DNA of 64,000 nucleotides from Iamia majanohamensis (lineage in GTDB: Bacteria; Actinomycetota; Acidimicrobiia; Acidimicrobiales; Iamiaceae). Location of the stretch: the NCBI RefSeq assembly GCF_028532485.1, contig NZ_CP116942.1:1860001-1924000 (forward strand), read 5' to 3'. This document shows positions 1 to 64,000 of this stretch, one piece after another; the stretch's first letter is position 1; every line of letters starts with the position of its first letter. The position numbers and the translations under genes are program-made. The notes beneath the pieces are model-generated. The model was not told where the DNA came from and did not search any database. It saw only the letters and a program-made list of their open reading frames with translations.

Positions 1-960
1 GCCAGCCAGCGGCTGCGCACCGCCCTGTCGCTGGAGGGGGAGTGGCTGCCCACCGTGCTGCGGGCCGCCCACGCCCGCCTGGTGGAGGTCCGGGCCGAGC
101 AGCCCGACGCCGGCGGCCTCGTCATCGCCTCGGACCAGCAGCACGCCCGGGGCATCGCCGAGATCCTCCACGGCCGCTTCGGCACCCGGGCCACCGTCGT
201 CACCTCCGACGACCCTCGGGCGTCGATGAAGATCGCGGCCTTCGCCTCGGGCGCGGAGCCGTGGCTGGTGGCGGTCCGGATGGTGTCCGAGGGGGTCGAC
301 ATCCCCCGCCTGCGGGTGGGCGTCTACGCCACCACCACCTCCACCGAGCTGTTCTTCCGCCAGGCCGTCGGCCGCTTCGTGCGCTGGACGCCGGGCGTGC
401 CCCGCCAGAAGGCGTGGATGTTCATCCCCGACGACCCCCGCCTGCGGCGCCTGGCCCACGGCATCGCCGAGCAGCGCCGGCACTCGCTCCAGCGCCGGGA
501 GCGGCCCACCGACCACGACGGCCTCGACGAGGCCGCGGCCCAGCCCGACGAGGTCCCCGGCGAGGAGCAGATGTCGCTGTTCTCGGTGATCTCGGCCGTG
601 GCCACCGACGCCGAGGCCGGCCCCGAGGGCGACGACGACGACCTCGACGACGACTACGGCGAGGGGTTCGGCTTCGACCTGGAGCTGGGCCCGCCGCCGC
701 CGCTCGCCGGCGTGGGCACGGGCGGCGCGGGGGAGGCGCCCGGGGAGGGCGTCGCCACCAGGCGGGAGGACAAGAAGCGCCTGCGCGACCTCAACGCCGA
801 GCTGGCCCGCGACCTGGTCCGGACCACAGGCTGGTCCCACGCCCAGGTCAACCAGGAGCTCAACCGCATCGCCGGGGTCACCCGGGTCACCGAGGCCACC
901 GTGGCCCAGCTCCGCACCCGGCTGGAGAAGGGCACCCGCTGGCTCGGCCGCTCGGCCTGA
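1..960 (+). CDS. DEAD/DEAH-type superfamily II helicase, C-terminal part (5' end outside window)
   Basis: The reading frame is open from the first base, so the N-terminal ATPase half lies upstream of the window. The visible 319 codons contain a helicase C-terminal (RecA-like lobe 2) region: a beta strand LVIASDQQ, then motif V as VSEGVDIPRL around residue 97, and motif VI as QAVGRFVRW around residue 121, with the arginine finger. After residue about 185 comes an acidic linker (EGDDDDLDDDYGE) and then a basic helical tail. Such proteins use ATP to translocate on or unwind nucleic acid. The particular substrate cannot be read from this half. It ends convergently with the aldo/keto reductase. 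I am confident of the superfamily but not of the subgroup. Confidence 0.85.
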   Translation, partial: ASQRLRTALSLEGEWLPTVLRAAHARLVEVRAEQPDAGGLVIASDQQHARGIAEILHGRFGTRATVVTSDDPRASMKIAAFASGAEPWLVAVRMVSEGVDIPRLRVGVYATTTSTELFFRQAVGRFVRWTPGVPRQKAWMFIPDDPRLRRLAHGIAEQRRHSLQRRERPTDHDGLDEAAAQPDEVPGEEQMSLFSVISAVATDAEAGPEGDDDDLDDDYGEGFGFDLELGPPPPLAGVGTGGAGEAPGEGVATRREDKKRLRDLNAELARDLVRTTGWSHAQVNQELNRIAGVTRVTEATVAQLRTRLEKGTRWLGRSA

Positions 961-1092
961 GGGCCCGGCGCGAAGACCACACCCGCCCTCTAGCCACCAC
1001 CCTCAGGGGCGCGGGGCCCACCAGGGCGGCAGCTCCGGCAGAGAGACGTCACCGCGGCTCCGCACCGATCACCGCCGAGACGGTGACCGCGG

Positions 1093-1923
1093 TCAGCCCA
1101 TCTCGTCGGGGTCGGGGCCCCTGCGCCCGTCGTCGCGCCCGAGGGCCGTGAGGCGGGCCACCTCGTCGTCGGTGAGGGTCACGTCGAGCGCCCCCCAGTT
1201 CTCCTCCATGCGCTCGCGGTGGGAGGACTTGGGGAACACCACGTCGCCCCGCTGGAGGTGCCAGGCCAGCACGACCTGGGCCGGGGTGGCGTCGTGGTCC
1301 TCGGCCAGCGCGGTCACCACGGGGTCGTCGAGCACGTCGCCCTGGGCGATGGGCGACCAGGCCTCGACGGCGATCCCGCGGTCCCCGGCCTCGGCCCGCA
1401 CCTCGGTCTGCGGGAAGTACGGGTGCACCTCGATCTGGTCGACCGAGGGGACCACGTCGCACTCCCGCGCCAGGCGGTCGAGGTGGTGGGGCTGGAAGTT
1501 CGACACCCCGATGGAGCGGGCCTTGCCCGCCGCCTGCGCCTCCTGCAGCGCCGTCCAGGCCTCGACGTAGAGGTCCTGGCTCGGCAGCGGCCAGTGGATG
1601 AGGAACAGGTCGACGTGGTCGAGGCCGAGGGCGGCCAGGCTGCGGTCGATGGCGGTGACGGCGTCGTCGTGGGCGTGGAAGCCGTTGTCGAGCTTGGTGG
1701 TCACGAACACCTCGCCTCGGTCGAGCCCGGAGGACCGGACGGCCTCGCCCACCTCGGCCTCGTTGCCGTACATCTGGGCCGTGTCCACGTGGCGGTAGCC
1801 GACCTCCAGGGCCGTGGTCACCGCCTCGGCCGTGTCGCCGGGGTCGATCTGGTAGGTGCCGAAGCCGAGCTGGGGGATCTCGACGCCGTCGTTCAGGCGG
1901 ATGGTGGGCGCGGCGGTGGGCAC
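1093..1923 (-). CDS. Aldo/keto reductase (2,5-diketo-gluconate reductase-like)
   Basis: This is a 276-residue NADPH-dependent (beta/alpha)8 barrel oxidoreductase of the AKR superfamily, the usual length for the single-domain bacterial AKR5-like group. All four catalytic residues are visible: Asp47 and Tyr52 in HVDTAQMYGNE, Lys77 in VTTKL, and His110 in LIHWP. The GVSNF motif that follows the barrel core is present near residue 140. The GTG start at 1923 is preceded by GAGGAG six bases upstream, one of the few convincing Shine-Dalgarno sites in the window. The physiological carbonyl substrate is unknown, as is normal for this family. It is divergent from the TIG surface-protein gene. Confidence 0.93.
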   Translation of the reverse strand: MPTAAPTIRLNDGVEIPQLGFGTYQIDPGDTAEAVTTALEVGYRHVDTAQMYGNEAEVGEAVRSSGLDRGEVFVTTKLDNGFHAHDDAVTAIDRSLAALGLDHVDLFLIHWPLPSQDLYVEAWTALQEAQAAGKARSIGVSNFQPHHLDRLARECDVVPSVDQIEVHPYFPQTEVRAEAGDRGIAVEAWSPIAQGDVLDDPVVTALAEDHDATPAQVVLAWHLQRGDVVFPKSSHRERMEENWGALDVTLTDDEVARLTALGRDDGRRGPDPDEMG

Positions 1924-2005
1924 GGGCGGCTCCTCAGGTGGGGGACCCGCGTCCGCTGCCCGGGCCCGCCCCCGGGGAAACGGCGCAGGTCCCGCACGCC
2001 CGTGT

Positions 2006-2019
2006 CACCCGAACGGGTG
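2006..2019. promoter_or_regulatory. Palindrome CACCCGAACGGGTG in the divergent promoter region
   Basis: In the 221-base divergent gap between the aldo/keto reductase and the TIG protein there is a perfect 6+2+6 inverted repeat. It has the size of a dimeric repressor operator. No convincing TANNNT -10 was found for either gene, so the role as operator is inference. Confidence 0.3.
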
Positions 2020-2144
2020 GAATGCGGCAGTGGCCGCCACTTTTCGCGTGACAGGGCTCACATCGGGGCCCGGGTCGGCGATGGGCGGAGGCACGGGCCC
2101 GCCCCCTGACGCGCGGGCTCGTCCGCAACAACGGAGGGACCCCC

Positions 2145-3998
2145 ATGAGGACCACCAGACCACCCCGGCCGGGAGGGGGCGCAGTGCGCCGCCGAACCCT
2201 GGCCTCGCTCGCCGCCCTGGTGCTGACCGCGGCGGCCGTGCTCGGGGCCGCCCCCGCCGGCGCCGCCCCGGGCGACGCTGCGGCCACCGGCCTCACGGCC
2301 GACCTCGACGCCACCGTCGCCGGCGTGTCCGCCGACCTGAGCGGCAGCGTGGGGGCGGTCACCGCCCCGCCGTCGTCGTCGGCCGAGCTGGTCGGCGCCG
2401 ACGCCACCCTGGGCGGCGCCGCCCTCGAGCTCAGCGCCTCGGCGGTCTCCACCGAGGCCACCAGCGAGCCCGGCATCGGCTCCAGTGCCTTCGCCGAGGT
2501 GGCCGACGTCCAGCTCGACGCACCCGTCCTCACCCCGATCATCGGCGGCCTGCTGCTCGACGGCAGCGGCACCGTCATCCGCGCCGAGGCCGACTGCCCG
2601 GTGGGCTCGGCCCCGACCGCATCGGTGAGCGACGACATCACCCTCTCCATCGCCGGCGTCGACGTGGTCGTCGACGCCGACGGGTCGGCCGAGGTCGACC
2701 TCCTGGGCGTGGGCGGCGCCGTCATCGGCACCGTGACCCTGCAGCTCGACGAGACCACCACCACCTCGACCACGGCCGCCGCCGTGGCCGTGCAGCTCGA
2801 CCTCACCGTCGACCTGGTCGGCGTGGCCGTCATCGAGGGCAGCGTGACCATCGCCCAGGCCAGCTGCGAGACGCCGACGGCGGTGGTGCCGTCGGCGGCG
2901 ACGATCGACCCGGATGAGGGTCCGACCTCGGGTGGGACCGATGTGACGATGACGGGCACGGGGTTCGTGCCGGGGGCGACGTCGGTGACCATCGGGGGGA
3001 TCGTGGTCCCTCCGGGTGAGGTGACGGTTGCTCCTGGTGGGGAGTCGTTGGACTTCGTCACGCCGCCGCATGCGGCGGGTGAGGTCGATGTGACGGTGAC
3101 GACGCCGGGTGGGACGACCGGTCCGCTGGCGTTCACCTACGTGCCTCCGGCGGTGGTGCCGTCGGCGGCGACGATCGATCCGGATGAGGGTCCGACCTCG
3201 GGTGGGACCGATGTGACGATGACGGGCACGGGGTTCGTGCCGGGGGCGACGTCGGTGACCATCGGGGGGATCGTCGTTCCTCCGGGTGAGGTGACGGTTG
3301 CTCCTGGTGGGGAGTCGTTGGACTTCGTCACGCCGCCGCATGCGGCGGGTGAGGTCGATGTGACGGTGACGACGCCGGGTGGGACGACCGGTCCGCTGGC
3401 GTTCACCTACGTCGCACCCGACCCGGGCCCGACCGCCGACGACGTCGACCCCGACCAGGGGCCGACCACCGGCGGGACGGTCGTGGTCGTGACCGGCAGC
3501 GGCTTCGTCCCCGGCCAGACCACCGTGACCATCGGTGGGGTCGTCGTGCCCGCCGACGAGGTCGACGTGGCCGACGACGGCACCTCGCTGTCCTTCACCA
3601 CCCCGCCCCACGCGGCGGGTGAGGTGGAGCTGACCGTCACCACCCCCGACGGCACCACCGACCCGCTGACCTACACCTACGTCGCCGCCGACGACGGCGA
3701 CGGTGACGGCGGCCCCGGTGACGGCGGTCCCGGTGACGGCGGCCCGAGCGCCGGTGGCCCGGGTGGCGGCGGACCGTTCGCCGGCGGGCCGTCCGTCGGC
3801 TCGGGTGCCGGGGGACCGTCCTACGGCGCGGGTGACCCGTACGGGTCGCCCACCGCCTCGGACGGCGGCGGGTCGCTGGCTCGCACCGGGAGCGACGTCG
3901 GCACCCTCATCCTCCTGGGGCTGGGCGCCCTGGTGACCGGCGCGCTCCTCAGGGGTGTGGGCCGCCGGTCCCGGGCCTCCCGCACGGCTGCGAGCTGA
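2145..3998 (+). CDS. Secreted IPT/TIG-repeat surface protein with LAxTG-type sorting signal
   Basis: The 617-residue product starts with a basic n-region, a hydrophobic stretch and an Ala-rich cleavage region near residue 43. Residues about 45-240 form a Ser/Thr/Ala/Val-rich beta domain of the kind seen in choice-of-anchor proteins. Three tandem IPT/TIG (immunoglobulin-like) domains follow, each with the GPTSGGT and GTGFVPG signatures. A Gly/Pro/Asp linker leads to LARTG, a hydrophobic segment and a basic tail, i.e. a sortase signal of the LAxTG kind used by class E sortases in actinobacteria. It is therefore probably covalently attached to peptidoglycan and may act as an adhesin. The start has GGAGGGAC upstream of the ATG. 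The first two TIG units are almost identical in DNA and use different codons from the rest of the gene. Confidence 0.85.
   Translation: MRTTRPPRPGGGAVRRRTLASLAALVLTAAAVLGAAPAGAAPGDAAATGLTADLDATVAGVSADLSGSVGAVTAPPSSSAELVGADATLGGAALELSASAVSTEATSEPGIGSSAFAEVADVQLDAPVLTPIIGGLLLDGSGTVIRAEADCPVGSAPTASVSDDITLSIAGVDVVVDADGSAEVDLLGVGGAVIGTVTLQLDETTTTSTTAAAVAVQLDLTVDLVGVAVIEGSVTIAQASCETPTAVVPSAATIDPDEGPTSGGTDVTMTGTGFVPGATSVTIGGIVVPPGEVTVAPGGESLDFVTPPHAAGEVDVTVTTPGGTTGPLAFTYVPPAVVPSAATIDPDEGPTSGGTDVTMTGTGFVPGATSVTIGGIVVPPGEVTVAPGGESLDFVTPPHAAGEVDVTVTTPGGTTGPLAFTYVAPDPGPTADDVDPDQGPTTGGTVVVVTGSGFVPGQTTVTIGGVVVPADEVDVADDGTSLSFTTPPHAAGEVELTVTTPDGTTDPLTYTYVAADDGDGDGGPGDGGPGDGGPSAGGPGGGGPFAGGPSVGSGAGGPSYGAGDPYGSPTASDGGGSLARTGSDVGTLILLGLGALVTGALLRGVGRRSRASRTAAS
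2881..3410 (+). repeat. 270-bp tandem direct repeat encoding two near-identical TIG domains
   Basis: Two copies (2881-3140 and 3151-3410, period 270) differ at only about three positions, all synonymous. The third TIG unit (about 3411-3680) encodes a similar sequence with very different codons. Third positions in the two identical units are clearly richer in T and A than in the surrounding DNA. Confidence 0.9.
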
Positions 3999-4013
3999 GC
4001 CTCCGGTGACGTC

Positions 4014-4043
4014 GATGGGCCCGCCCTCCGGGGCGGGCCCATC
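4014..4043. terminator. Strong hairpin between TIG gene and tRNA-Gly
   Basis: GATGGGCCCGCC and GGCGGGCCCATC pair perfectly, extended by one C-G pair closing a TCCG tetraloop, giving a 13-bp stem. It lies 15 bases after the TIG stop codon and downstream of the convergent tRNA gene, so it can serve both. There is no U tract, as is usual in very GC-rich actinobacteria. Confidence 0.7.
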
Positions 4044-4057
4044 GTCGCGTCCGCGAG

Positions 4058-4129
4058 AGCGGGTGACGGGAATCGAACCCGCATCGCCTGCTTGGAAGGC
4101 AGGGGCTCTGGCCATTGAGCTACACCCGC
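4058..4129 (-). tRNA. tRNA-Gly (anticodon UCC)
   Basis: On the minus strand the acceptor arm GCGGGTG pairs with CACCCGC. The D arm (AGCTCAATGG), the anticodon stem CCTGC/GCAGG with loop CTTCCAA (anticodon TCC), and the T arm GGGTTCGATTCC are all present. The discriminator is U, and CCA is not encoded. It reads glycine GGA/GGG codons. Confidence 0.96.
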
Positions 4130-4259
4130 GCGCCGGCCTGGGCCGGGCGCCTCAACCTAGCGGCTGGCCTCCGGCGCCCTGAGGCCGACGGACCCTGCTC
4201 GGGGAGCCCCCGACGGGGTCGAGATCCGCACCGGGCGTGCCGAACAGGTCGGCCGGCGG

Positions 4260-6470
4260 TCAGGAGGGGAAGCGGGTCTGGGCCTTCTCGTAGTACTCCG
4301 AGAGCGACGCCAGGCTGATGGCCAGGCTGAGGTCGCCCTCGGTGAGCACCCGCTCGGACCAGTAGTCGCTGCCTGCGCTGTCGGCGGTGCGGCCGAGGAG
4401 CGCCTCGTAGACGGCGTCGACCCGCTCCCGGCGCGACTCCTTCGACTGGTACAGCCGGTAGGCGACGCTGGAGCGGCCCCGCCGGGCCGTCTCCGCGGCC
4501 CAGAAGTCGAGGTCGGACTGGCTCGCCGGCCGCAGGAGGATCTTGTCGTAGAGGTCGGCGACCCAGGAGCGGTCGGTGCCGCCGCCGAGGCCGTTGTAGT
4601 ACTCGGGGCTGGCGTAGAGCTTGGCCGCCACCTCGGCCACCGTGCGGCGGCCGCTGCGGATCTCGTCGGTCCAGAAGGTCACCCCGGACGGGTCGCCGGG
4701 GCGGCCGAGGGTGTCCTGGTAGAGCTTCTGCACCAGCGTGGAGACGTACTCCCGGGTGCGGGCCAGGTCGCGGACCACCTGGCCCCGGGTCCGGGTCCCG
4801 TTGCCGAGGGCGGCGTTGGTCTGCTGCAGCTCGGTCGAGGTGGGGGCCCGGCCCAGGAAGTCCTGGTACGCAGCCCGCACGAAGGGCCGGTTGTCGGGCG
4901 GGTCCTGGCCGATGGAGCCGTTCTCGAAGTCCTGGCGGTAGGACCCGTCGGAGAGGCGCTGCGAGGGGCCGGTGGGGTAGCCGAGGGCCCCGCCGGGACC
5001 GCCCTGGGCGCGGTACTGGCCGAGGATCGGCGCCGGCACCAGCCACGAGCCGGTGGTGCCGGTGCCCCACACCTGGGCGGTCTGGGTGGTGAAGGTGACG
5101 CCCCGGTCGTCGCCGACCGACTGGCGGTCGCTCGTCGGGTAGCCGGCGTCGGACTGGTAGCCGCCGTAGGCGAGGTAGGCGTCGAGCAGGCCGCCCCACA
5201 CGGCGTGGGCGCCGGTGGTCGACGTGTAGTAGATCACCCCGCCGTTCTCGAAGATGGTGGCCCGTCCCCGACCGTCGGCCAGGGTGCTCACGTCGGTCTG
5301 GACGTGGCCCAGGGGGCTGTAGATGCCGCCGATGGACTCGTGCTTCAGGTAGATGGCGCCGTGGATCTCCACGACCAGCGAGCCCCGCCGGTAGATCCGG
5401 CCCCGCTCGTAGTCCTGGTAGAGCGAGCGGTCGTCGCCGCTGCGGCGGATGGGCGAGGTGGGCAGCCCCAGCGCCGCGCTGGTGCTGACCCCGCCGTACT
5501 GGAGGAACTTCTGGTGGTACGGGTCGGGGATGCCGTAGGTGCCCTGGGCCCAGCGGTAGATGCCGCCGCCCTGGAACCGCGAGTAGCGGACCCGGGAGTC
5601 GCCGATGACGTCGGTGGTGGGGAAGCCGTACACGCCGCTGGTGCTGCTCGCCGCCCCCCACACGTCGAGGATCGAGCCGTGGACCTCGTGGGCCCCGGTG
5701 GCCGAGCTCGAGTAGAGGCGCCCGTTCTGGTACACCGCGTAGCGGCCCCGGCCCTCGGCCGTGTTCCGCTCCGACAGGGTGCGGATGCCGAGGAAGCCGT
5801 CGGGGCCGCCCAGGGCGTAGTAGCGGCGGGTGATGGCCGAGTCGCACTCGGCGCTGACGCAGGCGCCGCCGTGCTCGACGGTGCGGTTGTCGGTGAGGGC
5901 CCGGGTCGAGCAGGCCGCGTCGTAGGACCACGGGGTGATGCAGATGGCGACCCGGCAGGCGACGGGGCCGTAGCAGGAGATCTGCTGGTTGCACTGCCCG
6001 TAGCGGAACTGGTTGCAGCAGGTGCGCCGCCCGTCGCAGGAGGCACCCGAGCAGCGGCAGGAGCACTGGGTGGGGCAGGTGGCGTTGCAGTCGATGATGT
6101 AGCGGGGGCCGCCGCAGCAGTACGCCGCGTTGTCGGCCTTCCACCAGCCGGCCACGAAGGTGTTGGGCGGGCACGAGTTCTTGCCGCTGTTGATGGTGCA
6201 GCAGAAGGCGGTCCAGCCGTCGCCGCAGGTGCCGCACACCGCGCCGTAGGCGGTGCCGGGCTTGAAGATGAAGGTGGTGGGGTCGACGGCCAGGGCCGAG
6301 CCGACCACGGCGGTGCGGGCGAGGAAGCGGCGCCGGCTGTGCTTGCCCGAGAGGATGCCGGAGGTGCGGGCCACGACCCGCTCGGCGATGGTGGGGGCCG
6401 GCGCCGCCGGGGCCGCGGGCGCGGCGTCGGCGGCCGGGCGGGCCCGGCGCACGAGGTCGAGGGGGCTCAT
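4260..6470 (-). CDS. Tat-exported MauA-like Cys-rich protein fused to LGFP repeats and DUF4214
   Basis: The protein has 736 residues. A twin-arginine signal (SRRRFLA at 45-51, then a hydrophobic stretch) indicates folded export. Residues 79-209 hold 22 cysteines; the order, with SCPPNTFVAGWW (99-110) and RYIIDC (123-128), resembles the disulphide-rich methylamine dehydrogenase light chain (MauA). The Trp pair at 109-110 sits near the MauA first TTQ tryptophan, but the second TTQ position appears to be Ser (ISCYG, 164-168). So quinone-cofactor formation is doubtful. Residues about 210-520 are LGFP-like repeats (GxxGFLG, ALGLPT, ALGYPT), known in actinobacterial wall-associated proteins. Residues about 525-735 are three DUF4214 units (FLGRAP, TLGRPGD, LLGRTAD). 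It is the last gene of an operon; its ATG overlaps the preceding stop (ATGA). The MauA relationship is inference from motif order and from MauE/MauD-like neighbours. Confidence 0.8.
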   Translation of the reverse strand: MSPLDLVRRARPAADAAPAAPAAPAPTIAERVVARTSGILSGKHSRRRFLARTAVVGSALAVDPTTFIFKPGTAYGAVCGTCGDGWTAFCCTINSGKNSCPPNTFVAGWWKADNAAYCCGGPRYIIDCNATCPTQCSCRCSGASCDGRRTCCNQFRYGQCNQQISCYGPVACRVAICITPWSYDAACSTRALTDNRTVEHGGACVSAECDSAITRRYYALGGPDGFLGIRTLSERNTAEGRGRYAVYQNGRLYSSSATGAHEVHGSILDVWGAASSTSGVYGFPTTDVIGDSRVRYSRFQGGGIYRWAQGTYGIPDPYHQKFLQYGGVSTSAALGLPTSPIRRSGDDRSLYQDYERGRIYRRGSLVVEIHGAIYLKHESIGGIYSPLGHVQTDVSTLADGRGRATIFENGGVIYYTSTTGAHAVWGGLLDAYLAYGGYQSDAGYPTSDRQSVGDDRGVTFTTQTAQVWGTGTTGSWLVPAPILGQYRAQGGPGGALGYPTGPSQRLSDGSYRQDFENGSIGQDPPDNRPFVRAAYQDFLGRAPTSTELQQTNAALGNGTRTRGQVVRDLARTREYVSTLVQKLYQDTLGRPGDPSGVTFWTDEIRSGRRTVAEVAAKLYASPEYYNGLGGGTDRSWVADLYDKILLRPASQSDLDFWAAETARRGRSSVAYRLYQSKESRRERVDAVYEALLGRTADSAGSDYWSERVLTEGDLSLAISLASLSEYYEKAQTRFPS

Positions 6471-6955
6471 CGGGGGGTCACCTCGATCTGGGACGTGAGG
6501 TCGTTGGTGCGGGGGGTCAGCTCGGCGGCGTCGCGCTGGTCGCCGAGCACGACGTAGAGGCAGAAGGCCCGGCCGTTGAGGGTGAAGAAGCGCTGGGCCC
6601 CGGCCTGGCCCCGCTGGACCCGCTGCAGGGCCTGGGTGCTGAACATGCGGGTCGTGAGCCGGGGGACCCGGCTCACGGTGGGGAAGAGGGCGGTGCCGGC
6701 GCTGTCGGGGCCGTACTCGACCACCGCGACCAGGACGTGGCCGGTGCCCATGACGTCGACGGCACCGCTGCCGAAGTCGCCGCGGTCCTCGGGCAGGGCG
6801 AAGTTGGCCATGTGGAGCACGGGGCCGGTGTCCTCGGAGACCGCCGTGGTGCCGCCCTTGCGGCGCTCGGCGGGGCCGGTGGCGGCGCGCTTGCCGAGAC
6901 GGCCCTCCCAGCCCGCGGGGAGCTGGGCACGGATGCCGTGGGCCTGGATCTCCAT
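6467..6955 (-). CDS. Conserved hypothetical protein in the MauE/MauD-like operon
   Basis: This 162-residue protein has no signal peptide or membrane segment. It starts MEIQAHGIRAQLPAGWEG, has a central Gly/Asp-rich region and ends in beta-rich segments (FFTLNGRAFCLYVVLGDQ). I do not recognise a family. The LPAGWEG opening resembles the edge strand of small beta-sandwich proteins, but that is only an impression. It lies 30 bases after the thioredoxin-like gene and its stop overlaps the start of the MauA-like fusion gene. Tight coupling suggests it acts with that export substrate, for example as a cytoplasmic chaperone or assembly factor; this is inference. Confidence 0.75.
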   Translation of the reverse strand: MEIQAHGIRAQLPAGWEGRLGKRAATGPAERRKGGTTAVSEDTGPVLHMANFALPEDRGDFGSGAVDVMGTGHVLVAVVEYGPDSAGTALFPTVSRVPRLTTRMFSTQALQRVQRGQAGAQRFFTLNGRAFCLYVVLGDQRDAAELTPRTNDLTSQIEVTPR

Positions 6956-6985
6956 CGCTCTCCTCTCCGCCGCGCCGGGACGACG

Positions 6986-7789
6986 CTAGTGCTCGTGGGT
7001 CGGGCCGTCGGGGTGGTCGGCGTCGGCCTCGGTGGCCGGGCCGAACAGGCTGGGGTCCCCCGGGGCGATGCCCGCGGCCATGAGCTCGTCGTCGACGCGC
7101 CGCTCGCGCTCGTCGTCGGCCCGGTACTTCTGCACCCGCCGGGCCTCGAGGTCGGCGGCGTAGGAGGCGTCGTCGGTCACCTGGGTGAGCAGGCCCTTGA
7201 CCTGGTCCCAGTCGATGCCGGTGCCCTCGCCCTGCACCGCGCCCGAGCGGCCGTCGACCAGCACGAAGTACGGGGAGCCGGGCACGTCGTAGGACATCCA
7301 GGCGTCGTTGGTCATCACCACCGGGACGGCCTTGGGGGCGAGGTCGGCCACCGCCGCCGGGCTCTCCTGGTCGGGCCCCTTGGTCACCACCACGAGGCGG
7401 ACGTCGCGGGGGAGGCCGAGCTTGGCCGGCTTCTGGAAGGCGTCCCAGAAGCGCTGGCAGGTGAGGCAGGTCCCGGAGAGGAACGCGACGAGCGTGCGGT
7501 GCTCGACCCCGGTGACCCGCACGGTGAGGGCGTCGTCGTCGACCCCGACGCCCGCCAGGTCGCGGCTCTCGGTGAAGCCCTCCCGCTCCGGCGGGGCCTG
7601 CACCTCGGGGAAGGTGGTGAACTCGTCGCGGCCCACCGTGCGGGGACCGCGGGCGGGGGCGGCCCCCTCGGCGCCGCCGTCGAGCTCGTGCAGGCGACGG
7701 AGGATGTCGGCGTGGCTGCGCAGCAGGCCCAGGACCAGCAGGGTCAGCACGGCCACCACCAGGGCGAGGGCGACGACGACGGCGGCCAT
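6986..7789 (-). CDS. MauD/TlpA-like membrane-anchored thioredoxin-fold protein
   Basis: This is a 267-residue protein with one N-terminal membrane helix (residues 2-22) and a thioredoxin domain facing the cell exterior. The redox motif is Cys108-Leu-Thr-Cys111 in SGTCLTCQRFW, and the cis-proline loop is VPGSPYF. The C-terminal 50 residues are charged and end in a His-rich tail. In the mau operons of methylotrophs, MauD is the periplasmic thiol-disulphide protein required for the multiply disulphide-bonded MauA light chain. Here the same pairing occurs next to a 22-cysteine exported protein. The ATG at 7789 overlaps the stop of the upstream MauE-like gene (ATGA), so the two are translationally coupled. 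Confidence 0.88.
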   Translation of the reverse strand: MAAVVVALALVVAVLTLLVLGLLRSHADILRRLHELDGGAEGAAPARGPRTVGRDEFTTFPEVQAPPEREGFTESRDLAGVGVDDDALTVRVTGVEHRTLVAFLSGTCLTCQRFWDAFQKPAKLGLPRDVRLVVVTKGPDQESPAAVADLAPKAVPVVMTNDAWMSYDVPGSPYFVLVDGRSGAVQGEGTGIDWDQVKGLLTQVTDDASYAADLEARRVQKYRADDERERRVDDELMAAGIAPGDPSLFGPATEADADHPDGPTHEH

Positions 7790-8343
7790 CAGGCGGCGGC
7801 CTCGTCGACGGCGCGCAGGGCCCGCAGGGCGGGGAGGTCGGTGAGCACGGCCTGGATGCCCCACGCCCCGAGGGCGGCGAGGAGGGCGACGGCCACGGTG
7901 GCGACCGGGGCGTCGCCCAGCCCGGCGACCACGCCGTCGGCGCCGGTGGCCGTCGCCGCCGCGGCCGCACCGGCGAGGGCCAGGTTCACCAGCACGTGGG
8001 ACCACCCCACCGGCGCGGAGGAGTCGCCGAAGCAGCCGCAGTCGGCGACCTCGCCGGTGCGGGCGGCCCGGCGCACCTGGGCGGTGGAGACGGCCGCGAA
8101 CCCGAGGTAGAGCAGGGCGACGGGTGCCGCGGCCCAGCCGCCCACGACCGTCGCCAGGGCCGCGGCCGCCAGCTCCAGGGCGCCGAGGGCGCGCACGACC
8201 GGGTCGGTGCCGGGCAGGCCGAGGCGGGCCAGGGCCAGGCCGGTGGGCGCGGGGCGCCGCAGCTTGGCCAGGCCGGCCACCGCGAGCACGGCGGCCGCGG
8301 CCAGGAGCGGCCCGGTGGCGGGGGAGAGGGAGGCGGTGATCAC
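7789..8343 (-). CDS. MauE/DoxX-like redox-associated membrane protein
   Basis: This 184-residue protein has four hydrophobic segments and, between segments two and three, a VADCGCFG motif (Cys102, Cys104). The CxCFG loop is characteristic of the MauE / methylamine-utilisation branch of DoxX-like proteins, thought to pass electrons to or from the exported MauD partner. I place the GTG start at 8343; upstream of it the frame has no other plausible start before the divergent tig promoter region. It is the first gene of the four-gene operon running to 4260. A TACGGT hexamer lies at 8375-8370. No ribosome-binding site is visible. Confidence 0.87.
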   Translation of the reverse strand: MITASLSPATGPLLAAAAVLAVAGLAKLRRPAPTGLALARLGLPGTDPVVRALGALELAAAALATVVGGWAAAPVALLYLGFAAVSTAQVRRAARTGEVADCGCFGDSSAPVGWSHVLVNLALAGAAAAATATGADGVVAGLGDAPVATVAVALLAALGAWGIQAVLTDLPALRALRAVDEAAA

Positions 8344-8369
8344 AGGGGGGCTCGGGGGAGGACCGCGCC

Positions 8370-8375
8370 ACCGTA
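8370..8375 (-). promoter_or_regulatory. -10 hexamer TACGGT for the MauE/MauD-like operon
   Basis: On the minus strand TACGGT lies 26 bases upstream of the GTG at 8343, predicting a leader of about 20 bases. It is back-to-back with the tig promoter. Confidence 0.4.
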
Positions 8376-8448
8376 ACGAACGGTCGGGGCCGCGGCCGGA
8401 CCGGGCCGACGGGGCCGCTCTCATGCCGGGCGGAGCCAGGTGGACCGG

Positions 8449-8454
8449 TAGGGT
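8449..8454 (+). promoter_or_regulatory. -10 hexamer TAGGGT for tig
   Basis: The hexamer is 10 bases before the ATG at 8465, so transcription should start within a few bases of the start codon. No Shine-Dalgarno sequence is present. Confidence 0.5.
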
Positions 8455-8464
8455 GGTCGGCCTC

Positions 8465-9808
8465 ATGGAGTCAACCGTCGAGCCCGCCGAGGGCAACAAG
8501 GTCAAGGTCAGCGTCGAGGTCCCCGCGGATGACTTCGAGCGGGAGGTGGACGCCGCCTTCAAGCGCATGGCGAAGGAGGTCCGGCTGCCCGGGTTCCGTC
8601 CCGGGAAGGTGCCGCGCAAGGTGCTCGAGGCCCGCCTCGGCACCGAGGCCGCCCGCAACGACGCCCTGCAGCACGCCCTGCCGGACTACTACGCCAAGGC
8701 CATCGCCGACCACGAGGTCGACGCCATCGCCCCGCCCGAGATCGACATCACCGCGGGCCAGGAGGACGGCGACGTCACCTTCGACGCCGTGGTCGAGGTC
8801 CGGCCCGAGGTCGAGGTGGGTGGCTACTCCTCCCTGCGGGTCGTGATCGACGGCCCCGACGCCACCGACGAGGACGTCGACGAGCGCATCGAGCACCTGC
8901 GCGAGCAGTTCTCCACCCTGGAGACCGTCGACCGCCCGGCGGCCGAGGGCGACACCGCCACCATCGACATCACCGGCAGCCGCGACGACGAGCCCCTCGA
9001 CGGCCTCACCGCCGAGGACTACCAGTACCGCGTCGGCGCCGGGAACGTGGTCCCCGAGCTCGACGAGTCCCTCGCCGGGGCCAAGGTGGGCGACATCCTC
9101 ACCTTCAGCTCCGAGCACCCCGGCGACGGCGAGCCGGTCGACTTCCGGGTCCTGGTCAAGGAGGTGCAGGCCACCGTGCTGCCCGACCTCGACGACGACT
9201 TCGCCTCCCAGGCCTCCGAGGTGGACACCCTCGACGAGCTCCGCGCCGACCTCACCCGGCGCATCGCCGAGGTCAAGCTCCAGCAGGCGCGCATGGCGCT
9301 GCGGGAGGGCACCGGCGACGCCCTCGGCGAGCTGGTCGAGGACGACCCGCCCGAGGCGCTGGTCGAGGGCGAGATGCAGACCCGCCTGCAGGACCTCGCC
9401 CTCCGGCTCCAGGCCCAGGGCATCGACCTGGGCGACTACCTGCGGGCCACCGGCCAGGACCCCGACGCGTTCCGCGAGGACCTGCGCACCGCGGCGGCCA
9501 AGGCCGTCCGCGTCGACCTCGCCCTCCGGGCCGTGGCCACCGCCGAGGGCATCGAGGTCGACGACGAGGAGCTCGACGCCGAGATCGCCTCGGTGGCCGA
9601 GCGGGTGGGCCAGACGCCCCGCAAGGTGCGCGAGCAGTTCGAGCACAACGGCCAGATCCCGTTGGTACGCTCCGACGTGCGCACCCGCAAGGCCATGGAG
9701 TGGGTCCTGGAGCGGGTCGAGGTGGTCGACCCCGACGGTGGTCCGATCGACCGGGACGCCCTCCTCGCCGACGACGACGCCGACACCGACCCCGAGCAGG
9801 ACAGCTGA
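8465..9808 (+). CDS. tig: Trigger factor (ribosome-associated peptidyl-prolyl isomerase chaperone)
   Basis: This 447-residue protein has the usual trigger-factor layout. An N-terminal ribosome-binding domain carries the signature loop [17 protein letters not shown] (near residue 44; E. coli GFRKGKVP). A central FKBP-type PPIase domain runs from about 150 to 240 ([11 protein letters not shown] ... [25 protein letters not shown]). A C-terminal alpha-helical arm binds nascent chains. It captures proteins at the ribosome exit tunnel. The ATG at 8465 is chosen because an upstream TAGGGT fits a leaderless transcript and because the family N-terminus begins just there. The stop overlaps the clpP start (ATGA), forming a tig-clpP-clpX operon as in many bacteria. 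Confidence 0.97.
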
Positions 9809-10443
9809 TGGAACCCGTCTACAACTACCTGGTGCCCACCGTCGTCGAGCAGACGAACCGCGGCGAGCGGGCCTTCGACCTCTACTCGAGGTTGCTCAAG
9901 GACCACATCATCTTCCTGGGCACGCCCATCGACGACACCATCGCCAACCTGGTGTCGGCCCAGCTGCTGCACCTCGAGTCGGAGAACCCCGACAAGGACA
10001 TCAACATCTACATCAACAGCCCGGGCGGCGACATTACCGCGCTGTTCGCGATCTACGACACCATGCAGTACGTCAAGCCCGACATCGCCACCATCTGCTA
10101 CGGGCAGGCGGCGTCGGCCGCGGCGGTGCTGCTGGCGGCGGGGACGCCGGGCAAGCGCATGGCCCTGCCCCACGCCCGGGTGCTGCTCCACCAGCCGTGG
10201 GGGAGCGGCGGCGGCCAGGCCTCCGACATCGAGATCCAGGCCCGCGAGATCCTCCGGATGCGCGACCTGCTGAACGAGATCCTGGCCCGCCACAGCGGCC
10301 AGGGCATCGAGAAGATCCAGCGCGACACCGACCGCGACTTCGTGCTGTCCGCGCCCGAGGCCAAGGACTACGGCATCATCGATGAGGTCATCGCGTCGCG
10401 GGAGCTGGTCGACACGTCCGGCGCCATCACCGCTGCGAGCTGA
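9808..10443 (+). CDS. clpP: ATP-dependent Clp protease proteolytic subunit ClpP
   Basis: This 211-residue serine peptidase assembles into a double heptameric ring. The catalytic triad by alignment to E. coli ClpP is Ser103 (GQAASAAA), His128 (LLHQP) and Asp177 (RDTDRDF). The family's usual GQAASMGA is GQAASAAA here, a mild variant next to the nucleophile. There is no long propeptide. The start ATG overlaps the tig stop codon, so translation is coupled. ClpX follows directly and supplies unfolded substrates. Actinobacteria often have two clpP genes in tandem; only one is present at this locus. Confidence 0.97.
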
Positions 10444-10493
10444 CGAGACGGAGTCACCGACCCACCCGACCACCCGACGACGAGGGAGCCCCC

Positions 10494-11774
<1,281 letters not shown>

Positions 11775-11817
11775 GACCGACGGTCCCGGGGCGGGCGGCA
11801 CCCCCGTCGTGACGGAC

Positions 11818-11823
11818 TAGCGT
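11818..11823 (+). promoter_or_regulatory. -10 hexamer TAGCGT upstream of the apolipoprotein-like gene
   Basis: This hexamer lies 54 bases upstream of the GTG at 11878, which has its own GGAGGA ribosome-binding site. It is a leadered counterpart to the many leaderless promoters in the window. Confidence 0.45.
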
Positions 11824-11877
11824 CGACCTCCGTCATCGGGGCAGTAGGACCCCACGTCGACAGTCGGAGGACAGGAC

Positions 11878-12594
11878 GTGCACAAGGCCATCAAGGGTGC
11901 CCTGATCGGGAGCGTCGTCGGTGCCGGCGTCGCCGGGCTGCAGGCGTCGCGCGCCCCGGACCCGGAGCGCGACCCCATGCCCGGGATCCTGAAGGGCGCG
12001 GCCGAGGGGGCCGCCGTGGGCGGCACCGTCGGGTGCCTGCTCCAGTGGCGGGCCAGCCGCAAGGCGGCCAAGAGCGCCCCCGTCGAGAAGGTCAAGCGGC
12101 GCTTCGGCTTCGTGACCAAGGGCGTGGAGGGCGCCGTCGACCGGGCCCTCGACGCGGCCGAGGCCGCCCTGCCCCACGTCGAGGAGCTCGCCGACCGGGC
12201 CTCGACCTCGTTCTACGAGATCGCCGACGCCACCCGGCCCCACGTGCGGGCCCTGTCCGACACGGCGCGGGAGAAGGCCTTCGACCTCACCGAGGTGGCC
12301 ATCGAGTCGGCCCGGCCCCACGCCAAGGCAGCCCGGGCCAAGGCCGGCGAGCTGGCCGAGACCGCGGTCGACACGGCCAAGGAGCGGGGTCCGGTCCTGG
12401 CCGAGAAGGCCCGGGTGCAGGCCCTCGACCTGGCCGACACCGCTCGCGAGCGGGGCCCGGTCCTGGCCGACGCGGCCCGGGCCCAGGCCCTCGACCTGGC
12501 CGACACCGCCCGCGAGCGGGGCCCGGTCCTGGCCGACGCCGCTCGGGCGAAGGCTGCGGAGACCCGTGCGGAGGCCCGCAAGCGCGTCGCCTGA
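11878..12594 (+). CDS. Hypothetical protein with apolipoprotein-like helical repeats
   Basis: This 238-residue protein has no recognised family. The N-terminus ([14 protein letters not shown]) is Gly/Ala-rich and weakly hydrophobic, resembling glycine-zipper membrane-insertion segments. The rest is one long Ala/Glu/Arg-rich amphipathic helix. From about residue 165 it consists of 22-residue units ([20 protein letters not shown]) repeated three times with a 66-bp DNA period (gag codons at 12382, 12448 and 12514). Proline every 22 residues is the pattern of apolipoprotein and perilipin-type lipid-binding helices. A surface or envelope-associated role is inference. GGAGGACAG before the GTG is a good ribosome-binding site. 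It stands between clpX and folC, where valS is common in other actinobacteria. Confidence 0.8.
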
Positions 12595-12607
12595 CGCAGC
12601 CCGCCGG

Positions 12608-12613
12608 TAGCGT
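12608..12613 (+). promoter_or_regulatory. -10 hexamer TAGCGT for folC (leaderless)
   Basis: The hexamer is nine bases before the GTG at 12623, with no Shine-Dalgarno in between. Confidence 0.5.
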
Positions 12614-12622
12614 GGGCGGGCC

Positions 12623-13930
12623 GTGAAGCTCACCTCCGCCCTCCGCTACCTGGACCAGCACACCAACCTCGAGGCCACCGCGGGCCGGGTCGAGGGCCTG
12701 TCGCTCGACCGCATGGCCCGCCTGGTCCACGTCCTCGGCGACCCCCAGACCGCCTACCCGGTGATCCACATCACCGGCACCAACGGCAAGGGGTCGGTGG
12801 CGCGCATGGTGAGCCGGCTGCTCACCGCCCAGGGCCTGTCGGTCGGGACGTACTCCAGCCCCCACCTCGAGCGCATCAACGAGCGCCTCGCCTGGGACGG
12901 CGAGCCCATCTCCGACGACGCCCTGGGCGAGGCCATCGGCGCCGTGGCCGCGGTCGAGGACCTGGCGGCGGTGACGCCGTCGTACTTCGAGATCCTCACC
13001 GCCGCGGCCTTCCGCTGGTTCGCCGAGGTGGCCGTCGACGTCGCCGTCGTCGAGGTCGGGATGCTCGGTCGCTACGACGCCACCAACGTGGTCGAGGCCT
13101 CGGTGGCGGTGTGCACCAACGTGGGGCGCGACCACACCGACGGGGCCCCCGGCTGGCGCCAGGCCATCGCCGAGGAGAAGGCCGGCATCGTCACCGCCGG
13201 GGTCACCGACGTGCTCGTCCTGGGCGAGACCGACCCCGACCTGCTGCCCACCTTCGCCGCCGCCGGCGCGGTCGAGACCTGGCTCCGCGACGTCGACTTC
13301 GGCGTGGCCGCCGACCGGGTGGCCGTCGGCGGTCGCCTGGCCGACCTCCGCACCCCGGACGCCCTCCACGAGGAGGTCTACGTGCCGGTGCACGGGGCCC
13401 ACCAGGCCGTCAACGCCTCCCTCGCGGTCGCCGCGGTGGAGGCCTTCCTGGGCCGGGCCCAGGCCGACGAGGTCGTCGAGGAGGCCTTCGCCGAGCTCAC
13501 CATCCCCGGGCGCTTCGAGGTGCTGGGCCGCCACCCCACCGTGGTGATCGACGCGGCCCACAACCCCGAGGGCGCGGCCTCCGCGGCCGCCACGCTGGCC
13601 GAGGACATGACCCTGCCGGGCTCGGTGCTGATGGTGGTGGGCCTTCTGTCCGGGCGCGACCCGGTCGAGGTCCTCTCCGCCCTCGGCGTGGCCGACGCCG
13701 GCCTCCTCGTCGTCTGCACCCCCGACTCGCCCCGCGCCCTGCCCACCTCCGAGGTGGCGGCCGCGGCCGAGCGCCTCGGCGCCGTGGTCGAGGTCGTGCC
13801 CGAGCCGGTCGACGCCGTGCGTCGGGCCCTGGCCGTGGCCACCGAGGCCGACCTCGTGCTCGTCGCCGGCTCCCTGTACGTCGTCGGCCCGGTCCGGGCC
13901 GCCCTGCGCGAGATGGAGGTCTCCGCATGA
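12623..13930 (+). CDS. folC: Folylpolyglutamate synthase / dihydrofolate synthase
   Basis: This 435-residue Mur-ligase-family enzyme adds glutamate to folates (and often also to dihydropteroate) using ATP. The P-loop is GTNGKGS near residue 53. It is followed by the SPHLERINERL motif (folate/Omega-loop region), the metal/ATP motif TNVGRDHTDG, and the C-terminal IPGRFEVL and DAAHNPEGA signatures that define FolC against Mur ligases. The GTG at 12623 fits a leaderless transcript. Its stop overlaps the start of map (ATGA). Confidence 0.95.
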   Translation: MKLTSALRYLDQHTNLEATAGRVEGLSLDRMARLVHVLGDPQTAYPVIHITGTNGKGSVARMVSRLLTAQGLSVGTYSSPHLERINERLAWDGEPISDDALGEAIGAVAAVEDLAAVTPSYFEILTAAAFRWFAEVAVDVAVVEVGMLGRYDATNVVEASVAVCTNVGRDHTDGAPGWRQAIAEEKAGIVTAGVTDVLVLGETDPDLLPTFAAAGAVETWLRDVDFGVAADRVAVGGRLADLRTPDALHEEVYVPVHGAHQAVNASLAVAAVEAFLGRAQADEVVEEAFAELTIPGRFEVLGRHPTVVIDAAHNPEGAASAAATLAEDMTLPGSVLMVVGLLSGRDPVEVLSALGVADAGLLVVCTPDSPRALPTSEVAAAAERLGAVVEVVPEPVDAVRRALAVATEADLVLVAGSLYVVGPVRAALREMEVSA

Positions 13931-14925
13931 CCCCGACCGCCGCCACCCTGGTCGACCCGGCCCGCATGAAGGCCAACGAGCCGTGCTGGTGCGGGTCGGG
14001 CCGCAAGCTCAAGCGCTGCCACGGGCCGTCCTACGAGCGGGTCCGCCCCGGCTCCCTCAGCCCCCGCCGCCCCGTGCCCGACGACATCGAGCGGCCCCAC
14101 TACGCCGACCACGGCGGCCGCAGCCGGCGCGACGTGCCCGACGTGCAGGACGCCGCGACGCTCGAGGCCATGCGCCGCACCGGCCGGGCCGCGGCCGAGG
14201 TGCTGCGCCAGGTGGGCGACGCCATCGCCCCCGGGGTGACCACCGACGAGCTCGACGCCCTCTGCCACCGGCTCTGCATCGAGGCCGGCGGCTACCCCAG
14301 CCCGCTCAACTACGGCGACCCGTCCTACCCCAAGTCGATCTGCACCTCGGTCAACGAGGTCATCTGCCACGGGATCCCCGACTCCCGGGCCCTGCGCGAC
14401 GGCGACATCGTCAACCTCGACGTCACCCTGTTCCGCGAGGGCGTCCACGGCGACACCAACGCCACGTTCTGCGTGGGCACCGTCGACGACCTCAGCCGGG
14501 CCCTGGTGCAGGTCACCCGCGACTGCCTGGAGGCGGGCATCGAGGCCGTGCGCCCGGGCCGGCCCACCAGCGACATCGGCCGGTCCATCCAGGACCGGGC
14601 CGAGGCCGAGGGCTTCAGCGTGGTGCGGGCCTTCACCGGCCACGGCGTGGCCCACGAGTTCCACACCGGCCTGCACATCCTCCACTACCACGAGCCCCGC
14701 GACACCCGGGTGGTGATGGAGGAGGGCATGACCTTCACCATCGAGCCCATGATCGCCCTGGGCGCCTGGCAGCACCGGCTGTGGGACGACGACTGGACCG
14801 CGGTCACCACCGACGGCCGGCGCACGGCCCAGTTCGAGCACACCCTGGCCGTCACCGCCGACGGGGCCGAGGTCCTCACCCTCCACCCCGACGGCGCCTG
14901 GTCCGGCTGCGCCACCCCCGCCTGA
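13927..14925 (+). CDS. map: Methionine aminopeptidase type I with N-terminal SEC-C zinc motif
   Basis: This 332-residue enzyme removes initiator methionine. The dinuclear metal ligands are all present: Asp165 and Asp176 (NLDVTLF, HGDTN), His239 (TGHGVAHEFH), Glu273 (TIEP) and Glu304 (QFEHT). Before the catalytic domain, residues 20-32 carry a SEC-C-type zinc motif (CWCGSGRKLKRCHG), as in the longer actinobacterial MetAP1c/SecC forms, which may help docking at the ribosome. The ATG overlaps the folC stop. The stop codon lies just before the first of a pair of palindromic repeats. Confidence 0.95.
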   Translation: MTPTAATLVDPARMKANEPCWCGSGRKLKRCHGPSYERVRPGSLSPRRPVPDDIERPHYADHGGRSRRDVPDVQDAATLEAMRRTGRAAAEVLRQVGDAIAPGVTTDELDALCHRLCIEAGGYPSPLNYGDPSYPKSICTSVNEVICHGIPDSRALRDGDIVNLDVTLFREGVHGDTNATFCVGTVDDLSRALVQVTRDCLEAGIEAVRPGRPTSDIGRSIQDRAEAEGFSVVRAFTGHGVAHEFHTGLHILHYHEPRDTRVVMEEGMTFTIEPMIALGAWQHRLWDDDWTAVTTDGRRTAQFEHTLAVTADGAEVLTLHPDGAWSGCATPA

Positions 14926-14933
14926 CCGGCCGA

Positions 14934-15050
14934 ACCTTGGACGGGTGTCGTTGGATGGCGCGATCAGGCGTCCAAGGTCCGCGACAGCGATGACTGACCG
15001 GCCGAACCTCGGACGGGTGTCGTTCGATGGCGCGACCAAGCGTCCAAGGT
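14934..15050. repeat. Palindrome pair, family A (ACCTTGGACG ... CGTCCAAGGT)
   Basis: Two 45-bp units lie at 14934-14978 and 15006-15050, 72 bases apart. Each has 10-bp inverted arms around a 25-base centre; unit 2 has one arm mismatch. The similarity extends beyond the arms: the units are preceded by the same CTGACCGGCCGA sequence and followed by CCGCG. They fill the map-ndk gap. Confidence 0.85.
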
Positions 15051-15089
15051 CCGCGGGTGACGGGTTCGGGGGCGGCGGGGGAGCGGGAG

Positions 15090-15095
15090 TAGGTT
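15090..15095 (+). promoter_or_regulatory. -10 hexamer TAGGTT for ndk (leaderless)
   Basis: The hexamer is seven bases before the ATG at 15103. This spacing decides the start over the in-frame TTG at 15094. Confidence 0.55.
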
Positions 15096-15102
15096 GCGCG
15101 CC

Positions 15103-15519
15103 ATGACCTCCCGGACCTTCGTGATGGCCAAGCCCGACGCCGTGGAGCGCGGCCTGGTCGGAGAGATCGTGAGCCGCCTCGAGCGCAAGGGCCTCACCCT
15201 GGTGGCGGCCGAGCTGCGGTCGGTCTCCCAGGAGCTGGCCCAGGAGCACTACGCCGAGCACGCCGACAAGCCGTTCTACGACGAGCTCGTCGCCTTCCTC
15301 ACCCGCTCGCCCGTGTTCGCCATGGTGGTCGAGGGTCCCGGCGACGACACCTGGGAGCTCTGCCGCATCCTCATCGGCAAGACCAAGGTGACCGACGCCC
15401 AGCCCGGCTCGATCCGCGGCGACTTCGCGACGACCACCAACGAGAACCTGGTGCACGGCTCCGACGGCACCGAGTCGGCCGCCCGCGAGATCAAGCTCTG
15501 GTTCGGCGACCGGGCCTGA
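15103..15519 (+). CDS. ndk: Nucleoside diphosphate kinase
   Basis: This 138-residue protein has the normal length for the family. It transfers the gamma-phosphate between nucleoside triphosphates through a phospho-histidine. The nucleophile is His118 in NLVHGSD, and the N-terminal [16 protein letters not shown] signature is intact. The ATG at 15103 is preferred to the in-frame TTG at 15094 because TAGGTT sits seven bases upstream. ndk lies between folC-map and the mre genes, a typical actinobacterial neighbourhood. Confidence 0.96.
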
Positions 15520-15523
15520 TCTC

Positions 15524-15727
15524 GTCGTCACTCGCTCACGTCCTCCGACCCCACCCGCCGCCCTGGTCGAGTCGGCTGCGCCGACCCCGGCCTCCCGTGC
15601 TCGCTCCGTTCCGACGAACCTGATCGGGCTCGCTGCGCTCGCGCCGAGGGATCCCGGCGGGTGGCGGCTCGTCCCTCGCAGCCACCCTCCTCCCCCGGGG
15701 GAGGCCCCCGGACCCCCAGCGGCTGGC
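15524..15727 (-). repeat. Dispersed intergenic repeat, copy 1 (inverted relative to copy 2 at 31000-31150)
   Basis: The 478-base gap between ndk and mreB has no convincing gene. Its first half is a near copy, in opposite orientation, of 31000-31150. Shared blocks include the CGTCGTCACTCGCTC end, CTCCGTTCCGACGA, GGGCTCGCTGCGCTCGC, GGCTCGTCCCTCGCAGCCACC and CAGCGGCTG. This copy contains about 55 extra bases near 15540-15600. The rest of the gap (15730-15920) shows nothing I can name. Confidence 0.75.
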
Positions 15728-15923
15728 GCCGGCTCGCAGTCCCGGTGGACGGTCCAGCCGATCGGCGCGCGCAGCCTCTGAGCACCGGTGCGCAGGTCCC
15801 TCGGCAGACGCCGGCGGGATCACGTCGCGCCACTTCGCGACCTCGGTGCGCTCGGCTCGCTGCGGCCGGCGTTCTGTGTCGGTGGGGCGACGGGGGGCTG
15901 TGACCAGCGGCCCATCCAGGTGA

Positions 15924-15953
15924 TTGTTGCGATCCCGTGACGGCGCCTACACT
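15924..15953 (+). promoter_or_regulatory. mreB promoter (TTGTTG - 18 - TACACT)
   Basis: A -35-like TTGTTG (15924-15929) and a -10 TACACT (15948-15953) are separated by 18 bases. Transcription would start about 40 bases before the GTG of mreB, leaving room for the GGAGG site seen in the leader. Confidence 0.6.
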
Positions 15954-15997
15954 CGGTCGATCGCGCCCGACCGAGCGCGGCTGCTGCTGGAGGTCTC

Positions 15998-17038
<1,041 letters not shown>

Positions 17039-17054
17039 CCCGGCCCCCCGAGAG

Positions 17055-17891
17055 GTGCCCTCCTCCCGACGCTTCGGACGCTCGCGCTTCACGCTCGTCC
17101 TGCTGATCCTGGCGTCGCTGACGATCCTCACCCTCGACTACCGCGACACCGGCCCGGTCCAGGGCCTGCGGTCGGTGGCGGGGACGATCTTCTCGCCCTT
17201 CCGGTCGGTGGGCGACGCCATCGCCGACCCGTTCCAGAACGGGTGGAACGGCATCTTCGGCTACGACGACCTCGAGGACGAGAACGCCCGCCTCCGGGCC
17301 GAGATCGAGGAGCTCAAGGGCCAGGAGGTGGCCAACGCCAACGCCGCGGCCGAGAACGAGCAGCTGCGACGCATGAACGAGCTGCCCGTCACCGGCGACA
17401 TCCCCACCGTGGTGGCCGAGGTCGTGTCCGCCCCCCTCACCAACTTCGACACCACCATCGAGATCAACCGGGGCTCGGGCGAGGGCATCAGCGAGGGGAT
17501 GGCCGTCATCACCGACGCCGGCCTGGTGGGCCGGGTGGTGCAGGTCGAGGGCGGCCGCAGCCGCGTCCGCCTCATCACCGACCCGGACTACCCCACCGTC
17601 GGCGCCCGCCTGGTGGAGTCGGGCGACGTGGGCGGGGCCGAGCCCGGCACCGACGGCAACCTCGTGGTCCAGGACGGCATCCAGCTCGACACCGCCGTCG
17701 AACGGGGCGACGAGGTCGTCACCGCCGGGACCCGGGGCAGCGAGTACCCGCCCGGCATCCCCATCGGGTCGGTGCTGTCGGTCGGCCGCACCGGCGACCG
17801 CACCGAGAAGACCCTCGAGATCGAGCCCTCGGCCAGCCTCGAGGGCCTGCGCTTCGTCGCCGTGCTGCTCTGCGACGAGGACTGCCAGTGA
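17055..17891 (+). CDS. mreC: Rod shape-determining protein MreC
   Basis: The protein has 278 residues: a basic cytoplasmic start, one membrane helix (FTLVLLILASLTILTL), a coiled coil (residues about 75-112, ENARLRAEIEELK) and the beta-domain with VVAEVVSAPLTNFD, DAGLVGRVV and PPGIPIGSV motifs typical of MreC. It links MreB filaments to PBP2 outside the membrane. The GTG start is chosen because it directly precedes the basic SSRRFGRSRF segment. A 160-base gap with a palindromic repeat separates it from mreD, which is unusual because these genes normally abut. Confidence 0.93.
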   Translation: MPSSRRFGRSRFTLVLLILASLTILTLDYRDTGPVQGLRSVAGTIFSPFRSVGDAIADPFQNGWNGIFGYDDLEDENARLRAEIEELKGQEVANANAAAENEQLRRMNELPVTGDIPTVVAEVVSAPLTNFDTTIEINRGSGEGISEGMAVITDAGLVGRVVQVEGGRSRVRLITDPDYPTVGARLVESGDVGGAEPGTDGNLVVQDGIQLDTAVERGDEVVTAGTRGSEYPPGIPIGSVLSVGRTGDRTEKTLEIEPSASLEGLRFVAVLLCDEDCQ

Positions 17892-17929
17892 CCGTCGGCC
17901 CCGTGAGGTCCTCCCGCACCCTGCCGTCG

Positions 17930-17999
17930 CGATGAGCGAGCGCAGCGAGCGAACCAGACAGCACAGCTCTCTCCCCGCCGGCGAAGCCGGCGCTCATCG
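17930..17999. repeat. 70-bp imperfect palindrome between mreC and mreD
   Basis: Arms CGATGAGCG (17930-17938) and CGCTCATCG (17991-17999) flank a centre that contains GAGCGAGCGCAGCGAGCG, the same palindromic core as in the dispersed repeat at 15.5 and 31 kb, plus GCCGGCGAAGCCGGC. It may be mobile or may attenuate the mre operon. Confidence 0.6.
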
Positions 18000-18053
18000 G
18001 TGCCCGTCAGCCGACGATGCGCTCGGATCGTCTCACGGCCCACGCGCGCACCG

Positions 18054-18578
18054 ATGAGTGGGGTGGTGGTGGCGCGCGTCGCGCTGGTCGGCCTCGTCGT
18101 GCTGGTCCTGCAGGTGAGCTTCGTGTCGCAGGTGACGATCCTCGGGGCCCGGGGCAACGTGGTGCTCCTCTTCGCCATCGCCGCCGGGCTGGAGACCGAC
18201 GCCCAGCGGGGCGCCATCGCCGGGTTCTCCCTGGGCCTCGCCCTCGACCTCCTCCTCGACACCCCGGTGGGCCTCTCCGCCCTCACCATGGCGCTCGTCG
18301 GCTACGGCGTGGGCTCGGCCAAGGACCTGGTCCTGCGCTCGTCCCGGCTCATCAACCTGGCCCTCGTGGCGCTGGCCTCCGCAGCCGGCACGCTGCTCTA
18401 CGCCGGGGCCGCGGTGGTGCTCGGGGTGACCGTCGACCCGGCCGACCTGCCCGCTATCGTCGCGGTCATCGCCGCGGTCAACGCCCTGCTGAGCACACCC
18501 CTGCGATGGGCGTTGAGGTGGGCCTACGGCTCCGAGGCCCGGGGCCCCCGCCGCGACCAGCCGCTGTTCCGCCGATGA
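18054..18578 (+). CDS. mreD: Rod shape-determining protein MreD
   Basis: This 174-residue integral membrane protein has five to six hydrophobic segments and the MreD-like G-ARGNVVLLFAIAAGL and GFSLGLALDLLLDTPVGLSAL features. It is part of the elongasome with MreC, PBP2 and RodA. I choose the ATG at 18054 rather than earlier in-frame codons, because the upstream part (from 18000) falls in repeat DNA and would add an arginine-rich extension foreign to the family. PBP2 begins 13 bases after the stop. Confidence 0.88.
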   Translation: MSGVVVARVALVGLVVLVLQVSFVSQVTILGARGNVVLLFAIAAGLETDAQRGAIAGFSLGLALDLLLDTPVGLSALTMALVGYGVGSAKDLVLRSSRLINLALVALASAAGTLLYAGAAVVLGVTVDPADLPAIVAVIAAVNALLSTPLRWALRWAYGSEARGPRRDQPLFRR

Positions 18579-18591
18579 CTGCTCCGCGCCC

Positions 18592-20925
18592 ATGACCTCC
18601 GCCAACCCCCGCGCCCGCCACCACATCCTCGGCATCGTGGCCGTCGCGCTCTTCGCCGCGCTGTTCACCCGCCTCTGGTACCTGCAGGTCCTCACCACCG
18701 AGGACCTCGAGCTGGCGGCGCAGAGCAACCGCACCCAGGAGGTCATCATCGAGGCGCCGCGCGGGCGCATCCTCGACCGCAACGCCCAGGTGCTCGTCGA
18801 GAACCGCCGGGCCATCCAGGTGTCGATCGACTACCAGGACTTCATCGACCTCGACGCCCCCGAGCAGGGTGCGCTGCTGCGCCGCCTGGCCGACCGCCTG
18901 AACGAGGACCAGCTGCTCCGCTACGCCGGGGAGCTGGAGGCCAACGACCCGGGGCCGCGCCCCGAGACCACCGCCCCCGAGGCGGGGTCGGCCGAGGACG
19001 AGGACGTCCCCGGCGGCGACGACCCCGCGACCGACACGACGACCACCACCACCCCCGACGACCCCAGCACGCCCGACGTCGACGAGGGCGAGCCCGCCGA
19101 CGACCCCACCCGGCGCCCGCCCGCCGGCGTGGCCACCGGGGCCGAGAACCCCGACGGCCAGACCGACGTGGCCCCGGCCCCGCCCGACGCCATCACCGAG
19201 GACACCCTCCGCGAGCGCCTCGAGGACGACCGCTTCAGCAAGTTCAAGCCCGTCCCCGTGGCCACCGGCATCAGCGAGGACCTGGAGATCTCCCTGGAGG
19301 AGGACCCCGAGGACTTCCCGACGGTGCACGTGGAGCGGGTGGCGGTCCGGGCCTACCGCTACGGCGCCCTGCTGGCCCACGTGCTCGGCTACGTCGGCTC
19401 CATCACCGAGGAGGAGCTGGCCTCGGCCCAGAACGACGAGAAGCCCTACGAGAACGACGACGACATCGGCAAGACCGGCATCGAGGCCGGCTACGAGGAG
19501 GAGCTGCGCGGCACCCCGGGCCGGGTCGTCTACGAGGTCGACGCCCGCAACCGGCCCATCCGCAAGATCTCCGAGACCGCGCCCCAGCCGGGCCGCGACG
19601 TCTACCTCACCATCGACATCAACCTGCAGTACCTCATGGAGAAGGGCCTGGCCGCCGAGGTCGAGCGCCGCCGGGGCGTGCAGGACAACGGCTGCTTCCT
19701 GCCCGGCGGCTGCGACGTCCCGGGCGCCGCCTCGGTGGCCCTCGACCCCCGCAACGGCCAGGTGCTGGCCATGGCCTCGTACCCGACCTACGACCCCAAC
19801 CTGTTCGTCGGCGGCATCTCCACCGCCGACTACCAGGCCATCGCGGCCGACGACCGGATCGACCAGCACCACAACCCGCTCATCAACCGGGCCATCGCCG
19901 GCCAGTACGCGGCGGGCTCCACCTTCAAGCTCTTCAGCGCCTACGCCGGGCTGGCCGCCGGCCAGGTCACCCCGGACTACGTCTACAACGACACGGGTGT
20001 CTACGAGTTCAGCGAGGGCAACACGGCCCAGAACGCCGGGGCCAAGGGCTTGGGCCCCGTCGACCTGCAGGCGGCCATCACCCAGTCGTCGGACACGTAC
20101 TTCTACAAGCTGGGCAACGAGTCCTGGCAGCGACGCGGCACCATCGGCGACGAGGCCATGCAGGAGCAGATGGTGAAGTGGGGCCTGGGGTCGCCCACCG
20201 GCATCGAGCTGCCGGGCGAGGCCCCCGGCCGCATCCCCACCCCGGAGTGGCTGCGCGAGTTCTCGGCCGAGATCAACGCCGAGGACCCCGAGCTGGCCCA
20301 GGACGCCGGCACCTGGCGGGGCGGCACCAGCGCCAACACCATGGTCGGCCAGGGTGACGTGCTCACCACCCCGCTGCAGCTGGCCAACGGCTACGCCGCC
20401 CTCGCCAACGGCGGCACCCTCCACCTGCCCCAGCTGGTCCTGCAGGTCACCGACCTGGCCAGCGGGGCCAACCCGGTGGTGCCTGCGCCCGAGACCATCG
20501 GCCAGGTCGACCCCCTGCCGCCCGAGTGGCGCGACCCCCTCATGGCCGGCTTCGACGGCGTGACCAAGGACGGCACCGCGGCGGGCACCTTCTCCGGCGT
20601 CGACCAGTCGGGCTGCCCCATCTCGGGCAAGACGGGCACGGCCCAGGCCGAGGGCAAGAACGACTCCTCGCTGTTCACCGCCTTCGCCCCCACCCAGGGC
20701 GCCACCATCGCCACGGCCACGGTCTTCGAGCAGGCCGGCTTCGGCGCCTCCGCCGCCGCCCCGCTCACCCGCCGCATGCTCGAGCCCTTCGTCGCCGCCG
20801 GCTGCAGCTACGAGCCCTTCGGCAAGGGCACCAGCGCCTTCCCCGTCGCCCCCCTCGGCGGCTGGTTCGACGTCGAGGCCGCGGTCGAGGAGTTCGCACC
20901 GCCCTCCGGGGATCGGCAGGACTGA
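18592..20925 (+). CDS. mrdA: Penicillin-binding protein 2 (elongasome transpeptidase)
   Basis: The protein has 777 residues: one N-terminal membrane anchor (ILGIVAVALFAALFTRLWYLQ), the class B PBP dimerisation domain (EAPRGRILDRNAQVL) and a C-terminal transpeptidase. The transpeptidase motifs are SxxK at Ser443 (STFK), SSD at 499-501 and KTG at 680-682. It cross-links lateral-wall peptidoglycan and works with RodA, whose gene overlaps its stop (ATGA). A long Pro/Thr/acidic insertion at about residues 118-205 interrupts the N-terminal domain; it looks disordered and makes the protein longer than the usual 600-700 residues. In actinobacterial naming it may also be called pbpA-like. Confidence 0.93.
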   Translation: MTSANPRARHHILGIVAVALFAALFTRLWYLQVLTTEDLELAAQSNRTQEVIIEAPRGRILDRNAQVLVENRRAIQVSIDYQDFIDLDAPEQGALLRRLADRLNEDQLLRYAGELEANDPGPRPETTAPEAGSAEDEDVPGGDDPATDTTTTTTPDDPSTPDVDEGEPADDPTRRPPAGVATGAENPDGQTDVAPAPPDAITEDTLRERLEDDRFSKFKPVPVATGISEDLEISLEEDPEDFPTVHVERVAVRAYRYGALLAHVLGYVGSITEEELASAQNDEKPYENDDDIGKTGIEAGYEEELRGTPGRVVYEVDARNRPIRKISETAPQPGRDVYLTIDINLQYLMEKGLAAEVERRRGVQDNGCFLPGGCDVPGAASVALDPRNGQVLAMASYPTYDPNLFVGGISTADYQAIAADDRIDQHHNPLINRAIAGQYAAGSTFKLFSAYAGLAAGQVTPDYVYNDTGVYEFSEGNTAQNAGAKGLGPVDLQAAITQSSDTYFYKLGNESWQRRGTIGDEAMQEQMVKWGLGSPTGIELPGEAPGRIPTPEWLREFSAEINAEDPELAQDAGTWRGGTSANTMVGQGDVLTTPLQLANGYAALANGGTLHLPQLVLQVTDLASGANPVVPAPETIGQVDPLPPEWRDPLMAGFDGVTKDGTAAGTFSGVDQSGCPISGKTGTAQAEGKNDSSLFTAFAPTQGATIATATVFEQAGFGASAAAPLTRRMLEPFVAAGCSYEPFGKGTSAFPVAPLGGWFDVEAAVEEFAPPSGDRQD

Positions 20926-22085
20926 TGGCCACCGTCCCCATCACGCGCCGGCGTCCGCTCACCTCCATGCGCCACGACCCGTCCGCGGTGTGGCACCACG
21001 TCGACGGGGTCATGGCGGCCTGCCTGCTGGCCGTCTCCGCCCTCGGCGTGCTGATGGTCTACAGCTCGACCCGGGGTGCGTCGGCCCCGTTCGACTCGTC
21101 GTTCCTCACCAAGCAGGCGTTCTTCATGGCCCTCGGGCTGGTGGCCGCGACCGTGGCCGCCGTCATCGACTACCACAAGATCCTCGACGTCGCCCCCATG
21201 ATCTACGGCGGCACGGTGCTCCTGCTGGTGGCCGTGATCCTGGTGGGATCGAGCCGCTCCGGCACCCAGGGCTGGTTCCAGCTCGGGCCGTTCCAGCTCC
21301 AGCCGTCGGAGTTCGCCAAGATCGCCCTGATCCTCGGCTTCACCTACCTGGCCGTGCAGTTCCACGGCGACATCGACCTGCGCCGCCTCGCCGCCCTCCT
21401 GGCGGTGGGCGGCGTGCCCATCGTGCTGGTGCTCCTCCAGCCCGACCTCGGCACCGCCCTGGTGTCGGTGTGCATCACCTTCTCGCTGCTCGTGGCGGCC
21501 GGGGTGCGGGGCCGCTACCTCGTGCTCCTGGGCGTCCTGGCCGTCCTCTTCGCCACCCTCGTGCTCACGAGCGGGGTGCTCGACGACTACCAGAAGGACC
21601 GGCTCACGGTCTTCGCCAACCAGGAGCAGTCGCAGTCCCAGGCCGAGTACCGGGGCGCGGCGTGGAACCTGGAGCAGTCGAAGATCGCCATCGGGTCCGG
21701 CGGCCTCACCGGCAAGGGCCTCTTCAACGGCCCCCAGACCCGCAGCGGCCGCGTGCCCGAGCAGCACACCGACTTCATCTTCACCGCCGTCGGCGAGGAG
21801 CTGGGGCTGGTCGGCGCCGCCGGCCTGCTCGGCCTCTACGGGGTCATCGTGTGGCGCATCTGGCGCACCGCCCAGCTGGCCCGGGACGACGCCGGGACCA
21901 TGATCTGCATGGGCGTGCTGGCCATGTTCGTCTTCCAGATCTTCGAGAACGTGGGCATGACCATGGGCATCATGCCCATCACCGGCATCCCCCTGCCCTT
22001 CCTCAGCTACGGGGGGTCGTCGGTGATCATGGGCTTCATCGGCATGGGCCTGGTCCTCAACGTCCACATGCGGCGCTTCCGGTAG
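20925..22085 (+). CDS. rodA: RodA, SEDS-family peptidoglycan glycosyltransferase
   Basis: This 386-residue polytopic protein has about ten membrane segments. The SEDS signatures are present: FQLQPSEFAKIALIL, LLQPDLGTALV, QSKIAIGSGGLTGKGLFNG, PEQHTDFIFTAVGEELG and GIPLPFLSYGGSS. It polymerises lipid II for lateral-wall growth in complex with PBP2. The ATG overlaps the PBP2 stop codon, so translation is coupled. It is the last gene of the mre operon and converges with a conserved hypothetical gene. Confidence 0.95.
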   Translation: MATVPITRRRPLTSMRHDPSAVWHHVDGVMAACLLAVSALGVLMVYSSTRGASAPFDSSFLTKQAFFMALGLVAATVAAVIDYHKILDVAPMIYGGTVLLLVAVILVGSSRSGTQGWFQLGPFQLQPSEFAKIALILGFTYLAVQFHGDIDLRRLAALLAVGGVPIVLVLLQPDLGTALVSVCITFSLLVAAGVRGRYLVLLGVLAVLFATLVLTSGVLDDYQKDRLTVFANQEQSQSQAEYRGAAWNLEQSKIAIGSGGLTGKGLFNGPQTRSGRVPEQHTDFIFTAVGEELGLVGAAGLLGLYGVIVWRIWRTAQLARDDAGTMICMGVLAMFVFQIFENVGMTMGIMPITGIPLPFLSYGGSSVIMGFIGMGLVLNVHMRRFR

Positions 22086-22090
22086 GGCGA

Positions 22091-22123
22091 CGCCCCACCG
22101 GGTCGCGCCTCAGGGGTGGGGCG
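22091..22123. terminator. Bidirectional hairpin between rodA and the convergent gene
   Basis: CGCCCCACC (22091-22099) pairs with GGTGGGGCG (22115-22123) over a 15-base loop. It overlaps the 3' end of the minus-strand gene and has no U tract. Confidence 0.5.
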
Positions 22124-22775
22124 GGGGGTCGGGGGAGAGGACCTCGACGGGGACGCCGGCCCGGAGGTCGACCACCAGGCGGTCGAGCGCACCGGTGGGG
22201 TCCTCCAGCAGGGGCCGGACCGTGGTGATCGACGGACGGGGCGGCGGCTCGCTGAACCCGAACCGGCACGGCGGGTCGATGGGGGAGAGCGCCCCGAGGT
22301 CGTGGCCGTCGACCGTGCCCCGGGCCGCCACCACCGGCCTCCAGGCCGTGGCCTGGTACCACTCGTGCACGCCGTGGGGGGAGGTGCCGTGGGTGCGCAC
22401 GCCGAGCAGGGCCCGGGCCAGGGGCGCCTCCACCCACCGGGTCAGCGCCGGGGGACGTCGCGCCGGAGGGATGCGCCAGCCCCCACCGGTGGCCATCACC
22501 ACGGTGCGCTCGCCCGCCCCGTGGACGTCGCCGATGCGGACCCGCACGGTGGTGCCGTCGCCCTCGGCTGCGAGCGGGCCGACCACCACCGCGTCGAAGT
22601 CGTAGACGGCGGTGACGAAGGCGGCCACCGCACCGGTGGGGGCGAAGAGGGTGCGGGTGCCGTCGGGCTCGGCCCACATCACGTCGGCGATGGGCCCGAT
22701 GGGCGTGGTGTCCCAGAGCCCGACCACCACCCGGTCCCCGGACGCGAAGCCGCAGGCCGAGATCGTCCCGTCCAT
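22110..22775 (-). CDS. Conserved hypothetical protein
   Basis: This 221-residue soluble protein starts MDGTISACGFASGDRVVVGLWDTTPIGP. It looks like an actinobacterial conserved hypothetical with an alternating beta-rich pattern (VVVGLW, VMWAEPDGTRTLFAP, AVYDFDAVVVGPL). I do not assign a function. The ATG at 22775 is used; a GTG at 22787 is an alternative, with the weak hexamer CAGGAT six bases upstream of it. It is divergent from the radical SAM gene and converges with rodA. Confidence 0.75.
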   Translation of the reverse strand: MDGTISACGFASGDRVVVGLWDTTPIGPIADVMWAEPDGTRTLFAPTGAVAAFVTAVYDFDAVVVGPLAAEGDGTTVRVRIGDVHGAGERTVVMATGGGWRIPPARRPPALTRWVEAPLARALLGVRTHGTSPHGVHEWYQATAWRPVVAARGTVDGHDLGALSPIDPPCRFGFSEPPPRPSITTVRPLLEDPTGALDRLVVDLRAGVPVEVLSPDPPPHP

Positions 22776-22937
22776 CCGGTGCCGCACGCCCCGATCCTGC
22801 CACCCCTCCGCCCCGCCCTCCTCTCGACCGGGAGACCGCCACCCTGGTGGGCGTGGACCGCCTCCCGGGGTGGTGGTCCCGGGGTGGTGGGGGCCGGGCT
22901 CCGCCGGGGCGGTCGCGAGGCCACGGGACGTGCTCGG

Positions 22938-22943
22938 TACACT
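22938..22943 (+). promoter_or_regulatory. -10 hexamer TACACT for the radical SAM gene
   Basis: The hexamer is 10 bases before the ATG at 22954. No Shine-Dalgarno sequence lies between them. Confidence 0.5.
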
Positions 22944-22953
22944 CGCCGGTGAC

Positions 22954-24996
22954 ATGTCGTCCGTCTGGCCTCGTCTCGAGCCCATCCTCCCCCACGTCGC
23001 CAAGCCGGCGCGCTACATCGGTGGGGAAGACGGCTCCCAGACCCCGGAGCACGACCCCCGGAAGGTCGCCTGGCTGCTCGGCTACCCCGACACCTACGAG
23101 ATCGGGCTGCCCAACCAGGGCCTGCAGATCCTCTACGAGATCCTGAACGAGCGCGACGACGCCCTGGCCGAGCGCACCTACGCCCCCTGGGGCGACCTCG
23201 AGGCCGAGATGCGGGCCCACGACGTGCCCCTCTTCTCGGTCGACTCCCACCGGGAGGCGGCCGACTTCGACATCCTCGCCTTCAACCTCTCGGCCGAGCT
23301 GACCTACACCAACCTGCTGGCCATGGTCGACCTGGCCGGCGCCCCGGTCCGGGCCGCCGACCGCGGCCCCGACGACCTCTTCGTGGGCGCCGGCGGCCAC
23401 TGCACCTACAACCCCGAGCCCATCGCCGCCTTCCTCGACTTCGTGGTCCTCGGCGACGGCGAGGAGGTGGTGGGCGAGATCAGCGCCGCCCTGGGGGCCT
23501 GGAAGGCCCGCCGGGCGGCCGGCGACCACGTCGACCGCACCGAGGCCCTGGCCGCCCTGGCCGGGGTCACCGGCGTGTACGTGCCCGCCCTCTACGAGGC
23601 CGACCACGACGCCGACGGCCGCCTGCTCGGCACGCACCCGGTGCACCCGGCGGCCCCGGCCGAGGTCGAGAAGCGCACCATCACCGACCTGGGGGAGTGG
23701 CCGTACCCCCGCAACCAGCTGGTGCCGCTCACCGAGGTCGTCCACGACCGCCTCAACGTCGAGGTCTTCCGGGGCTGCACCCGGGGCTGTCGCTTCTGCC
23801 AGGCCGGGATGATCACCCGCCCGGTCCGGGAGCGCCCCGCCGACCAGGTCCGCACCATGGTCACCGAGGGGCTCCGCCGCACCGGCTACGACGAGGTCGC
23901 CCTCACCTCCCTCTCCACCGCCGACTTCAGCGGCATCGAGGACGTGGTGGGCGCCATCGTCGACGGTGACGAGCAGGGCGGGCCCGGCACCTCGGGTGCC
24001 GACGCCGAGGAGGGGGGGCAGGGACCGGGGTCGTCGCTCGACTGCGGGGCCGGCCTGGGCGGCCTCGCCTCCGACGTCAGCGTCTCGCTGCCGTCGCTGC
24101 GGGTCGACGCCTTCACCGTGGGCATCGCGGCCGAGATCCAGCGGGCCCGCCGCACCGGGCTCACCTTCGCCCCCGAGGGCGGCACCTGGCGGATGCGCCA
24201 GGTCATCAACAAGCTCATCAGCGAGGAGGACCTCTACGACGCCGTCGAGTCGGCCTACTCGCAGGGCTGGCGGCGCATGAAGCTCTACTTCCTGATCGGG
24301 CTGCCCACCGAGACCGACGAGGACACCCTCGGGATCGCCGACCTGGCCCGCCACGTGGTCGAGATCGGCCGACGGCACCACAAGAACCCGTCGGTCACCA
24401 TCTCGGTCGGCGGCTTCGTGCCCAAGCCCTTCACGCCGTTCCAGTGGTTCGGCCAGAACACCCGCGAGGAGCTCGGCCGCAAGGTGGGGCTGCTCCGCGA
24501 CGAGCTGCGGCGCGACCGGGGCGTGCAGCTCAAGTGGCACGACCCCAAGGCCACGACGGTCGAGGGGATCATGGCCCGGGGCGATCGGCGCCTGGCCCCC
24601 GTGATCGAGGACGTGTGGCGCCACGGCGGCACCTTCCAGGAGTGGGGCGAGCACTTCGACCTCCAGCTGTGGCTCGACGCCCTCGAGCGCCACGGCCTCA
24701 CCGTGGAGGAGCTCGTCTACCGGCACCGCACCGAGGACGAGGCCCTGCCGTGGGACCACCTCTCGGCCGGCCTCCACAAGGACTTCCTCTGGCAGGACTG
24801 GCGCGACGCCCTCGACGAGGTCGGCCTGGAGGACTGCCGCTGGACCCCCTGCTACGACTGCGGGGCCTGCACCGGCTACGGCGTCGAGCACGTCGTCGCC
24901 AGCGCGGTGCCGCCAGCGGGCGGCAGCCAGGGCACCGGGCGCCCGGGCGCCGTCCCCGTCACCCTCGGTCCCCGCCCCGTGGGGGTGGGGTCGTGA
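22954..24996 (+). CDS. B12-binding-like radical SAM protein (TIGR03960-type)
   Basis: This 680-residue protein has an N-terminal B12-binding-like Rossmann region (residues about 30-180, VAWLLGYPDTYEIGLPNQGLQ) and a radical SAM core. The [4Fe-4S]-binding cysteines are in RGCTRGCRFCQAG, near residue 275. A low-complexity Gly/Glu insertion sits around residues 335-360. The C-terminus carries further cysteines (CYDCGAC). This family is nearly always encoded next to, or fused with, a DUF2344 protein and near RNase E/G and rplU-rpmA, exactly as here. The reaction is not known to me; the context suggests tRNA or rRNA modification, which is inference. The stop overlaps the start of the next gene (GTGA). 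Confidence 0.9.
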   Translation: MSSVWPRLEPILPHVAKPARYIGGEDGSQTPEHDPRKVAWLLGYPDTYEIGLPNQGLQILYEILNERDDALAERTYAPWGDLEAEMRAHDVPLFSVDSHREAADFDILAFNLSAELTYTNLLAMVDLAGAPVRAADRGPDDLFVGAGGHCTYNPEPIAAFLDFVVLGDGEEVVGEISAALGAWKARRAAGDHVDRTEALAALAGVTGVYVPALYEADHDADGRLLGTHPVHPAAPAEVEKRTITDLGEWPYPRNQLVPLTEVVHDRLNVEVFRGCTRGCRFCQAGMITRPVRERPADQVRTMVTEGLRRTGYDEVALTSLSTADFSGIEDVVGAIVDGDEQGGPGTSGADAEEGGQGPGSSLDCGAGLGGLASDVSVSLPSLRVDAFTVGIAAEIQRARRTGLTFAPEGGTWRMRQVINKLISEEDLYDAVESAYSQGWRRMKLYFLIGLPTETDEDTLGIADLARHVVEIGRRHHKNPSVTISVGGFVPKPFTPFQWFGQNTREELGRKVGLLRDELRRDRGVQLKWHDPKATTVEGIMARGDRRLAPVIEDVWRHGGTFQEWGEHFDLQLWLDALERHGLTVEELVYRHRTEDEALPWDHLSAGLHKDFLWQDWRDALDEVGLEDCRWTPCYDCGACTGYGVEHVVASAVPPAGGSQGTGRPGAVPVTLGPRPVGVGS

Positions 24997-25754
24997 GGCT
25001 CCGCATCCGCTTCACCAAGCAGGGCAAGGTCCGCTTCACGAGCCACCGCGACGTGGCCCGCATCTGGGAGCGCACCCTCCGCCGGGTGGCCCTGCCCGTC
25101 GCCCGCAGCCAGGGCTTCTCGCCCCGCCCCAAGGTCCACTTCGGCCTGGCCCTGCCTACCGGGTACGAGTCGCTCGCCGAGTACCTCGACGTCGACCTGG
25201 TCGAGGGCACCCACGTCGACGCCGCCACCCTGCCCGGCCCCCTCACCGCCGCCCTGCCCGGCGGCCTGGCCGCCACCGCGGCGGCCGAGGTCGACCCCCG
25301 GGCCCCGTCCCTCCAGCACGCCGTCACCAGCAGCCGCTGGGAGATCGAGGTCACCGGCCTCGACCTCCCGACGCTCGAGGCCCGGTGCGAGGACCTCCTC
25401 GCCGCGCCCGAGCTGGTGATGGCCCGCCAGCGGAAGGGGAAGGACGTCAGCGACGACGTCCGCCCCCACCTGTTCCACCTCCAGCCCACCACCCCCGTCG
25501 ACGGGGGGGCCCTGCTCATCGCCGAGCTGGGCACCCTCGGCCGGGCCCTCCGACCTCGCGAGCTGGTCGCCCTCCTGGGCGTCGGCGCGGGGGAGGGGAA
25601 GGTGTGCCGGACCCACCAGTTCACAGAGCACGACGGCACCCGGTCGGAGCCCCTGACCCCGCTCGCCGCCGCAGCACCCGCTGCGGCGCCGGGCCCGGTC
25701 TCCCCGGCCGACCACCCGTCGCCTGCTCCGCACGCCGAGGCGCGTGCGTCATGA
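24993..25754 (+). CDS. DUF2344 (TIGR03936-type) partner of the radical SAM protein
   Basis: The product has 253 residues. The conserved start RLRIRFTKQGKVRFTSHRDVARIWERTLRR and the SQGFSPRPKVHFGLALPTGYES segment are family hallmarks. In many actinobacteria and firmicutes it is fused to the C-terminus of the radical SAM protein; here the two are separate, with a 4-base GTGA overlap. The last 35 residues are Ala/Pro-rich and probably disordered. The function is unknown but is expected to be shared with its partner. The RNase E/G gene follows 15 bases downstream. Confidence 0.9.
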   Translation: MRLRIRFTKQGKVRFTSHRDVARIWERTLRRVALPVARSQGFSPRPKVHFGLALPTGYESLAEYLDVDLVEGTHVDAATLPGPLTAALPGGLAATAAAEVDPRAPSLQHAVTSSRWEIEVTGLDLPTLEARCEDLLAAPELVMARQRKGKDVSDDVRPHLFHLQPTTPVDGGALLIAELGTLGRALRPRELVALLGVGAGEGKVCRTHQFTEHDGTRSEPLTPLAAAAPAAAPGPVSPADHPSPAPHAEARAS

Positions 25755-25769
25755 GAAGGGATCTCCCCC

Positions 25770-27620
<1,851 letters not shown>

Positions 27621-27630
27621 CGGCGGCGGG

Positions 27631-27660
27631 TTGGGTCCGACCCCCGGATCCCACTACTGT
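27631..27660 (+). promoter_or_regulatory. rplU-rpmA promoter (TTGGGT - 18 - TACTGT)
   Basis: A -35-like TTGGGT (27631-27636) and a -10 TACTGT (27655-27660) with an 18-base spacer precede a leader of about 50 bases. The leader contains a small GC hairpin (GTCGGCCCACGGGCCGGC). The strong promoter suits ribosomal protein genes. Confidence 0.55.
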
Positions 27661-27715
27661 TGCCCGTCGGCCCACGGGCCGGCGACGACCCCTGACCGAC
27701 GAGCCGAGACGAACG

Positions 27716-28024
27716 ATGGACGCAGTGATCAAGACCGGCGGCAAGCAGTACCGCGTCACCGAGGGCCAGCGCCTCGACGTGGAGCTCCTGGGTCCGGTCG
27801 ACAGCGAGGTCGAGCTCACGCCCGTCCTGCTGCTCGACGGTGCCGACGTCCTCGCCTCCCCGTCCGACCTGGCCGGCGCGACGGTCAAGGCCAAGGTCGT
27901 GGGCGAGGCCAAGGGGCCCAAGGTGACCGGCTTCACCTACAAGAACAAGACCAACCAGCGTCGCCGCTGGGGTCACCGCCAGACGTACTCCACCGTCGAG
28001 ATCACCGGCATCAGGAAGGGCTGA
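27716..28024 (+). CDS. rplU: 50S ribosomal protein L21
   Basis: The protein has 102 residues, the standard size. Family signatures are VIKTGGKQYRV at the N-terminus and GFTYKNKTNQRRRWGHRQ...TVEITGI at the C-terminus, the part that binds 23S rRNA. The ATG is preceded by GAGACGAACG, a weak ribosome-binding site, in a leadered transcript. rpmA follows after three bases, the usual pairing. Confidence 0.97.
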   Translation: MDAVIKTGGKQYRVTEGQRLDVELLGPVDSEVELTPVLLLDGADVLASPSDLAGATVKAKVVGEAKGPKVTGFTYKNKTNQRRRWGHRQTYSTVEITGIRKG

Positions 28025-28027
28025 GCG

Positions 28028-28300
28028 ATGTCCAAGACCAAGGGCGGCGGTTCCACCCGGAACGGCCGCGACTCCCACGCCCAGCGCCTCGGCGTCAAGG
28101 CCTACGACGGCACCCTCGTGCCCGCCGGCTCGATCCTCGTCCGCCAGCGGGGCACCCGCTTCCACCCGGGCGAGAACGTCGGCCGCGGCGGCGACGACAC
28201 CCTCTTCGCCACGGCCACCGGCCGGGTCCGCTTCGGTCGCCGCGGCGGCCGCAAGCTGGTCGACGTCGTCGTGGACGACTCGGCCGCACTCGTCGACTGA
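28028..28300 (+). CDS. rpmA: 50S ribosomal protein L27
   Basis: The protein has 90 residues. The N-terminus [27 protein letters not shown] is the actinobacterial form of the family signature and reaches the peptidyl-transferase centre; there is no cleavable N-terminal extension of the firmicute kind. Obg normally follows rpmA, but here it is 14 kb downstream. Confidence 0.97.
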
Positions 28301-28342
28301 CACCCTCGCCGTCGCACGGGGCCGACCGGCGGAGCCTGGTCG

Positions 28343-28362
28343 GGTCCGGATCTCCCCGGACC
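28343..28362. terminator. Hairpin after rpmA
   Basis: GGTCCGG and CCGGACC form a 7-bp stem with a six-base loop in the 72-base convergent gap between rpmA and the SMR gene. No U tract is present. Confidence 0.45.
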
Positions 28363-28372
28363 GAGGTGCGGA

Positions 28373-28702
28373 TCAGGCCTCGAGCTCGGAGAAGGCGTTG
28401 ATGACCACCACGCCGCCGACGATCATCAGCACACCGATGATCGCAGCCAGGTCGATCGACTGGCGGAAGACCAGCCAGCCGAGGAGCACGATCAGCGCGG
28501 TCCCGAGTCCCGCCCAGATCGCGTAGGCGATCCCGAGCTCGATGTCCTGCACGGCGCGGGACAGGCAGTAGAGCGCCAGGCCGTACCCGGCCAGAGAGGC
28601 CAGGGTGGGGACGAGGCGGCTGAAGCCTTCGCTCTGCTTGAGGAACGTCGTGGCGAAGACCTCGCTCACGATGGCGACGCCCAGGTAGATCCACGGCCTC
28701 AT
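28373..28702 (-). CDS. Small multidrug resistance (SMR) family efflux protein
   Basis: The product has 109 residues in four membrane helices, the SMR hallmark. The essential proton- and substrate-binding Glu14 is present in VAIVSEVFATTFLK. The helix-4 GVLMIVGGVVVINAF motif is typical. Family members work as dual-topology dimers exporting cationic drugs or guanidinium; the substrate cannot be decided here. No guanidine riboswitch-like leader is evident. The start may be coupled (ATGA) to a tiny upstream reading frame. Confidence 0.93.
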   Translation of the reverse strand: MRPWIYLGVAIVSEVFATTFLKQSEGFSRLVPTLASLAGYGLALYCLSRAVQDIELGIAYAIWAGLGTALIVLLGWLVFRQSIDLAAIIGVLMIVGGVVVINAFSELEA

Positions 28703-28776
28703 CGGTGTCGGTCCCCCTGGGTCTCGTCGGCCTCGCCCTCGCCAAGGTAGTGGGCCGACTCGCAGCCGCAGGGCAC
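28699..28776 (-). CDS. Possible 25-codon leader peptide upstream of the SMR gene
   Basis: From a GTG at 28776 a reading frame encodes 25 residues (CGCESAHYLG followed by acidic and polar residues). It ends in a TGA that overlaps the ATG of the SMR gene. The stop-start overlap and the CGC motif are the only support. It could be a coupling leader or chance. Confidence 0.25.
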   Translation of the reverse strand: MPCGCESAHYLGEGEADETQGDRHR

Positions 28777-28810
28777 TCCTCGCTCCGCGACGGCGGCTCC
28801 GGCCGTGCGC

Positions 28811-29593
28811 CTAGTCGAAGCGGCGCTGGTAGGCGGCGGCCACCGCGGTGAGGGGAGCGTCGACGCCCCAGGAGCCGAAGCCACCGGCGGTGGCCGGGTC
28901 GATGCCGGTGCGCTCCAGCACCCGGGCCAGGATGCGTCCGCCGAGGCGCGCCCGGGTCTCGACCGGGAGCGAGGCGGAGCGCAGGAGGAACGACCGGACC
29001 AGGCGGTAGTCGTCGGGCGTGAGCCGACCGGCGTCGAGGTGGGCGGTCCACGCCTCCCAGCCGGGCGGGGGGTGGAAGCGGCGGGGGAGGGCGCCCTGGC
29101 CGCCGGCGCCCCGCTCGCGGACGACGACGGTGCCCGCCAGGTGGTCGCCCAGGCGCCGGAACCGTCGGCTGAACAGGGCCACCGCCACGGCCACGACGCC
29201 GAAGGCGAGGATGACCTCGAAGAGGAAGACCAGGCTGCGCACCACCGCGTGGCGCAGCTTGATCGGGGCCCCCTCGACGGTGACGACCCGCAGGCCCAGG
29301 GCCATCTTCCCCAGGGAGCGGCCCTTGGTGGCCACCTCCCAGGCCACCGGCCACACCACCAGCACCGCGAAGGAGCCGACGGCCAGGAGGATGGCGGCCA
29401 CCGCCTCGTTGCCGGACCCGGTGCCGTCGGTGAGGGTGCTGAACAGCCCGGCCACGGTGAACACGGCCCACAGCACGGCGAAGATCGCCCCCACGTCGAT
29501 CACGGCGGCGAGGAAGCGGCTGGCCAGCCCGGCCGAGTCGAGGTCGAGCTCGACCGCCTCGGGCGTGACGATCCGGAAGCCCTGGGCGGCCAC
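28811..29593 (-). CDS. RDD-family membrane protein
   Basis: The product has 260 residues. The RDD domain occupies about residues 20-150, with SRFLAAVIDVGAIF (the Arg and first Asp of RDD), WPVAWEVATKGRSLGKMALGLRVV and RRFRRLGDHLAGTVVV (second Asp). About 110 soluble residues follow. The GTG start at 29593 is inferred from the domain boundary. In mycobacteria an RDD gene and a divergent SpoIIM-like gene adjoin the DUF4350-MoxR-DUF58 block, as here, so it probably belongs to the same envelope system. The transport substrate is unknown. Confidence 0.85.
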   Translation of the reverse strand: MAAQGFRIVTPEAVELDLDSAGLASRFLAAVIDVGAIFAVLWAVFTVAGLFSTLTDGTGSGNEAVAAILLAVGSFAVLVVWPVAWEVATKGRSLGKMALGLRVVTVEGAPIKLRHAVVRSLVFLFEVILAFGVVAVAVALFSRRFRRLGDHLAGTVVVRERGAGGQGALPRRFHPPPGWEAWTAHLDAGRLTPDDYRLVRSFLLRSASLPVETRARLGGRILARVLERTGIDPATAGGFGSWGVDAPLTAVAAAYQRRFD

Positions 29594-29644
29594 AGTGGTC
29601 CTCGGGGAGCGGGTGGGCGGCCGACCGCGCCGTCGACCGACCGG

Positions 29645-29650
29645 TACGGT
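29645..29650 (+). promoter_or_regulatory. -10 hexamer TACGGT for the SpoIIM-like gene (leaderless)
   Basis: The hexamer is nine bases before the ATG at 29660, in the 66-base divergent gap. Confidence 0.5.
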
Positions 29651-29659
29651 ACCGCCCGG

Positions 29660-30790
29660 ATGGACGTCGACCGCTTCATCGCCCTCAACGCCCCGGGCTG
29701 GGAGCGGACCGCCGAGCTGGCCCGGCGGGCGGGCCGACGGCGCGACCTCACCGGCGGCGAGGTCGACGAGCTGCTGCGGCGCTACCAGGAGACGACGCTG
29801 CACCTCTCCCAGGTGCGCACCACCTACCGGGACCCGGCCCTGACCCGCCGGCTGTCGACGGTGGTGGCCGCCAGCCACGCCGCCATCCACGGGGCCCGGG
29901 TGGCCCGCCTGGCCACCGTGCGGCGCTTCCTGACCGCCACCTTCCCGGCCGCGGTCTGGACGTGCCGGCGCCAGCTGCTGTGGGCCACCGCCCTCTTCTG
30001 GGGCACCGCCGTGGTGCTGGCGCTGGTGTTCTGGCAGGCGCCGGACCGCCTCGACCTGGTGATTCCCGAGTCGTACCAGGAGATCTACGCCGAGGAGGAC
30101 TTCGTCTCCTACTACTCCGAGGACCCCTCGGCCGTGTTCTTCAGCCGGGTCACGACCAACAACATCCAGGTCTCGGTCCTCGCCTACGCCCTCGGCGCCG
30201 CCGCGGTCATCCCCGGGGCCCTGATCCTCTTCGAGAACGGCGCCGCCATCGGCGTGGTCGCGGGCCTGTTCCTGGAGCGGGGCGAGTTCTGGTCGGTGTT
30301 CATGACCTACGTGCTGCCCCACGGCCTCCTGGAGCTGACCGCCATCACCGTGGCCGGGGCCGCCGGCCTCCGGGTGGGGTGGACCCTCTTCGCGCCCGGC
30401 GACCGGACCCGGGGCCAGGCCCTGGGGGAGGAGGGGCGCCGCAGCGTCACCATCGTGCTCGGCACCGCCCTGGCGTTCCTCGTGGCCGGCCTGGTGGAGG
30501 GCTTCGTCACCGGCTCTCCGGCGCTGCCCGCAGGGGTGAAGGTGGCGGTGGGCGCGCTGGTGTGGGTCGCGTTCCTGCTGTGGGTGCTCGTCGGCGGGCG
30601 CCGGGCGGTGGCCGAGGGGTGGACCGGGGCCCTGGAGGAGCTGCGCCCGACCTGGGTGCCCCTCGACCCCCTCGCCCCCGTCACCGCCCCACCCCCCGCC
30701 CCCGACCTCCCGGCGGCCCTGGCCCCCACCCAGCCCACCGGCGAGAGCACCGACGGCGACGGCGCGCCCGCGGCTCCCACCCTCATGTAG
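29660..30790 (+). CDS. SpoIIM-like (stage II sporulation protein M family) membrane protein
   Basis: The product has 376 residues. The N-terminal 90 residues are helical and soluble (WERTAELARRAGR...LSQVRTTYRDPALTRRLS). Five or six membrane segments follow, with the conserved NNIQVSVLAYALGAAAVIPGALILFENGAAIGVVAG and PHGLLELTAITVAGAAG motifs of the SpoIIM/DUF95 family. The C-terminal 50 residues are Pro-rich. Despite the name, non-sporulating actinobacteria carry it beside MoxR-DUF58 genes. A role in envelope assembly is inferred. Confidence 0.88.
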   Translation: MDVDRFIALNAPGWERTAELARRAGRRRDLTGGEVDELLRRYQETTLHLSQVRTTYRDPALTRRLSTVVAASHAAIHGARVARLATVRRFLTATFPAAVWTCRRQLLWATALFWGTAVVLALVFWQAPDRLDLVIPESYQEIYAEEDFVSYYSEDPSAVFFSRVTTNNIQVSVLAYALGAAAVIPGALILFENGAAIGVVAGLFLERGEFWSVFMTYVLPHGLLELTAITVAGAAGLRVGWTLFAPGDRTRGQALGEEGRRSVTIVLGTALAFLVAGLVEGFVTGSPALPAGVKVAVGALVWVAFLLWVLVGGRRAVAEGWTGALEELRPTWVPLDPLAPVTAPPPAPDLPAALAPTQPTGESTDGDGAPAAPTLM

Positions 30791-31154
30791 CCCGCCATCG
30801 GTCCACCAGGACCGTCGGCCGGGCCCCGACGCCCTCGCACGTCGCCCTCCTTGGTGCCCCGAACCAGCGACCATCCGCGTTGCCGGGGCAACGCGACCGG
30901 TCGCTGCTTCGCAGGGGGACCGACGGCACCGAGGAGGTGGCCCCTCCTCAGGGGACCGACGGCACCGGGGACGGGAGCGGACGAGGCGGACAGCCCGGCG
31001 CAGCCGCTGGGGGGTGCGGGGGGTCTCCCCCCGCAGAGGCGGGTGGCTGCGAGGGACGAGCCGTCACCAGCCGGGCTCCTTCGGTGCGAGCGCAGCGAGC
31101 CCCACCAGCTCGTCGGAACGGAGCGAGCGCAGCGAGCGAGTGACGACGAAACCG
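30791..31154. repeat. Convergent gap with hairpin and dispersed repeat copy 2
   Basis: No gene is seen in these 364 bases. At 30866-30905 there is a strong double hairpin: outer arms AGCGACC/GGTCGCT and inner GCGTTGCC/GGCAACGC. A short direct repeat GGGACCGACGGCACCG occurs twice between 30915 and 30965. From 31000 to 31150 lies the second, inverted copy of the repeat found at 15524-15727, ending in the palindromic GAGCGAGCGCAGCGAGCGAG. Confidence 0.7.
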
Positions 31155-32447
31155 TCAGCGCATGTCCAGGTAGGTGTCGACCAGGCGGCCGGAGAGCCGG
31201 CCGGGCGGGGCGTCGACCACGGTCGCCCCCAGGCCCCGGAGGCGGGCGGCCAGGCGGGCCCGCTCCTCGAGCGCCGAGGTGGCCGCGGCCCGGAGGAAGG
31301 CGGCCTCGTCGTCGGCCACCGGCGCATCGGCCCAGGCCGCCACCTCGGGGTCGGCCACCGCGACGACCACCACGGTGCTGTCGCGCAGCACCAGGGGGAG
31401 GGCCGGCACCAGCACCTGGCCCACCGTGGCCTCGGTGAGGTCGGTGGCGATGACCACCGTGGTCCGCCGACGGTGCCGGGCCTTGGTGTGGGCCAGCGCG
31501 GCCCGGTGGTCGGTCTCGACCAGGGCGGGCTCGAGGTCGTAGGTGGCCTCCACCACCCGGGCCAGCTGGTCGGGGCGGTGGGAGGGCGGCAGGGAGGCCC
31601 GGACCTCGTTGTCGTAGGCCACCACGCCGATCCTGTCCTCCAGCCCGGTGGCCACGGTGACCAGGGCGAAGGTGGCGTCGAGGAGGTGCTCCAGCCGGGG
31701 GACGTCGCCCACCCGGCCCGCCGTGGTCCGGCCCACGTCGAGGAGGGTGACGATGGTCTGGTTGCGCTCGGCCCGGTAGGTGCGGACCACGGGGCGTGGG
31801 TTGCGGGCGGTGGCGGCCCAGTCGATGCGGCGGAAGTCGTCGTCGGGGGTGTACTCCCGGAGCTGGTCGAAGTCCGTGCCGGTGCCCGGCAGCCGCACCG
31901 TGCGCACGCCCAGCTCGAGGCGCCGGGCCCGGGCCAGGCGCAGCTCGGCGTCGGCCCGGCTGGGGAAGGCGGGCACCACCTTCAGCTCGCCGGGCACGTC
32001 GACGGTGGCCTGGCGGGCCGCCAGGCCGAGGGGCCCGACCGACCGCAGGGTGACGCGGGTGGGGGCGAAGCGGCCCCGGCGGCCGGGGCGGATCCGGGTG
32101 TCGACCCGGGCCTCGGTGCGGGCCGGCACCTTCGTGGTCCAGCGGCGGGTGTCGGCCCGCAGGGAGGGGGCGAGCTCGTCGGCCACGGCCAGGCGGACGG
32201 CGCGCCCGCCGGGGTTGCGGAGCACGAGGGCGGAGCGGGCGGTGGCGCCCAGGGCGACCTGGTCGGGCAGGTCGCGACCCACCTCCAGCGACCGTGGGGC
32301 GACGGCCAGGGCGACGTCCAGCGCCGCCACCGCGAGGAGCACCAGGTCCGGCGCCCACCAGGGGAAGGGCAGGCTGTCGGGCAGCAGGAGGCGCACGCCC
32401 ACCAGGGCGAGGGCGCAGAGCGCGAGGCGGCGGGTGCCGGCGGGCAC
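31155..32447 (-). CDS. DUF58 protein (VWA-like, MoxR partner)
   Basis: The product has 430 residues. Two N-terminal membrane segments and a beta domain precede the DUF58 signature REYTPDDDFRRIDWAATARNPRPVVRTYRAERNQ, here at residues about 215-245. The following VWA-like domain has LLDVGRTTAG where a metal-binding DxSxS would be, so the MIDAS site is degenerate. DUF58 proteins are encoded directly with MoxR AAA+ ATPases, which remodel or load them. It is the last gene of the operon starting at 36359, 34 bases after moxR. Confidence 0.9.
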   Translation of the reverse strand: MPAGTRRLALCALALVGVRLLLPDSLPFPWWAPDLVLLAVAALDVALAVAPRSLEVGRDLPDQVALGATARSALVLRNPGGRAVRLAVADELAPSLRADTRRWTTKVPARTEARVDTRIRPGRRGRFAPTRVTLRSVGPLGLAARQATVDVPGELKVVPAFPSRADAELRLARARRLELGVRTVRLPGTGTDFDQLREYTPDDDFRRIDWAATARNPRPVVRTYRAERNQTIVTLLDVGRTTAGRVGDVPRLEHLLDATFALVTVATGLEDRIGVVAYDNEVRASLPPSHRPDQLARVVEATYDLEPALVETDHRAALAHTKARHRRRTTVVIATDLTEATVGQVLVPALPLVLRDSTVVVVAVADPEVAAWADAPVADDEAAFLRAAATSALEERARLAARLRGLGATVVDAPPGRLSGRLVDTYLDMR

Positions 32448-32481
32448 GGTCAGCGGTGGGGTCCGGGGGCGGGCACGGCGG

Positions 32482-33551
<1,070 letters not shown>

Positions 33552-33555
<4 letters not shown>

Positions 33556-34655
33556 CGGTGGACGTCCCTTCGGAGGTGGTCGAGGTGGGTCGCGGTGGCG
33601 ACGAGGCCGGCCTCGTCGACGACGGGGTCGAGGAGGGCGCGGCGGACGAGGTCGGGGTCGACGCCGGCGTGGGCCCGCAGGGCGTCGGCCAGCTCCTCGG
33701 GCCGCGGGTCGGGTCCCAGGCCGAGGGTGGTGCCGAGGTCGCGCCGGGACCGGCGACGGAGCCGTTCGGCCGCGTCGGCGGCGTCGCCGTTGCGGTCGAG
33801 CAGGCGGCCCGAGGCCAGGACGAGGTCGGAGGCGGGCAGCGGCACCGGCAGCTCCTCGACCACCGGGCGGCCCAGGCGCCGCCCCGAGACCAGGGCCCAG
33901 ACGAGGAAGGCCACCACCAGCTGGGAGACGGCCTGCTCGCCCCGGGCCGGGAGGGCGCCGAGCACGGAGCCGTCGCCCACGTCGTCGGCGTCGGTGAGGA
34001 AGCGGTTCGGGTCGAGCACCCGCACCTGGACGTCGTCGCCCGGGGCCACGAGGGCGACGGCCAGCCCGGCGTCGTCGCCCTGGTCGAGGGCGGCGTTGGT
34101 GAGCGGGGCGGGGTCCGACGTGGCCGCGACCAGGCCGGAGCCGACCCGGCGGACGTCGACGGCGGCGAGGCGCTCGCCGCCCAGGCCGGTGCCCACGAAG
34201 CACGACGACGAGCTCCCGGTCAGGGGGAAGACCCCCGCCAGGCCCTGGACCGGGCCGAGGTCGCGCAGGGCGTCCACCTCGCAGTCGGGCCCGGCGTCGC
34301 GCACCTCGGCCTGCAGCAGGAGGTCACCACCCGGGGCCAGGGCCGCGCCCTGGTCGGTGACCACGAGCAGGCCCCCGTCCTCGACCCAGGCCTCCAGGTC
34401 CTCGGCCGGGTCGCCGCCCAGGGTGTCCCGCAGCTGGACCACGACGTCGTCGTCGTCCCGGGGCAGGCCCCCGATGCGGACCGTCGCCCCCTCGGCCCGC
34501 AGCAGCGCGACGAGGGCGGCGGTGCCCTCGGGGCCGGTGCCGCGGGGGTCGAGGGCCGGGCGGTCGTAGGGGTCCTGCGACGGGCTCGACAGGAGCAGGA
34601 TGGCGGCCAGGGCCAGGACCACGGCCCCGCCGGCCAGCACGGCGCGGCGGCTCAC
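33552..34655 (-). CDS. DUF4350-domain membrane protein
   Basis: The product has 367 residues. The N-terminal membrane helix (AVLAGGAVVLALAAILLL) is followed by a DUF4350 domain with the LLRAEGATVRIG start and the EDGGLLVVTDQG strand. A second membrane segment lies near residue 270 (AVSQLVVAFLVWALVSGRRLGRPVVEE) and a helical cytosolic tail completes the protein. The GTG overlaps the preceding stop (GTGA). It belongs to the conserved DUF4129-DUF4350-MoxR-DUF58 set (compare M. tuberculosis Rv3691-Rv3695). Confidence 0.87.
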
Positions 34656-35470
34656 CGGACCCCCGCACCGAGGTCGTCGGGGGCGGCGGTCGGGGCCCGG
34701 GGCGCGGCGGCCACCGCCGCCTCGGCCGACCGGCGGGCGGCCGCGCTGGCGTCGGTGTCGGCGTCCGAGGAGCCGAACCACACCTCCTCGAACAGGTCGG
34801 CCAGGGGCGCGAAGGCGGGGCTGGCCTCGGGGGCCCGGGCGGCCAGGTCCCGCCGCAGCTCGCCGGCGGTCCGGCCCGGGGCGTCGACCACCAGGTCGCG
34901 CTCGACGTAGGTGGCGGTGACGGCCCGGAACCGGGCCCGGACCGCGCCGCGGTGGTCCCCGGCGGCCTCGCAGCGCTCGGCCTCGGCGCCCCACTCCCGG
35001 GGGCTGCGCAGCGGGGTCAGCTCGACGTCGCTGTCGACGGGGTCGTCGGCCGGCGCCGCCCGGGAGCGACGGGTCGAGGCGACCACCCAGGCGGCGAGGG
35101 CGGCGGCGCCGAGGACCACCACCGCCACGATGACGATCGAGAGGCCGTCGGCCGCGCCCTGCCCCGGGCCCGACAGGTCGGGCAGGCGCCCGTCGAACCA
35201 GTCCCGGGCCCGGTCGAGCAGGCTGCGGCCGCCCTCCTCGGGGGCCTGGTACTCGCTGCCCTCCAGGATCTCCTCGGCCGTGCGCCGGGCCCGGTCCGGG
35301 TCGGCATCGGGGTCGACGGGCAGCTGGGGCCCGTCGTCGACCTGGGCCCCCGGCTCGGGGTGCGGTCCTCCGAGCGGCGCCCCCGCCGCAGGCAGGGCGA
35401 CGAGCAGCACGAGGACGGCCGCGGCCGCAGCGGCGGCGGCTCGCCGGCGGGGGCGGTGTGGGTCAGGCAC
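34652..35470 (-). CDS. DUF4129-domain protein
   Basis: The product has 272 residues. It has a signal or anchor segment at residues 10-30, an extracytoplasmic stretch, a membrane helix near residues 110-130 (IVIVAVVVLGAAALAAWVV), and a C-terminal DUF4129 domain with the RFRAVTATYVERDLV and RTAGELRRDLAA motifs, followed by FEEVWFG. Its GTG start overlaps the upstream gene by eight bases. In some bacteria this domain is fused to a transglutaminase; no such domain is present here. Confidence 0.87.
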   Translation of the reverse strand: MPDPHRPRRRAAAAAAAAVLVLLVALPAAGAPLGGPHPEPGAQVDDGPQLPVDPDADPDRARRTAEEILEGSEYQAPEEGGRSLLDRARDWFDGRLPDLSGPGQGAADGLSIVIVAVVVLGAAALAAWVVASTRRSRAAPADDPVDSDVELTPLRSPREWGAEAERCEAAGDHRGAVRARFRAVTATYVERDLVVDAPGRTAGELRRDLAARAPEASPAFAPLADLFEEVWFGSSDADTDASAAARRSAEAAVAAAPRAPTAAPDDLGAGVR

Positions 35471-36359
35471 CGGCGGCGTCCTCCTCCAGCTCGACCTCCA
35501 GGTCGTAGCCCTCCACCTGCACCTTCAGGTCGAGGGCGATGAGGGCCATGGCCATGGCGAGCAGCGGGTCGAGGACGAGGTGGGGGAGGGCACCGGCCAG
35601 GGCGGTGGCCGCGGCCCCGCCGGCGTCGACCCAGCCCCCGGTCAGGGCGGAGAGGATCGGGACCCCGACCAGGCTGAGCAGGGCCGCGGTCAGGGCCGCG
35701 ACGAGGGTGGCCACCGGGATGGAGAGGCAGAGGGTCCAGAACCGGCGCAGCGACAGGCGGAACGACCGCACCACGCCCTCCCACGGGCCCAGGCCCTCCA
35801 TGGCCCACAGGGGGGCGGCCACGCCGAAGACCAGGGGCCCGAGGCCGACGCCGATGCAGGTGACGACCTCGAGGGCGTGGACGATGGCCCACAGGCCGAG
35901 CAGCGAGTGCAGCCGGCGCCCCACCCGTCGGAGAGCGTCGGCCCCGGTGGTGGTGCGGCCCTGCGACCAGTCGTGGACGAGGAGGCCCGAGGCGGCCCCG
36001 ATGACGGCGAGGCCGAACGACGGCAGGGCCCGCGACGCCAGGATGGCGAAGGTGCTGCCCTCGCCGGCCCGGTCGGCCAGCAGCCCCACGGTCACAGGGT
36101 CGGGGAAGAAGGCGAGCCAGAAGAAGGCCAGGTTGTCCTCGATGCCGGCCGCCCACTCGTCGCGGAGGAGGAGGGCCAGCACCAGCCAGATGGGGACCTG
36201 CACGGCCAGGCTGATGGTGGCCACGTCGCCCAGGCGGGTGCGGAGCAGGTTGGTGGCCCGGTCGATGACCTCGACGGGCCCCTGGGGGCGCAGGGGCACC
36301 AGGAGCCGGAGGTCGGAGCCGGCCGGACGGGTCCGGGGCTCTGGTGCGGCCGGGCTCAC
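35463..36359 (-). CDS. Polytopic membrane protein, first gene of the MoxR operon
   Basis: The product has 298 residues with about six membrane segments and no recognised catalytic motif. It has a weak resemblance to the glycerophosphoryl-diester-phosphodiesterase-type membrane domain (repeated WxLxxLxxxLP-like segments and internal symmetry), but I do not assign it. It leads the five-gene coupled operon. The GTG at 36359 has TAGGTT nine bases upstream, so the whole operon would be expressed as a leaderless mRNA. Confidence 0.8.
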   Translation of the reverse strand: MSPAAPEPRTRPAGSDLRLLVPLRPQGPVEVIDRATNLLRTRLGDVATISLAVQVPIWLVLALLLRDEWAAGIEDNLAFFWLAFFPDPVTVGLLADRAGEGSTFAILASRALPSFGLAVIGAASGLLVHDWSQGRTTTGADALRRVGRRLHSLLGLWAIVHALEVVTCIGVGLGPLVFGVAAPLWAMEGLGPWEGVVRSFRLSLRRFWTLCLSIPVATLVAALTAALLSLVGVPILSALTGGWVDAGGAAATALAGALPHLVLDPLLAMAMALIALDLKVQVEGYDLEVELEEDAAGA

Positions 36360-36368
36360 GGTGCGGGC

Positions 36369-36374
36369 AACCTA
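36369..36374 (-). promoter_or_regulatory. -10 hexamer TAGGTT for the MoxR operon (leaderless)
   Basis: On the minus strand the hexamer ends nine bases before the GTG at 36359. Confidence 0.5.
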
Positions 36375-36413
36375 CCCGGGTCGGTCGCCCCGCCGGGCGC
36401 AGCCGGTCAGGGG

Positions 36414-37420
36414 CTACTCGATCAGGCGGATGACACGGGGCGTGGCCGCCGTGGGGACGCCGTCGGAGGTCTCGCCGCCGGAGACGTACGGGACGTCGCT
36501 GCGGAAGTAGCCCTCGTACTTGGGGTTGCCGTACCCGTCACCCACGATGTGGAACACGGCCCAGGCGACGGCGTGCATCACGATCTTGGTGCCGTTGCCC
36601 CGCCCCTCGTCGGCGATGGGGATGAGCATGTCGCAGTCGGTGAACGGGCCCCCGGTGGGGCATGCGGTGGCGCCCAGGACCTGGTTCTGGATCTCGTGCT
36701 CGAACCCGTTCCCGTTGTCGGCCTCCACCCAGCCGGGCAGGTCGATCTCGTCGGCGTCCTCGATCTTGCCCTTGAAGGCGGAGCCCGCACCGCAGGTGGG
36801 GACCTTCGACGACTGGATGTCGACCTTGCCCATCGCCGTCGCCGTCTCGACGTTCACCGTCCCGTCCGGGTTGAGGATCGGGTAGCCGCCTCGCGCCGGG
36901 TTGCCGCAGACGACGAACGGGCTGGCCGTGCCCACGAGCGGTTGGGACGTCGCCGCCGACGTCGCCCGGGCTGTCACCTCCTCCTGGTCGACGATGCGCC
37001 CGAAGCTGGTGGGTCGGGACTCGGAGCCCTCGACGTCGACGCCGACGGCTTCGGGGTCGTCGACCGCCGAGGAGGTGCACGGCCCGAGGGGATCGCCCTT
37101 CCCGTCCACGTGCAGGCCTCCAGGTCCACGCCGTTCTCCTCGACCACGGAGCGGGCCACGGCGACCACGTCGCCGGCGGCCGTGCCCTCCTCGTCGGCGA
37201 TCCGGTAGCGGTCGAGGGCCCGGGTGGCCGCCAGCGAGGCCTCGTCCACCGCGTTCTGGGCCTTGCGCCGCTGGGGGTAGGCCTGCGACCCGTCGATCAC
37301 CAGGGTCGAGACGACCAGGAGGGAGGCCATGGAGAGGGTCATGACCACCAGCGAGGCGCCGTGCTCGCGCCGGGTGCGGGTCGGGCCCCCCGCGCCGGGG
37401 TGGTGTCGGAACGGTCTCAT
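36414..37420 (-). pseudogene. TadG-like pseudopilin protein, frameshifted
   Basis: Read from the ATG at 37420, a basic start, a hydrophobic segment (ASLVVMTLSMASLLVVSTLVIDGSQAYPQRRKAQNAVDEASLAATRAL) and the TadG-like pattern are clear up to EACTW. The frame then becomes a spurious Arg/Pro-rich tail ending at 36974. In another frame DGKGDPLGPCTSS continues smoothly to the stop at 36414 with Cys- and Gly-rich secreted-domain sequence. Restoring one G in the TGGAC at 37108-37104 joins the two as CTWDGKGDPLGPC and gives about 335 residues. So a single-base deletion in a G run has broken the gene, unless it is a sequencing error. It is the third gene of the minus-strand Tad set. Confidence 0.8.
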
Positions 37421-37442
37421 GGGATCACCTCGGTGGTGCGGG

Positions 37443-37949
37443 TCACGGGTCGGAGGAGGATGGTTGGCGGACGATGGCCATCGTCGCTGAGCCTTCGATG
37501 TCGCGGATCGGCAGCCCGTGGCCGATGAAGGAGACGGGCTGGAACTCCCACGTCACCTCGACCCGGAGGAAGTCGGTGTCCGCGTCGGCCGACGCGCAGC
37601 TGGTGGCGTGGGTGCCGCCGGAGGCTGCGCTGCTGGTGAGGCAGCTGACGGCGATCTCGTCGACGTCCTGGCCGACCAGCCGGCCCTCCACCGCCTCGAC
37701 GATGGCGTCGTGGTCGGCGGATCCGACGACGTCGGCCTCGGCATGGTCGAGGATGCCCACGCGGGCCCCGTCGGCGGCGGCGGACGTGGCCTGGCTGGTC
37801 TGCAGCACCCCGAGCCCGATGTCGACGACGCCGAGCACCATGCTGAAGAAGATCGGCAGGGCGATGGCGGCCTCGACGAGGGCGACGCCACGCTCGCGTC
37901 GGCGGTGTCGGCGGGGCGCCGCGACGCCGCGGACGTGGGCGAGCCTCAT
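37443..37949 (-). CDS. TadE-like pseudopilin
   Basis: The product has 168 residues. After a basic leader (RRHRRRERG) comes the TadE-type hydrophobic segment VALVEAAIALPIFFSMVLGVVDIG with the conserved Glu at position 5 of the mature pilin. The body is exported and has two Cys (SCLTSS, SCASA). TadE/F proteins are minor pseudopilins of Flp/Tad systems. No prepilin peptidase, TadA ATPase or TadB/C genes are in the window. The ATG overlaps the upstream stop (ATGA). Confidence 0.88.
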   Translation of the reverse strand: MRLAHVRGVAAPRRHRRRERGVALVEAAIALPIFFSMVLGVVDIGLGVLQTSQATSAAADGARVGILDHAEADVVGSADHDAIVEAVEGRLVGQDVDEIAVSCLTSSAASGGTHATSCASADADTDFLRVEVTWEFQPVSFIGHGLPIRDIEGSATMAIVRQPSSSDP

Positions 37950-38476
37950 CCCTGGACCACCGTCTCGACCTCGCGGCTGAGGGTCAGGGTGTCACCCGTG
38001 ACGGCGGCCGCGAACGGGCTGAGCATGTCGATGTCGGCGGTCACGGTGACGACCACCCGGTCGCCCGGCCCGACGGCGACGCCGCCGGTGGGCGTCCCGC
38101 ACCCGGTGTACTCCTGTCGGACGTCTCCGTCGGCCAGGGCGACGGTCACGGTGTAGCCGTCGCGCTGAGAGAGCTCGATGTCCTGACCCGCACTCCGGTC
38201 GGCCACGTTCTCCCGGCCCTGGCAGCCGGAGTCCACGGCTGCGGGCGTCTCGCGGGCGATGGCGGCGCCCTCCCGGGCTGCGTTCGACATGCGGTTCTGG
38301 AGCTGGGCCACCCGGCCGTAGTCCAGGGTGGCGAAGACCACCATCACCAGGAGCAGGCCCACGAAGGCCAGCTCCACGAGGGCGGCCCCCTGGTCACCCC
38401 TCCGGTCGGGACCGTGCGGGGCGGGGTCGGGACGGGCGCGTCCCCCGTCTCTCGTCGGATGATGACCGTGTGCCAC
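37946..38476 (-). CDS. TadE-like pseudopilin
   Basis: The product has 176 residues. A Gly/Arg-rich leader ends at RGDQG, followed by AALVELAFVGLLLVMVVFATLDYGRVAQLQNRMSNAAREGA, the TadE pilin-like segment. A beta-rich domain with two Cys pairs follows. The GTG at 38476 is the most upstream plausible start; a later start is possible because the leader is unusually long. It lies 99 bases after dgt on the same strand and leads the set TadE-TadE-TadG. Confidence 0.86.
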   Translation of the reverse strand: MAHGHHPTRDGGRARPDPAPHGPDRRGDQGAALVELAFVGLLLVMVVFATLDYGRVAQLQNRMSNAAREGAAIARETPAAVDSGCQGRENVADRSAGQDIELSQRDGYTVTVALADGDVRQEYTGCGTPTGGVAVGPGDRVVVTVTADIDMLSPFAAAVTGDTLTLSREVETVVQG

Positions 38477-38575
38477 TCGTGCCGCCTCCTCCCGCCGGGC
38501 CCCATCGGAGCGAGGACGGAGGAGTTGAGCGCGTGGTCTCCCGGCGGGCCGGCCCTGCCGCCGGGGCGCAGCCGG

Positions 38576-39634
38576 TCAGGCGCTGCGGGGGAGGCGGGCC
38601 TCGTCCCAGCCCAGCAGGGCCACGCCCGCGGCCGCCGCGTAGCGGTCGGTCATGCCGCTGACGTGGCGCACGGCGGCGGCGACGGTGGCGGGCTCGCCGG
38701 GCACCAGGCCGGCACCGTCGGCCCCGATGGTGGCGGGGTGGGCGATGTGGTGCTCGGTGAGGGCGGTGATGAGGCGGGCGGCCCGGTCGGCCTGGCGGAC
38801 GGCCTCGGGCCGCAGGTAGATCCGCTCGTAGTTGAAGGCCCGGAAGGCGGCCAGGGCGTCGGCCTCGGGCCGGCGCAGGGCGACCGTCCCGGTGTCGGCG
38901 ATGGTCTCGACCATGGCGGTGATGAAGCGGTGCAGCTGGGTCCGACGGTCGCGGCCGACCACCGAGCTGACCGCGTCGGGCAGGTCGCCGGGACGCACGA
39001 CGCCGGCGGCGACGGCGTCCTCGAAGTCGTGGCAGACGTAGGCGATGCGGTCGGCCCAGGCCACCACCTCGCCCTCCGCCGTGGTCGGGGCCGGGCGGTT
39101 CCACGAGTGGTTGCGGATGGCGTCGAGGGTCTCGGCGCACAGGTTGAGCGGCTCCAGCACCACGTCGGCCCCGTAGACGGCGTGGTGGTACCCGCCGTCG
39201 AGGAAGGGGGAGAGGGCCCCCTCCGAGGCGTGGCCCGCGGGCCCGTGGCCGCAGTCGTGGCCGGTGGCGGCCGCCGCGGTGAGGGCGGTGTCGAGCCCCA
39301 CCGGTCGGGCGATGCTCACCGCCACCTGGCACACCTCGATGGCGTGGGTGAGGCGGGTCCGGAGGTGGTCGTCGTCCGGCGCGACGAACACCTGGCACTT
39401 CCCGGCCAGGCGACGGAAGGCCTTGGAGTGCTGGATGCGGTCGAGGTCGCGCTCGAAGCAGGTGCGGAAGCGGTCCGGGTCCTCGGCCACCGCCCGGCGG
39501 CCCGCGCCCTCGGCCCGGGCCGCCCCGGGGGCGGGCGGCGGGGTGGCGCCCTGCTCGCGCCGGGCGCGCTCGGCCAGGTCGAGCCCGGGCGGGCCGACCG
39601 GCAGCGGTGCGTGGGCGACGGTGACGTCCTCCAT
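38576..39634 (-). CDS. dgt: dNTP triphosphohydrolase (dGTPase family, HD domain)
   Basis: The product has 352 residues. It hydrolyses dNTPs to nucleosides and triphosphate. The HD metal site is His97 (RLTHAIEV), His126-Asp127 (GHDCGHGP) and Asp195 (WADRIAY). The N-terminal RDLDRIQHSKAFRRLAGKCQVF motif is specific for this family. ATG at 39634 is chosen over an in-frame ATG at 39667 because TAGGGT lies seven bases upstream of it. It sits between two Tad gene sets, with which it has no obvious functional link. Confidence 0.95.
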   Translation of the reverse strand: MEDVTVAHAPLPVGPPGLDLAERARREQGATPPPAPGAARAEGAGRRAVAEDPDRFRTCFERDLDRIQHSKAFRRLAGKCQVFVAPDDDHLRTRLTHAIEVCQVAVSIARPVGLDTALTAAAATGHDCGHGPAGHASEGALSPFLDGGYHHAVYGADVVLEPLNLCAETLDAIRNHSWNRPAPTTAEGEVVAWADRIAYVCHDFEDAVAAGVVRPGDLPDAVSSVVGRDRRTQLHRFITAMVETIADTGTVALRRPEADALAAFRAFNYERIYLRPEAVRQADRAARLITALTEHHIAHPATIGADGAGLVPGEPATVAAAVRHVSGMTDRYAAAAGVALLGWDEARLPRSA

Positions 39635-39641
39635 CGCCCCC

Positions 39642-39647
39642 ACCCTA
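39642..39647 (-). promoter_or_regulatory. -10 hexamer TAGGGT for dgt (leaderless)
   Basis: On the minus strand the hexamer ends seven bases before the ATG at 39634. Confidence 0.55.
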
Positions 39648-39709
39648 CGGACGTCCTGTGACAGCACCGGTGATGGTGCCCGTGCCCTGCGGCGGCGCCT
39701 GCCACACAG

Positions 39710-39738
39710 CGTGAGATTTCTCGCCGCAGAACCTCACG
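39710..39738. promoter_or_regulatory. Inverted repeat CGTGAG ... CTCACG upstream of plus-strand Tad genes
   Basis: Two 6-bp arms separated by 17 bases lie about 55 bases before the first Tad gene. They could be an operator for the Tad operon. No clear -10 was identified. Confidence 0.25.
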
Positions 39739-39790
39739 GAGGGCGAGGAACGGCCGATGGGGAGGGCGCGAGGGGCGCGACGAGAGAAGG

Positions 39791-40405
39791 ATGCCGATGC
39801 TGTTGCTGCACCGCCGCCGGCGCCACCTCGCTCGCTCCCAGCCGGGCGACCGGAGCCGGGGAGCGGTCCTGGTGGAGGCGGCCTTCATCACCCCGCTCTT
39901 CTTCGTGCTCGTGCTAGGCATCATCGAGTTCAGCCTGGCCATGAACGACGACCTGGCCCTGGCCCACTCGGTCCGGGCGGGGAGCCGGGTGGCGAGCGCG
40001 TCGGGCAACGACGTCTACGCCGACTACGGCATCCTCCAGGCGATCAAGCGGGAGAGCGCGGCCCTGGGCGAGGACAAGATCGAGCGCATCGTCGTCTACG
40101 AGGCCACCGGGCCCGGCGAGGGGCCCACCGACACCTGCAAGGGGGGCACGCCGTCGTCGATCTGCAACGTCTACGACGCGGCCGACCTCACGCTGGACAA
40201 GGACAAGTTCGGCTGCCGGGAGGTCGAGGAGCTCGACAAGTACTGGTGCCCGACCGATCGCAAGGTCTCGCTGGCCGCCGGGGGGACGGACTACGTCGGC
40301 GTGTGGATGCAGGTCCGCCACCCGTACGTCACCCGGATGTTCGGCCGCGCCGTCACCCTGACCGACCAGTCCGTGATCCGCCTCGAGCCCCGGGTGAAGG
40401 CGTGA
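39791..40405 (+). CDS. TadE-like pseudopilin
   Basis: The product has 204 residues. A basic leader (HRRRRHLARSQPGDRSRG) precedes AVLVEAAFITPLFFVLVLGIIEFSLAMNDDLALAHSVRAGSR, a classic TadE segment. The exported part has four cysteines. The second ATG (39797) has AGAAGG six bases upstream and may be the real start. The stop overlaps the next gene (GTGA). Confidence 0.88.
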   Translation: MPMLLLHRRRRHLARSQPGDRSRGAVLVEAAFITPLFFVLVLGIIEFSLAMNDDLALAHSVRAGSRVASASGNDVYADYGILQAIKRESAALGEDKIERIVVYEATGPGEGPTDTCKGGTPSSICNVYDAADLTLDKDKFGCREVEELDKYWCPTDRKVSLAAGGTDYVGVWMQVRHPYVTRMFGRAVTLTDQSVIRLEPRVKA

Positions 40406-40995
40406 CCCGCCTCCGACGGGCGCGGGCGGAGGGCGAACGCGGTGCCGCGCTCGTCGAGTTCGCCATGGTGGCGCTCATCCTCATCCTGCTCGCCGCCGGG
40501 GCCTACGACTTCGGCATCGGGTGGCGCACCGGGCTGGCCGTGAACGAGGGGGCCCGGGCCGGCGCCCGCGTCGGCTCCAGCCAGGGGGCCAAGGTCGAGG
40601 CCGACTTCGCCCTCCTCAGCAGCGCCAAGGCCGCTCTCGACTCCAGCGGCGTCCTCGAGGAGGTCACCCGCGTCGTCATCTACCGGGCCAACGGCTCGGA
40701 CGGGAAGGTGCCGGCCGTGTGCACCAACAGCAACGCAGGGACCTGCAACATCCTCTCGGGCGCCCAGCTCCGTGCCCTCCCGAACTCCTCCAGCGGGGCG
40801 ATCAACAGCAACGGGTGCGTGACCAACTCGATCCGTCGCAGCTGGTGCCCGACGACGCGCAAGGACGTGCAGATCGAGGCGGACTACATCGGCGTGTGGA
40901 TCCAGCTCGAGCACCCCTACACCTTCGACCTCATCGGCGACTCCGTGACCATCGAGCGGGAGGCGGTCATGCGCCTCGAACCCCAGGAGAGCTGA
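40402..40995 (+). CDS. TadE-like pseudopilin
   Basis: The product has 197 residues. The leader TRLRRARAEGERG is followed by AALVEFAMVALILILLAAGAYDFGIGWRTGLAVNEGARAGAR, the pilin-like segment with the conserved Glu. It is clearly a paralogue of the gene before it, with the same C-terminal plan (CPTTRKD versus CPTDRK, YIGVWIQLEHPYTFD versus YVGVWMQVRHPYVTR). GTG start, coupled by a 4-base overlap to the upstream gene. Confidence 0.88.
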   Translation: MTRLRRARAEGERGAALVEFAMVALILILLAAGAYDFGIGWRTGLAVNEGARAGARVGSSQGAKVEADFALLSSAKAALDSSGVLEEVTRVVIYRANGSDGKVPAVCTNSNAGTCNILSGAQLRALPNSSSGAINSNGCVTNSIRRSWCPTTRKDVQIEADYIGVWIQLEHPYTFDLIGDSVTIEREAVMRLEPQES

Positions 40996-40996
40996 C

Positions 40997-42544
40997 ATGC
41001 GCGTGCGACACCACCGAGCAGCGTCCCGGCTGGCCACGACCGAGTGGAGCCGCCGGCGCCGCCAGGGCGGCTACATCCTGGTCAAGTTCGCCCTCCTCCT
41101 GATCCCCCTCATGCTGATGGCGGGCCTGTCCATCGACGTGGGCTACTGGTACAACCGCACCTCGGACCTGCAGAAGGCGGCCGACGCGGCGGCCCTGGCC
41201 GGCGTGGTCTGGCTCCCCGACGTCGACGAGGCGAAGACCCAGGCCCGGGCTGCGGCCACCCGCAACGGGTTCACCAACGGCGTCGACGGCATCACCGTGC
41301 AGGTCGAGAAGGTCGCAGGGACGACCCGGCAGCTGCGGGTCACCATCGCCGACCCCGCCGTGGGCAGCTTCTTCTTCGAGAACCTCGGCGGCAACACGAT
41401 CGACCTGTCGCGCTCGGCCACGGCCGAGTACGTGCTGCCCGTGCCCCTCGGCAGCCCCGAGGACCGCTTCGGCGGCACGCCCTACTCCGACCCGAGCTAC
41501 CCGGCGGCGAAGCAGGCGAACCTGTGGGGCAACATCCACGGCCGCAAGACCGACAACTACAAGGGCGACGCCTACGCCCCGGAGTGCCGGGGGAGCGACA
41601 ACTGCTCCGGTCAGTCGAACCCCGACCACCGGGACAGCGGCTACCTCTACGCCATCGATGTCGCCGAGGGCACCTACGCCTTCGGGGTGGAGATCTTCGA
41701 CGCCGGGCTGTACGACCGCGGCAGCGACGAGTCCGTCGCCACGGGCGACCGGCGGTACACGACCAACGGGTCGACGACCACCCGCTGGACGATGTACGCG
41801 GCCGACGAGACCGAGCTCGACGTGAGCGACAACCCCACGGCGAGGTCCGAGGGCATCTGCATCGGCGGCAGCTACGGCAACGGCGACTTCGAGATCGCCC
41901 AGGGCGCGGATGCGACCACCTACAAGGACAAGTGGCAATACATCTGCGGCGTCACCAACCCGAAGCCCGGCCGGTACCTGCTGCGGGTCGAGACCCTCGG
42001 CAACGGCTCGGCGGCCAACCGCTACGCCATCCGGGTGCCCACGATCGGGGGCAGCGCCCGCATCTCGGCCTACGGCGACTTCTCCATGTACAACAACATC
42101 GAGGGTGGCAGCGCCAGCTTCTACCTCGCCGAGGTCGGGCCCGAGCACCGGGGGAAGACCCTGGAGCTGCGCATGTACGACCCCGGGGAGGTCTCGGCGA
42201 GCGGCAGCCTGCCCGGCAACGGCACCATGAGGGTCCTGCCCCCGACCGGCACCTCGCCGGCGTGCCGGGCCTCGTCGGACTCACCCAACCGGACCTTCAC
42301 CAACGGCGCCACCCTGAGCGACTGCAAGTTCACGACCGCGAGCAACGGCAGCGCCAAGTTCAACGGCTACTGGGTGAACCTCTCCATCAAGCTGCCCAAC
42401 AACTACTCCTGCACGCCGGGCACGCTCCCGGGCTGCTGGTGGCGGATCCGCTACGACATCCAGGGCCAGGGCAACGACACGACGACCTGGGCGGCCCAGA
42501 TCATCGGCGACCCGGTGCACCTCATCGAGGAGGACGTGTCCTGA
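40997..42544 (+). CDS. TadG-like pilus-associated protein with large exported domain
   Basis: The product has 515 residues. After a basic leader come YILVKFALLLIPLMLMAGLSIDVGYWYNRTSDLQKAADAAALAGV, the Tad-like N-terminal segment; the usual Glu is Lys here (LVKFA), which may mean it is not processed like the TadE proteins. The remaining 430 residues are exported, rich in Gly, Ser, Tyr and Asn, and resemble bacterial beta-sandwich (pre-peptidase-like) domains in pattern only. It starts one base after the previous stop, so the three Tad genes form one operon. Base use is a little richer in A and T than the neighbours. Confidence 0.83.
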   Translation: MRVRHHRAASRLATTEWSRRRRQGGYILVKFALLLIPLMLMAGLSIDVGYWYNRTSDLQKAADAAALAGVVWLPDVDEAKTQARAAATRNGFTNGVDGITVQVEKVAGTTRQLRVTIADPAVGSFFFENLGGNTIDLSRSATAEYVLPVPLGSPEDRFGGTPYSDPSYPAAKQANLWGNIHGRKTDNYKGDAYAPECRGSDNCSGQSNPDHRDSGYLYAIDVAEGTYAFGVEIFDAGLYDRGSDESVATGDRRYTTNGSTTTRWTMYAADETELDVSDNPTARSEGICIGGSYGNGDFEIAQGADATTYKDKWQYICGVTNPKPGRYLLRVETLGNGSAANRYAIRVPTIGGSARISAYGDFSMYNNIEGGSASFYLAEVGPEHRGKTLELRMYDPGEVSASGSLPGNGTMRVLPPTGTSPACRASSDSPNRTFTNGATLSDCKFTTASNGSAKFNGYWVNLSIKLPNNYSCTPGTLPGCWWRIRYDIQGQGNDTTTWAAQIIGDPVHLIEEDVS

Positions 42545-42555
42545 CCCGCCGGGCC

Positions 42556-42561
42556 TAGTCT
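42556..42561 (+). promoter_or_regulatory. -10 hexamer TAGTCT for obg (leaderless)
   Basis: The hexamer is six bases before the GTG at 42568 and only 12 bases after the TadG stop. Confidence 0.55.
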
Positions 42562-42567
42562 CGACGG

Positions 42568-43824
42568 GTGTCCGCCTTCGTCGATCGCGCCCAGCTCCAC
42601 GCGCGCGGCGGCGACGGGGGCGCCGGCGCGGTGTCGGTCCGCCGCGAGGCCCACGTGCCCCGAGGCGGCCCCGACGGCGGCGACGGCGGCCACGGTGGCG
42701 ACGTGTGGCTGGTGGCCGACCACAACGTGGCCTCCCTCCTGGCCTTCCGCGACCACCCGCACCGCCGGGCCACCTCCGGCACCCACGGCGCAGGCAAGCG
42801 ACGCCACGGCCGGACCGGCGACGACCTCGAGGTGGCGGTGCCCCCGGGGACGACCGTGCGGACCGGTGACGGCGAGGTCCTGGCCGACCTGACCACCTCC
42901 GGCGATCGCTGGCTCGCGGCCCGGGGCGGGCAGGGCGGCCGGGGCAACGCCCGGTTCCTCTCCAACCGCCGCCGGGCGCCCAGCTTCGCCGAGCAGGGTG
43001 AGGAGGGCGAGGAGCGCTGGCTGGAGCTCGAGCTGCGGCTCCTGGCCGACGTCGCCCTCGTCGGCTTCCCCAACGTGGGCAAGAGCACCCTCATCTCTCG
43101 CATCTCGGCGGCCAAGCCCCGCATCGCCGACTACCCGTTCACCACCCTCGAGCCCAACCTGGGCGTCGTCCGGGTCGAGGAGGGGCGGGAGCTGGTGGTG
43201 GCCGACATCCCCGGCCTCATCGAGGGGGCCAGCGAGGGGCGGGGCCTGGGCCTCCAGTTCCTCCGCCACGTCGAGCGGGCCCGGGTCCTCGCCGTCCTCG
43301 TCGACCTCTCGCCCCTCGCGCCCCACCCGCCGGCCGAGCAGGAGCGCATCCTCCTCGAGGAGCTGGAGGCCTACCAGCCCGACCTGGTGGAGCGGCCCCG
43401 GGTGCTGGTCGGCTCCCGGGCCGACATGGCCGAGCCCGCGCCCGACACCCCGCCGTGCGACCACGTCATCTCCGCCGTCACCGGCGACGGCCTCGACGCC
43501 CTGGTCGGCCACCTGGCCGGGCTGGTCGGCGAGGCCCGTGCCGTCGAGCCCCGCAGCGAGGGCTTCGTGGTCCACAGGCCGGCGCCCGTCGGCATCAGCG
43601 TCGAGCGGGACGAGGACGGCGCGCTGCGGGTGCACGGACGGGCCGCCGAGCGGGCCGTGGCCCTCTCCGACGTGTCGAGCCCGGACGCCCAGGCCTACGT
43701 GCGCGAGCGCCTCGACCGCCTCGGCGTGACCAAGGGGCTGGTGCGGGCCGGGGCCAAGGCCGGCGACGAGGTGCGCATCGGCGGCTTCTCCTTCGACTAC
43801 GTCCCCGACGACGAGTCGGGCTGA
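42568..43824 (+). CDS. obgE: GTPase Obg/CgtA
   Basis: The product has 418 residues. The glycine-rich Obg fold covers residues 1-155 (GGDGGAGAVSVRREAHVPRGGPDGGDGGHGGDVWL). The G domain has G1 GFPNVGKST, G2 FTTLEPNLG and G3 DIPGLIEGA. The C-terminal OCT domain ends in VRIGGFSFDYVPD. The G4 motif, normally NKxD, reads GSRAD at residues 282-286, while G5 (ISAVTGDG) is normal. Obg is an essential GTPase in late 50S assembly. The loss of the G4 Asn-Lys could change nucleotide affinity or specificity; the Asp is kept. proB follows after 292 bases. Confidence 0.94.
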   Translation: MSAFVDRAQLHARGGDGGAGAVSVRREAHVPRGGPDGGDGGHGGDVWLVADHNVASLLAFRDHPHRRATSGTHGAGKRRHGRTGDDLEVAVPPGTTVRTGDGEVLADLTTSGDRWLAARGGQGGRGNARFLSNRRRAPSFAEQGEEGEERWLELELRLLADVALVGFPNVGKSTLISRISAAKPRIADYPFTTLEPNLGVVRVEEGRELVVADIPGLIEGASEGRGLGLQFLRHVERARVLAVLVDLSPLAPHPPAEQERILLEELEAYQPDLVERPRVLVGSRADMAEPAPDTPPCDHVISAVTGDGLDALVGHLAGLVGEARAVEPRSEGFVVHRPAPVGISVERDEDGALRVHGRAAERAVALSDVSSPDAQAYVRERLDRLGVTKGLVRAGAKAGDEVRIGGFSFDYVPDDESG

Positions 43825-43862
43825 CCCCTGGGACCGCCGTCCGGGCCGACCACGCGAGCCGG

Positions 43863-44120
43863 GTGATCACCGTCCGCAGGATCGTGGTGAGGACGGGACC
43901 GCCGGCGGCGACCAGGCCCGGGGGCCTCCGCGACGCCGAGGTCCCCCTCCGCCTCGGTGAGGGGACCGAGGTCGACGCGGTGCCGGGTCCCGCCGGTGCG
44001 GCCGGCTGCGACCTCCCGGCGCCACCCCGCTCGCCCGGGCCGGTCGGCCTTCTCGTTCGACGGGGGTCCGGCCTGCGGGCCAGGCTGCCGGTCGTGACCG
44101 CAGCGGACCCCGCCCGATGA
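43863..44120 (+). CDS. Possible small hypothetical protein between obg and proB
   Basis: From a GTG at 43863 a frame of 85 codons ends in a TGA that overlaps the proB ATG (ATGA), the coupling seen at many real gene junctions here. The predicted product (ITVRRIVVRTG at the start, many Gly, Ala and Pro) has no recognised family. The 292-base gap is otherwise unexplained. Weak support only. Confidence 0.3.
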   Translation: MITVRRIVVRTGPPAATRPGGLRDAEVPLRLGEGTEVDAVPGPAGAAGCDLPAPPRSPGPVGLLVRRGSGLRARLPVVTAADPAR

Positions 44121-45268
44121 CGAGCGACGTCGCCGCGCCGGGCGGCGCCGGAACCGGGCCCGTCGGCGGGCGCCGGACCGTCGTGGTGAAGGTCGGCTCG
44201 TCGTCGCTCACCGACGAGGCCGGCGCCATCGACGAGGACGCGGTGGCCAAGGTGTGCGCCGAGATCGCCACCGCCCGGGCGGCCGGGCACCGGGTGGTGG
44301 CGGTGAGCTCGGGGGCCATCGCCTCGGGCCTGCCCGTGCTGGGCCTCGACGGCGCCCGACCCCGTGACCCGGTGACCCTCCAGGCCGTGTCCGCCGTGGG
44401 CCAGAGCCGGCTGATGGGGGTGTGGGACCGCCACCTCGCGGCCCACGACCTCGTGGGGGGCCAGGTCCTCCTCGCCCCGCTCGACTTCGCCGTGCGGGAC
44501 CAGTACCTCCACGCCCGCGCCACCCTGGGCCGCCTGCTCGAGCTCGACGTCGTCCCCATCGTCAACGAGAACGACGCCATCGCCGACGACGAGATCCGCT
44601 TCGGCGACAACGACCGCATCGCCGCCCTCGTCGCCCACCTCGTCGGCGCCGAGGCCCTGGTGCTGCTCACCGACACCCCGGGGCTGCTCACCGCCGATCC
44701 CCGCTTCGACTCCGACGCCTCGTTGATCGAGGAGATCCTCGAGGTCGACCAGCACATGGAGGCGCTGGCCGGTGGGGCGGGCACGGCGCGGGGGAGCGGG
44801 GGCATGGCCACCAAGCTGGCCGCGGCCAAGATCGCCTCGTGGTCGGGGGTGCGCACCGTGATCGCCGCCGCCGACCGCCCCGGCGTGGTCGCCGACGCCA
44901 TGGCCGACGTGGCCGGCGTGGGCACCGTGGTCCGGCCCCGGACCCGGCGGCTGACGGCGCGGAAGCTGTGGATCGCCTTCGCGGTGGGCTCCAGCGGCAC
45001 CGTGGTGGTCGACGCCGGCGCCCGGCGGGCGCTGGAGGCCGACGGGCGATCCCTCCTGCCCGCCGGCGTCCGGGGCGCCGAGGGCCGCTTCGCCCCCGGT
45101 GCCGCGGTCGAGGTGGCCGACGAGGACGGCGCCGTGTTCGCCAAGGGCATCGTGGCCCTCGGCGTCGAAGCCCTGCGGTCCGTGGCCGGCGTCCGCACGG
45201 CGGACCTGCCCGAGGGCACCCCCCACGAGGTCATCCACCGCGACGACCTCGTCGTCCTCCCCGCCTGA
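44117..45268 (+). CDS. proB: Glutamate 5-kinase with PUA domain
   Basis: The product has 383 residues and catalyses the first step of proline synthesis (ATP + glutamate to glutamyl-5-phosphate). The amino-acid kinase domain has VVKVGSSSLTD, VSSGAIASG, PIVNENDAIADDEIRFGDND and GSGGMATKLAAAKIAS. A PUA domain occupies residues about 285-375. An extra 18 residues precede the family start. The second enzyme, ProA, is encoded 11.5 kb downstream instead of next door. Confidence 0.95.
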   Translation: MTSDVAAPGGAGTGPVGGRRTVVVKVGSSSLTDEAGAIDEDAVAKVCAEIATARAAGHRVVAVSSGAIASGLPVLGLDGARPRDPVTLQAVSAVGQSRLMGVWDRHLAAHDLVGGQVLLAPLDFAVRDQYLHARATLGRLLELDVVPIVNENDAIADDEIRFGDNDRIAALVAHLVGAEALVLLTDTPGLLTADPRFDSDASLIEEILEVDQHMEALAGGAGTARGSGGMATKLAAAKIASWSGVRTVIAAADRPGVVADAMADVAGVGTVVRPRTRRLTARKLWIAFAVGSSGTVVVDAGARRALEADGRSLLPAGVRGAEGRFAPGAAVEVADEDGAVFAKGIVALGVEALRSVAGVRTADLPEGTPHEVIHRDDLVVLPA

Positions 45269-45304
45269 CCCCTCGACCTCCGAGGCCCCCGAGGCCCCGC
45301 ATCC

Positions 45305-45423
45305 GTCCTGGTCTGGAGATGTGCCCTCCAGGGCCTGATCGCAGACCAGAACGGTGCGAGGAACGGCGGCGTGCCGTTCTGGTCTGGAGATGCGCCCTGG
45401 ACGGCCCGATCGCAGACCAGAAC
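45305..45423. repeat. Palindrome pair, family B (GTTCTGGTCTG ... CAGACCAGAAC), upstream pair
   Basis: Two 48-bp units (45305-45352 and 45376-45423) have 11-bp inverted arms around a 26-base centre. The second unit is perfect; the first has one mismatch. The centre itself contains a short GCCC/GGGC inverted repeat. They lie in the 203-base gap before the AbiEi/DUF559-like gene. Confidence 0.85.
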
Positions 45424-45471
45424 GCCGCTGGCCGGGGCCGACTGTCACACCGCCGCGAGAGGATCTCCTGC

Positions 45472-46422
45472 ATGGACCCGATGATCGAACGGGCCATCGC
45501 CGAGCGGGCCTCCTCACAGCTCGGCCTCCTCACCAGATCCCAGGCCCGGAGCGCAGGCATGTCGGCCAAGAGCATCCGTCACCGTCTCGACTCCGGCGCG
45601 TGGCGTCTGGTCGGCAACAGCGTCCTCTGGCCCGCCGTGCTCGCCGACGGCGTCCACCTGCGGATCATGGCGGCCTGCCTCGACGTCGGCGGTGTGGCCT
45701 CGCATCGCACGGCGGCGTGGCTCGACGCACCCGAGCGGGTCCCACCACCTGATCCCCTCGAGGTGCTGCTGCGCAAGGGCGGGTCGGTGCGCACGACCCC
45801 GCTGGCGCGGACCCACCTCACCACGAGCCTCCCCGAGGACGACGTCCGCACGGTCGCCGGCATCCCCACGACCAGTGCGGCCCGAACACTGCTCGGCCTG
45901 GCGGGACTCGTCCCCGCCGAGATCTCGTACAGCTCCTTCACGGGCTCGGTCGAGGAGGCCGTGCGGGCCGGGAGGGCATCGGATCGGTGGCTCTGGTGGC
46001 TGCTGGAGGAGCGACGCTGCCGGGGGCGCGACGGGGTCCGTGTGCTCGAGTCCGTCCTGGCCGAGCGAGCCCGCCTGGGTCCCACCGAGAGCTGGCTGGA
46101 GCGCGAGGCACTGCGCGTCCTCGAGGCGGCCGGCCTGCCACTCCCGACGGTCCAGCACGTGGTGCGCCGGCAGGGGGCGTTCGTGTCTCGGGTGGACCTC
46201 GCCTACGTCGCCGAGCGGGTGCTGATCGAGGTCGAGGGCAAGGACCACGACGGCCACGTGCAGCGAGCCGTCGACGCCCACCAGCGCAACCAGGGCCAGC
46301 TGCTCGGCCACACGGTCCTCACCTACACCTACGAGCAGGTCGTCCGCAGCCCGCACGTCCTCGTGGCCGAGGTGCGCGAGGCGCTCCACCTGGCCTGGTC
46401 CCGCCGGGTCGCAGCGGCCTGA
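45472..46422 (+). CDS. AbiEi-type winged-helix protein with DUF559/Vsr-like C-terminal domain
   Basis: The product has 316 residues. Residues about 5-55 match the N-terminal winged helix of AbiEi antitoxin-like proteins (GLLTRSQARSAGMSAKSIRHRLDSGAWRLV). Residues about 205-316 resemble the DUF559/Vsr-like PD-(D/E)xK fold: Glu in the first helix (WLEREALRVLEAAGLPLP), then RVDLAYVAERVLIEVEGKDHD. It is a common orphan actinobacterial protein with no AbiEii toxin partner next to it. GAGAGGA precedes the ATG. Pairs of family-B palindromes lie on both sides. Whether it cuts DNA is not known. Confidence 0.75.
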   Translation: MDPMIERAIAERASSQLGLLTRSQARSAGMSAKSIRHRLDSGAWRLVGNSVLWPAVLADGVHLRIMAACLDVGGVASHRTAAWLDAPERVPPPDPLEVLLRKGGSVRTTPLARTHLTTSLPEDDVRTVAGIPTTSAARTLLGLAGLVPAEISYSSFTGSVEEAVRAGRASDRWLWWLLEERRCRGRDGVRVLESVLAERARLGPTESWLEREALRVLEAAGLPLPTVQHVVRRQGAFVSRVDLAYVAERVLIEVEGKDHDGHVQRAVDAHQRNQGQLLGHTVLTYTYEQVVRSPHVLVAEVREALHLAWSRRVAAA

Positions 46423-46531
46423 GCCCCGGGCCCTGGAGCCGGCGACCGCGCCGGGCTCACCGGTCCGACCCCGGCTCCCGCGAGCCCGATCCCACCGGTC
46501 CGGGGACGTGTCATGGCCGGGCGAGGTGGCT

Positions 46532-46704
46532 GTCCTGGTCTGGGATGACGCCCTTCGGGGCAGATCCTCAGACCAGGACCGCATCGGACCGGGGGCCGTC
46601 GATCGCGCGACCAGGACACGGGGCCCGAGGTCGCCATCGGTGGCGGGCGTCGTCCCGTTCTGGTCTGAGATCACGCCCTTCGGGGCCGGTCCTCAGACCA
46701 GAAG
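46532..46704. repeat. Palindrome pair, family B, downstream pair
   Basis: Units at 46532-46579 (GTCCTGGTCTG/CAGACCAGGAC, perfect) and 46657-46704 (GTTCTGGTCTG/CAGACCAGAAG, one mismatch) are 48 bp each with 26-base centres that contain GCCCTTCGGGGC. They occupy most of the 354-base gap 46423-46776, in which no gene is seen. Confidence 0.85.
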
Positions 46705-46776
46705 GGCGATGGCCCGTGGGCCGACGCCGAGGCGCCGGGGTCGACGCAGCCCCGGATGTGGGCCGGGGCGGGAGGG

Positions 46777-47598
46777 TCAGGTGCCGGGCTGGGGGGTGCC
46801 GGGGGAGGGCTCGGAGGCCGGCTCGGGCAGGGGCTCGCCGGCCAGCTGCTCGGGGGTGGGGGCGGCGGCCTCGGCCGTGCCCAGGCCGAGCTCGGCCTTC
46901 AGCTGCGAGAGGCGGGTCTGGGCCTGGGTGTTCTGGGCGGCCTGCTCGACCTCGAGCATCCGGCCCTCGACGGACTGGCCGGAGAGCTCCGACATGCCCT
47001 TGGCCTTGGCGTAGCGGGCCTCGATCTTGTCCCGCACCTCGTTCATGGTGGGGACGTCCTCGCCCACGGTGGCCGACAGCGAGGCCATGGCCGTGTTCAT
47101 GGACTCCTGCATCTTGGCCTGCTCCAGCTGGCTGAGGAGCTTCTGCTGCTCGGCCAGCTTGCGCTGCAGGAGGACGCCGTTCTGGGACACGGCCGCCTTG
47201 GCCTGGTCCGATGCCTGGGCCGCGCTGAGCGACATGGCCTTCAGGTCCTCGACCTCGGCCTCGACGGTGATGAGCTGGTTGGCGATGGTCTCGGCCGCCC
47301 GCTCGTACTCGGCGGCCTTGGCCTCGTCGCCGCCCTTGCGGGCCTCCTCGGCCATGAGGATCGCCTGGCGGGCGTTGCCGTTGAGCTTCTCCAGCTGCTC
47401 CATCGACCGGTTGAGCCGCATCTCGGTCTGCTTCTGCTGGGCGATGACGTTGGCGGCCTGCTCGGTGAGGGTGCGGTGGTTGCGCTGCGCCTCCTCGATG
47501 GCCTGCTGCAGCTGGACCTTGGGATCGGCCTTCTCGTTGAACTTCTGGTTGCCGCTCGCGGTGAGGTAGGCCCAGAAGCGCCTGAAGAGCTTGATCAT
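46777..47598 (-). CDS. pspA: PspA/IM30-family membrane-stress protein
   Basis: The product has 273 residues, almost entirely coiled coil, as in the PspA/Vipp1 (ESCRT-III-like) superfamily. The amphipathic start MIKLFRRFWAYLTASGNQKFNEKADP is the membrane-binding helix, and QLEQAIEEAQ-like (QLQQAIEEAQRNHRTLTEQAANVIAQQKQTE) follows. The Pro-rich tail is disordered. PspA coats and protects damaged membrane. ATG 47598 is preferred over the in-frame ATG 47610, because TATGCT lies seven bases before 47598 and would overlap the earlier codon. No PspF or PspC gene is adjacent. Confidence 0.92.
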   Translation of the reverse strand: MIKLFRRFWAYLTASGNQKFNEKADPKVQLQQAIEEAQRNHRTLTEQAANVIAQQKQTEMRLNRSMEQLEKLNGNARQAILMAEEARKGGDEAKAAEYERAAETIANQLITVEAEVEDLKAMSLSAAQASDQAKAAVSQNGVLLQRKLAEQQKLLSQLEQAKMQESMNTAMASLSATVGEDVPTMNEVRDKIEARYAKAKGMSELSGQSVEGRMLEVEQAAQNTQAQTRLSQLKAELGLGTAEAAAPTPEQLAGEPLPEPASEPSPGTPQPGT

Positions 47599-47605
47599 GG
47601 GGGCG

Positions 47606-47611
47606 AGCATA
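47606..47611 (-). promoter_or_regulatory. -10 hexamer TATGCT for pspA (leaderless)
   Basis: On the minus strand the hexamer ends seven bases before the ATG at 47598. It is the best match to the TATNNT consensus among the leaderless sites. Confidence 0.55.
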
Positions 47612-47708
47612 CCGATCCGGGCGCGGGCTCTCCGGGGCGGACGGCCCGCAGGGTCTCCCGGGCCGGTCGGGGCGCGGGCCCCCGACCGCCCTCCTCGACC
47701 GGGTGGTG

Positions 47709-49637
47709 TCAGCCCCGACGTCCGAGCGGGCCCGGCAGGCGTCGCCGCAGCCCGGCGTCGTCGGCCACGCCGAGGGCGATGGCCGCGCCCAGGTACACGA
47801 TCCCGCCCACCGGCACCGCGGCGGCCACCCACAGCGGGAGGAGGTCCGGGTCGAGGGCGCTCAGGCCGACCACGGTGCCGGCCACGGCCGCGGCCATGAG
47901 CGCCCCGGCGGCCAGGCAGCCGCCCAGCGTCCGCACGAACCCGCCCAGGTCGAACCCGGGCGGGAGCCGGCGCAGCAGCACGGCGAGGGCCAGGGCCGAG
48001 GCCAGCAGGTAGGCGACGGAGTAGGCCGAGGTGAGCCCGATGAGCCCGAACGGGGCGACGAGCACCACGGCGAAGAGGATGTTGGTGAGGTTCTCGCCGG
48101 AGTTGATCCAGAACGGCCGGCGGGTGTCCTGCACGGCGTAGAAGGCGCGCAGGATGAACAGGTAGACGGAGAACCCGAGCAGGCCGGGGGCGAAGCCGGC
48201 CAGGCTCCGGGCCACGGGGATGGCGTCGTTGAAGGTGCCGCCGGGGCCGAGGGGCGAGGACTCCGGGCCCAGCTGGACCACGAGGGTGGCCAGGGTGAGG
48301 TACCCGACCGACGCGGGGACCATCACTGCGACCAGGAGCCGCAGCCCCTGCAGCAGGCGGTCGTGGAACAGGTCCCACCGCTCCCGCACGAAGGCCCGGG
48401 CCAGGTCGGGCTGGAAGGTGGTCATGAGCGACACGGCGAGCAGCCCGTGCGGGAGCTGGAAGAAGGTGAACGCCACCTGGTAGCTGCGCACCGCGCTCTC
48501 GTCGCCGACGGCGAGCCAGTTGACGGTCTGGGCCGCGACCTGGTTGGCGATCACGTAGCCGAGCGTCCACCCCGACAGCCCCGCGGCCACCCGCACCGCG
48601 GGGTGGCGCAGCGAGGGCCGGAAGCGGAGGCGGAACCCGGCCCGCCACAGGGCGGGCAGCAGCGACAGGGCCATGGCCACGATGCCGGCGGTGGTGCCCA
48701 GGCCGAGCAGCAGCAGCAGGCCCCGGTCGTCGTCGACCTGGGCCAGGGTGAGGTCGCCCTCGGTCGTCAGGGTGGCGCCGACCAGGACGCCGACGACGAT
48801 GACGTTGTTGAGCACCGGCGCCCACGCCGCTGCGAAGAACCGGCGCCGGGCGTTGAGCAGGGCGGAGCCGAGGGCCATCACCCCGTAGAAGAAGATCTGG
48901 GGGACGAAGAGGAGGGCCAGGCCGATGCCCACCCGCCGGAACTGGGCCGCGTCCACGTCGGGGTCGACGTTCTGGGTGTAGAGGAGCATGAGGGCGGGCG
49001 AGACCACCAGCCCGACCAGGGTGAGCACGGCGAGGGCGACGAGGGTCACCGACACCACCGCGTCGGTGGCGGCCCGGTCCCGCTTCTGGAGGTGCTCGGT
49101 GAAGAGGGGGACGAGGGTGGCGGTGAGGATCCCGCCCAGGATCAGCTCGTAGACGATGTTGGGGGTGTTGTTGGCCAGCAGGTAGTCGTCGGCCAGGGCG
49201 CCCGTGAGGCCGAACACGGCGAGGAGCCGGGCCACCCCCGTGACCCGCGACAGCGCCGTGCCCGTGGCCACGACGATGTTGTCCTTGAGCAGGCGCCGAC
49301 CGCCCGACGGGCGGTCCTCGTCGGTGTCCGCCCCGCCCGGCTCCGGCCCCCGGGTGCCGGAGCCGGCCTCGGTGGCCCCCGTCGACCCGTCGTCGGCGTC
49401 GTCGGGGGCCTCGTCGACGGCTGGCAGATCGGCCGGGGTGAGCAGGGCGACCTCGCCGGTCTCGCCCACCGCGGCCGACTCGTTGGCTGCGGTCAGCGCG
49501 GTGGTCCGCTGGCGCGCCGCGACCGACGCCCCGAGGCGGGCCACGTCCCCCAGCACGTCGTCCCAGCGGGGGCGGCCGTGGCGGTCCAGCGGAGGCTGCG
49601 ACCGCAGCAGCCCGGGGCCGTGGTCGTCGTCGCTCAC
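47709..49637 (-). CDS. murJ: MurJ/MviN lipid II flippase
   Basis: The product has 642 residues with fourteen membrane segments. The MATE-like core starts near residue 115 (SRVTGVARLLAVFGLTGALADDYLLANNTPNIVYELILGGILTATLVPLF, with the MurJ Arg and NxPN motif). An additional 110-residue acidic, disordered cytoplasmic N-terminus is present. MurJ moves lipid II across the membrane for wall synthesis. The GTG overlaps the stop of a short upstream gene (GTGA). It is the last gene of the operon starting at 53503. Confidence 0.94.
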   Translation of the reverse strand: MSDDDHGPGLLRSQPPLDRHGRPRWDDVLGDVARLGASVAARQRTTALTAANESAAVGETGEVALLTPADLPAVDEAPDDADDGSTGATEAGSGTRGPEPGGADTDEDRPSGGRRLLKDNIVVATGTALSRVTGVARLLAVFGLTGALADDYLLANNTPNIVYELILGGILTATLVPLFTEHLQKRDRAATDAVVSVTLVALAVLTLVGLVVSPALMLLYTQNVDPDVDAAQFRRVGIGLALLFVPQIFFYGVMALGSALLNARRRFFAAAWAPVLNNVIVVGVLVGATLTTEGDLTLAQVDDDRGLLLLLGLGTTAGIVAMALSLLPALWRAGFRLRFRPSLRHPAVRVAAGLSGWTLGYVIANQVAAQTVNWLAVGDESAVRSYQVAFTFFQLPHGLLAVSLMTTFQPDLARAFVRERWDLFHDRLLQGLRLLVAVMVPASVGYLTLATLVVQLGPESSPLGPGGTFNDAIPVARSLAGFAPGLLGFSVYLFILRAFYAVQDTRRPFWINSGENLTNILFAVVLVAPFGLIGLTSAYSVAYLLASALALAVLLRRLPPGFDLGGFVRTLGGCLAAGALMAAAVAGTVVGLSALDPDLLPLWVAAAVPVGGIVYLGAAIALGVADDAGLRRRLPGPLGRRG

Positions 49638-49858
49638 GGCCGGACCTCCCCGACGACGAGGCGTCCACCGGGTGCCGGGAGGCGCAGCGGACCGGTCCCC
49701 GGTGGGCGCTGGGTGGCCGGCGAGGGCCCCGACGGCGAGGCTGGGACCACCGGCGACGCCGGTCGCCCACCTCGGCGAGACGGCAGGTCAGCAGCGGTCG
49801 GCGCGGCCTCCCGGCCCACGGTGGTCGCGCCGGTCGAGGGGAGGAGCGGGTCGCTCAC
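49634..49858 (-). CDS. Small Pro-rich hypothetical protein wedged between two coupled genes
   Basis: This gene of 74 codons starts with GTG at 49858, which overlaps the stop of the upstream gene (GTGA). It ends in a TGA that overlaps the GTG of murJ, again GTGA. Both junctions have the same 4-base geometry used throughout the window. The product (MSDPLLPSTGATTVG..., rich in Pro, Gly, Ala and Arg) has no recognised domain or membrane segment. Without it, a 217-base hole would break an otherwise gapless operon. A real but low-complexity gene is likely; an in-frame relic of the MurJ N-terminal extension is an alternative. Confidence 0.55.
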   Translation of the reverse strand: MSDPLLPSTGATTVGREAAPTAADLPSRRGGRPASPVVPASPSGPSPATQRPPGTGPLRLPAPGGRLVVGEVRP

Positions 49859-50682
49859 GAGGGCGGCGCAGGGGATGCGCCGCCGCCCGGGGTGCCCGGG
49901 TCGGGCGCCGCCGCCGGGCGGCCCGCCGCGCCCACCTCGTCGAGGGCCTGGCGGAGGGCCTCCATCTCGGTGACCAGGCCCTCCACGTCGCCGTCGACCG
50001 AGCGGGCCGACGACGTGCCGGCCCCGCTGGAGAGCTCGATGGCCCGGGTCACCGTCTCGTCCAGCCGGGCGTCGAGCAGCCGGAGCCGGTCGACGGCGTC
50101 GTTGATGACGGCCTCCATCCGCTCGGCGCTGGCGACCTGGGCCCGGAGGGCCTCGGCCGTCTGCTCCAGGCGGCTGCCGGCGGCCCAGGGCTCGTCGGCC
50201 TGGTCCTCGACCTGGGCCAGCTCCCGCCGCACCCCCTCGAGGTCGATGCGGCGCCGGGCCCCGACGAGGGTGTTGCCCTGCTGGGAGATGCGCCAGATCT
50301 CGTCGACGCCGTCGTCGAGGCGGGTGGCGATCCGGCCCAGGTGGTCCCGCAGCGGGCCCTTGTCCATGGAGGCGACGGCGGCGTCGAAGCGACGACGGGA
50401 GTCGAGGGCGTCGGAGACGAAGCGGCGCCACGGCTCCTGCACGCCGAAGGGGTCGGGGTTCACCCGCCGCTCGTTGCGGGGCACGGCCCAGAGCACCTTG
50501 CCGCCGTAGGCGGCCGCCCCGGCCACGGCCCCGGCGACGAGGCCCAGGGGCAGGGCCACCGGGGCGGTGGCGACGAGGGTGACCGCAGCGGCGGCCCCGG
50601 CCAGGAGGATGGAGCTGGGCGCGGTGACGGCCCGGGCCACCGGCGGCGACCAGAAGCGGTCGCGGAAGCTGAGCCGGGCCAC
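49855..50682 (-). CDS. Hypothetical membrane protein with coiled coil
   Basis: The product has 275 residues. Two membrane segments lie at about residues 22-62 (SILLAGAAAAVTLVATAPVALPLGLVAGAVAGAAAYGG), followed by a long helical/coiled region (residues about 85-235, with RRIDLEGVRRELAQVEDQ and EALRAQVASAERMEAVINDAVDRL). The Pro/Ala tail is disordered. I do not recognise a named family. It starts five bases after the VWA lipoprotein gene, so the two are probably made together. Confidence 0.78.
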   Translation of the reverse strand: MARLSFRDRFWSPPVARAVTAPSSILLAGAAAAVTLVATAPVALPLGLVAGAVAGAAAYGGKVLWAVPRNERRVNPDPFGVQEPWRRFVSDALDSRRRFDAAVASMDKGPLRDHLGRIATRLDDGVDEIWRISQQGNTLVGARRRIDLEGVRRELAQVEDQADEPWAAGSRLEQTAEALRAQVASAERMEAVINDAVDRLRLLDARLDETVTRAIELSSGAGTSSARSVDGDVEGLVTEMEALRQALDEVGAAGRPAAAPDPGTPGGGASPAPPS

Positions 50683-50687
50683 GGCGC

Positions 50688-52511
50688 CTAGAAGTTGCTC
50701 ACCACGGCGGTGAACACCTTGGTGATGGACTCGGGGTCGCTGGCGTCGTAGGCGGTGGAGTTGGTGGCCTCGGCGATCTGGTTCAGCACCTCGAGGTCGG
50801 CGTCGGCGCCGTAGGCGATGGGGAACACCCGCACCGGCGTGGCCAGCTCGCCTGTCGTCGACCGGCCCAGGTCCGACAGCAGCTGCTCGAGCTGCTCCTC
50901 GTCGTCCTCGGTGCTGCCGTCCTCGTTACGGCCGTCGGTGAGGACCACCACGGCGTTGATGCGGGCCGGGTCGTAGGCCTCGATGGCGTCGGTGAAGGAG
51001 TCCTGGGTGACCTCGTAGAGCGGGGTGCCGGCGCGCGGGAACTGGGCGTCGATCTCGGCCCGCAGCTCCTCGCGGGTGTCGCCGATCCGCCCCGGCGGCA
51101 CGACGTCGACGTACGCGGCCTGCTCGTCGGGTCCGAGGCCGGTGGTGAAGATGCGCAGGCCGACCTCGTCGTCGTCCTTGAACTCCTCGAGGGCCTCGAT
51201 GGCCGCCTGCTTGGCCAGCTCCAGCTTGGTGCCGCCGCCCTCGACGGGGTCGCCCATGGAGCCCGACACGTCGAGGGCGATGGTGACCCGGGCGCTCTTG
51301 CGCTGCTCGGACCAGTTGTCGAGCAGCTGCACCATCACGTCGGGGTCCGGCACCTCGAGCAGCGTCGAGGGCTGGGTGGGGTCGACGTTGTTGGTCTCGT
51401 CGATGGGGGCGTCGACGGCGACGTCGGGGTTCCCGGGCCGGAAGCCGAACTCCAGCACCTCCTGCTGGTTGGCCGGGTCCTTGATGTGGTCCTCGAAGGC
51501 CTCGGCCGCCTCCCGCTCCTCGTCGGACACCCACTCGGCGTCGAGGACGATGTAGGGGTTGTCGGAGTAGATCGTCCCCTCCTCCGGGTAGATCGCCACG
51601 AGGGGGATCTCCGGGGGCTCGGGGCGCTCGCCGGCCTCGAGGTTCCCGTCCGGGTTGCCCTGGTTGTAGTCGACGACCGACTTCTCCTCGACGGCCGCGG
51701 CCGACACGTAGGTGAGCGACGTGCCCCGCTGGTCGGTGCGGTACCAGTTGTTGAGGAAGGTGAGGGTGGTGTCGCCGTAGTGGACCACGGAGGACTCGAT
51801 GGCCTCGGCCTCGGCCGCCACCTCCGGGTTCGCCAGGTCCTCTCGCGACAGGCCCTCGGTCTTGCCGGTGGAGGAGTAGGCCTGGGCGATGAGGGCGGAG
51901 AGGCCGCTGGTGGAGAAGTTGGGGTTGGTCTTGCCCAGGCGGAACGGACCCCACTCGGGGTGCCCGTAGGCGGCCCAGCCCTCGGGGTCGCGGGAGAGCT
52001 GGAGGATGTCGGTCCAGCCGATGGGCTCCTCCGGGTAGCCGAGGGCGTCGGCCATGGGCTCGGGCATGGCGATGACCAGCGGCGTCTGCATGAAGGGCTC
52101 GGCGTCGCCCACGATGGGCGCCTGGCCGTCGTCCTCGAGGCGCTGGTTGACCACGGCTCCCCAGGTCGAGGCGGCGGGCGACCAGACCACCGGGCGGGGC
52201 CCCTCGACCTGCTCGTCCCAGCCCTCGGCGAGCAGGTCGGCGGCGGCGCCCGAGGCCTTGGTCTGGGGGCGGGCGAAGGCGCACCGTCCCCCGTCCAGGT
52301 CCGAGGCCTCGGAGCTGTTGAACTCCTGGGCCAGCTGGGTCATGAGGGCGGCCTTCTCGGACGAGACGGCCAGGTCGACGACGATGCAGTCGCCGGGGTC
52401 GCCCAGCGGGTTGCCCTCCTCGGCCACCTCGTCGGAGCCGCCCCCGTTGCTGCACGAGGCCACCACGGTCGCAGCCACCACCAGCAGGGCGGCCAGTCGG
52501 GGGGTCCTCAT
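50688..52511 (-). CDS. Lipoprotein with substrate-binding-like and VWA domains
   Basis: The product has 607 residues. A signal peptide ends in a lipobox (VVASC). Residues about 40-360 resemble a type-2 periplasmic substrate-binding protein (FNSSEASDLDGGRC, VVWSPAASTWGAVVNQRL, PIGWTDILQLSRDPEGW, SYDxPYIVLDAEWVS-like segments). A VWA domain follows, with an intact MIDAS DVSGSMG near residue 414, plus the matching Thr and Asp motifs (GTPLYEVT, VLTDGRNE). It should bind a ligand and a divalent metal on the outer face of the membrane. The ATG overlaps the upstream stop (ATGA). Confidence 0.87.
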   Translation of the reverse strand: MRTPRLAALLVVAATVVASCSNGGGSDEVAEEGNPLGDPGDCIVVDLAVSSEKAALMTQLAQEFNSSEASDLDGGRCAFARPQTKASGAAADLLAEGWDEQVEGPRPVVWSPAASTWGAVVNQRLEDDGQAPIVGDAEPFMQTPLVIAMPEPMADALGYPEEPIGWTDILQLSRDPEGWAAYGHPEWGPFRLGKTNPNFSTSGLSALIAQAYSSTGKTEGLSREDLANPEVAAEAEAIESSVVHYGDTTLTFLNNWYRTDQRGTSLTYVSAAAVEEKSVVDYNQGNPDGNLEAGERPEPPEIPLVAIYPEEGTIYSDNPYIVLDAEWVSDEEREAAEAFEDHIKDPANQQEVLEFGFRPGNPDVAVDAPIDETNNVDPTQPSTLLEVPDPDVMVQLLDNWSEQRKSARVTIALDVSGSMGDPVEGGGTKLELAKQAAIEALEEFKDDDEVGLRIFTTGLGPDEQAAYVDVVPPGRIGDTREELRAEIDAQFPRAGTPLYEVTQDSFTDAIEAYDPARINAVVVLTDGRNEDGSTEDDEEQLEQLLSDLGRSTTGELATPVRVFPIAYGADADLEVLNQIAEATNSTAYDASDPESITKVFTAVVSNF

Positions 52512-53503
52512 CGGGTGAACTCCTCGTCGAGGCGGTAGAGCAGGTCGGGCGCCGGGAGCCCCGTGGTGCGGGCCGCGTCGCCCGACCACCCGGCCTCGGC
52601 CAGCCCGTCGGTGACAGTCTGGCCCGTCACCTGGCCCCGCAGGCGGTCGAGGGCCCCGGGTCCGTCCGGCCCCAGCGGGGCCAGGACGACGCCGAAGGTC
52701 GCAGTCGGGTCGGATGCCGGAGCCGAGATGGGAAGGACCTGGAGGCCGCGCGACCGACCCCCTGCGGTGCCGGCTGCGTCGACGGCCAGACCCTCGATGG
52801 TCACGAGGGCGTCGTAGCGACCCGGCTGCGTCACGATCGCGGTGGCCTCCTCGGCGAGGGTGCCGGTGTCTGCGCTGTCGAGGAGGTCGTCGAGCAGGGT
52901 CCCGACGTCGGTTCCGTCGATGTCGTCGATGCCGACGTCGGTGCTCTCGACCAACCCGGCGGCGGCGGCGCCGAGCACCAGGGGACCGGACGCGCTGGCC
53001 AAGGTGGGGACGCCGACCCGGGCGAGGCCGTCGGCGGCGCTGCCGGCCACGCACTGCCATCCAGCCAGCTGCTCCTCGCCGCAGAGCATCGGATCGGCGC
53101 TGAGGACGGCGAGGGCCGACGAGGCCAGTGGGACCGGGTCGCCCTCGTCGGCGATCGGGGGGAGCTGGTCCTCGTCCCGCGCCACGTCGAGGATCTGGGG
53201 CCAGGGATCGAGGGTCGCCCAGGCGTCGTAGGGGGCGGTGACCTCCGCCATCTCGGCCAGGGCCTCATCGGCGGTGGCCACCTCGACCGATCCGACGCCG
53301 TCGAGGGCGCCCAGCGCCTCGCATGCAGCATCGCCCAGGTCCGCGTCACACAGCAGGCGCACCGGGGCGTCGGACCCCCCGCCACCCTCGGTGTCGTCGG
53401 ACCCCCCGTCGTCGCCCGCGAGCGCGCTGCGCAGCACCAGGGCGCCGGCCACCAGGGCGACCGCAGCGAGGACGGCGAGCAGCCGCGCCAGCCGGGGGGG
53501 CAT
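52508..53503 (-). CDS. Exported substrate-binding-like protein, first gene of the envelope operon
   Basis: The product has 331 residues. An N-terminal membrane anchor (LARLLAVLAAVALVAGALVL) and a Gly/Asp linker lead to an exported domain. Its pattern is like that of the substrate-binding part of the next gene (SVEVATADEALAEM, PYDAWATLDPWPQILDVARD, and a short Cys pair CGEEQLAGWQC). It may be a shortened paralogue that lacks the VWA domain. The ATG at 53503 has TACCGT eight bases upstream. Function unknown. Confidence 0.78.
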   Translation of the reverse strand: MPPRLARLLAVLAAVALVAGALVLRSALAGDDGGSDDTEGGGGSDAPVRLLCDADLGDAACEALGALDGVGSVEVATADEALAEMAEVTAPYDAWATLDPWPQILDVARDEDQLPPIADEGDPVPLASSALAVLSADPMLCGEEQLAGWQCVAGSAADGLARVGVPTLASASGPLVLGAAAAGLVESTDVGIDDIDGTDVGTLLDDLLDSADTGTLAEEATAIVTQPGRYDALVTIEGLAVDAAGTAGGRSRGLQVLPISAPASDPTATFGVVLAPLGPDGPGALDRLRGQVTGQTVTDGLAEAGWSGDAARTTGLPAPDLLYRLDEEFTR

Positions 53504-53511
53504 GGCGCCCG

Positions 53512-53517
53512 ACGGTA
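53512..53517 (-). promoter_or_regulatory. -10 hexamer TACCGT for the envelope operon (leaderless)
   Basis: On the minus strand the hexamer ends eight bases before the ATG at 53503. Confidence 0.5.
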
Positions 53518-53553
53518 GTGCTCCGCCCCCTCACCCCCGGCCCCTCACCCCCC

Positions 53554-53664
53554 GAACGTTGAGCACATGTGCGTCACCCACGGCGACATGTGCTCAACGT
53601 TCCTCAGCGGATCCCGGACGTTGAGCACATCTGCGCCACATGCGGCGACAAGTGCTCGAGGTTC
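53554..53664. repeat. Palindrome pair, family C (GAACGTTGAGCACATGT ... )
   Basis: The first unit (53554-53602, 49 bp) has perfect 17-bp inverted arms and a 15-base centre. The second (53616-53664, 49 bp) is a diverged copy with several arm mismatches. They fill the gap between the envelope-operon promoter and the end of the CbxX-like gene. Confidence 0.88.
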
Positions 53665-53673
53665 GGGGGGCGG

Positions 53674-55128
53674 TCAGGTGGGGGAGGGGGGCTGCGGCGG
53701 CGGGGTGCGGCGGATGGCGGAGTCGGCGCTCTCGTCGAGGTCGGGGATGTCCGCGGCCACGAGGGTGGTGAGGTCCTCGTCGGAGAGCTCCTCCACGTCG
53801 ACCACCCGGCTGGCGTGGCGGGCCACCGCGGCCTCGAAGAGGTTCCGCGCCACCCGGCCGTTGCCGAAGCCCCGGTCGCGGTGCTGGGCGTCGAACCAGG
53901 CCCGCAGCTTGTCCTCGGCCCCCTCGTCGCAGCGGTAGCCGTTGCGCTCGCCGAGCGACGAGAAGATGGCCACCAGCTCGTCGGTGGTGTAGTCGTCGAA
54001 CACGATGGTCTTGGGGAAGCGCGACCGCAGCCCGGGGTTGGCCCCGATGAGCTCGCCCATCTCCTCGGGGTAGCCGGCGACGACCACGACGACCCGGTCG
54101 CGGCGGTCCTCGATCAGCTTCACCAGGGTGTCGATCGCCTCCCGCCCGAAGTCGTTGCCGCCCCCGCGCACCAGCGCGTAGGCCTCGTCGATGAGCAAGA
54201 GGCCCTCGTCGGCCCGGTCGAAGACCTCGACCACCTTGGTGGCCGTCTGGCCCACGAACCCGGCGACCAGGTCACTGCGGTCCGCCTCGACCAGGTGGCC
54301 CCGCTCGACCACCCCCAGGGTCCGGTAGATCTGCGCCAGCAGGCGGGCCACGGTGGTCTTGCCCGTGCCGGGGTTGCCGGCGAAGACGAGGTGCCGGCTC
54401 TGCTCGACCACCGGCAGGTCGCGCTCCTGGCGCAGGTTCTGGACCCGGATGAGGTCGGTCACCAGGCGCACCTCGGCCTTGACCCCCTCGAGGCCGATGA
54501 GGTCGTCGAGCTCGGCCATGAGCTCGTCGAGGGGGCGGGGCGGGCCCAGGTCGTCCTGCGCCGGGGGCCCGCCGGCCTCCTCGCCGCCGAGGGTGGCCGG
54601 GTCGGGGACGCCGGCGGCGTCGCCCTCGGCCCCGGCCGCGGCGCCGGCCCGGGCCATGGTGGCCCGGAAGCGCTCGATGGCCCGCAGCTCGGTCTCGGTC
54701 GTGTACGGGTCGAGGGCGGCCACCGCGAAGGCGATGGCCACGGCACGGTCGTGGTAGGTGCGGGCGTGGCCGGTGCCGTGGCGGCGGTCGTAGCGGGCCA
54801 GGAGGTCGAGCAGGGTCGACGGGGTGTCGAGCCAGGTGCGCCGGCCGGTGACCAGCCCGGCCCGGCGCAGGTCGTCGGGGGTCGCCTTCAGCAGGTCGCC
54901 GCCCAGGCGGGGGGCGAAGATCACCAGCAGCGACCACAGCTCGGCGTCGGTGTGGACCTCGTCGCAGTCGACGAAGGCGGCGGCCAGGTTGAACGCCTCC
55001 CGCGTGACGTCCTCGGCCAGGGCGGCGCGGTCGACGCCCTCGACCGTGCCGGCCAGCGACTGGACGATGGGGGTGAGCGACGCCTCGAAGGCCTCGGTCG
55101 CGCTCTCCAGGCCCGGATCGGCGATCAC
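53674..55128 (-). CDS. CbxX/CfqX-type AAA+ ATPase
   Basis: The product has 484 residues. The N-terminal 200 residues are helical with no named domain. The C-terminal AAA+ module has Walker A GNPGTGKT (251-258), Walker B LLLIDEAY (310-317), and VVVVAGYPEEM and GLRSRFPKTIVFDDY, which mark the CbxX/CfqX subfamily (also found in EccA of type VII secretion and in Rubisco activases). No Rubisco or ESX genes are near, so the client is unknown. The GTG overlaps the stop of the acetyltransferase gene (GTGA). Confidence 0.88.
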   Translation of the reverse strand: MIADPGLESATEAFEASLTPIVQSLAGTVEGVDRAALAEDVTREAFNLAAAFVDCDEVHTDAELWSLLVIFAPRLGGDLLKATPDDLRRAGLVTGRRTWLDTPSTLLDLLARYDRRHGTGHARTYHDRAVAIAFAVAALDPYTTETELRAIERFRATMARAGAAAGAEGDAAGVPDPATLGGEEAGGPPAQDDLGPPRPLDELMAELDDLIGLEGVKAEVRLVTDLIRVQNLRQERDLPVVEQSRHLVFAGNPGTGKTTVARLLAQIYRTLGVVERGHLVEADRSDLVAGFVGQTATKVVEVFDRADEGLLLIDEAYALVRGGGNDFGREAIDTLVKLIEDRRDRVVVVVAGYPEEMGELIGANPGLRSRFPKTIVFDDYTTDELVAIFSSLGERNGYRCDEGAEDKLRAWFDAQHRDRGFGNGRVARNLFEAAVARHASRVVDVEELSDEDLTTLVAADIPDLDESADSAIRRTPPPQPPSPT

Positions 55129-55730
55129 GGGTCCTCCGGGGGGCGGGCGTCGCGCCACATGAGGGCCACCGGGGGCGACCCGCCGGGGCGGAGCTCGTCG
55201 GTGACCCGGAAGCCGTGGCGCTCGTAGAACGGCACGTTCTCCGGGTTCGACGACTCCAGGTACGCGCCGGTGCCGTCCTGGTCGCAGCGGGCCAGCACCG
55301 GGCCGAGGACGGCGAAGGCCACCCCCTGGTGGCGGTGGTCGGGGTGGGTGCCGAGCACGGCCAGGTACCAGTGGTCGGCCTTGGGGTGGGCGGCCTCGAT
55401 GGCCCGGAGCAGGCCCACCCCCCGACGGGCGCCGGCGATGCCGACCAGGGCGAGCATGGAGGGGGCGGCCGCGAGCAGGCCGAGCGACGAGGGCCGCCAC
55501 AGGCCCGGCGGGGCCCAGAGGGCCGCGCCGGCCCGGTCGTCGGTGGTGTAGGTGTGGCCCTGCTTGGTCCGGCTGGCGACCTCGTGGGCGAACATGGCCG
55601 GCGCCCGGCGCCACCAGCGGTCGCCGTCGGGGATGAGCCACCGCCACAGCGGGTCCACCGCGAAGGCCGCGGTGAGGGCGTCGGCGAGGGTGCGGGTGTC
55701 GGACGGGGTGGCGTGGCGGGCCGAGGCCAT
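55125..55730 (-). CDS. GNAT-family N-acetyltransferase
   Basis: The product has 201 residues. The acetyl-CoA-binding part has LAVLGTHPDHRHQGVAFAVLGPVLARCDQ (motif A, with a partial Q/RxxGxG/A as HQGVAF) and YLESSNPENVPFYERHGFRV (motif B), as in the actinobacterial GNATs acting on small molecules. The ATG at 55730 is chosen; a GTG at 55748 would add six residues. The IS element is inserted 40 bases upstream of the start and may have displaced its promoter. Substrate unknown. Confidence 0.87.
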   Translation of the reverse strand: MASARHATPSDTRTLADALTAAFAVDPLWRWLIPDGDRWWRRAPAMFAHEVASRTKQGHTYTTDDRAGAALWAPPGLWRPSSLGLLAAAPSMLALVGIAGARRGVGLLRAIEAAHPKADHWYLAVLGTHPDHRHQGVAFAVLGPVLARCDQDGTGAYLESSNPENVPFYERHGFRVTDELRPGGSPPVALMWRDARPPEDP

Positions 55731-55773
55731 GGCCGCAGTCTGCCCCACGACCTGGCGCCGCCACGAGGAACGT

Positions 55774-56744
55774 CACGAGGTGCCGGGAGGCCGCGCGGAT
55801 TGGTGACCATCCCCGGGTCGGAGCGGTGGCTCGCGTTTGATGGCGAGTGCGCCCAACACAACCGACCAGGGGAGGTCCCTCCCATGATGCGCGCGCTCGA
55901 TCCCGAAGTCAGCGATGCGGTCTTCGTCACCCTCGAAGCCCTGCTGCCGGCGCCTCCCACGCACCGCATCGGAGGTGGACGACCAAGGGTCCCTGACCGG
56001 CTCATCTTCCGTGGTCTGCTGCAACGGATCGTCACCGGGGCCGCCTGGGAGACCATCGAGTTCCTGCTGGACCACCAGGTCTCTGACACCACCCTTCGAG
56101 CTCGCCGCGACGAATGGGTGCACGCCGGAGTCTTTGACCGGCTCGCCGCACAAGCCCGCGCCGCCTACGACACGATCATCGGTCTCGACACCGGCCACGT
56201 CGTCATCGACGGCAGCAACCACCTCGCTCCCTGCGGCGGCCCCGGCACCGGTGTCGGCCCAGGTCAGAAGGGCCGCCTCGGCTGGAAGTGGTGCACCGGC
56301 GTCGACGCCGCAGGCATCCCGCTGGCCTGGACCATCGACGGCGCGAACCGCAACGACTACAAGATGCTCGGCCCCACCCTGGACGCCATCGCCGCCGATC
56401 CGAACCACCTCAAGATCGGCACCCTGCACCTCGACCGAGGCTTCGGCTACGCCTCACTGCCCGACCGCCTCGCCGGCTACGACATCACCGCAGTCGACGT
56501 GATCCCCCGCAACCACCCCGGCCAAGGCCGGACCCCACTGGTCGGCTTCGGACACCGCTGGGTCGTCGAGCGGACCAACTCCTGGCTGTCGAACTTCGGA
56601 CAGCTCCGCCGCAACACCGACCGACGCACCGAGCACCGTCACGCCGCCCTCTGCCTCGCCACCACCCTGCTCATCACCGCCAAGCTCATCGACCACCGCA
56701 ACCACCACACCCGACCAATCCGCTGAGCCTCCGGGCACCTCGTG
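55774..56744 (+). mobile_element. IS5-like insertion sequence, complete
   Basis: The 971-bp element is bounded by imperfect inverted repeats of about 30 bp. The left end begins CACGAGGTGCC and continues GGGAGGC...GCGGATTGG; the right end is the complement with about four differences. ACGT flanks both ends (55770-55773 and 56745-56748) and is a plausible 4-bp target duplication. Because ACGT is itself palindromic, it could also be part of the repeats. One transposase gene lies inside. The element sits between the GNAT gene and proA, breaking no visible gene. Confidence 0.85.
55884..56726 (+). CDS. IS5-family DDE transposase
   Basis: The product has 280 residues in one uninterrupted frame. An N-terminal helix-turn-helix-like region (RVPDRLIFRGLLQRIVTGAAWETIEFLL) precedes the catalytic core, whose DDE residues are in VIDGSN, LHLDRGF and WVVERTNSWL. 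The latter matches the IS5-type signature R-x7-K region (ERTNSWLSNFGQLRRNTDRR). The ATG follows AGGGGAGG with 8-base spacing, a stronger ribosome-binding site than in the host genes. The gene looks intact, so the element may be active. Confidence 0.92.
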   Translation: MMRALDPEVSDAVFVTLEALLPAPPTHRIGGGRPRVPDRLIFRGLLQRIVTGAAWETIEFLLDHQVSDTTLRARRDEWVHAGVFDRLAAQARAAYDTIIGLDTGHVVIDGSNHLAPCGGPGTGVGPGQKGRLGWKWCTGVDAAGIPLAWTIDGANRNDYKMLGPTLDAIAADPNHLKIGTLHLDRGFGYASLPDRLAGYDITAVDVIPRNHPGQGRTPLVGFGHRWVVERTNSWLSNFGQLRRNTDRRTEHRHAALCLATTLLITAKLIDHRNHHTRPIR

Positions 56745-56796
56745 ACGTCTGGCCGTCGCACGGCCGGCGGCCTCGGAGCGGGCCGGAGGGCCCCGG

Positions 56797-56802
56797 TACG
56801 CT
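56797..56802 (+). promoter_or_regulatory. -10 hexamer TACGCT for proA (leaderless)
   Basis: The hexamer is seven bases before the GTG at 56810. It lies downstream of the IS insertion, so proA keeps its -10, but its -35 region now lies within 35 bases of the element. Confidence 0.55.
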
Positions 56803-56809
56803 CGGGCGG

Positions 56810-58054
56810 GTGAGCACCGCCATCGCCGACCTCGGACGACGGGCCCGGGCCGCGTCCCGCACCCTGGCCCGCACCTCCACCGCCCAGCGCGACGCCGCCC
56901 TCCTCGCCGGCGCCGACCTGCTGGTGAGCCGGGCCGACGAGGTCCTCGACGCCAACGAGCGCGACGTGGTCGCCGCCGTCGAGGGGGGTGTGGCGGCCAC
57001 CGTCGTCGACCGGCTCCGCCTCGACGTGGGTCGGGTGGAGGCCATGGCGGCCGGGCTCCGCCAGGTGGCGGCCCTGCCCGACCCCGTGGGCGAGGTCCTC
57101 GACGGCTGGGTCCGGCCCAACGGGCTGCGCATCTCCCGGGTGCGGGTTCCCCTCGGCGTGGTCGCCATCATCTACGAGAACCGCCCCAACGTCACGAGCG
57201 ACGCCGCCGGGCTGTGCCTCAAGTCCGGCAACGTGGCCTTCCTCCGGGGGTCGTCGGGCGCCATCCGCTCCAACGTCGCCATCGCCGGCATCCTGCGCGA
57301 GGCCTACGGCAAGGTCGACCTGCCCGCCGACGCCCTCGTCCTGGTCGAGGACACCAGCCGCGAGGCTGCGGTGGCCTTCATGCAGCAGCGCGACAGCATC
57401 GACTGCCTCATCCCCCGGGGTGGGCCGTCGCTGATCCGCTCGATCCTCGACAACGCCACGGTCCCCTACGTCATCGACGGCGACGGCAACTGCCACGTCT
57501 ACGTCGACGCCGCCGCCGACCTCGACATGGCCCGGGCCCTGGTCGTCAACGGCAAGACCCAGCGGCCCTCGGTGTGCAACGCCACGGAGTCGGTGCTCGT
57601 CCACGAGGACGTGGCCGCCTCGTTCCTGCCCGACCTGGCCGCCGCCCTCGAGGGCGTGGCCCTGGTGGGCGACGAGCGCACGCGCGAGCTGGTGCCCGAG
57701 GCGGGGGCGGCCACCGAGGACGACTGGGCCCAGGAGTTCCTCGACCTGCGGCTGGCCGTGCGCGTGGTCCCGAGCCTCGACGCCGCCGTCGACCACATCG
57801 CCCGCTACGGCAGCGGCCACTCCGAGGCCATCGTCACCACCGACCTCCTCGCCGCCGACCGCTTCACCGCCGAGGTCGACGCTGCCGCCGTGCTGGTCAA
57901 CGCCTCGACCCGGTTCGTCGACGGCGAGGAGTTCGGCTTCGGCGCCGAGATCGGCATCTCCACCCAGAAGCTGCACGCCCGGGGCCCCATGGGGCTCCGC
58001 GAGCTCACCACGGCCAAGTACGTGGTGCGCGGCGAGGGCCAGACCCGGGGCTGA
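56810..58054 (+). CDS. proA: Glutamate-5-semialdehyde dehydrogenase (gamma-glutamyl phosphate reductase)
   Basis: The product has 414 residues and reduces glutamyl-5-phosphate with NADPH in proline synthesis. The aldehyde-dehydrogenase fold shows PLGVVAIIYENRPNVTSDAAGLCLKSGNV and the active-site cysteine in RPSVCNATE, plus GFGAEIGISTQKLHARGPMGL near the C-terminus. The GTG start fits the leaderless promoter. proB lies 11.5 kb upstream. The IS element sits 65 bases before the start. Confidence 0.95.
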   Translation: MSTAIADLGRRARAASRTLARTSTAQRDAALLAGADLLVSRADEVLDANERDVVAAVEGGVAATVVDRLRLDVGRVEAMAAGLRQVAALPDPVGEVLDGWVRPNGLRISRVRVPLGVVAIIYENRPNVTSDAAGLCLKSGNVAFLRGSSGAIRSNVAIAGILREAYGKVDLPADALVLVEDTSREAAVAFMQQRDSIDCLIPRGGPSLIRSILDNATVPYVIDGDGNCHVYVDAAADLDMARALVVNGKTQRPSVCNATESVLVHEDVAASFLPDLAAALEGVALVGDERTRELVPEAGAATEDDWAQEFLDLRLAVRVVPSLDAAVDHIARYGSGHSEAIVTTDLLAADRFTAEVDAAAVLVNASTRFVDGEEFGFGAEIGISTQKLHARGPMGLRELTTAKYVVRGEGQTRG

Positions 58055-58084
58055 CCCGCCCGCGCGGACCGGCCGCCCTGGCCC

Positions 58085-58273
58085 TCAGGCGGACCGCGGC
58101 AGGGAGACCGGAGGGACCTCGGCGCCGGGCATCCGGTCGACGGTGCGGCCCGGGTGGCCGCACCAGCACCGGAACTCGACGACGACGGCGCCGGGCGGGC
58201 GGTGGATGGCGGTGATGCGGCGGGTGGTGAGCAGCACCTCGGCGCCCTCGGCGGCGCAGACGGCCCGGAACAT
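58085..58273 (-). CDS. Small hypothetical protein with CWC motif
   Basis: The product has 62 residues. It includes VLLTTRRITAIH and the CWCGHPG motif, with another cysteine near the start (AVCAAEG), so a small zinc-binding or iron-binding fold is possible. Its ATG overlaps the stop of the next small gene by one base (TGATG), suggesting translational coupling. No family is assigned. Confidence 0.6.
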   Translation of the reverse strand: MFRAVCAAEGAEVLLTTRRITAIHRPPGAVVVEFRCWCGHPGRTVDRMPGAEVPPVSLPRSA

Positions 58274-58500
58274 CAGGCCGCCCCGCCGGTCGCGCCGACG
58301 TCGGCCGGCGTCGCGGGGGAGCGCCCCACGGGGCCGCCGCACCTGCTCAGCCGGGCCCGCACGGCGGCCAGGCGCCGAGAGGCACGGCCCCGGTCCGGGG
58401 GCGACCACCACCCCTGGTCGCAGGTGAGGGCGAGGGGCGCCCGGCGGCCGCGGAGGCGGTACCAGTCGGGCGCCGGGTGGAGGCGGGTGCGGGGGTCCAT
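58273..58500 (-). CDS. Small hypothetical protein coupled to the CWC-motif gene
   Basis: The product has 75 residues: DPRTRLHPAPDWYRLRGRRAPLALTCDQGWWSPPDRGRASRRLAAVRARLSRC and an Ala/Gly tail. One CDQGWWSPPDR block looks conserved-like. It shares a one-base stop-start overlap with the following gene. No promoter hexamer or ribosome-binding site is evident. Family unknown. Confidence 0.5.
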   Translation of the reverse strand: MDPRTRLHPAPDWYRLRGRRAPLALTCDQGWWSPPDRGRASRRLAAVRARLSRCGGPVGRSPATPADVGATGGAA

Positions 58501-58599
58501 GGCCCCATCGTCCGCCTCGGCCCCGCCGCCCACGAGTGGCAGGACCGACGGCCGTCGCAGTGTTCCTGCCACGGTCGGCGCGCCCCCGACGGGGCCGGG

Positions 58600-59601
58600 T
58601 CAGCCGGCGAGGGCGAAGCGGCGGCGGTAGGCCGAGGGCGGGGTGCCCACGATCCGGGCGAAGTGGGTGCGCAGGCCCGCGGCGGTGGCGAAGCCGCAGG
58701 CCTGGGCCACCCGCTCGACCGGCAGGTCGGTGCTCTCGAGCAGGTGCCGGGCGTGGGCCACGCGCTGGGTCAGCAGCCACTGCAGCGGCGTGGTGCCGGT
58801 GGTGGCGACGAAGCGCCGGGCGAAGGTGCGAGGGCTGAGCGCGGCTCGGCGGGCCAGCTGCTCGACGGTCACCGGCTGGTCGAGGTGGGCCGCCATCCAG
58901 CCGAGGACGGGCCCGAGCGGGTCGTCGTCGGCGCACTCCGGGACGGGCGTGTGCACGAACTGGGCCTGGCCGCCGTCGCGGTGCGGGGGGACGACCATCC
59001 GTCGGGCGACGGCGGTGGCGGCTGCGGCCCCCAGGTCGGTGCGCACCAGGTGGAGGCACAGGTCGATGGCGGCCGCGGTGCCCGCGGAGGTGTAGACGGG
59101 GTGCTCCTCGACCCACAGGACGTCGGGGTCGACGGTGACCCGGGGGAAGCGGCGGGCCAGCTCCTCCGCGTTCATCCAGTGGGTGGTGGCCCGCCGTCCG
59201 TCGAGGATCCCCGCGGCGGCCAGGGCGAAGGCGCCGCTGCACAGCGAGACGATGCGGGCGCCCCGGTCGTGGGCGGCCCGCACGGCGGCGGCGAGCTCGG
59301 GGTCGACCAGGCGCTCGGGCTCCTCCATCGGGGTGGCCAGGGCGGGCACGACCACGGTGTCGGCCCGCTCGGCGGCCTCCAGCCCGACCTCGGCGGTGAC
59401 CGCCATCCCGCTGCCCGCCGGCACCGGGCCGGGGCGGATCGACGCCACCTGGTGCGTGTAGTGCCAGCCGTCGACCTCGGGGCGGTGGATGCCGAAGACC
59501 TCGCACGGCACGGCCAGCTCGAAGGGCGAGACGCGGCTGCCGACCAGCGAGACCACCCGGTGGGGCCGGGCGCGGCGGGGCGGGGGGAGCGGTGCGGCCA
59601 T
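58600..59601 (-). CDS. GlxA-like AraC-family regulator with DJ-1/PfpI domain
   Basis: The product has 333 residues. The N-terminal DJ-1/PfpI-like sensor domain (residues 15-190) contains the RIVSLCSGAFALAAAG nucleophile elbow, and the C-terminal double helix-turn-helix (residues about 225-330) has LARRAALSPRTFARRFVATTGTTPLQWLLTQRVAHARHLLE and VERVAQACGFATAAGLRTHF. This GlxA architecture responds to small molecules and activates transport or catabolic genes. It is divergent from the BASS-type transporter gene, which may be its target; that is inference. TAGGTT lies six bases before the ATG. Confidence 0.92.
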   Translation of the reverse strand: MAAPLPPPRRARPHRVVSLVGSRVSPFELAVPCEVFGIHRPEVDGWHYTHQVASIRPGPVPAGSGMAVTAEVGLEAAERADTVVVPALATPMEEPERLVDPELAAAVRAAHDRGARIVSLCSGAFALAAAGILDGRRATTHWMNAEELARRFPRVTVDPDVLWVEEHPVYTSAGTAAAIDLCLHLVRTDLGAAAATAVARRMVVPPHRDGGQAQFVHTPVPECADDDPLGPVLGWMAAHLDQPVTVEQLARRAALSPRTFARRFVATTGTTPLQWLLTQRVAHARHLLESTDLPVERVAQACGFATAAGLRTHFARIVGTPPSAYRRRFALAG

Positions 59602-59607
59602 GGCCGG

Positions 59608-59613
59608 AACCTA
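59608..59613 (-). promoter_or_regulatory. -10 hexamer TAGGTT for the GlxA-like regulator (leaderless)
   Basis: On the minus strand the hexamer ends six bases before the ATG at 59601. Confidence 0.5.
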
Positions 59614-59763
59614 CCCCTGTGCCTCGTTCCTGCCAGGCGGATCGCTGCCACCGGCCGCACCATCCCTGCCGACGTGCGAGCCGACGGCACCGGTCACCGC
59701 CACCGCCACCGCCGCCGCGGACGCCGGCCACCCGACCGGTCCGGGTCGACCCACGGCCTGCCG

Positions 59764-59769
59764 TACCGT
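59764..59769 (+). promoter_or_regulatory. -10 hexamer TACCGT for the BASS-type transporter (leaderless)
   Basis: The hexamer is seven bases before the GTG at 59777. Its divergent partner lies 151 bases away, giving room for an activator site between them. Confidence 0.5.
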
Positions 59770-59776
59770 CTGGCCG

Positions 59777-60721
59777 GTGGGTGAGCTCTACCTGGACTGG
59801 GAGTACCGGGTCACCTCGGTCCAGCTGGTGGTGGCCATGCTCGCGATGGGGGCCACGCTCCACGTGCGGGACTTCCTCGCCGTGGTGCGCCTGCCCCGGT
59901 CCTTCCTGACGGGGCTGGGCGTGCAGATCCTGGCCGTGCCGGCCGTCGCCTACGTCCTGCTGCGGCTCGTGGACCTCGACCCCGGGGTGGCCGTGGGCGT
60001 CGCCATCCTCGCCTCGGTGCCGGGCGGTACCGTCTCGAACGTCTTCACCTACGCCGGTCGGGGCGACGTCCCGCTGTCGATCGCCATCACCGCGGTGACC
60101 ACCCTGGCCTGCATCGTCACCGTCCCCGTCGTGCTCGACGCGCTGGTCGGACCCTTCGTCCCGCCCGACTTCGCCCTGCCCCGGGGTCGCATCGCGCTGG
60201 AGATCGTCGCCACCCTGCTGGTGCCCCTGGGGGCCGGGATGGTGCTGCTCCGACACCGGCCGGGGTGGGCCGCAGCCGTCTCCACCTGGGGACTGCGGGT
60301 CACCGCGGTCCTGATCGGGGTCATCGTCGCCGGCTCGGCGGCCGCGGGCCGCCTCGACGCCCAGGCCATGGGGCTGCGGAACCTGGGCGTCGTCGCCGGG
60401 TTCGCCCTCGTCCTGTGCGCCCTGGGCGTGGGGGCCGCGGTGCTGACCCGCCGACCCCGCCCCGACGTGACCGCCATCGCCGTGGAGGTGACGGTCCGCA
60501 ACACGAACCTGGCCCTGCTCATCCGGGCCTCGATCTTCCCCGCGTCGGCCGGAGCCGTCGGCGCCCCGCTCGCCGACCTGGCCCTGTTCACGATCCTGGC
60601 CTTCGCCGGGGCCAGCTTCGTGCTCGTCGCCCCGCTCATCGTCACCGGCCGACGGCGCCTCGCCCCGGCGGCGTCGGGGGAGGTCGGAGGGCCGGCTCCG
60701 GCTCCCGAGGCGCTGCCCTGA
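59777..60721 (+). CDS. BASS-family (bile acid:sodium symporter-like) transporter
   Basis: The product has 314 residues with about nine to ten membrane segments. The signature LASVPGGTVSNVFTYAGRGDVPLSIAITAVTTLACIVTVP (near residues 78-117) is the family's conserved sodium-site region, and VEVTVRNTNLALLI is the second one. Members transport organic anions such as keto acids, pantoate or bile acids. The substrate is unknown here. The GTG start follows the leaderless promoter and is preferred over the long upstream frame. Confidence 0.9.
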   Translation: MGELYLDWEYRVTSVQLVVAMLAMGATLHVRDFLAVVRLPRSFLTGLGVQILAVPAVAYVLLRLVDLDPGVAVGVAILASVPGGTVSNVFTYAGRGDVPLSIAITAVTTLACIVTVPVVLDALVGPFVPPDFALPRGRIALEIVATLLVPLGAGMVLLRHRPGWAAAVSTWGLRVTAVLIGVIVAGSAAAGRLDAQAMGLRNLGVVAGFALVLCALGVGAAVLTRRPRPDVTAIAVEVTVRNTNLALLIRASIFPASAGAVGAPLADLALFTILAFAGASFVLVAPLIVTGRRRLAPAASGEVGGPAPAPEALP

Positions 60722-60787
60722 GCGGGGGTGGGCGGGTGCCGCGACGGCGGCGGTGGGACCCGGCCGCGACGTCGGGCGCGCCCGGCC

Positions 60788-61831
60788 TCAGCCCGCAGTG
60801 GCCTCGAAGCGGTCCCAGATGAGGTCGTTGGCCACCACGGCGTCGGACACCGGGCCGAGCAGGGGCACCAGGTCGTCCATGGTCGTACTGCCCGGCCAGG
60901 TGTGCTCGCCCCCCTCGATGGCCACGAGCTCGACGGAGGCGCCGTCGTCGCAGTCGGTCCACGAGGTCCGCGTGGCCCTCTCGCCCAGGTCCTCCTCCGC
61001 CGCCTCGTCGGCGCAGCCGTTGCGTGCGGCCCACGCCGCCGCGGTCTCGGGGGCCGGACCTCGGCGGGTCACCACCCCCACCAGGCCGGCCGTGGTCTCC
61101 TCCGACAGGGGCAGGCCCGCAGGGCCGGTGCCCACACCCCCCTCGAACGGGAGGAAACGGTCGGCGGTGCCCTGGACGGCGAGCACGGGGACGGGCCGGC
61201 TCGGGGCGCAGTCGGGCGGGTCGTCGAGCCCGGCGACGGTGGCCAGCAGGGCCACGTCGTCGGCCATGGTGCAGGCCAGCCGCGAGGCCATGACCCCACC
61301 GATGGCGAAGCCCATGACGAGCGTCCGCCCCGGGACCAGGCAGGCGTCGGCGGCCACCTCGTCGAGGACGTCGGCCAGGTAGGCGTCGTCGTCGGCCCAG
61401 CCGGGCTGGTCGGTCAGGTTCCACGTGCGCAGCTCGCCGGCCCCGCCCACCGGCTCGGGGGTGACCACCACCGCACCGACCTCGTCGGCCTTCACCGCCC
61501 CGTCGGCGTCAGGCAGGGTGAACCCGCTGATGCGCTCCTGGAGGTCGGCCGGCGAGTAGGCGGTCAGGTCCACGACCAGGGGACGGGGCCCGTCCGCCTC
61601 GGTGGTGGGCACGTACCGGACGTACGAGCGCTCGGCGCCGTCGACGGTGAGCGTCTCCACGGTGCGGCCCGGAGCGAGGGCGTCGGCCGCGCAGCCGGCG
61701 GTGCCCGTCGGGGACGACGGGGGCGCGACGGAGGCGGTGGTGCCGGGCGCAGCACCGTCGTCGGCCCCGCTGCAGGCCGCCACCAGGGCGGCCACGAGGA
61801 GGGGGACGACGAGACGTCGGCGGCGGAGCAC
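60788..61831 (-). CDS. Depolymerase/feruloyl-esterase-like lipoprotein lacking the catalytic serine
   Basis: The product has 347 residues. The signal peptide ends in a lipobox (LVAAC, Cys20). The alpha/beta-hydrolase domain resembles poly(hydroxybutyrate) depolymerase/feruloyl esterase (LpqC-like) proteins. The acid Asp224 (VQGTADRFLPF) and His310 (GGEHTWPGS) are in place. The nucleophile elbow, normally GxSxGG, reads GFAIGG at 174-179, with Ala176 (codon GCC) instead of Ser. It may therefore be a binding protein or pseudoenzyme. GTG start with TACCGT six bases upstream; divergent from the MoxR gene. Confidence 0.85.
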   Translation of the reverse strand: MLRRRRLVVPLLVAALVAACSGADDGAAPGTTASVAPPSSPTGTAGCAADALAPGRTVETLTVDGAERSYVRYVPTTEADGPRPLVVDLTAYSPADLQERISGFTLPDADGAVKADEVGAVVVTPEPVGGAGELRTWNLTDQPGWADDDAYLADVLDEVAADACLVPGRTLVMGFAIGGVMASRLACTMADDVALLATVAGLDDPPDCAPSRPVPVLAVQGTADRFLPFEGGVGTGPAGLPLSEETTAGLVGVVTRRGPAPETAAAWAARNGCADEAAEEDLGERATRTSWTDCDDGASVELVAIEGGEHTWPGSTTMDDLVPLLGPVSDAVVANDLIWDRFEATAG

Positions 61832-61837
61832 CGGGCG

Positions 61838-61843
61838 ACGGTA
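61838..61843 (-). promoter_or_regulatory. -10 hexamer TACCGT for the hydrolase-like lipoprotein (leaderless)
   Basis: On the minus strand the hexamer ends six bases before the GTG at 61831. The whole divergent gap is 72 bases. Confidence 0.5.
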
Positions 61844-61891
61844 GGTCGCCGGCCCCGGCAACGGGGTTGACCGGCTGGTCAAGCGGGCCGG

Positions 61892-61897
61892 TAGCCT
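61892..61897 (+). promoter_or_regulatory. -10 hexamer TAGCCT for the CoxD-like gene (leaderless)
   Basis: The hexamer is six bases before the ATG at 61904. Confidence 0.55.
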
Positions 61898-61903
61898 GCG
61901 GCG

Positions 61904-62821
61904 ATGTCCGAGATCGAGACGAAGCCCCGGTTCGAGTCCGTCGACGCGGTGCGCGACGGCCTCCGCGACACCCAGTACCTGGCCGACGAGGGGATCGCGG
62001 GCATCGTCTTCCTGGCCGATCGCCTGGGCAAGCCCGTCCTGGTCGAGGGCCCGGCCGGCACCGGCAAGACCCAGCTGGCCAAGTCGGTGGCCGAGATGAT
62101 GGGGGCCCGCCTCATCCGCCTCCAGTGCTACGAGGGCCTCGACGAGTCCCGCGCCCTCTACGAGTGGAACTACAAGAAGCAGCTGCTCCGCATCCAGGCC
62201 GAGCGGGCCGACGACTCCACCTGGAACGAGGTCGAGGAGGACATCTTCTCCGACGACTTCCTCCTCGAGCGCCCCCTGCTGGAGGCCATCCGCAGCGACG
62301 ACCAGGTCGTGCTGCTCATCGACGAGGTCGACCGCGTCGAGGTCGAGACCGAGGCCCTCCTGCTCGAGATCCTCTCCGACTACCAGGTGTCGATCCCCGA
62401 GCTGGGCACCGTCACCGCCAAGCAGATCCCGCTCGTGTTCCTCACGTCCAACGCCACCCGCGAGCTCTCCGAGGCGCTGAAGCGCCGCTGCCTCTACCTC
62501 CACGTCGACTACCCGGACCTGGAGCGCGAGCGGGAGATCGTGCTCACCAAGGTGCCCGACATCTCCGAGGCCCTGGCCGACCAGGTGGCCCGCATCGTGC
62601 GGTCGCTCCGCCAGCTCGAGCTGAAGAAGGCGCCGTCGGTGTCCGAGACCCTCGACTGGGCCCGCACCCTGCTGCTGCTCGGCGTCACCGAGGTCGACTC
62701 CGACACCGCCACCAGCACCGCCAACATCCTGCTCAAGTACCAGTCCGACATCGCCAAGGCGGTCCGGGAGCTGGCCAGCGACCAGTCCGCGGTCAAGGCC
62801 TTCGCCCCGGGCCCGAAGTAG
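61904..62821 (+). CDS. MoxR/CoxD-like AAA+ ATPase
   Basis: The product has 305 residues. Walker A is GPAGTGKT (near residue 50), Walker B is VLLIDEVDR, and IRLQCYEGLDESRALYEWNYKKQLLRIQ and LTSNATRELSEALKRRCLYLHVDYP are the signatures of the CoxD/MoxR-like branch. CoxD-type ATPases are known from CO dehydrogenase loci, but the pair is also widespread without Cox genes; no CO dehydrogenase genes are in this window. The next gene encodes its usual VWA partner after eight bases. Confidence 0.93.
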   Translation: MSEIETKPRFESVDAVRDGLRDTQYLADEGIAGIVFLADRLGKPVLVEGPAGTGKTQLAKSVAEMMGARLIRLQCYEGLDESRALYEWNYKKQLLRIQAERADDSTWNEVEEDIFSDDFLLERPLLEAIRSDDQVVLLIDEVDRVEVETEALLLEILSDYQVSIPELGTVTAKQIPLVFLTSNATRELSEALKRRCLYLHVDYPDLEREREIVLTKVPDISEALADQVARIVRSLRQLELKKAPSVSETLDWARTLLLLGVTEVDSDTATSTANILLKYQSDIAKAVRELASDQSAVKAFAPGPK

Positions 62822-62829
62822 CGGGACCG

Positions 62830-64000
62830 GTGCCGGCCACCGACGCCACCCAGGCCTCGGGCGAGGCCCTGCTCGAGCTGCTCTCGGGCTTCATCGTCGA
62901 GCTGCGCGAGGCCGGCCTGCCCGTCAGCCTGACCGAGAACCTCGACGCCCTCGAGGCGGTCAAGCACATCCCCCTCGAGGACCGGGACGCCTTCAAGTAC
63001 GCCCTCGGGGCCACGCTGGTGAAGTCCAGCGCCCACTGGCGGGCCTTCGAGACGGTCTTCGAGGTCTACTTCTCGCTCCGCGGCGCCCAGCACGCCATCG
63101 ACGACGAGGCCGCGTCGCAGGCGCCCGACGGCGAGGTCGACCCCGACGACATGGGCGGCCAGCTGCCGGGCCAGGGCGACGGTGAGGGCAAGGGCGCCGG
63201 GGGAGGGGCAGAGGCCCTCAGCCCCGAGGAGCTGGCCCAGATGCTCTACCAGTCGCTGCTCCAGGGCAACGACGCCATGCTGCGCGCCCTCGCCCGCCAG
63301 GCCGTCAAGCGCTTCGCCGGCATGGAGCCCGGGCGCCCGGTGGGTGGCACGTACTACCTCTACCGCACCCTCCGGAACCTCGACCTCGACGACGTGCTCG
63401 AGAAGCTGATGGACCAGGCCCGGGCCCGCAGCGCGGACGAGGGCCACGACCTCAGCCCCCTCGAGGAGCGCCTCGAGCGGGACGAGTTCGAGAGCCGCAT
63501 CGAGGGCCTGAAGCGCGAGGTGGAGGCCGAGATCCGCCGCCGCCTGGTGGCCGATCGCGGCGTCGAGGCCATGTCCCGCACGCTGCGCAAGCCGCTGCCC
63601 GAGGACGTCGACTTCATGCACGCCAGCCGGGAGGAGATGGCCAACCTCCGCAAGGCGCTCTACCCGCTCACCCGGCGCCTGGCCGTGCGCCTGGCCCGCA
63701 AGCGCCGTCACGGCCGCAAGGGCGCCCTCGACTTCCGGGCCACGGTGCGCTCGTCGCTCAGCTACGGCGGCGTCCCCGCCGACCCCAAGTTCCGCTACCC
63801 CCGGCCCCACAAGCCGGAGATCTTCGTGGTGGCCGACATCTCGGGCTCGGTGGCCGCCTTCGCCCGCTTCACGCTGATGCTCGTCTACGCCATCAGCCAC
63901 CAGTTCTCGAAGGTCCGGGCCTTCACGTTCATCGACGGCATCGACGAGGTGACCCGCTTCTTCGAGGGCACCGAGGACATCAACCAGGCCATCCACCGGG
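62830..64000 (+). CDS. VWA-domain protein (CoxE-like), 3' end outside window
   Basis: The frame starts with GTG at 62830, eight bases after the AAA+ gene, and is open to the end of the window (390 codons visible). It has an N-terminal helical domain (LLSGFIVELREAGLPVSLTENLDALEAV), an acidic Gly-rich linker near residues 98-130, and a C-terminal VWA-like domain whose metal site is intact so far (FVVADISGSVAAFARF, DxSGS). CoxE-like VWA proteins act with the neighbouring MoxR-type ATPase. The C-terminus is cut off. Confidence 0.9.
   Translation, partial: MPATDATQASGEALLELLSGFIVELREAGLPVSLTENLDALEAVKHIPLEDRDAFKYALGATLVKSSAHWRAFETVFEVYFSLRGAQHAIDDEAASQAPDGEVDPDDMGGQLPGQGDGEGKGAGGGAEALSPEELAQMLYQSLLQGNDAMLRALARQAVKRFAGMEPGRPVGGTYYLYRTLRNLDLDDVLEKLMDQARARSADEGHDLSPLEERLERDEFESRIEGLKREVEAEIRRRLVADRGVEAMSRTLRKPLPEDVDFMHASREEMANLRKALYPLTRRLAVRLARKRRHGRKGALDFRATVRSSLSYGGVPADPKFRYPRPHKPEIFVVADISGSVAAFARFTLMLVYAISHQFSKVRAFTFIDGIDEVTRFFEGTEDINQAIHR

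Follow-up and report, generated by a model that had tools for sequence, protein, structure and literature searches.

Introduction

What are genes of the mau type doing next to a gene for an exported cysteine-rich protein in an actinobacterium? MauE and MauD have their precedent in the formation of disulphides in MauA, and, to our knowledge, no role of MauE, MauD and MauF other than assisting a single enzyme has been recognised so far. The locus considered here lies in a 64,000-nucleotide stretch of the Iamia majanohamensis genome (NZ_CP116942.1, positions 1,860,001 to 1,924,000; hereafter the window). Here, we addressed whether it is an amine dehydrogenase operon or serves another purpose, and conclude that it is probably an actinobacterial Mau-type cassette for export and folding of a cysteine-rich client. 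The occurrence of MauE, MauD and MauF together across a phylum without their enzyme opens their general chemistry to tests on a simpler client.

Organization of the operon

All four genes of the coupled set proposed in the earlier note are found in the window, they and all their parts described below being on the minus strand. The first encodes a MauE-like membrane protein of 184 aa with a GTG start and the CGCFG motif (7789..8343, stop included), matched by the PF07291 MauE profile at 6.3e-17 and 62.5 bits (gathering cut-off 27) and aligned by hhalign with MauE (98.2%, E 5e-14). It is followed by a MauD-like membrane-anchored thioredoxin-fold protein of 267 aa with the CLTC motif (6986..7789), which by hhalign (98.3%, E 2e-14) is a distant homologue of MauD, the TIGR02661 equivalog giving 20.3 bits, far under its cut-off of 188.6. 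The third gene (6467..6955) specifies a 162-aa protein and the last one (4260..6470) the 736-aa cysteine-rich protein. The junctions were described correctly as regards the 30-base gap between the MauD and 162-aa genes and the ATGA overlap of the 162-aa and cysteine-rich genes, while the ATGA proposed between the MauE and MauD genes is in fact TGATG with a 1-base overlap.

For the 162-aa protein neither a Pfam or NCBIfam match nor a signal peptide was seen. Its AlphaFold model (pLDDT 93) has a predicted Mog1/PsbP/EagT6-type fold, VIA-align giving Z 4-7 to BT_1490, Tsi3, PsbP, LpqN, Mog1 and EagT6/SciW; what Foldseek and VIA-align indicate is a common fold only, with no function assigned.

The 736-aa protein is predicted to be exported by Tat: its signal scores 14.9 bits, just under the model cut-off of 16.7, and the SRRRFLAR motif is clear. 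All its cysteines sit in residues 79-209 (5844..6236), where the count of 22 claimed before is exact, and this domain is conserved in 120 relatives. Downstream of it, Pfam profiles delineate six LGFP repeat stretches (4902..5792; PF08310, 9.6e-41) and four DUF4214 stretches (4263..4901; PF13946, 9.7e-26), all with approximate limits.

Conservation and spread of the cassette

The family is present at no fewer than 248 places (at least) in GTDB genomes, of which search 80 loci labelled as members of Actinomycetota were retained; it was found in 42 of the 198 genomes of the class and in 29 of the 396 genomes of the phylum, and its carriers include cultured strains of Phycicoccus, Pedococcus, Knoellia and Janibacter. 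When co-occurrence across Actinomycetota, proposed earlier as a check, was analysed in the well-flanked loci (at least 4.5 kb on either side of the cysteine-rich gene, n=44), the genes for MauE, MauD, the 162-aa protein and the cysteine-rich protein stood together in 41 of them, so the arrangement in the window is not due to chance. All 101 MauE rows retain CxC[FL]G, and all full-length MauD rows retain CxxC. The suggestion that a Mau-type maturation set serves the cysteine-rich protein is thus borne out by this linkage together with the hhalign matches to MauD, MauE and MauF; of the two patterns named beforehand as speaking against it, no similarity to MauA and MauE/MauD genes routinely unlinked, neither was found outright.

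A fifth component related to MauF

The earlier description in terms of four components proved incomplete, having missed a MauF-like membrane protein and its selenocysteine codon, both absent from the window itself. In most relatives the gene lies between those for MauD and the 162-aa protein, and it was detected, linked or unlinked, in 18/18 genomes searched whole (the G148 copy is partial), including that of the window, where an unlinked Cys form occupies G000:C1:3409142-3409813. The MauF-like proteins belong to MauF, being aligned with it by hhalign (97.8%, E 1e-12) and sharing the WSPCG motif with Paracoccus MauF, and contain a single invariant Cys/Sec. The reading frame broken at TGA gives just a weak Pfam match, while one protein read through it (L079) scores 27.4 bits with PF13386 (DsbD_2), over the cut-off.

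This DsbD-type character suggests a reducing pathway and, along with many CxC and CC pairs in the client, may be taken to mean that the cysteine-rich domain is a metal binder or remains in a reduced state, with electrons from the Mau-type proteins keeping its thiols free. We regard this as very unlikely, given that Tat export leads into an oxidising space and that the precedent for MauE and MauD is disulphide formation in MauA, a proposal repeated for MauE in PMC7794033.

Probable selenocysteine in the MauF-like genes

The invariant Cys codon of MauF-like genes is TGA in 94 of 105 loci and TGC in the other 11. Automatic ORF finders end at this TGA, so that an ordinary stop followed by a separate gene or pseudogene in the downstream frame might be supposed. 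Such an explanation is hardly credible: the TGA always falls on the Cys codon, protein is conserved on either side of it, and no other type of stop appears there. Moreover, published constraints for the bSECIS hairpin (model taken from PMC13188914) are satisfied by 69 of 75 unique Sec genes and by 0/17 Cys genes, compared with a mean of 19% and a maximum of 32% for synonymous-codon shuffles. RNAalifold found no single consensus hairpin for all Sec genes because two registers exist, with a GG[TGC] loop at +33 or a GGTC loop at +29, and this was settled by the constraint-based scan.

Selenocysteine machinery follows the codon. Among 32 genomes with TGA, SelB exceeds the cut-off in 28 and tRNA-Sec reaches at least 55 bits in 30, at least one of the two being present in 32/32; eight genomes with neither SelB nor tRNA-Sec carry only Cys MauF and never the TGA form, and SelA is missing from all eight (Fisher P 1e-5 for the association). 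The genome of the window is devoid of Sec machinery, and six genomes have it yet possess solely Cys MauF. In the phylogenetic tree one branch with support 100/100 splits the Sec from the Cys forms. Adjoining the cassette in nine loci is selA, mostly with selB and in G087 also with tRNA-Sec, which suggests that there the folding pathway may be a main reason for retaining selenocysteine. Given Cys homologues, the hairpin, the matching machinery and the adjoining selA/selB, the MauF-like membrane protein appears to be a selenoprotein in most of these bacteria. TGA codons in the cysteine-rich domain were considered for recoding too; where checked (G117, G251, G441), they are natural stops of module-free members.

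No MauF-like or WSPUG family is included in the 2026 catalogue of 119 prokaryotic selenoprotein families (PMC13188914), nor is a MauF-like selenoprotein family found in NCBIfam; on sequence grounds it thus appears to be an uncatalogued family of Actinomycetota, probably overlooked since gene finders cut the gene at UGA.

Possible relation of the cysteine-rich domain to MauA

The structural comparison of residues 79-209 proposed before retrieved at Z>=2 exclusively the TTQ light chains of MADH and AADH, albeit at weak values of 2.5-2.9 over 71-83 residues. Attempts to place the domain directly in MauA with Pfam, with a sequence search of the PDB and by comparing profiles gave absent or marginal matches: PF02975 (MauA light chain) matches 0/32 relatives up to E 10 and nothing in the window's own genome, while the P. 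denitrificans control gives 181.5 bits. Kinship of the domain with MauA, as inferred earlier, is therefore only suggestive. It may instead be an unrelated cysteine-rich surface domain that has come to be served by a Mau-type disulphide machine of general use. Consistent with this are the constant failure of PF02975, the marginal profile-profile comparison (P 0.022, with 2/100 column shuffles equally good), Foldseek E 4, Z below 3 and the company that MauE and MauD keep with small candidate peptides in Streptomyces according to PMC7794033. We nevertheless hold it rather unlikely, as the structures at Z>=2 are without exception light chains of MADH or AADH, CPPGT..W..Y-I..DC runs in the same register, and Tat export and partners are those of MauA.

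As claimed, Trp is kept at residues 109-110 and Ser takes the second TTQ site. The former belong to GWW (residues 108-110, 6141..6149), the counterpart of the MauA Trp57 region, invariant in 120/120 relatives; the latter is Ser165 (5976..5978), preceding the Cys of SCYG, where MauA Trp108 would be expected. Trp occupies this site in 3/120 relatives, all from Pseudonocardiales loci. The claim that there is no MauB-like heavy chain stands, since relatives of MauB, MauG and amicyanin are found in none of the loci and the best MauB score in the window's whole genome is 13.8 bits, under the 21-bit cut-off. Together with the loss of the second TTQ Trp in 117/120 relatives, their absence from the loci bears out the view that the system is not an amine dehydrogenase.

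If the domain were instead an enzyme or carried electrons, using a cofactor derived from Trp on GWW and matured by the cassette as MADH is by the mau genes, this would account for the strictness of GWW and of Y[YI]xDC (119/120), which match the neighbourhood of MauA Trp57 and Asp76-Cys77, for the retention of all three Mau accessory families, for fold matches to TTQ light chains alone and for the second Trp in the three Pseudonocardiales loci. Nevertheless, the absence from the loci of any MauG-like protein, of a heavy chain and of an electron acceptor, the scarcity of the second Trp and the unlinked position of the sole CCP_MauG-type protein of the window's genome make it distinctly improbable.

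Proposed function

As judged from gene content, the cassette most likely serves to export a surface protein and fold it through disulphides rather than to oxidise amines. The client, with 16-26 Cys within one domain across the family, would be exported by Tat, perhaps after being held by the 162-aa Mog1/PsbP-like protein, whose role is a guess. Outside the membrane, MauE (CxC) and MauD (CxxC) would make and reshuffle about ten disulphides, while MauF, through its one Cys or Sec, may relay electrons or a thiol exchange from one side of the membrane to the other and keep MauD active. The direction of electron flow in such a relay is a guess, and against the relay stands the one conserved Cys/Sec of MauF where CcdA/DsbD relays have a pair. 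The window's lineage would have lost the Sec machinery and come to rely on the unlinked Cys MauF.

A C-terminal module of variable type may then carry the folded domain at the cell surface. Display through LGFP and DUF4214, as initially envisaged, agrees with the modules present here but not with constancy across relatives, in which LGFP, CWB2, SLH, FG-GAP or other repeats alternate and in some are missing; since L121 and L149 (the latter from Egibacteraceae) lack any surface module, display is not a universal function, and clients of this kind might be released as a small protein. The notion that the modules substitute in cis for the MauB propeller was dropped, being at odds with members that have SLH or CWB2 or are module-free.

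GWW is conserved more strictly than folding alone demands. One could imagine a phylum-wide selenium-dependent system that installs a previously undescribed Trp-derived modification at the invariant GWW of a disulphide-armoured surface domain, thereby producing a wall-anchored extracellular redox protein, although we give this little credence.

Comparison with known systems

The mau genes of Paracoccus denitrificans likewise combine MauE, MauD and MauF (with WSPCG) and a Tat-exported disulphide-rich client, whereas the cassette lacks mauB, mauG, mauJ and amicyanin, adds the 162-aa protein, mostly employs a Sec form of MauF and serves a client having more Cys, wall or repeat modules and no second TTQ Trp. 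With the MauA/AauA light chain (PF02975) the cysteine-rich domain shares its richness in Cys, Tat export, CPPGT..W..DC and the weak but exclusive fold match; it differs by lacking the PF02975 match and the second TTQ Trp and by extra Cys-rich inserts and fused C-terminal modules. In decRiPPter clusters of Streptomyces, mauE and mauD are similarly reused away from methylamine oxidation, with small candidate RiPP precursors; the available part of PMC7794033 reports neither a MauF-like nor a 162-aa protein there, nor a domain resembling MauA. As in CcdA/DsbD carriers (PF13386/PF02683), a redox Cys/Sec starts a conserved membrane region of the MauF-like protein, but one such residue is conserved instead of a pair. 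TsoB, a rhodanese/DsbD-fusion selenoprotein, is nearest by name and differs in its motif, UxxxxU, while with the known selenoprotein families (PMC13188914) the MauF-like genes have in common UGA with a bSECIS hairpin, Cys homologues and Sec machinery.

Gene Composition and Distribution of the Cassette

The four-gene operon that the earlier note placed at 4260-8343 was recovered there, on the minus strand, and encodes a MauE-like protein (7789-8343; 62.5 bits to PF07291), a MauD-like protein (6986-7789), a protein of 162 amino acids (P162, 6467-6955) and a Tat protein of 736 amino acids (4260-6470), in which all 22 Cys indeed fall within residues 79-209 and domain search clearly detects LGFP and DUF4214. 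At the junctions, the 30-base gap and one ATGA overlap were found as described, but the other overlap reads TGATG. The operon is flanked by tRNA-Gly (4057-4129) on one side and, on the other, by genes that we take, from their translations only, to be tig-clpP-clpX. It is adjoined by a gene for a 617-aa repeat surface protein (2145-3998, plus strand), with repeats judged by eye to be IPT/TIG-like and a C-terminal LARTG followed by a hydrophobic tail, possibly sortase-anchored.

Of 198 genomes from the class, 42 contain the Cys-rich domain, as do 29 of 396 from the phylum, and it was found at no fewer than 248 places in GTDB genomes; record titles assign all 80 GTDB loci retained to Actinomycetota (Acidimicrobiia, Nitriliruptoria, Actinomycetes). 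Locus counts include some near-copies, the same genomes occurring in two collections; the figures given below for the bSECIS hairpin and the tree refer to unique sequences only. Among the 44 loci extending at least 4.5 kb to either side of the Cys-rich gene (cys), 41 carry MauE, MauD and P162 genes as well, in line with the expected linkage. The most frequent order is mauE-mauD-mauF-P162-cys, the alternative mauE-cys-mauD-mauF-P162. L088, one of the exceptions, holds a second Cys-rich copy that lacks linkage; it belongs to isolate YX2bin23, whose full cassette lies elsewhere (L085), so that two clients may share a single folding set.

C-terminal modules vary: besides the window protein, five of ten relatives scanned carry LGFP (one of them also CWB2), one SLH and one FG-GAP, three having no Pfam-named module, and four members (L121, L149, L174, L175) stop directly after the Cys-rich domain. 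Surface display is therefore the usual form, not the sole one, and the four module-free members are good small structure targets.

Putative Selenocysteine Form of the MauF-Like Protein

In nearly all loci the MauF-like frame is interrupted at one and the same position. Once read through, 94 loci show WSP-TGA-G there and 11 show WSP-TGC-G, Paracoccus MauF having WSPCG. The constraints on the bacterial Sec-insertion hairpin (bSECIS) taken from PMC13188914 are satisfied 3′ of the TGA in 69 of 75 unique TGA genes and in none of 17 Cys genes, synonymous-codon shuffles fitting at a mean of 19% (maximum 32%); in the fitting hairpins G opens the loop, spacing is 29-33 nt and the mean energy is -12.3 kcal/mol. 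A single branch of the tree (support 100/100) parts 75 Sec from 16 Cys forms. The protein matches no NCBIfam model, its family is not listed among the 119 of the 2026 selenoprotein catalogue (PMC13188914), and none of the papers searched combines “selenoprotein” and “MauF”.

A second hairpin, GATGCT-NNNN-AGCATC, lies at +11 to +26 after the TGA in Sec genes (mean 5.84 of 6 pairs vs. 3.33 in synonymous shuffles). Separately, a divergent second MauF-like frame with one internal TGA (L206, G042:C8:193062-193724; E 9.5e-26) is possibly another membrane selenoprotein.

Calls of SelB, SelA and tRNA-Sec rest on family scores, some genomes being partly incomplete. Among 46 cassette genomes examined for SelB and tRNA-Sec, all 32 with the TGA form have SelB above cut-off (28) and/or a tRNA-Sec scoring 55 bits or more (30), a line of our own choice at which a few second copies also score (55-56 bits) and under which most matches are probably tRNA-Ser. 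The TGA form was never found in the eight genomes, the window's included, that have neither SelB nor tRNA-Sec (Fisher P 1e-5), and these also lack SelA. SelA was detected in seven of eight TGA genomes tested, the exception (G188) being 79% complete. Six genomes possess Sec machinery yet have the Cys form only. Nine loci have selA no farther than ~6 kb from the cassette, and in seven of these selB is adjacent or partial. The nine are G087 (which has tRNA-Sec as well, an independent ARAGORN call), G276, Phycicoccus sp. Root101 and Soil802, Pedococcus sp. 5OH_020 and P. bigeumensis, Knoellia koreensis, one Nitriliruptorales and one Microthrixaceae genome.

In the window's genome, devoid of Sec machinery, MauF is of the Cys form (WSPCGLSML) and is encoded 1.5 Mb away from the operon (C1:3409142-3409813). 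Since the close relatives L079 and L082 (Cys domains 78% and 76% identical) retain a TGA MauF gene flanked by those for MauD and P162, the four-gene operon looks like a derivative of a five-gene, selenium-linked ancestor, a direction that we infer.

Relation to Methylamine Dehydrogenase Maturation

Profiles were compared with proteins encoded on nine plasmids, in clusters annotated as mau or as related amine dehydrogenase systems. The MauD-like and MauE-like proteins matched MauD and MauE at hhalign probabilities of 98.3% and 98.2%, and the additional membrane protein matched MauF, represented by one Paracoccus sequence, at 97.8%. No locus contains relatives of MauB, MauG, MauJ, MauN or amicyanin; the reported lack of a MauB-like heavy chain thus holds, none scoring above cut-off in the window's genome either. 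The single CCP_MauG-type protein of this genome is unlinked to the operon; its match, which exceeds the cut-off (L163, G000:C1:3622829-3623425), lies within a frame of 710 aa that contains two CxxCH sites and whose N-terminal part is repeat- or propeller-like by eye.

The modeled P162 (pLDDT 93) adopts a Mog1/PsbP/LpqN/EagT6-type fold (Z 4-7). As no signal peptide is found at its start, the simplest guess is that it acts in the cytoplasm, perhaps holding the client or the client's signal before export. The client would then leave via Tat, MauE and MauD would make and reshuffle its disulphides, and MauF, with one Cys or Sec, would carry redox equivalents through the membrane. The requirement of Paracoccus MauA for MauE and MauD is established and is repeated in PMC7794033.

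All 120 Cys-rich domains compared (16-26 Cys each) contain GWW and 119 contain Y[YI]xDC. The second TTQ tryptophan, apparently Ser according to the earlier note, is indeed lacking, the MauA counterpart position not being Trp in 117 of 120 relatives. The remaining three, Pseudonocardiales loci L108, L114 and L127, read NTQIPW, with Trp at the position of MauA Trp108 and the next Cys lost; a TTQ-like pair is conceivable in principle for these members alone. Because GWW is invariant, this motif may alternatively bear a modified Trp. As to the proposed kinship of the domain with MauA, sequence methods did not establish homology and Foldseek matches of the AlphaFold model (pLDDT 85.6) were poor, but in closer structure comparison all 14 entries with Z ≥ 2 were light chains of methylamine or aromatic amine dehydrogenases (Z 2.5-2.9). 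Structure match and gene context together make the Cys-rich domain a probable, though unproved, distant relative of MauA.

Follow-up and report, generated by a model that had tools for sequence, protein, structure and literature searches.

The window (the whole 64,000-nt stretch of the Iamia majanohamensis genome that was analyzed) holds a minus-strand gene run at 47709–53503 that proved to be real, as far as it was confirmed, but incompletely annotated. The first-pass annotation had described five genes here, of which A, B, C and murJ are present, while a small protein between C and MurJ is unsupported. The pspA gene directly downstream and an AAA+ ATPase gene upstream were both overlooked, hence the conserved unit covers approximately 46777–55128, with the gene order AAA+ ATPase, A, B, C, murJ, pspA, all on the minus strand:

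53674–55128, minus strand: AAA+ ATPase, 484 aa, GTG start (Pfam AAA and AAA_lid_6)
53512–53517, minus strand: leaderless-type -10 (TACCGT, TANNNT motif) of the A-B-C-murJ unit, 8 nt before the ATG
52508–53503, minus strand: A, exported SBP-like protein, 331 aa (hhalign to the B profile)
50688–52511, minus strand: B, lipoprotein with SBP and C-terminal VWA domains (SBP_bac_11, VWA)
49855–50682, minus strand: C, helical membrane protein (AF2 model)
49634–49858, minus strand: ORF 'D', probably not a gene (codon-position GC)
47709–49637, minus strand: MurJ, MviN/MOP superfamily (PF03023)
47606–47611, minus strand: leaderless-type -10 (TATGCT, TANNNT motif) of pspA, 7 nt before the ATG
46777–47598, minus strand: PspA/IM30, ESCRT-III superfamily (PF04012)

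The cluster is flanked in the window by genes with Pfam matches to GTP1_OBG (42568–43821), AA_kinase and PUA (44117–45265), and Aldedh (approximately 56777–58051), which we take to be obgE, proB, and proA, respectively. An IS4/5-family transposase gene (DUF4096 and DDE_Tnp_1; 55881–56723, plus strand) is situated between a GNAT gene and proA, and a 'tRNA-???' reported by ARAGORN at 56157–56248 falls within it and is probably false. An AbiEi_4/DUF559-type gene (45469–46419, within 45294–46726) has palindromes of approximately 44 nt on either side (TCTGGTCTG...CAGACCAGA), a pattern with 11 exact-arm copies genome-wide (control pattern: 0). Two tandem palindromic elements (TGAGCACATGTCGCC...) at 53560–53658, immediately 5' of the A promoter, are possibly an operator or a REP-like element.

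Protein B was matched by SBP_bac_11 (E = 8.5e-12) and VWA (E = 5.3e-8) in Pfam, and its AF2 model (pLDDT 77) gave matches to both SBP and VWA structures. Across families B has 55–65% identity; the lipobox Cys20 is invariant in the family alignment, and the MIDAS of the VWA domain is intact, as previously proposed, with D414, S416, S418, T496, and D526 invariant in 24 homologues. No Pfam match was obtained for A; profile comparison relates it, as a diverged homologue, to the SBP region of B (hhalign probability 97.3%, E = 1.7e-11, approximately 126 columns), and it carries four cysteines (C52, C61, C141, and C151) that are invariant among 18 homologues. ABC importer binding proteins have a cognate permease and ATPase, whereas no gene for either lies within the window's cluster. 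The suggestion that A and B are sensors or scaffolds rather than importers thus appears reasonable, given an SBP fold without transporter genes, the fusion to VWA, and the presence of PspA alongside.

Protein C begins, in its AF2 model (pLDDT 88), with two hydrophobic helices at the N-terminus; long helices and a long C-terminal coiled coil come after them. Sequence searches of Pfam, NCBIfam, and the PDB found no convincing relative, and a PDB fold search returned weak, generic helical matches only. A kinship of C with XpaC/TelA was dropped, as no C homologue matched PF10112. The same genome encodes a second, diverged C-family gene (G000:C1:3872632-3873117, L203) whose neighbours look like an ATP synthase cluster. 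The 'hidden small protein' at 49634–49858 is probably not a gene: its codon-position GC values are 0.82/0.76/0.84, compared with approximately 0.98 at position 3 in the neighbouring genes, and it sits where relatives often have an N-terminal extension of MurJ. In most relatives murJ starts on the stop codon of C, which leaves no space for a small ORF.

MurJ was identified by PF03023 (E = 8.2e-67; 226 bits, cut-off 27.4) and is homologous to solved MurJ structures; its TIGR01695 score of 231 is slightly below the equivalog cut-off of 235.55. It keeps R18, R24, and D39 (T. africanus numbering), while R52, E57, and R255 are absent, as they are in most other actinobacterial MurJ examined. MurJ of this kind often carries a variable, low-complexity N-terminal extension. 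PspA (PF04012, E = 6.6e-32), a protein of membrane repair, is the only one found in the genome and is homologous to the Vipp1/PspA structures with which it was compared; PspC was not detected, with no PF04024 match in the genome. The AAA+ ATPase is of the CbbX/SpoVK/EccA-like type with AAA_lid_6, matching CbbX 3zuh (E = 1.8e-50) as well as EccA1. A MoxR-VWA system was therefore rejected, the partner AAA protein not being of the MoxR type, and so was anti-phage defence, as PADLOC gave no matches save generic ones to the AAA protein.

Neighbourhoods were compared in 118 genomes of the order (order sample; the named relatives are Acidimicrobiales) and in a named census of the best 80 B loci from GTDB genomes, 51 of which have at least 4.5 kb downstream and which are mostly Acidimicrobiales MAGs. 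In addition, B and C profiles were searched against 346 genomes of the phylum, with B loci counted at 426 bits or more. Within the order, B and C are nearly inseparable, C following B in 50 of the 51 census loci. PspA follows in 39 and MurJ in 27 (24 of them with PspA); in the other 12 loci a search of 7 kb downstream gave no same-strand PspA. Of the 67 census loci whose upstream sequence is long enough, 50 have the AAA+ ATPase 5' of B.

In the order sample, B was present at convincing scores in 26 of the 118 genomes (one or two loci being cut by contig ends), and PspA came directly after C or after MurJ in 22 of these, 11 having MurJ in between and 11 not. PspA itself is present in 91 genomes of the sample. 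Table inspection revealed MurJ immediately 5' of PspA in 24 genomes, 13 of which have no B there, and reduced versions of the cluster (C-MurJ-PspA, AAA-MurJ-PspA, MurJ-PspA, and C-PspA) occur as well; the AAA, A, B, and C genes can all be missing while MurJ-PspA stay (L095, L098, L102).

The AAA-A-B-C-pspA order is conserved across classes, recurring outside Acidimicrobiia, for instance in Nitriliruptorales. PspA stands beside B in 10 of the 16 B loci of other classes, MurJ in none of the 16; among these ten, L198 has a gene in the C position that matches C no more than weakly. Six more divergent B genes (L194–L197, L199, and L200) had no detectable C-family, PspA, or MurJ neighbours. They share the two-domain SBP-VWA architecture found elsewhere in Actinomycetota (426–570 bits to the B profile) and differ in this neighbourhood. 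Across loci, the conserved unit reads CbbX/SpoVK-like AAA+ ATPase, A, B, C, optional murJ, and pspA.

The gene junctions (ATGA, a 5-nt gap, and GTGA) are in the sequence as claimed, and so is a leaderless-type -10 element before A. Of 24 A genes, 14 carry a TANNNT motif 6–8 nt ahead of their start codon (background 0). For pspA, 35 of the 41 loci of the order sample have it at the same distance from the ATG (background 0.5%), and in the census the leaderless motif precedes pspA in 41 of 50 loci. It is rare before murJ (2/53) and B (1/25). Several loci of other classes have a GGAG-like Shine-Dalgarno sequence before pspA in place of the leaderless motif. A scan for sigma-70 consensus promoters and terminators found nothing. 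The motif distribution suggests two transcription units, a predicted A-B-C-(murJ) unit and a predicted pspA unit.

Some Acidimicrobiales have murJ lodged between C and pspA, with the first codon of murJ lying on the stop codon of C; an in-frame murJ start overlaps that stop by 4 nt in 48 of 56 loci that have both C and MurJ (two collections pooled, some genomes counted in both). This slot is occupied by two types of MurJ, the actinobacterial PNIVYELILGG type of the window genome and a PNLLQNLLGEG type, which form deep clades (SH-aLRT 100; 7 and 4 B-linked members) in a quick tree with SH-aLRT as its sole support measure. A second MurJ of the window genome (2197305–2198945 on G000:C1, L092) belongs to a third group, whose members in relatives lie between the recN/steA/mctB genes and pyrG. 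The PspA-linked MurJ is the sole PF03023 match in G034, G046, G111, and G113.

We lean, by a little, towards reading the cluster as a phage-shock-like (PspA) module for envelope stress that has so far gone undescribed and belongs to Acidimicrobiia and some further Actinomycetota, the function being deduced from gene order and domain content. As PspA is the constant partner and MurJ an optional one, the locus would be a branch of the phage-shock systems and not a regulator devoted to MurJ. The lipoprotein B and the exported A may sense the state of the envelope or a ligand outside, with the VWA domain binding a partner via its MIDAS. C would relay this to the cytoplasmic face of the membrane and recruit PspA (a contact guessed from gene order), which would protect or reshape the membrane, and the AAA+ ATPase could remodel PspA or C assemblies. 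In part of Acidimicrobiales, murJ would have become translationally coupled to the module, and its co-expression might coordinate the flipped lipid II supply with the module proteins. Some observations weigh against such a model. AAA proteins of the CbbX-like kind have a wide range of substrates; the genes are separable (MurJ-PspA alone, or PspA missing as in the 12 census loci), hence the module is not indivisible, and a pspA promoter of its own argues against obligatory co-expression.

The link to MurJ, from which the first-pass annotation had derived a control of wall precursor flipping, is real and tight where it exists, but facultative (27/51 loci in the census, 11/26 in the order sample, and none in other classes). 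The SBP-VWA genes are unlinked from murJ outside Acidimicrobiales and about evenly linked and unlinked inside the order. With C, and mostly PspA, as the constant partners, control of flipping does not best describe what the genes do in general. That A, B, and C act together as a sensor devoted to regulating MurJ through a C-MurJ contact and translational coupling seems unlikely to us, even if the start of murJ on the C stop codon, the scarcity of its own promoter motif, two anciently separated MurJ clades in a single slot, and three census loci with MurJ and no same-strand PspA within reach (in one of them, L289, a pspA gene lies close by in the opposite orientation) would all fit it, as would the regulation of mycobacterial MurJ by protein partners (PMC6180346). 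B and C lack a linked MurJ in 24 of the 51 census loci, as does B in each of the 16 other-class loci, and the linkage is confined to the proB-proA interval, where 27 of the 37 census loci located there have MurJ linked to B, against 0 of the 14 elsewhere (Fisher p = 1.5e-6, relatedness ignored). B-C-PspA is also kept outside this interval, and MurJ occupies it also without A, B, or C.

The same distribution lends itself to a positional coincidence, in which murJ and AAA-A-B-C-pspA would be old residents of the proB-proA interval that share a transcript without functional linkage. The loci L086, L091, L094, L118, and L122, where murJ neighbours proB or proA while A, B, C, and PspA are all lacking, agree with this explanation, which we find doubtful. 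Against it, murJ sits exactly between C and pspA, overlaps C by 4 nt, and is represented in this slot by a second clade as well, all of which goes beyond bare proximity. The coupling of MurJ is real where it occurs but tied to a chromosomal niche, so that C and MurJ may be functionally linked. We would also give a low probability to the most far-reaching scheme, an envelope-repair pathway from a ligand-binding VWA lipoprotein that reads the exterior, through C as a new membrane adaptor family, to the ESCRT-III-like PspA and a dedicated AAA+ remodeler, with direct control of lipid II flipping by C-MurJ contact in one order.

The preferred reading, a PspA-centred module, has counterparts among described systems. 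PSP systems have in common a PspA/IM30 core, here with a putative membrane partner gene near pspA (22/26 order-sample loci). Classical proteobacterial and firmicute PSP systems have PspC, whereas the genome of this locus has no PF04024 match; mycobacterial PSP uses PspM, which is distinct from PspB and PspC (PMC11237479). The mycobacterial/corynebacterial ClgR-PspA-PspM-PspN system is another actinobacterial case in which PspA directly adjoins a small membrane protein that has two TM helices (PMC11237479); the AAA+, SBP, SBP-VWA, and often murJ genes are additions here. A further counterpart is found in the PspA/Snf7-AAA+ operons that carry transporter and solute/peptidoglycan-binding genes (Ravi et al. 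2024, PMC11237479), which likewise combine PspA, an AAA+ ATPase, and extracytoplasmic binding proteins. They include an ABC ATPase, a permease, and PBPB-OmpA proteins, while the present locus has SBP-VWA, C, and MurJ without a transporter. MurJ (MviN) itself is the lipid II flippase (PF03023, MOP fold), and its context here is unlike that of mycobacterial MurJ with its partners CwlM/FhaA. The main text of PMC11237479 does not mention VWA, MurJ, or CbbX, nor that of PMC9239133 VWA or MviN; the neighbourhood may be listed in the supplementary tables of either paper.

The conserved operon provides a testable protein set in which PspA occurs with an AAA+ ATPase, a putative membrane partner, putative extracytoplasmic sensors, and sometimes a translationally coupled MurJ. 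It touches upon two questions: what recruits bacterial PspA filaments and takes them apart, and how the flipping of wall precursors is tied to membrane stress.
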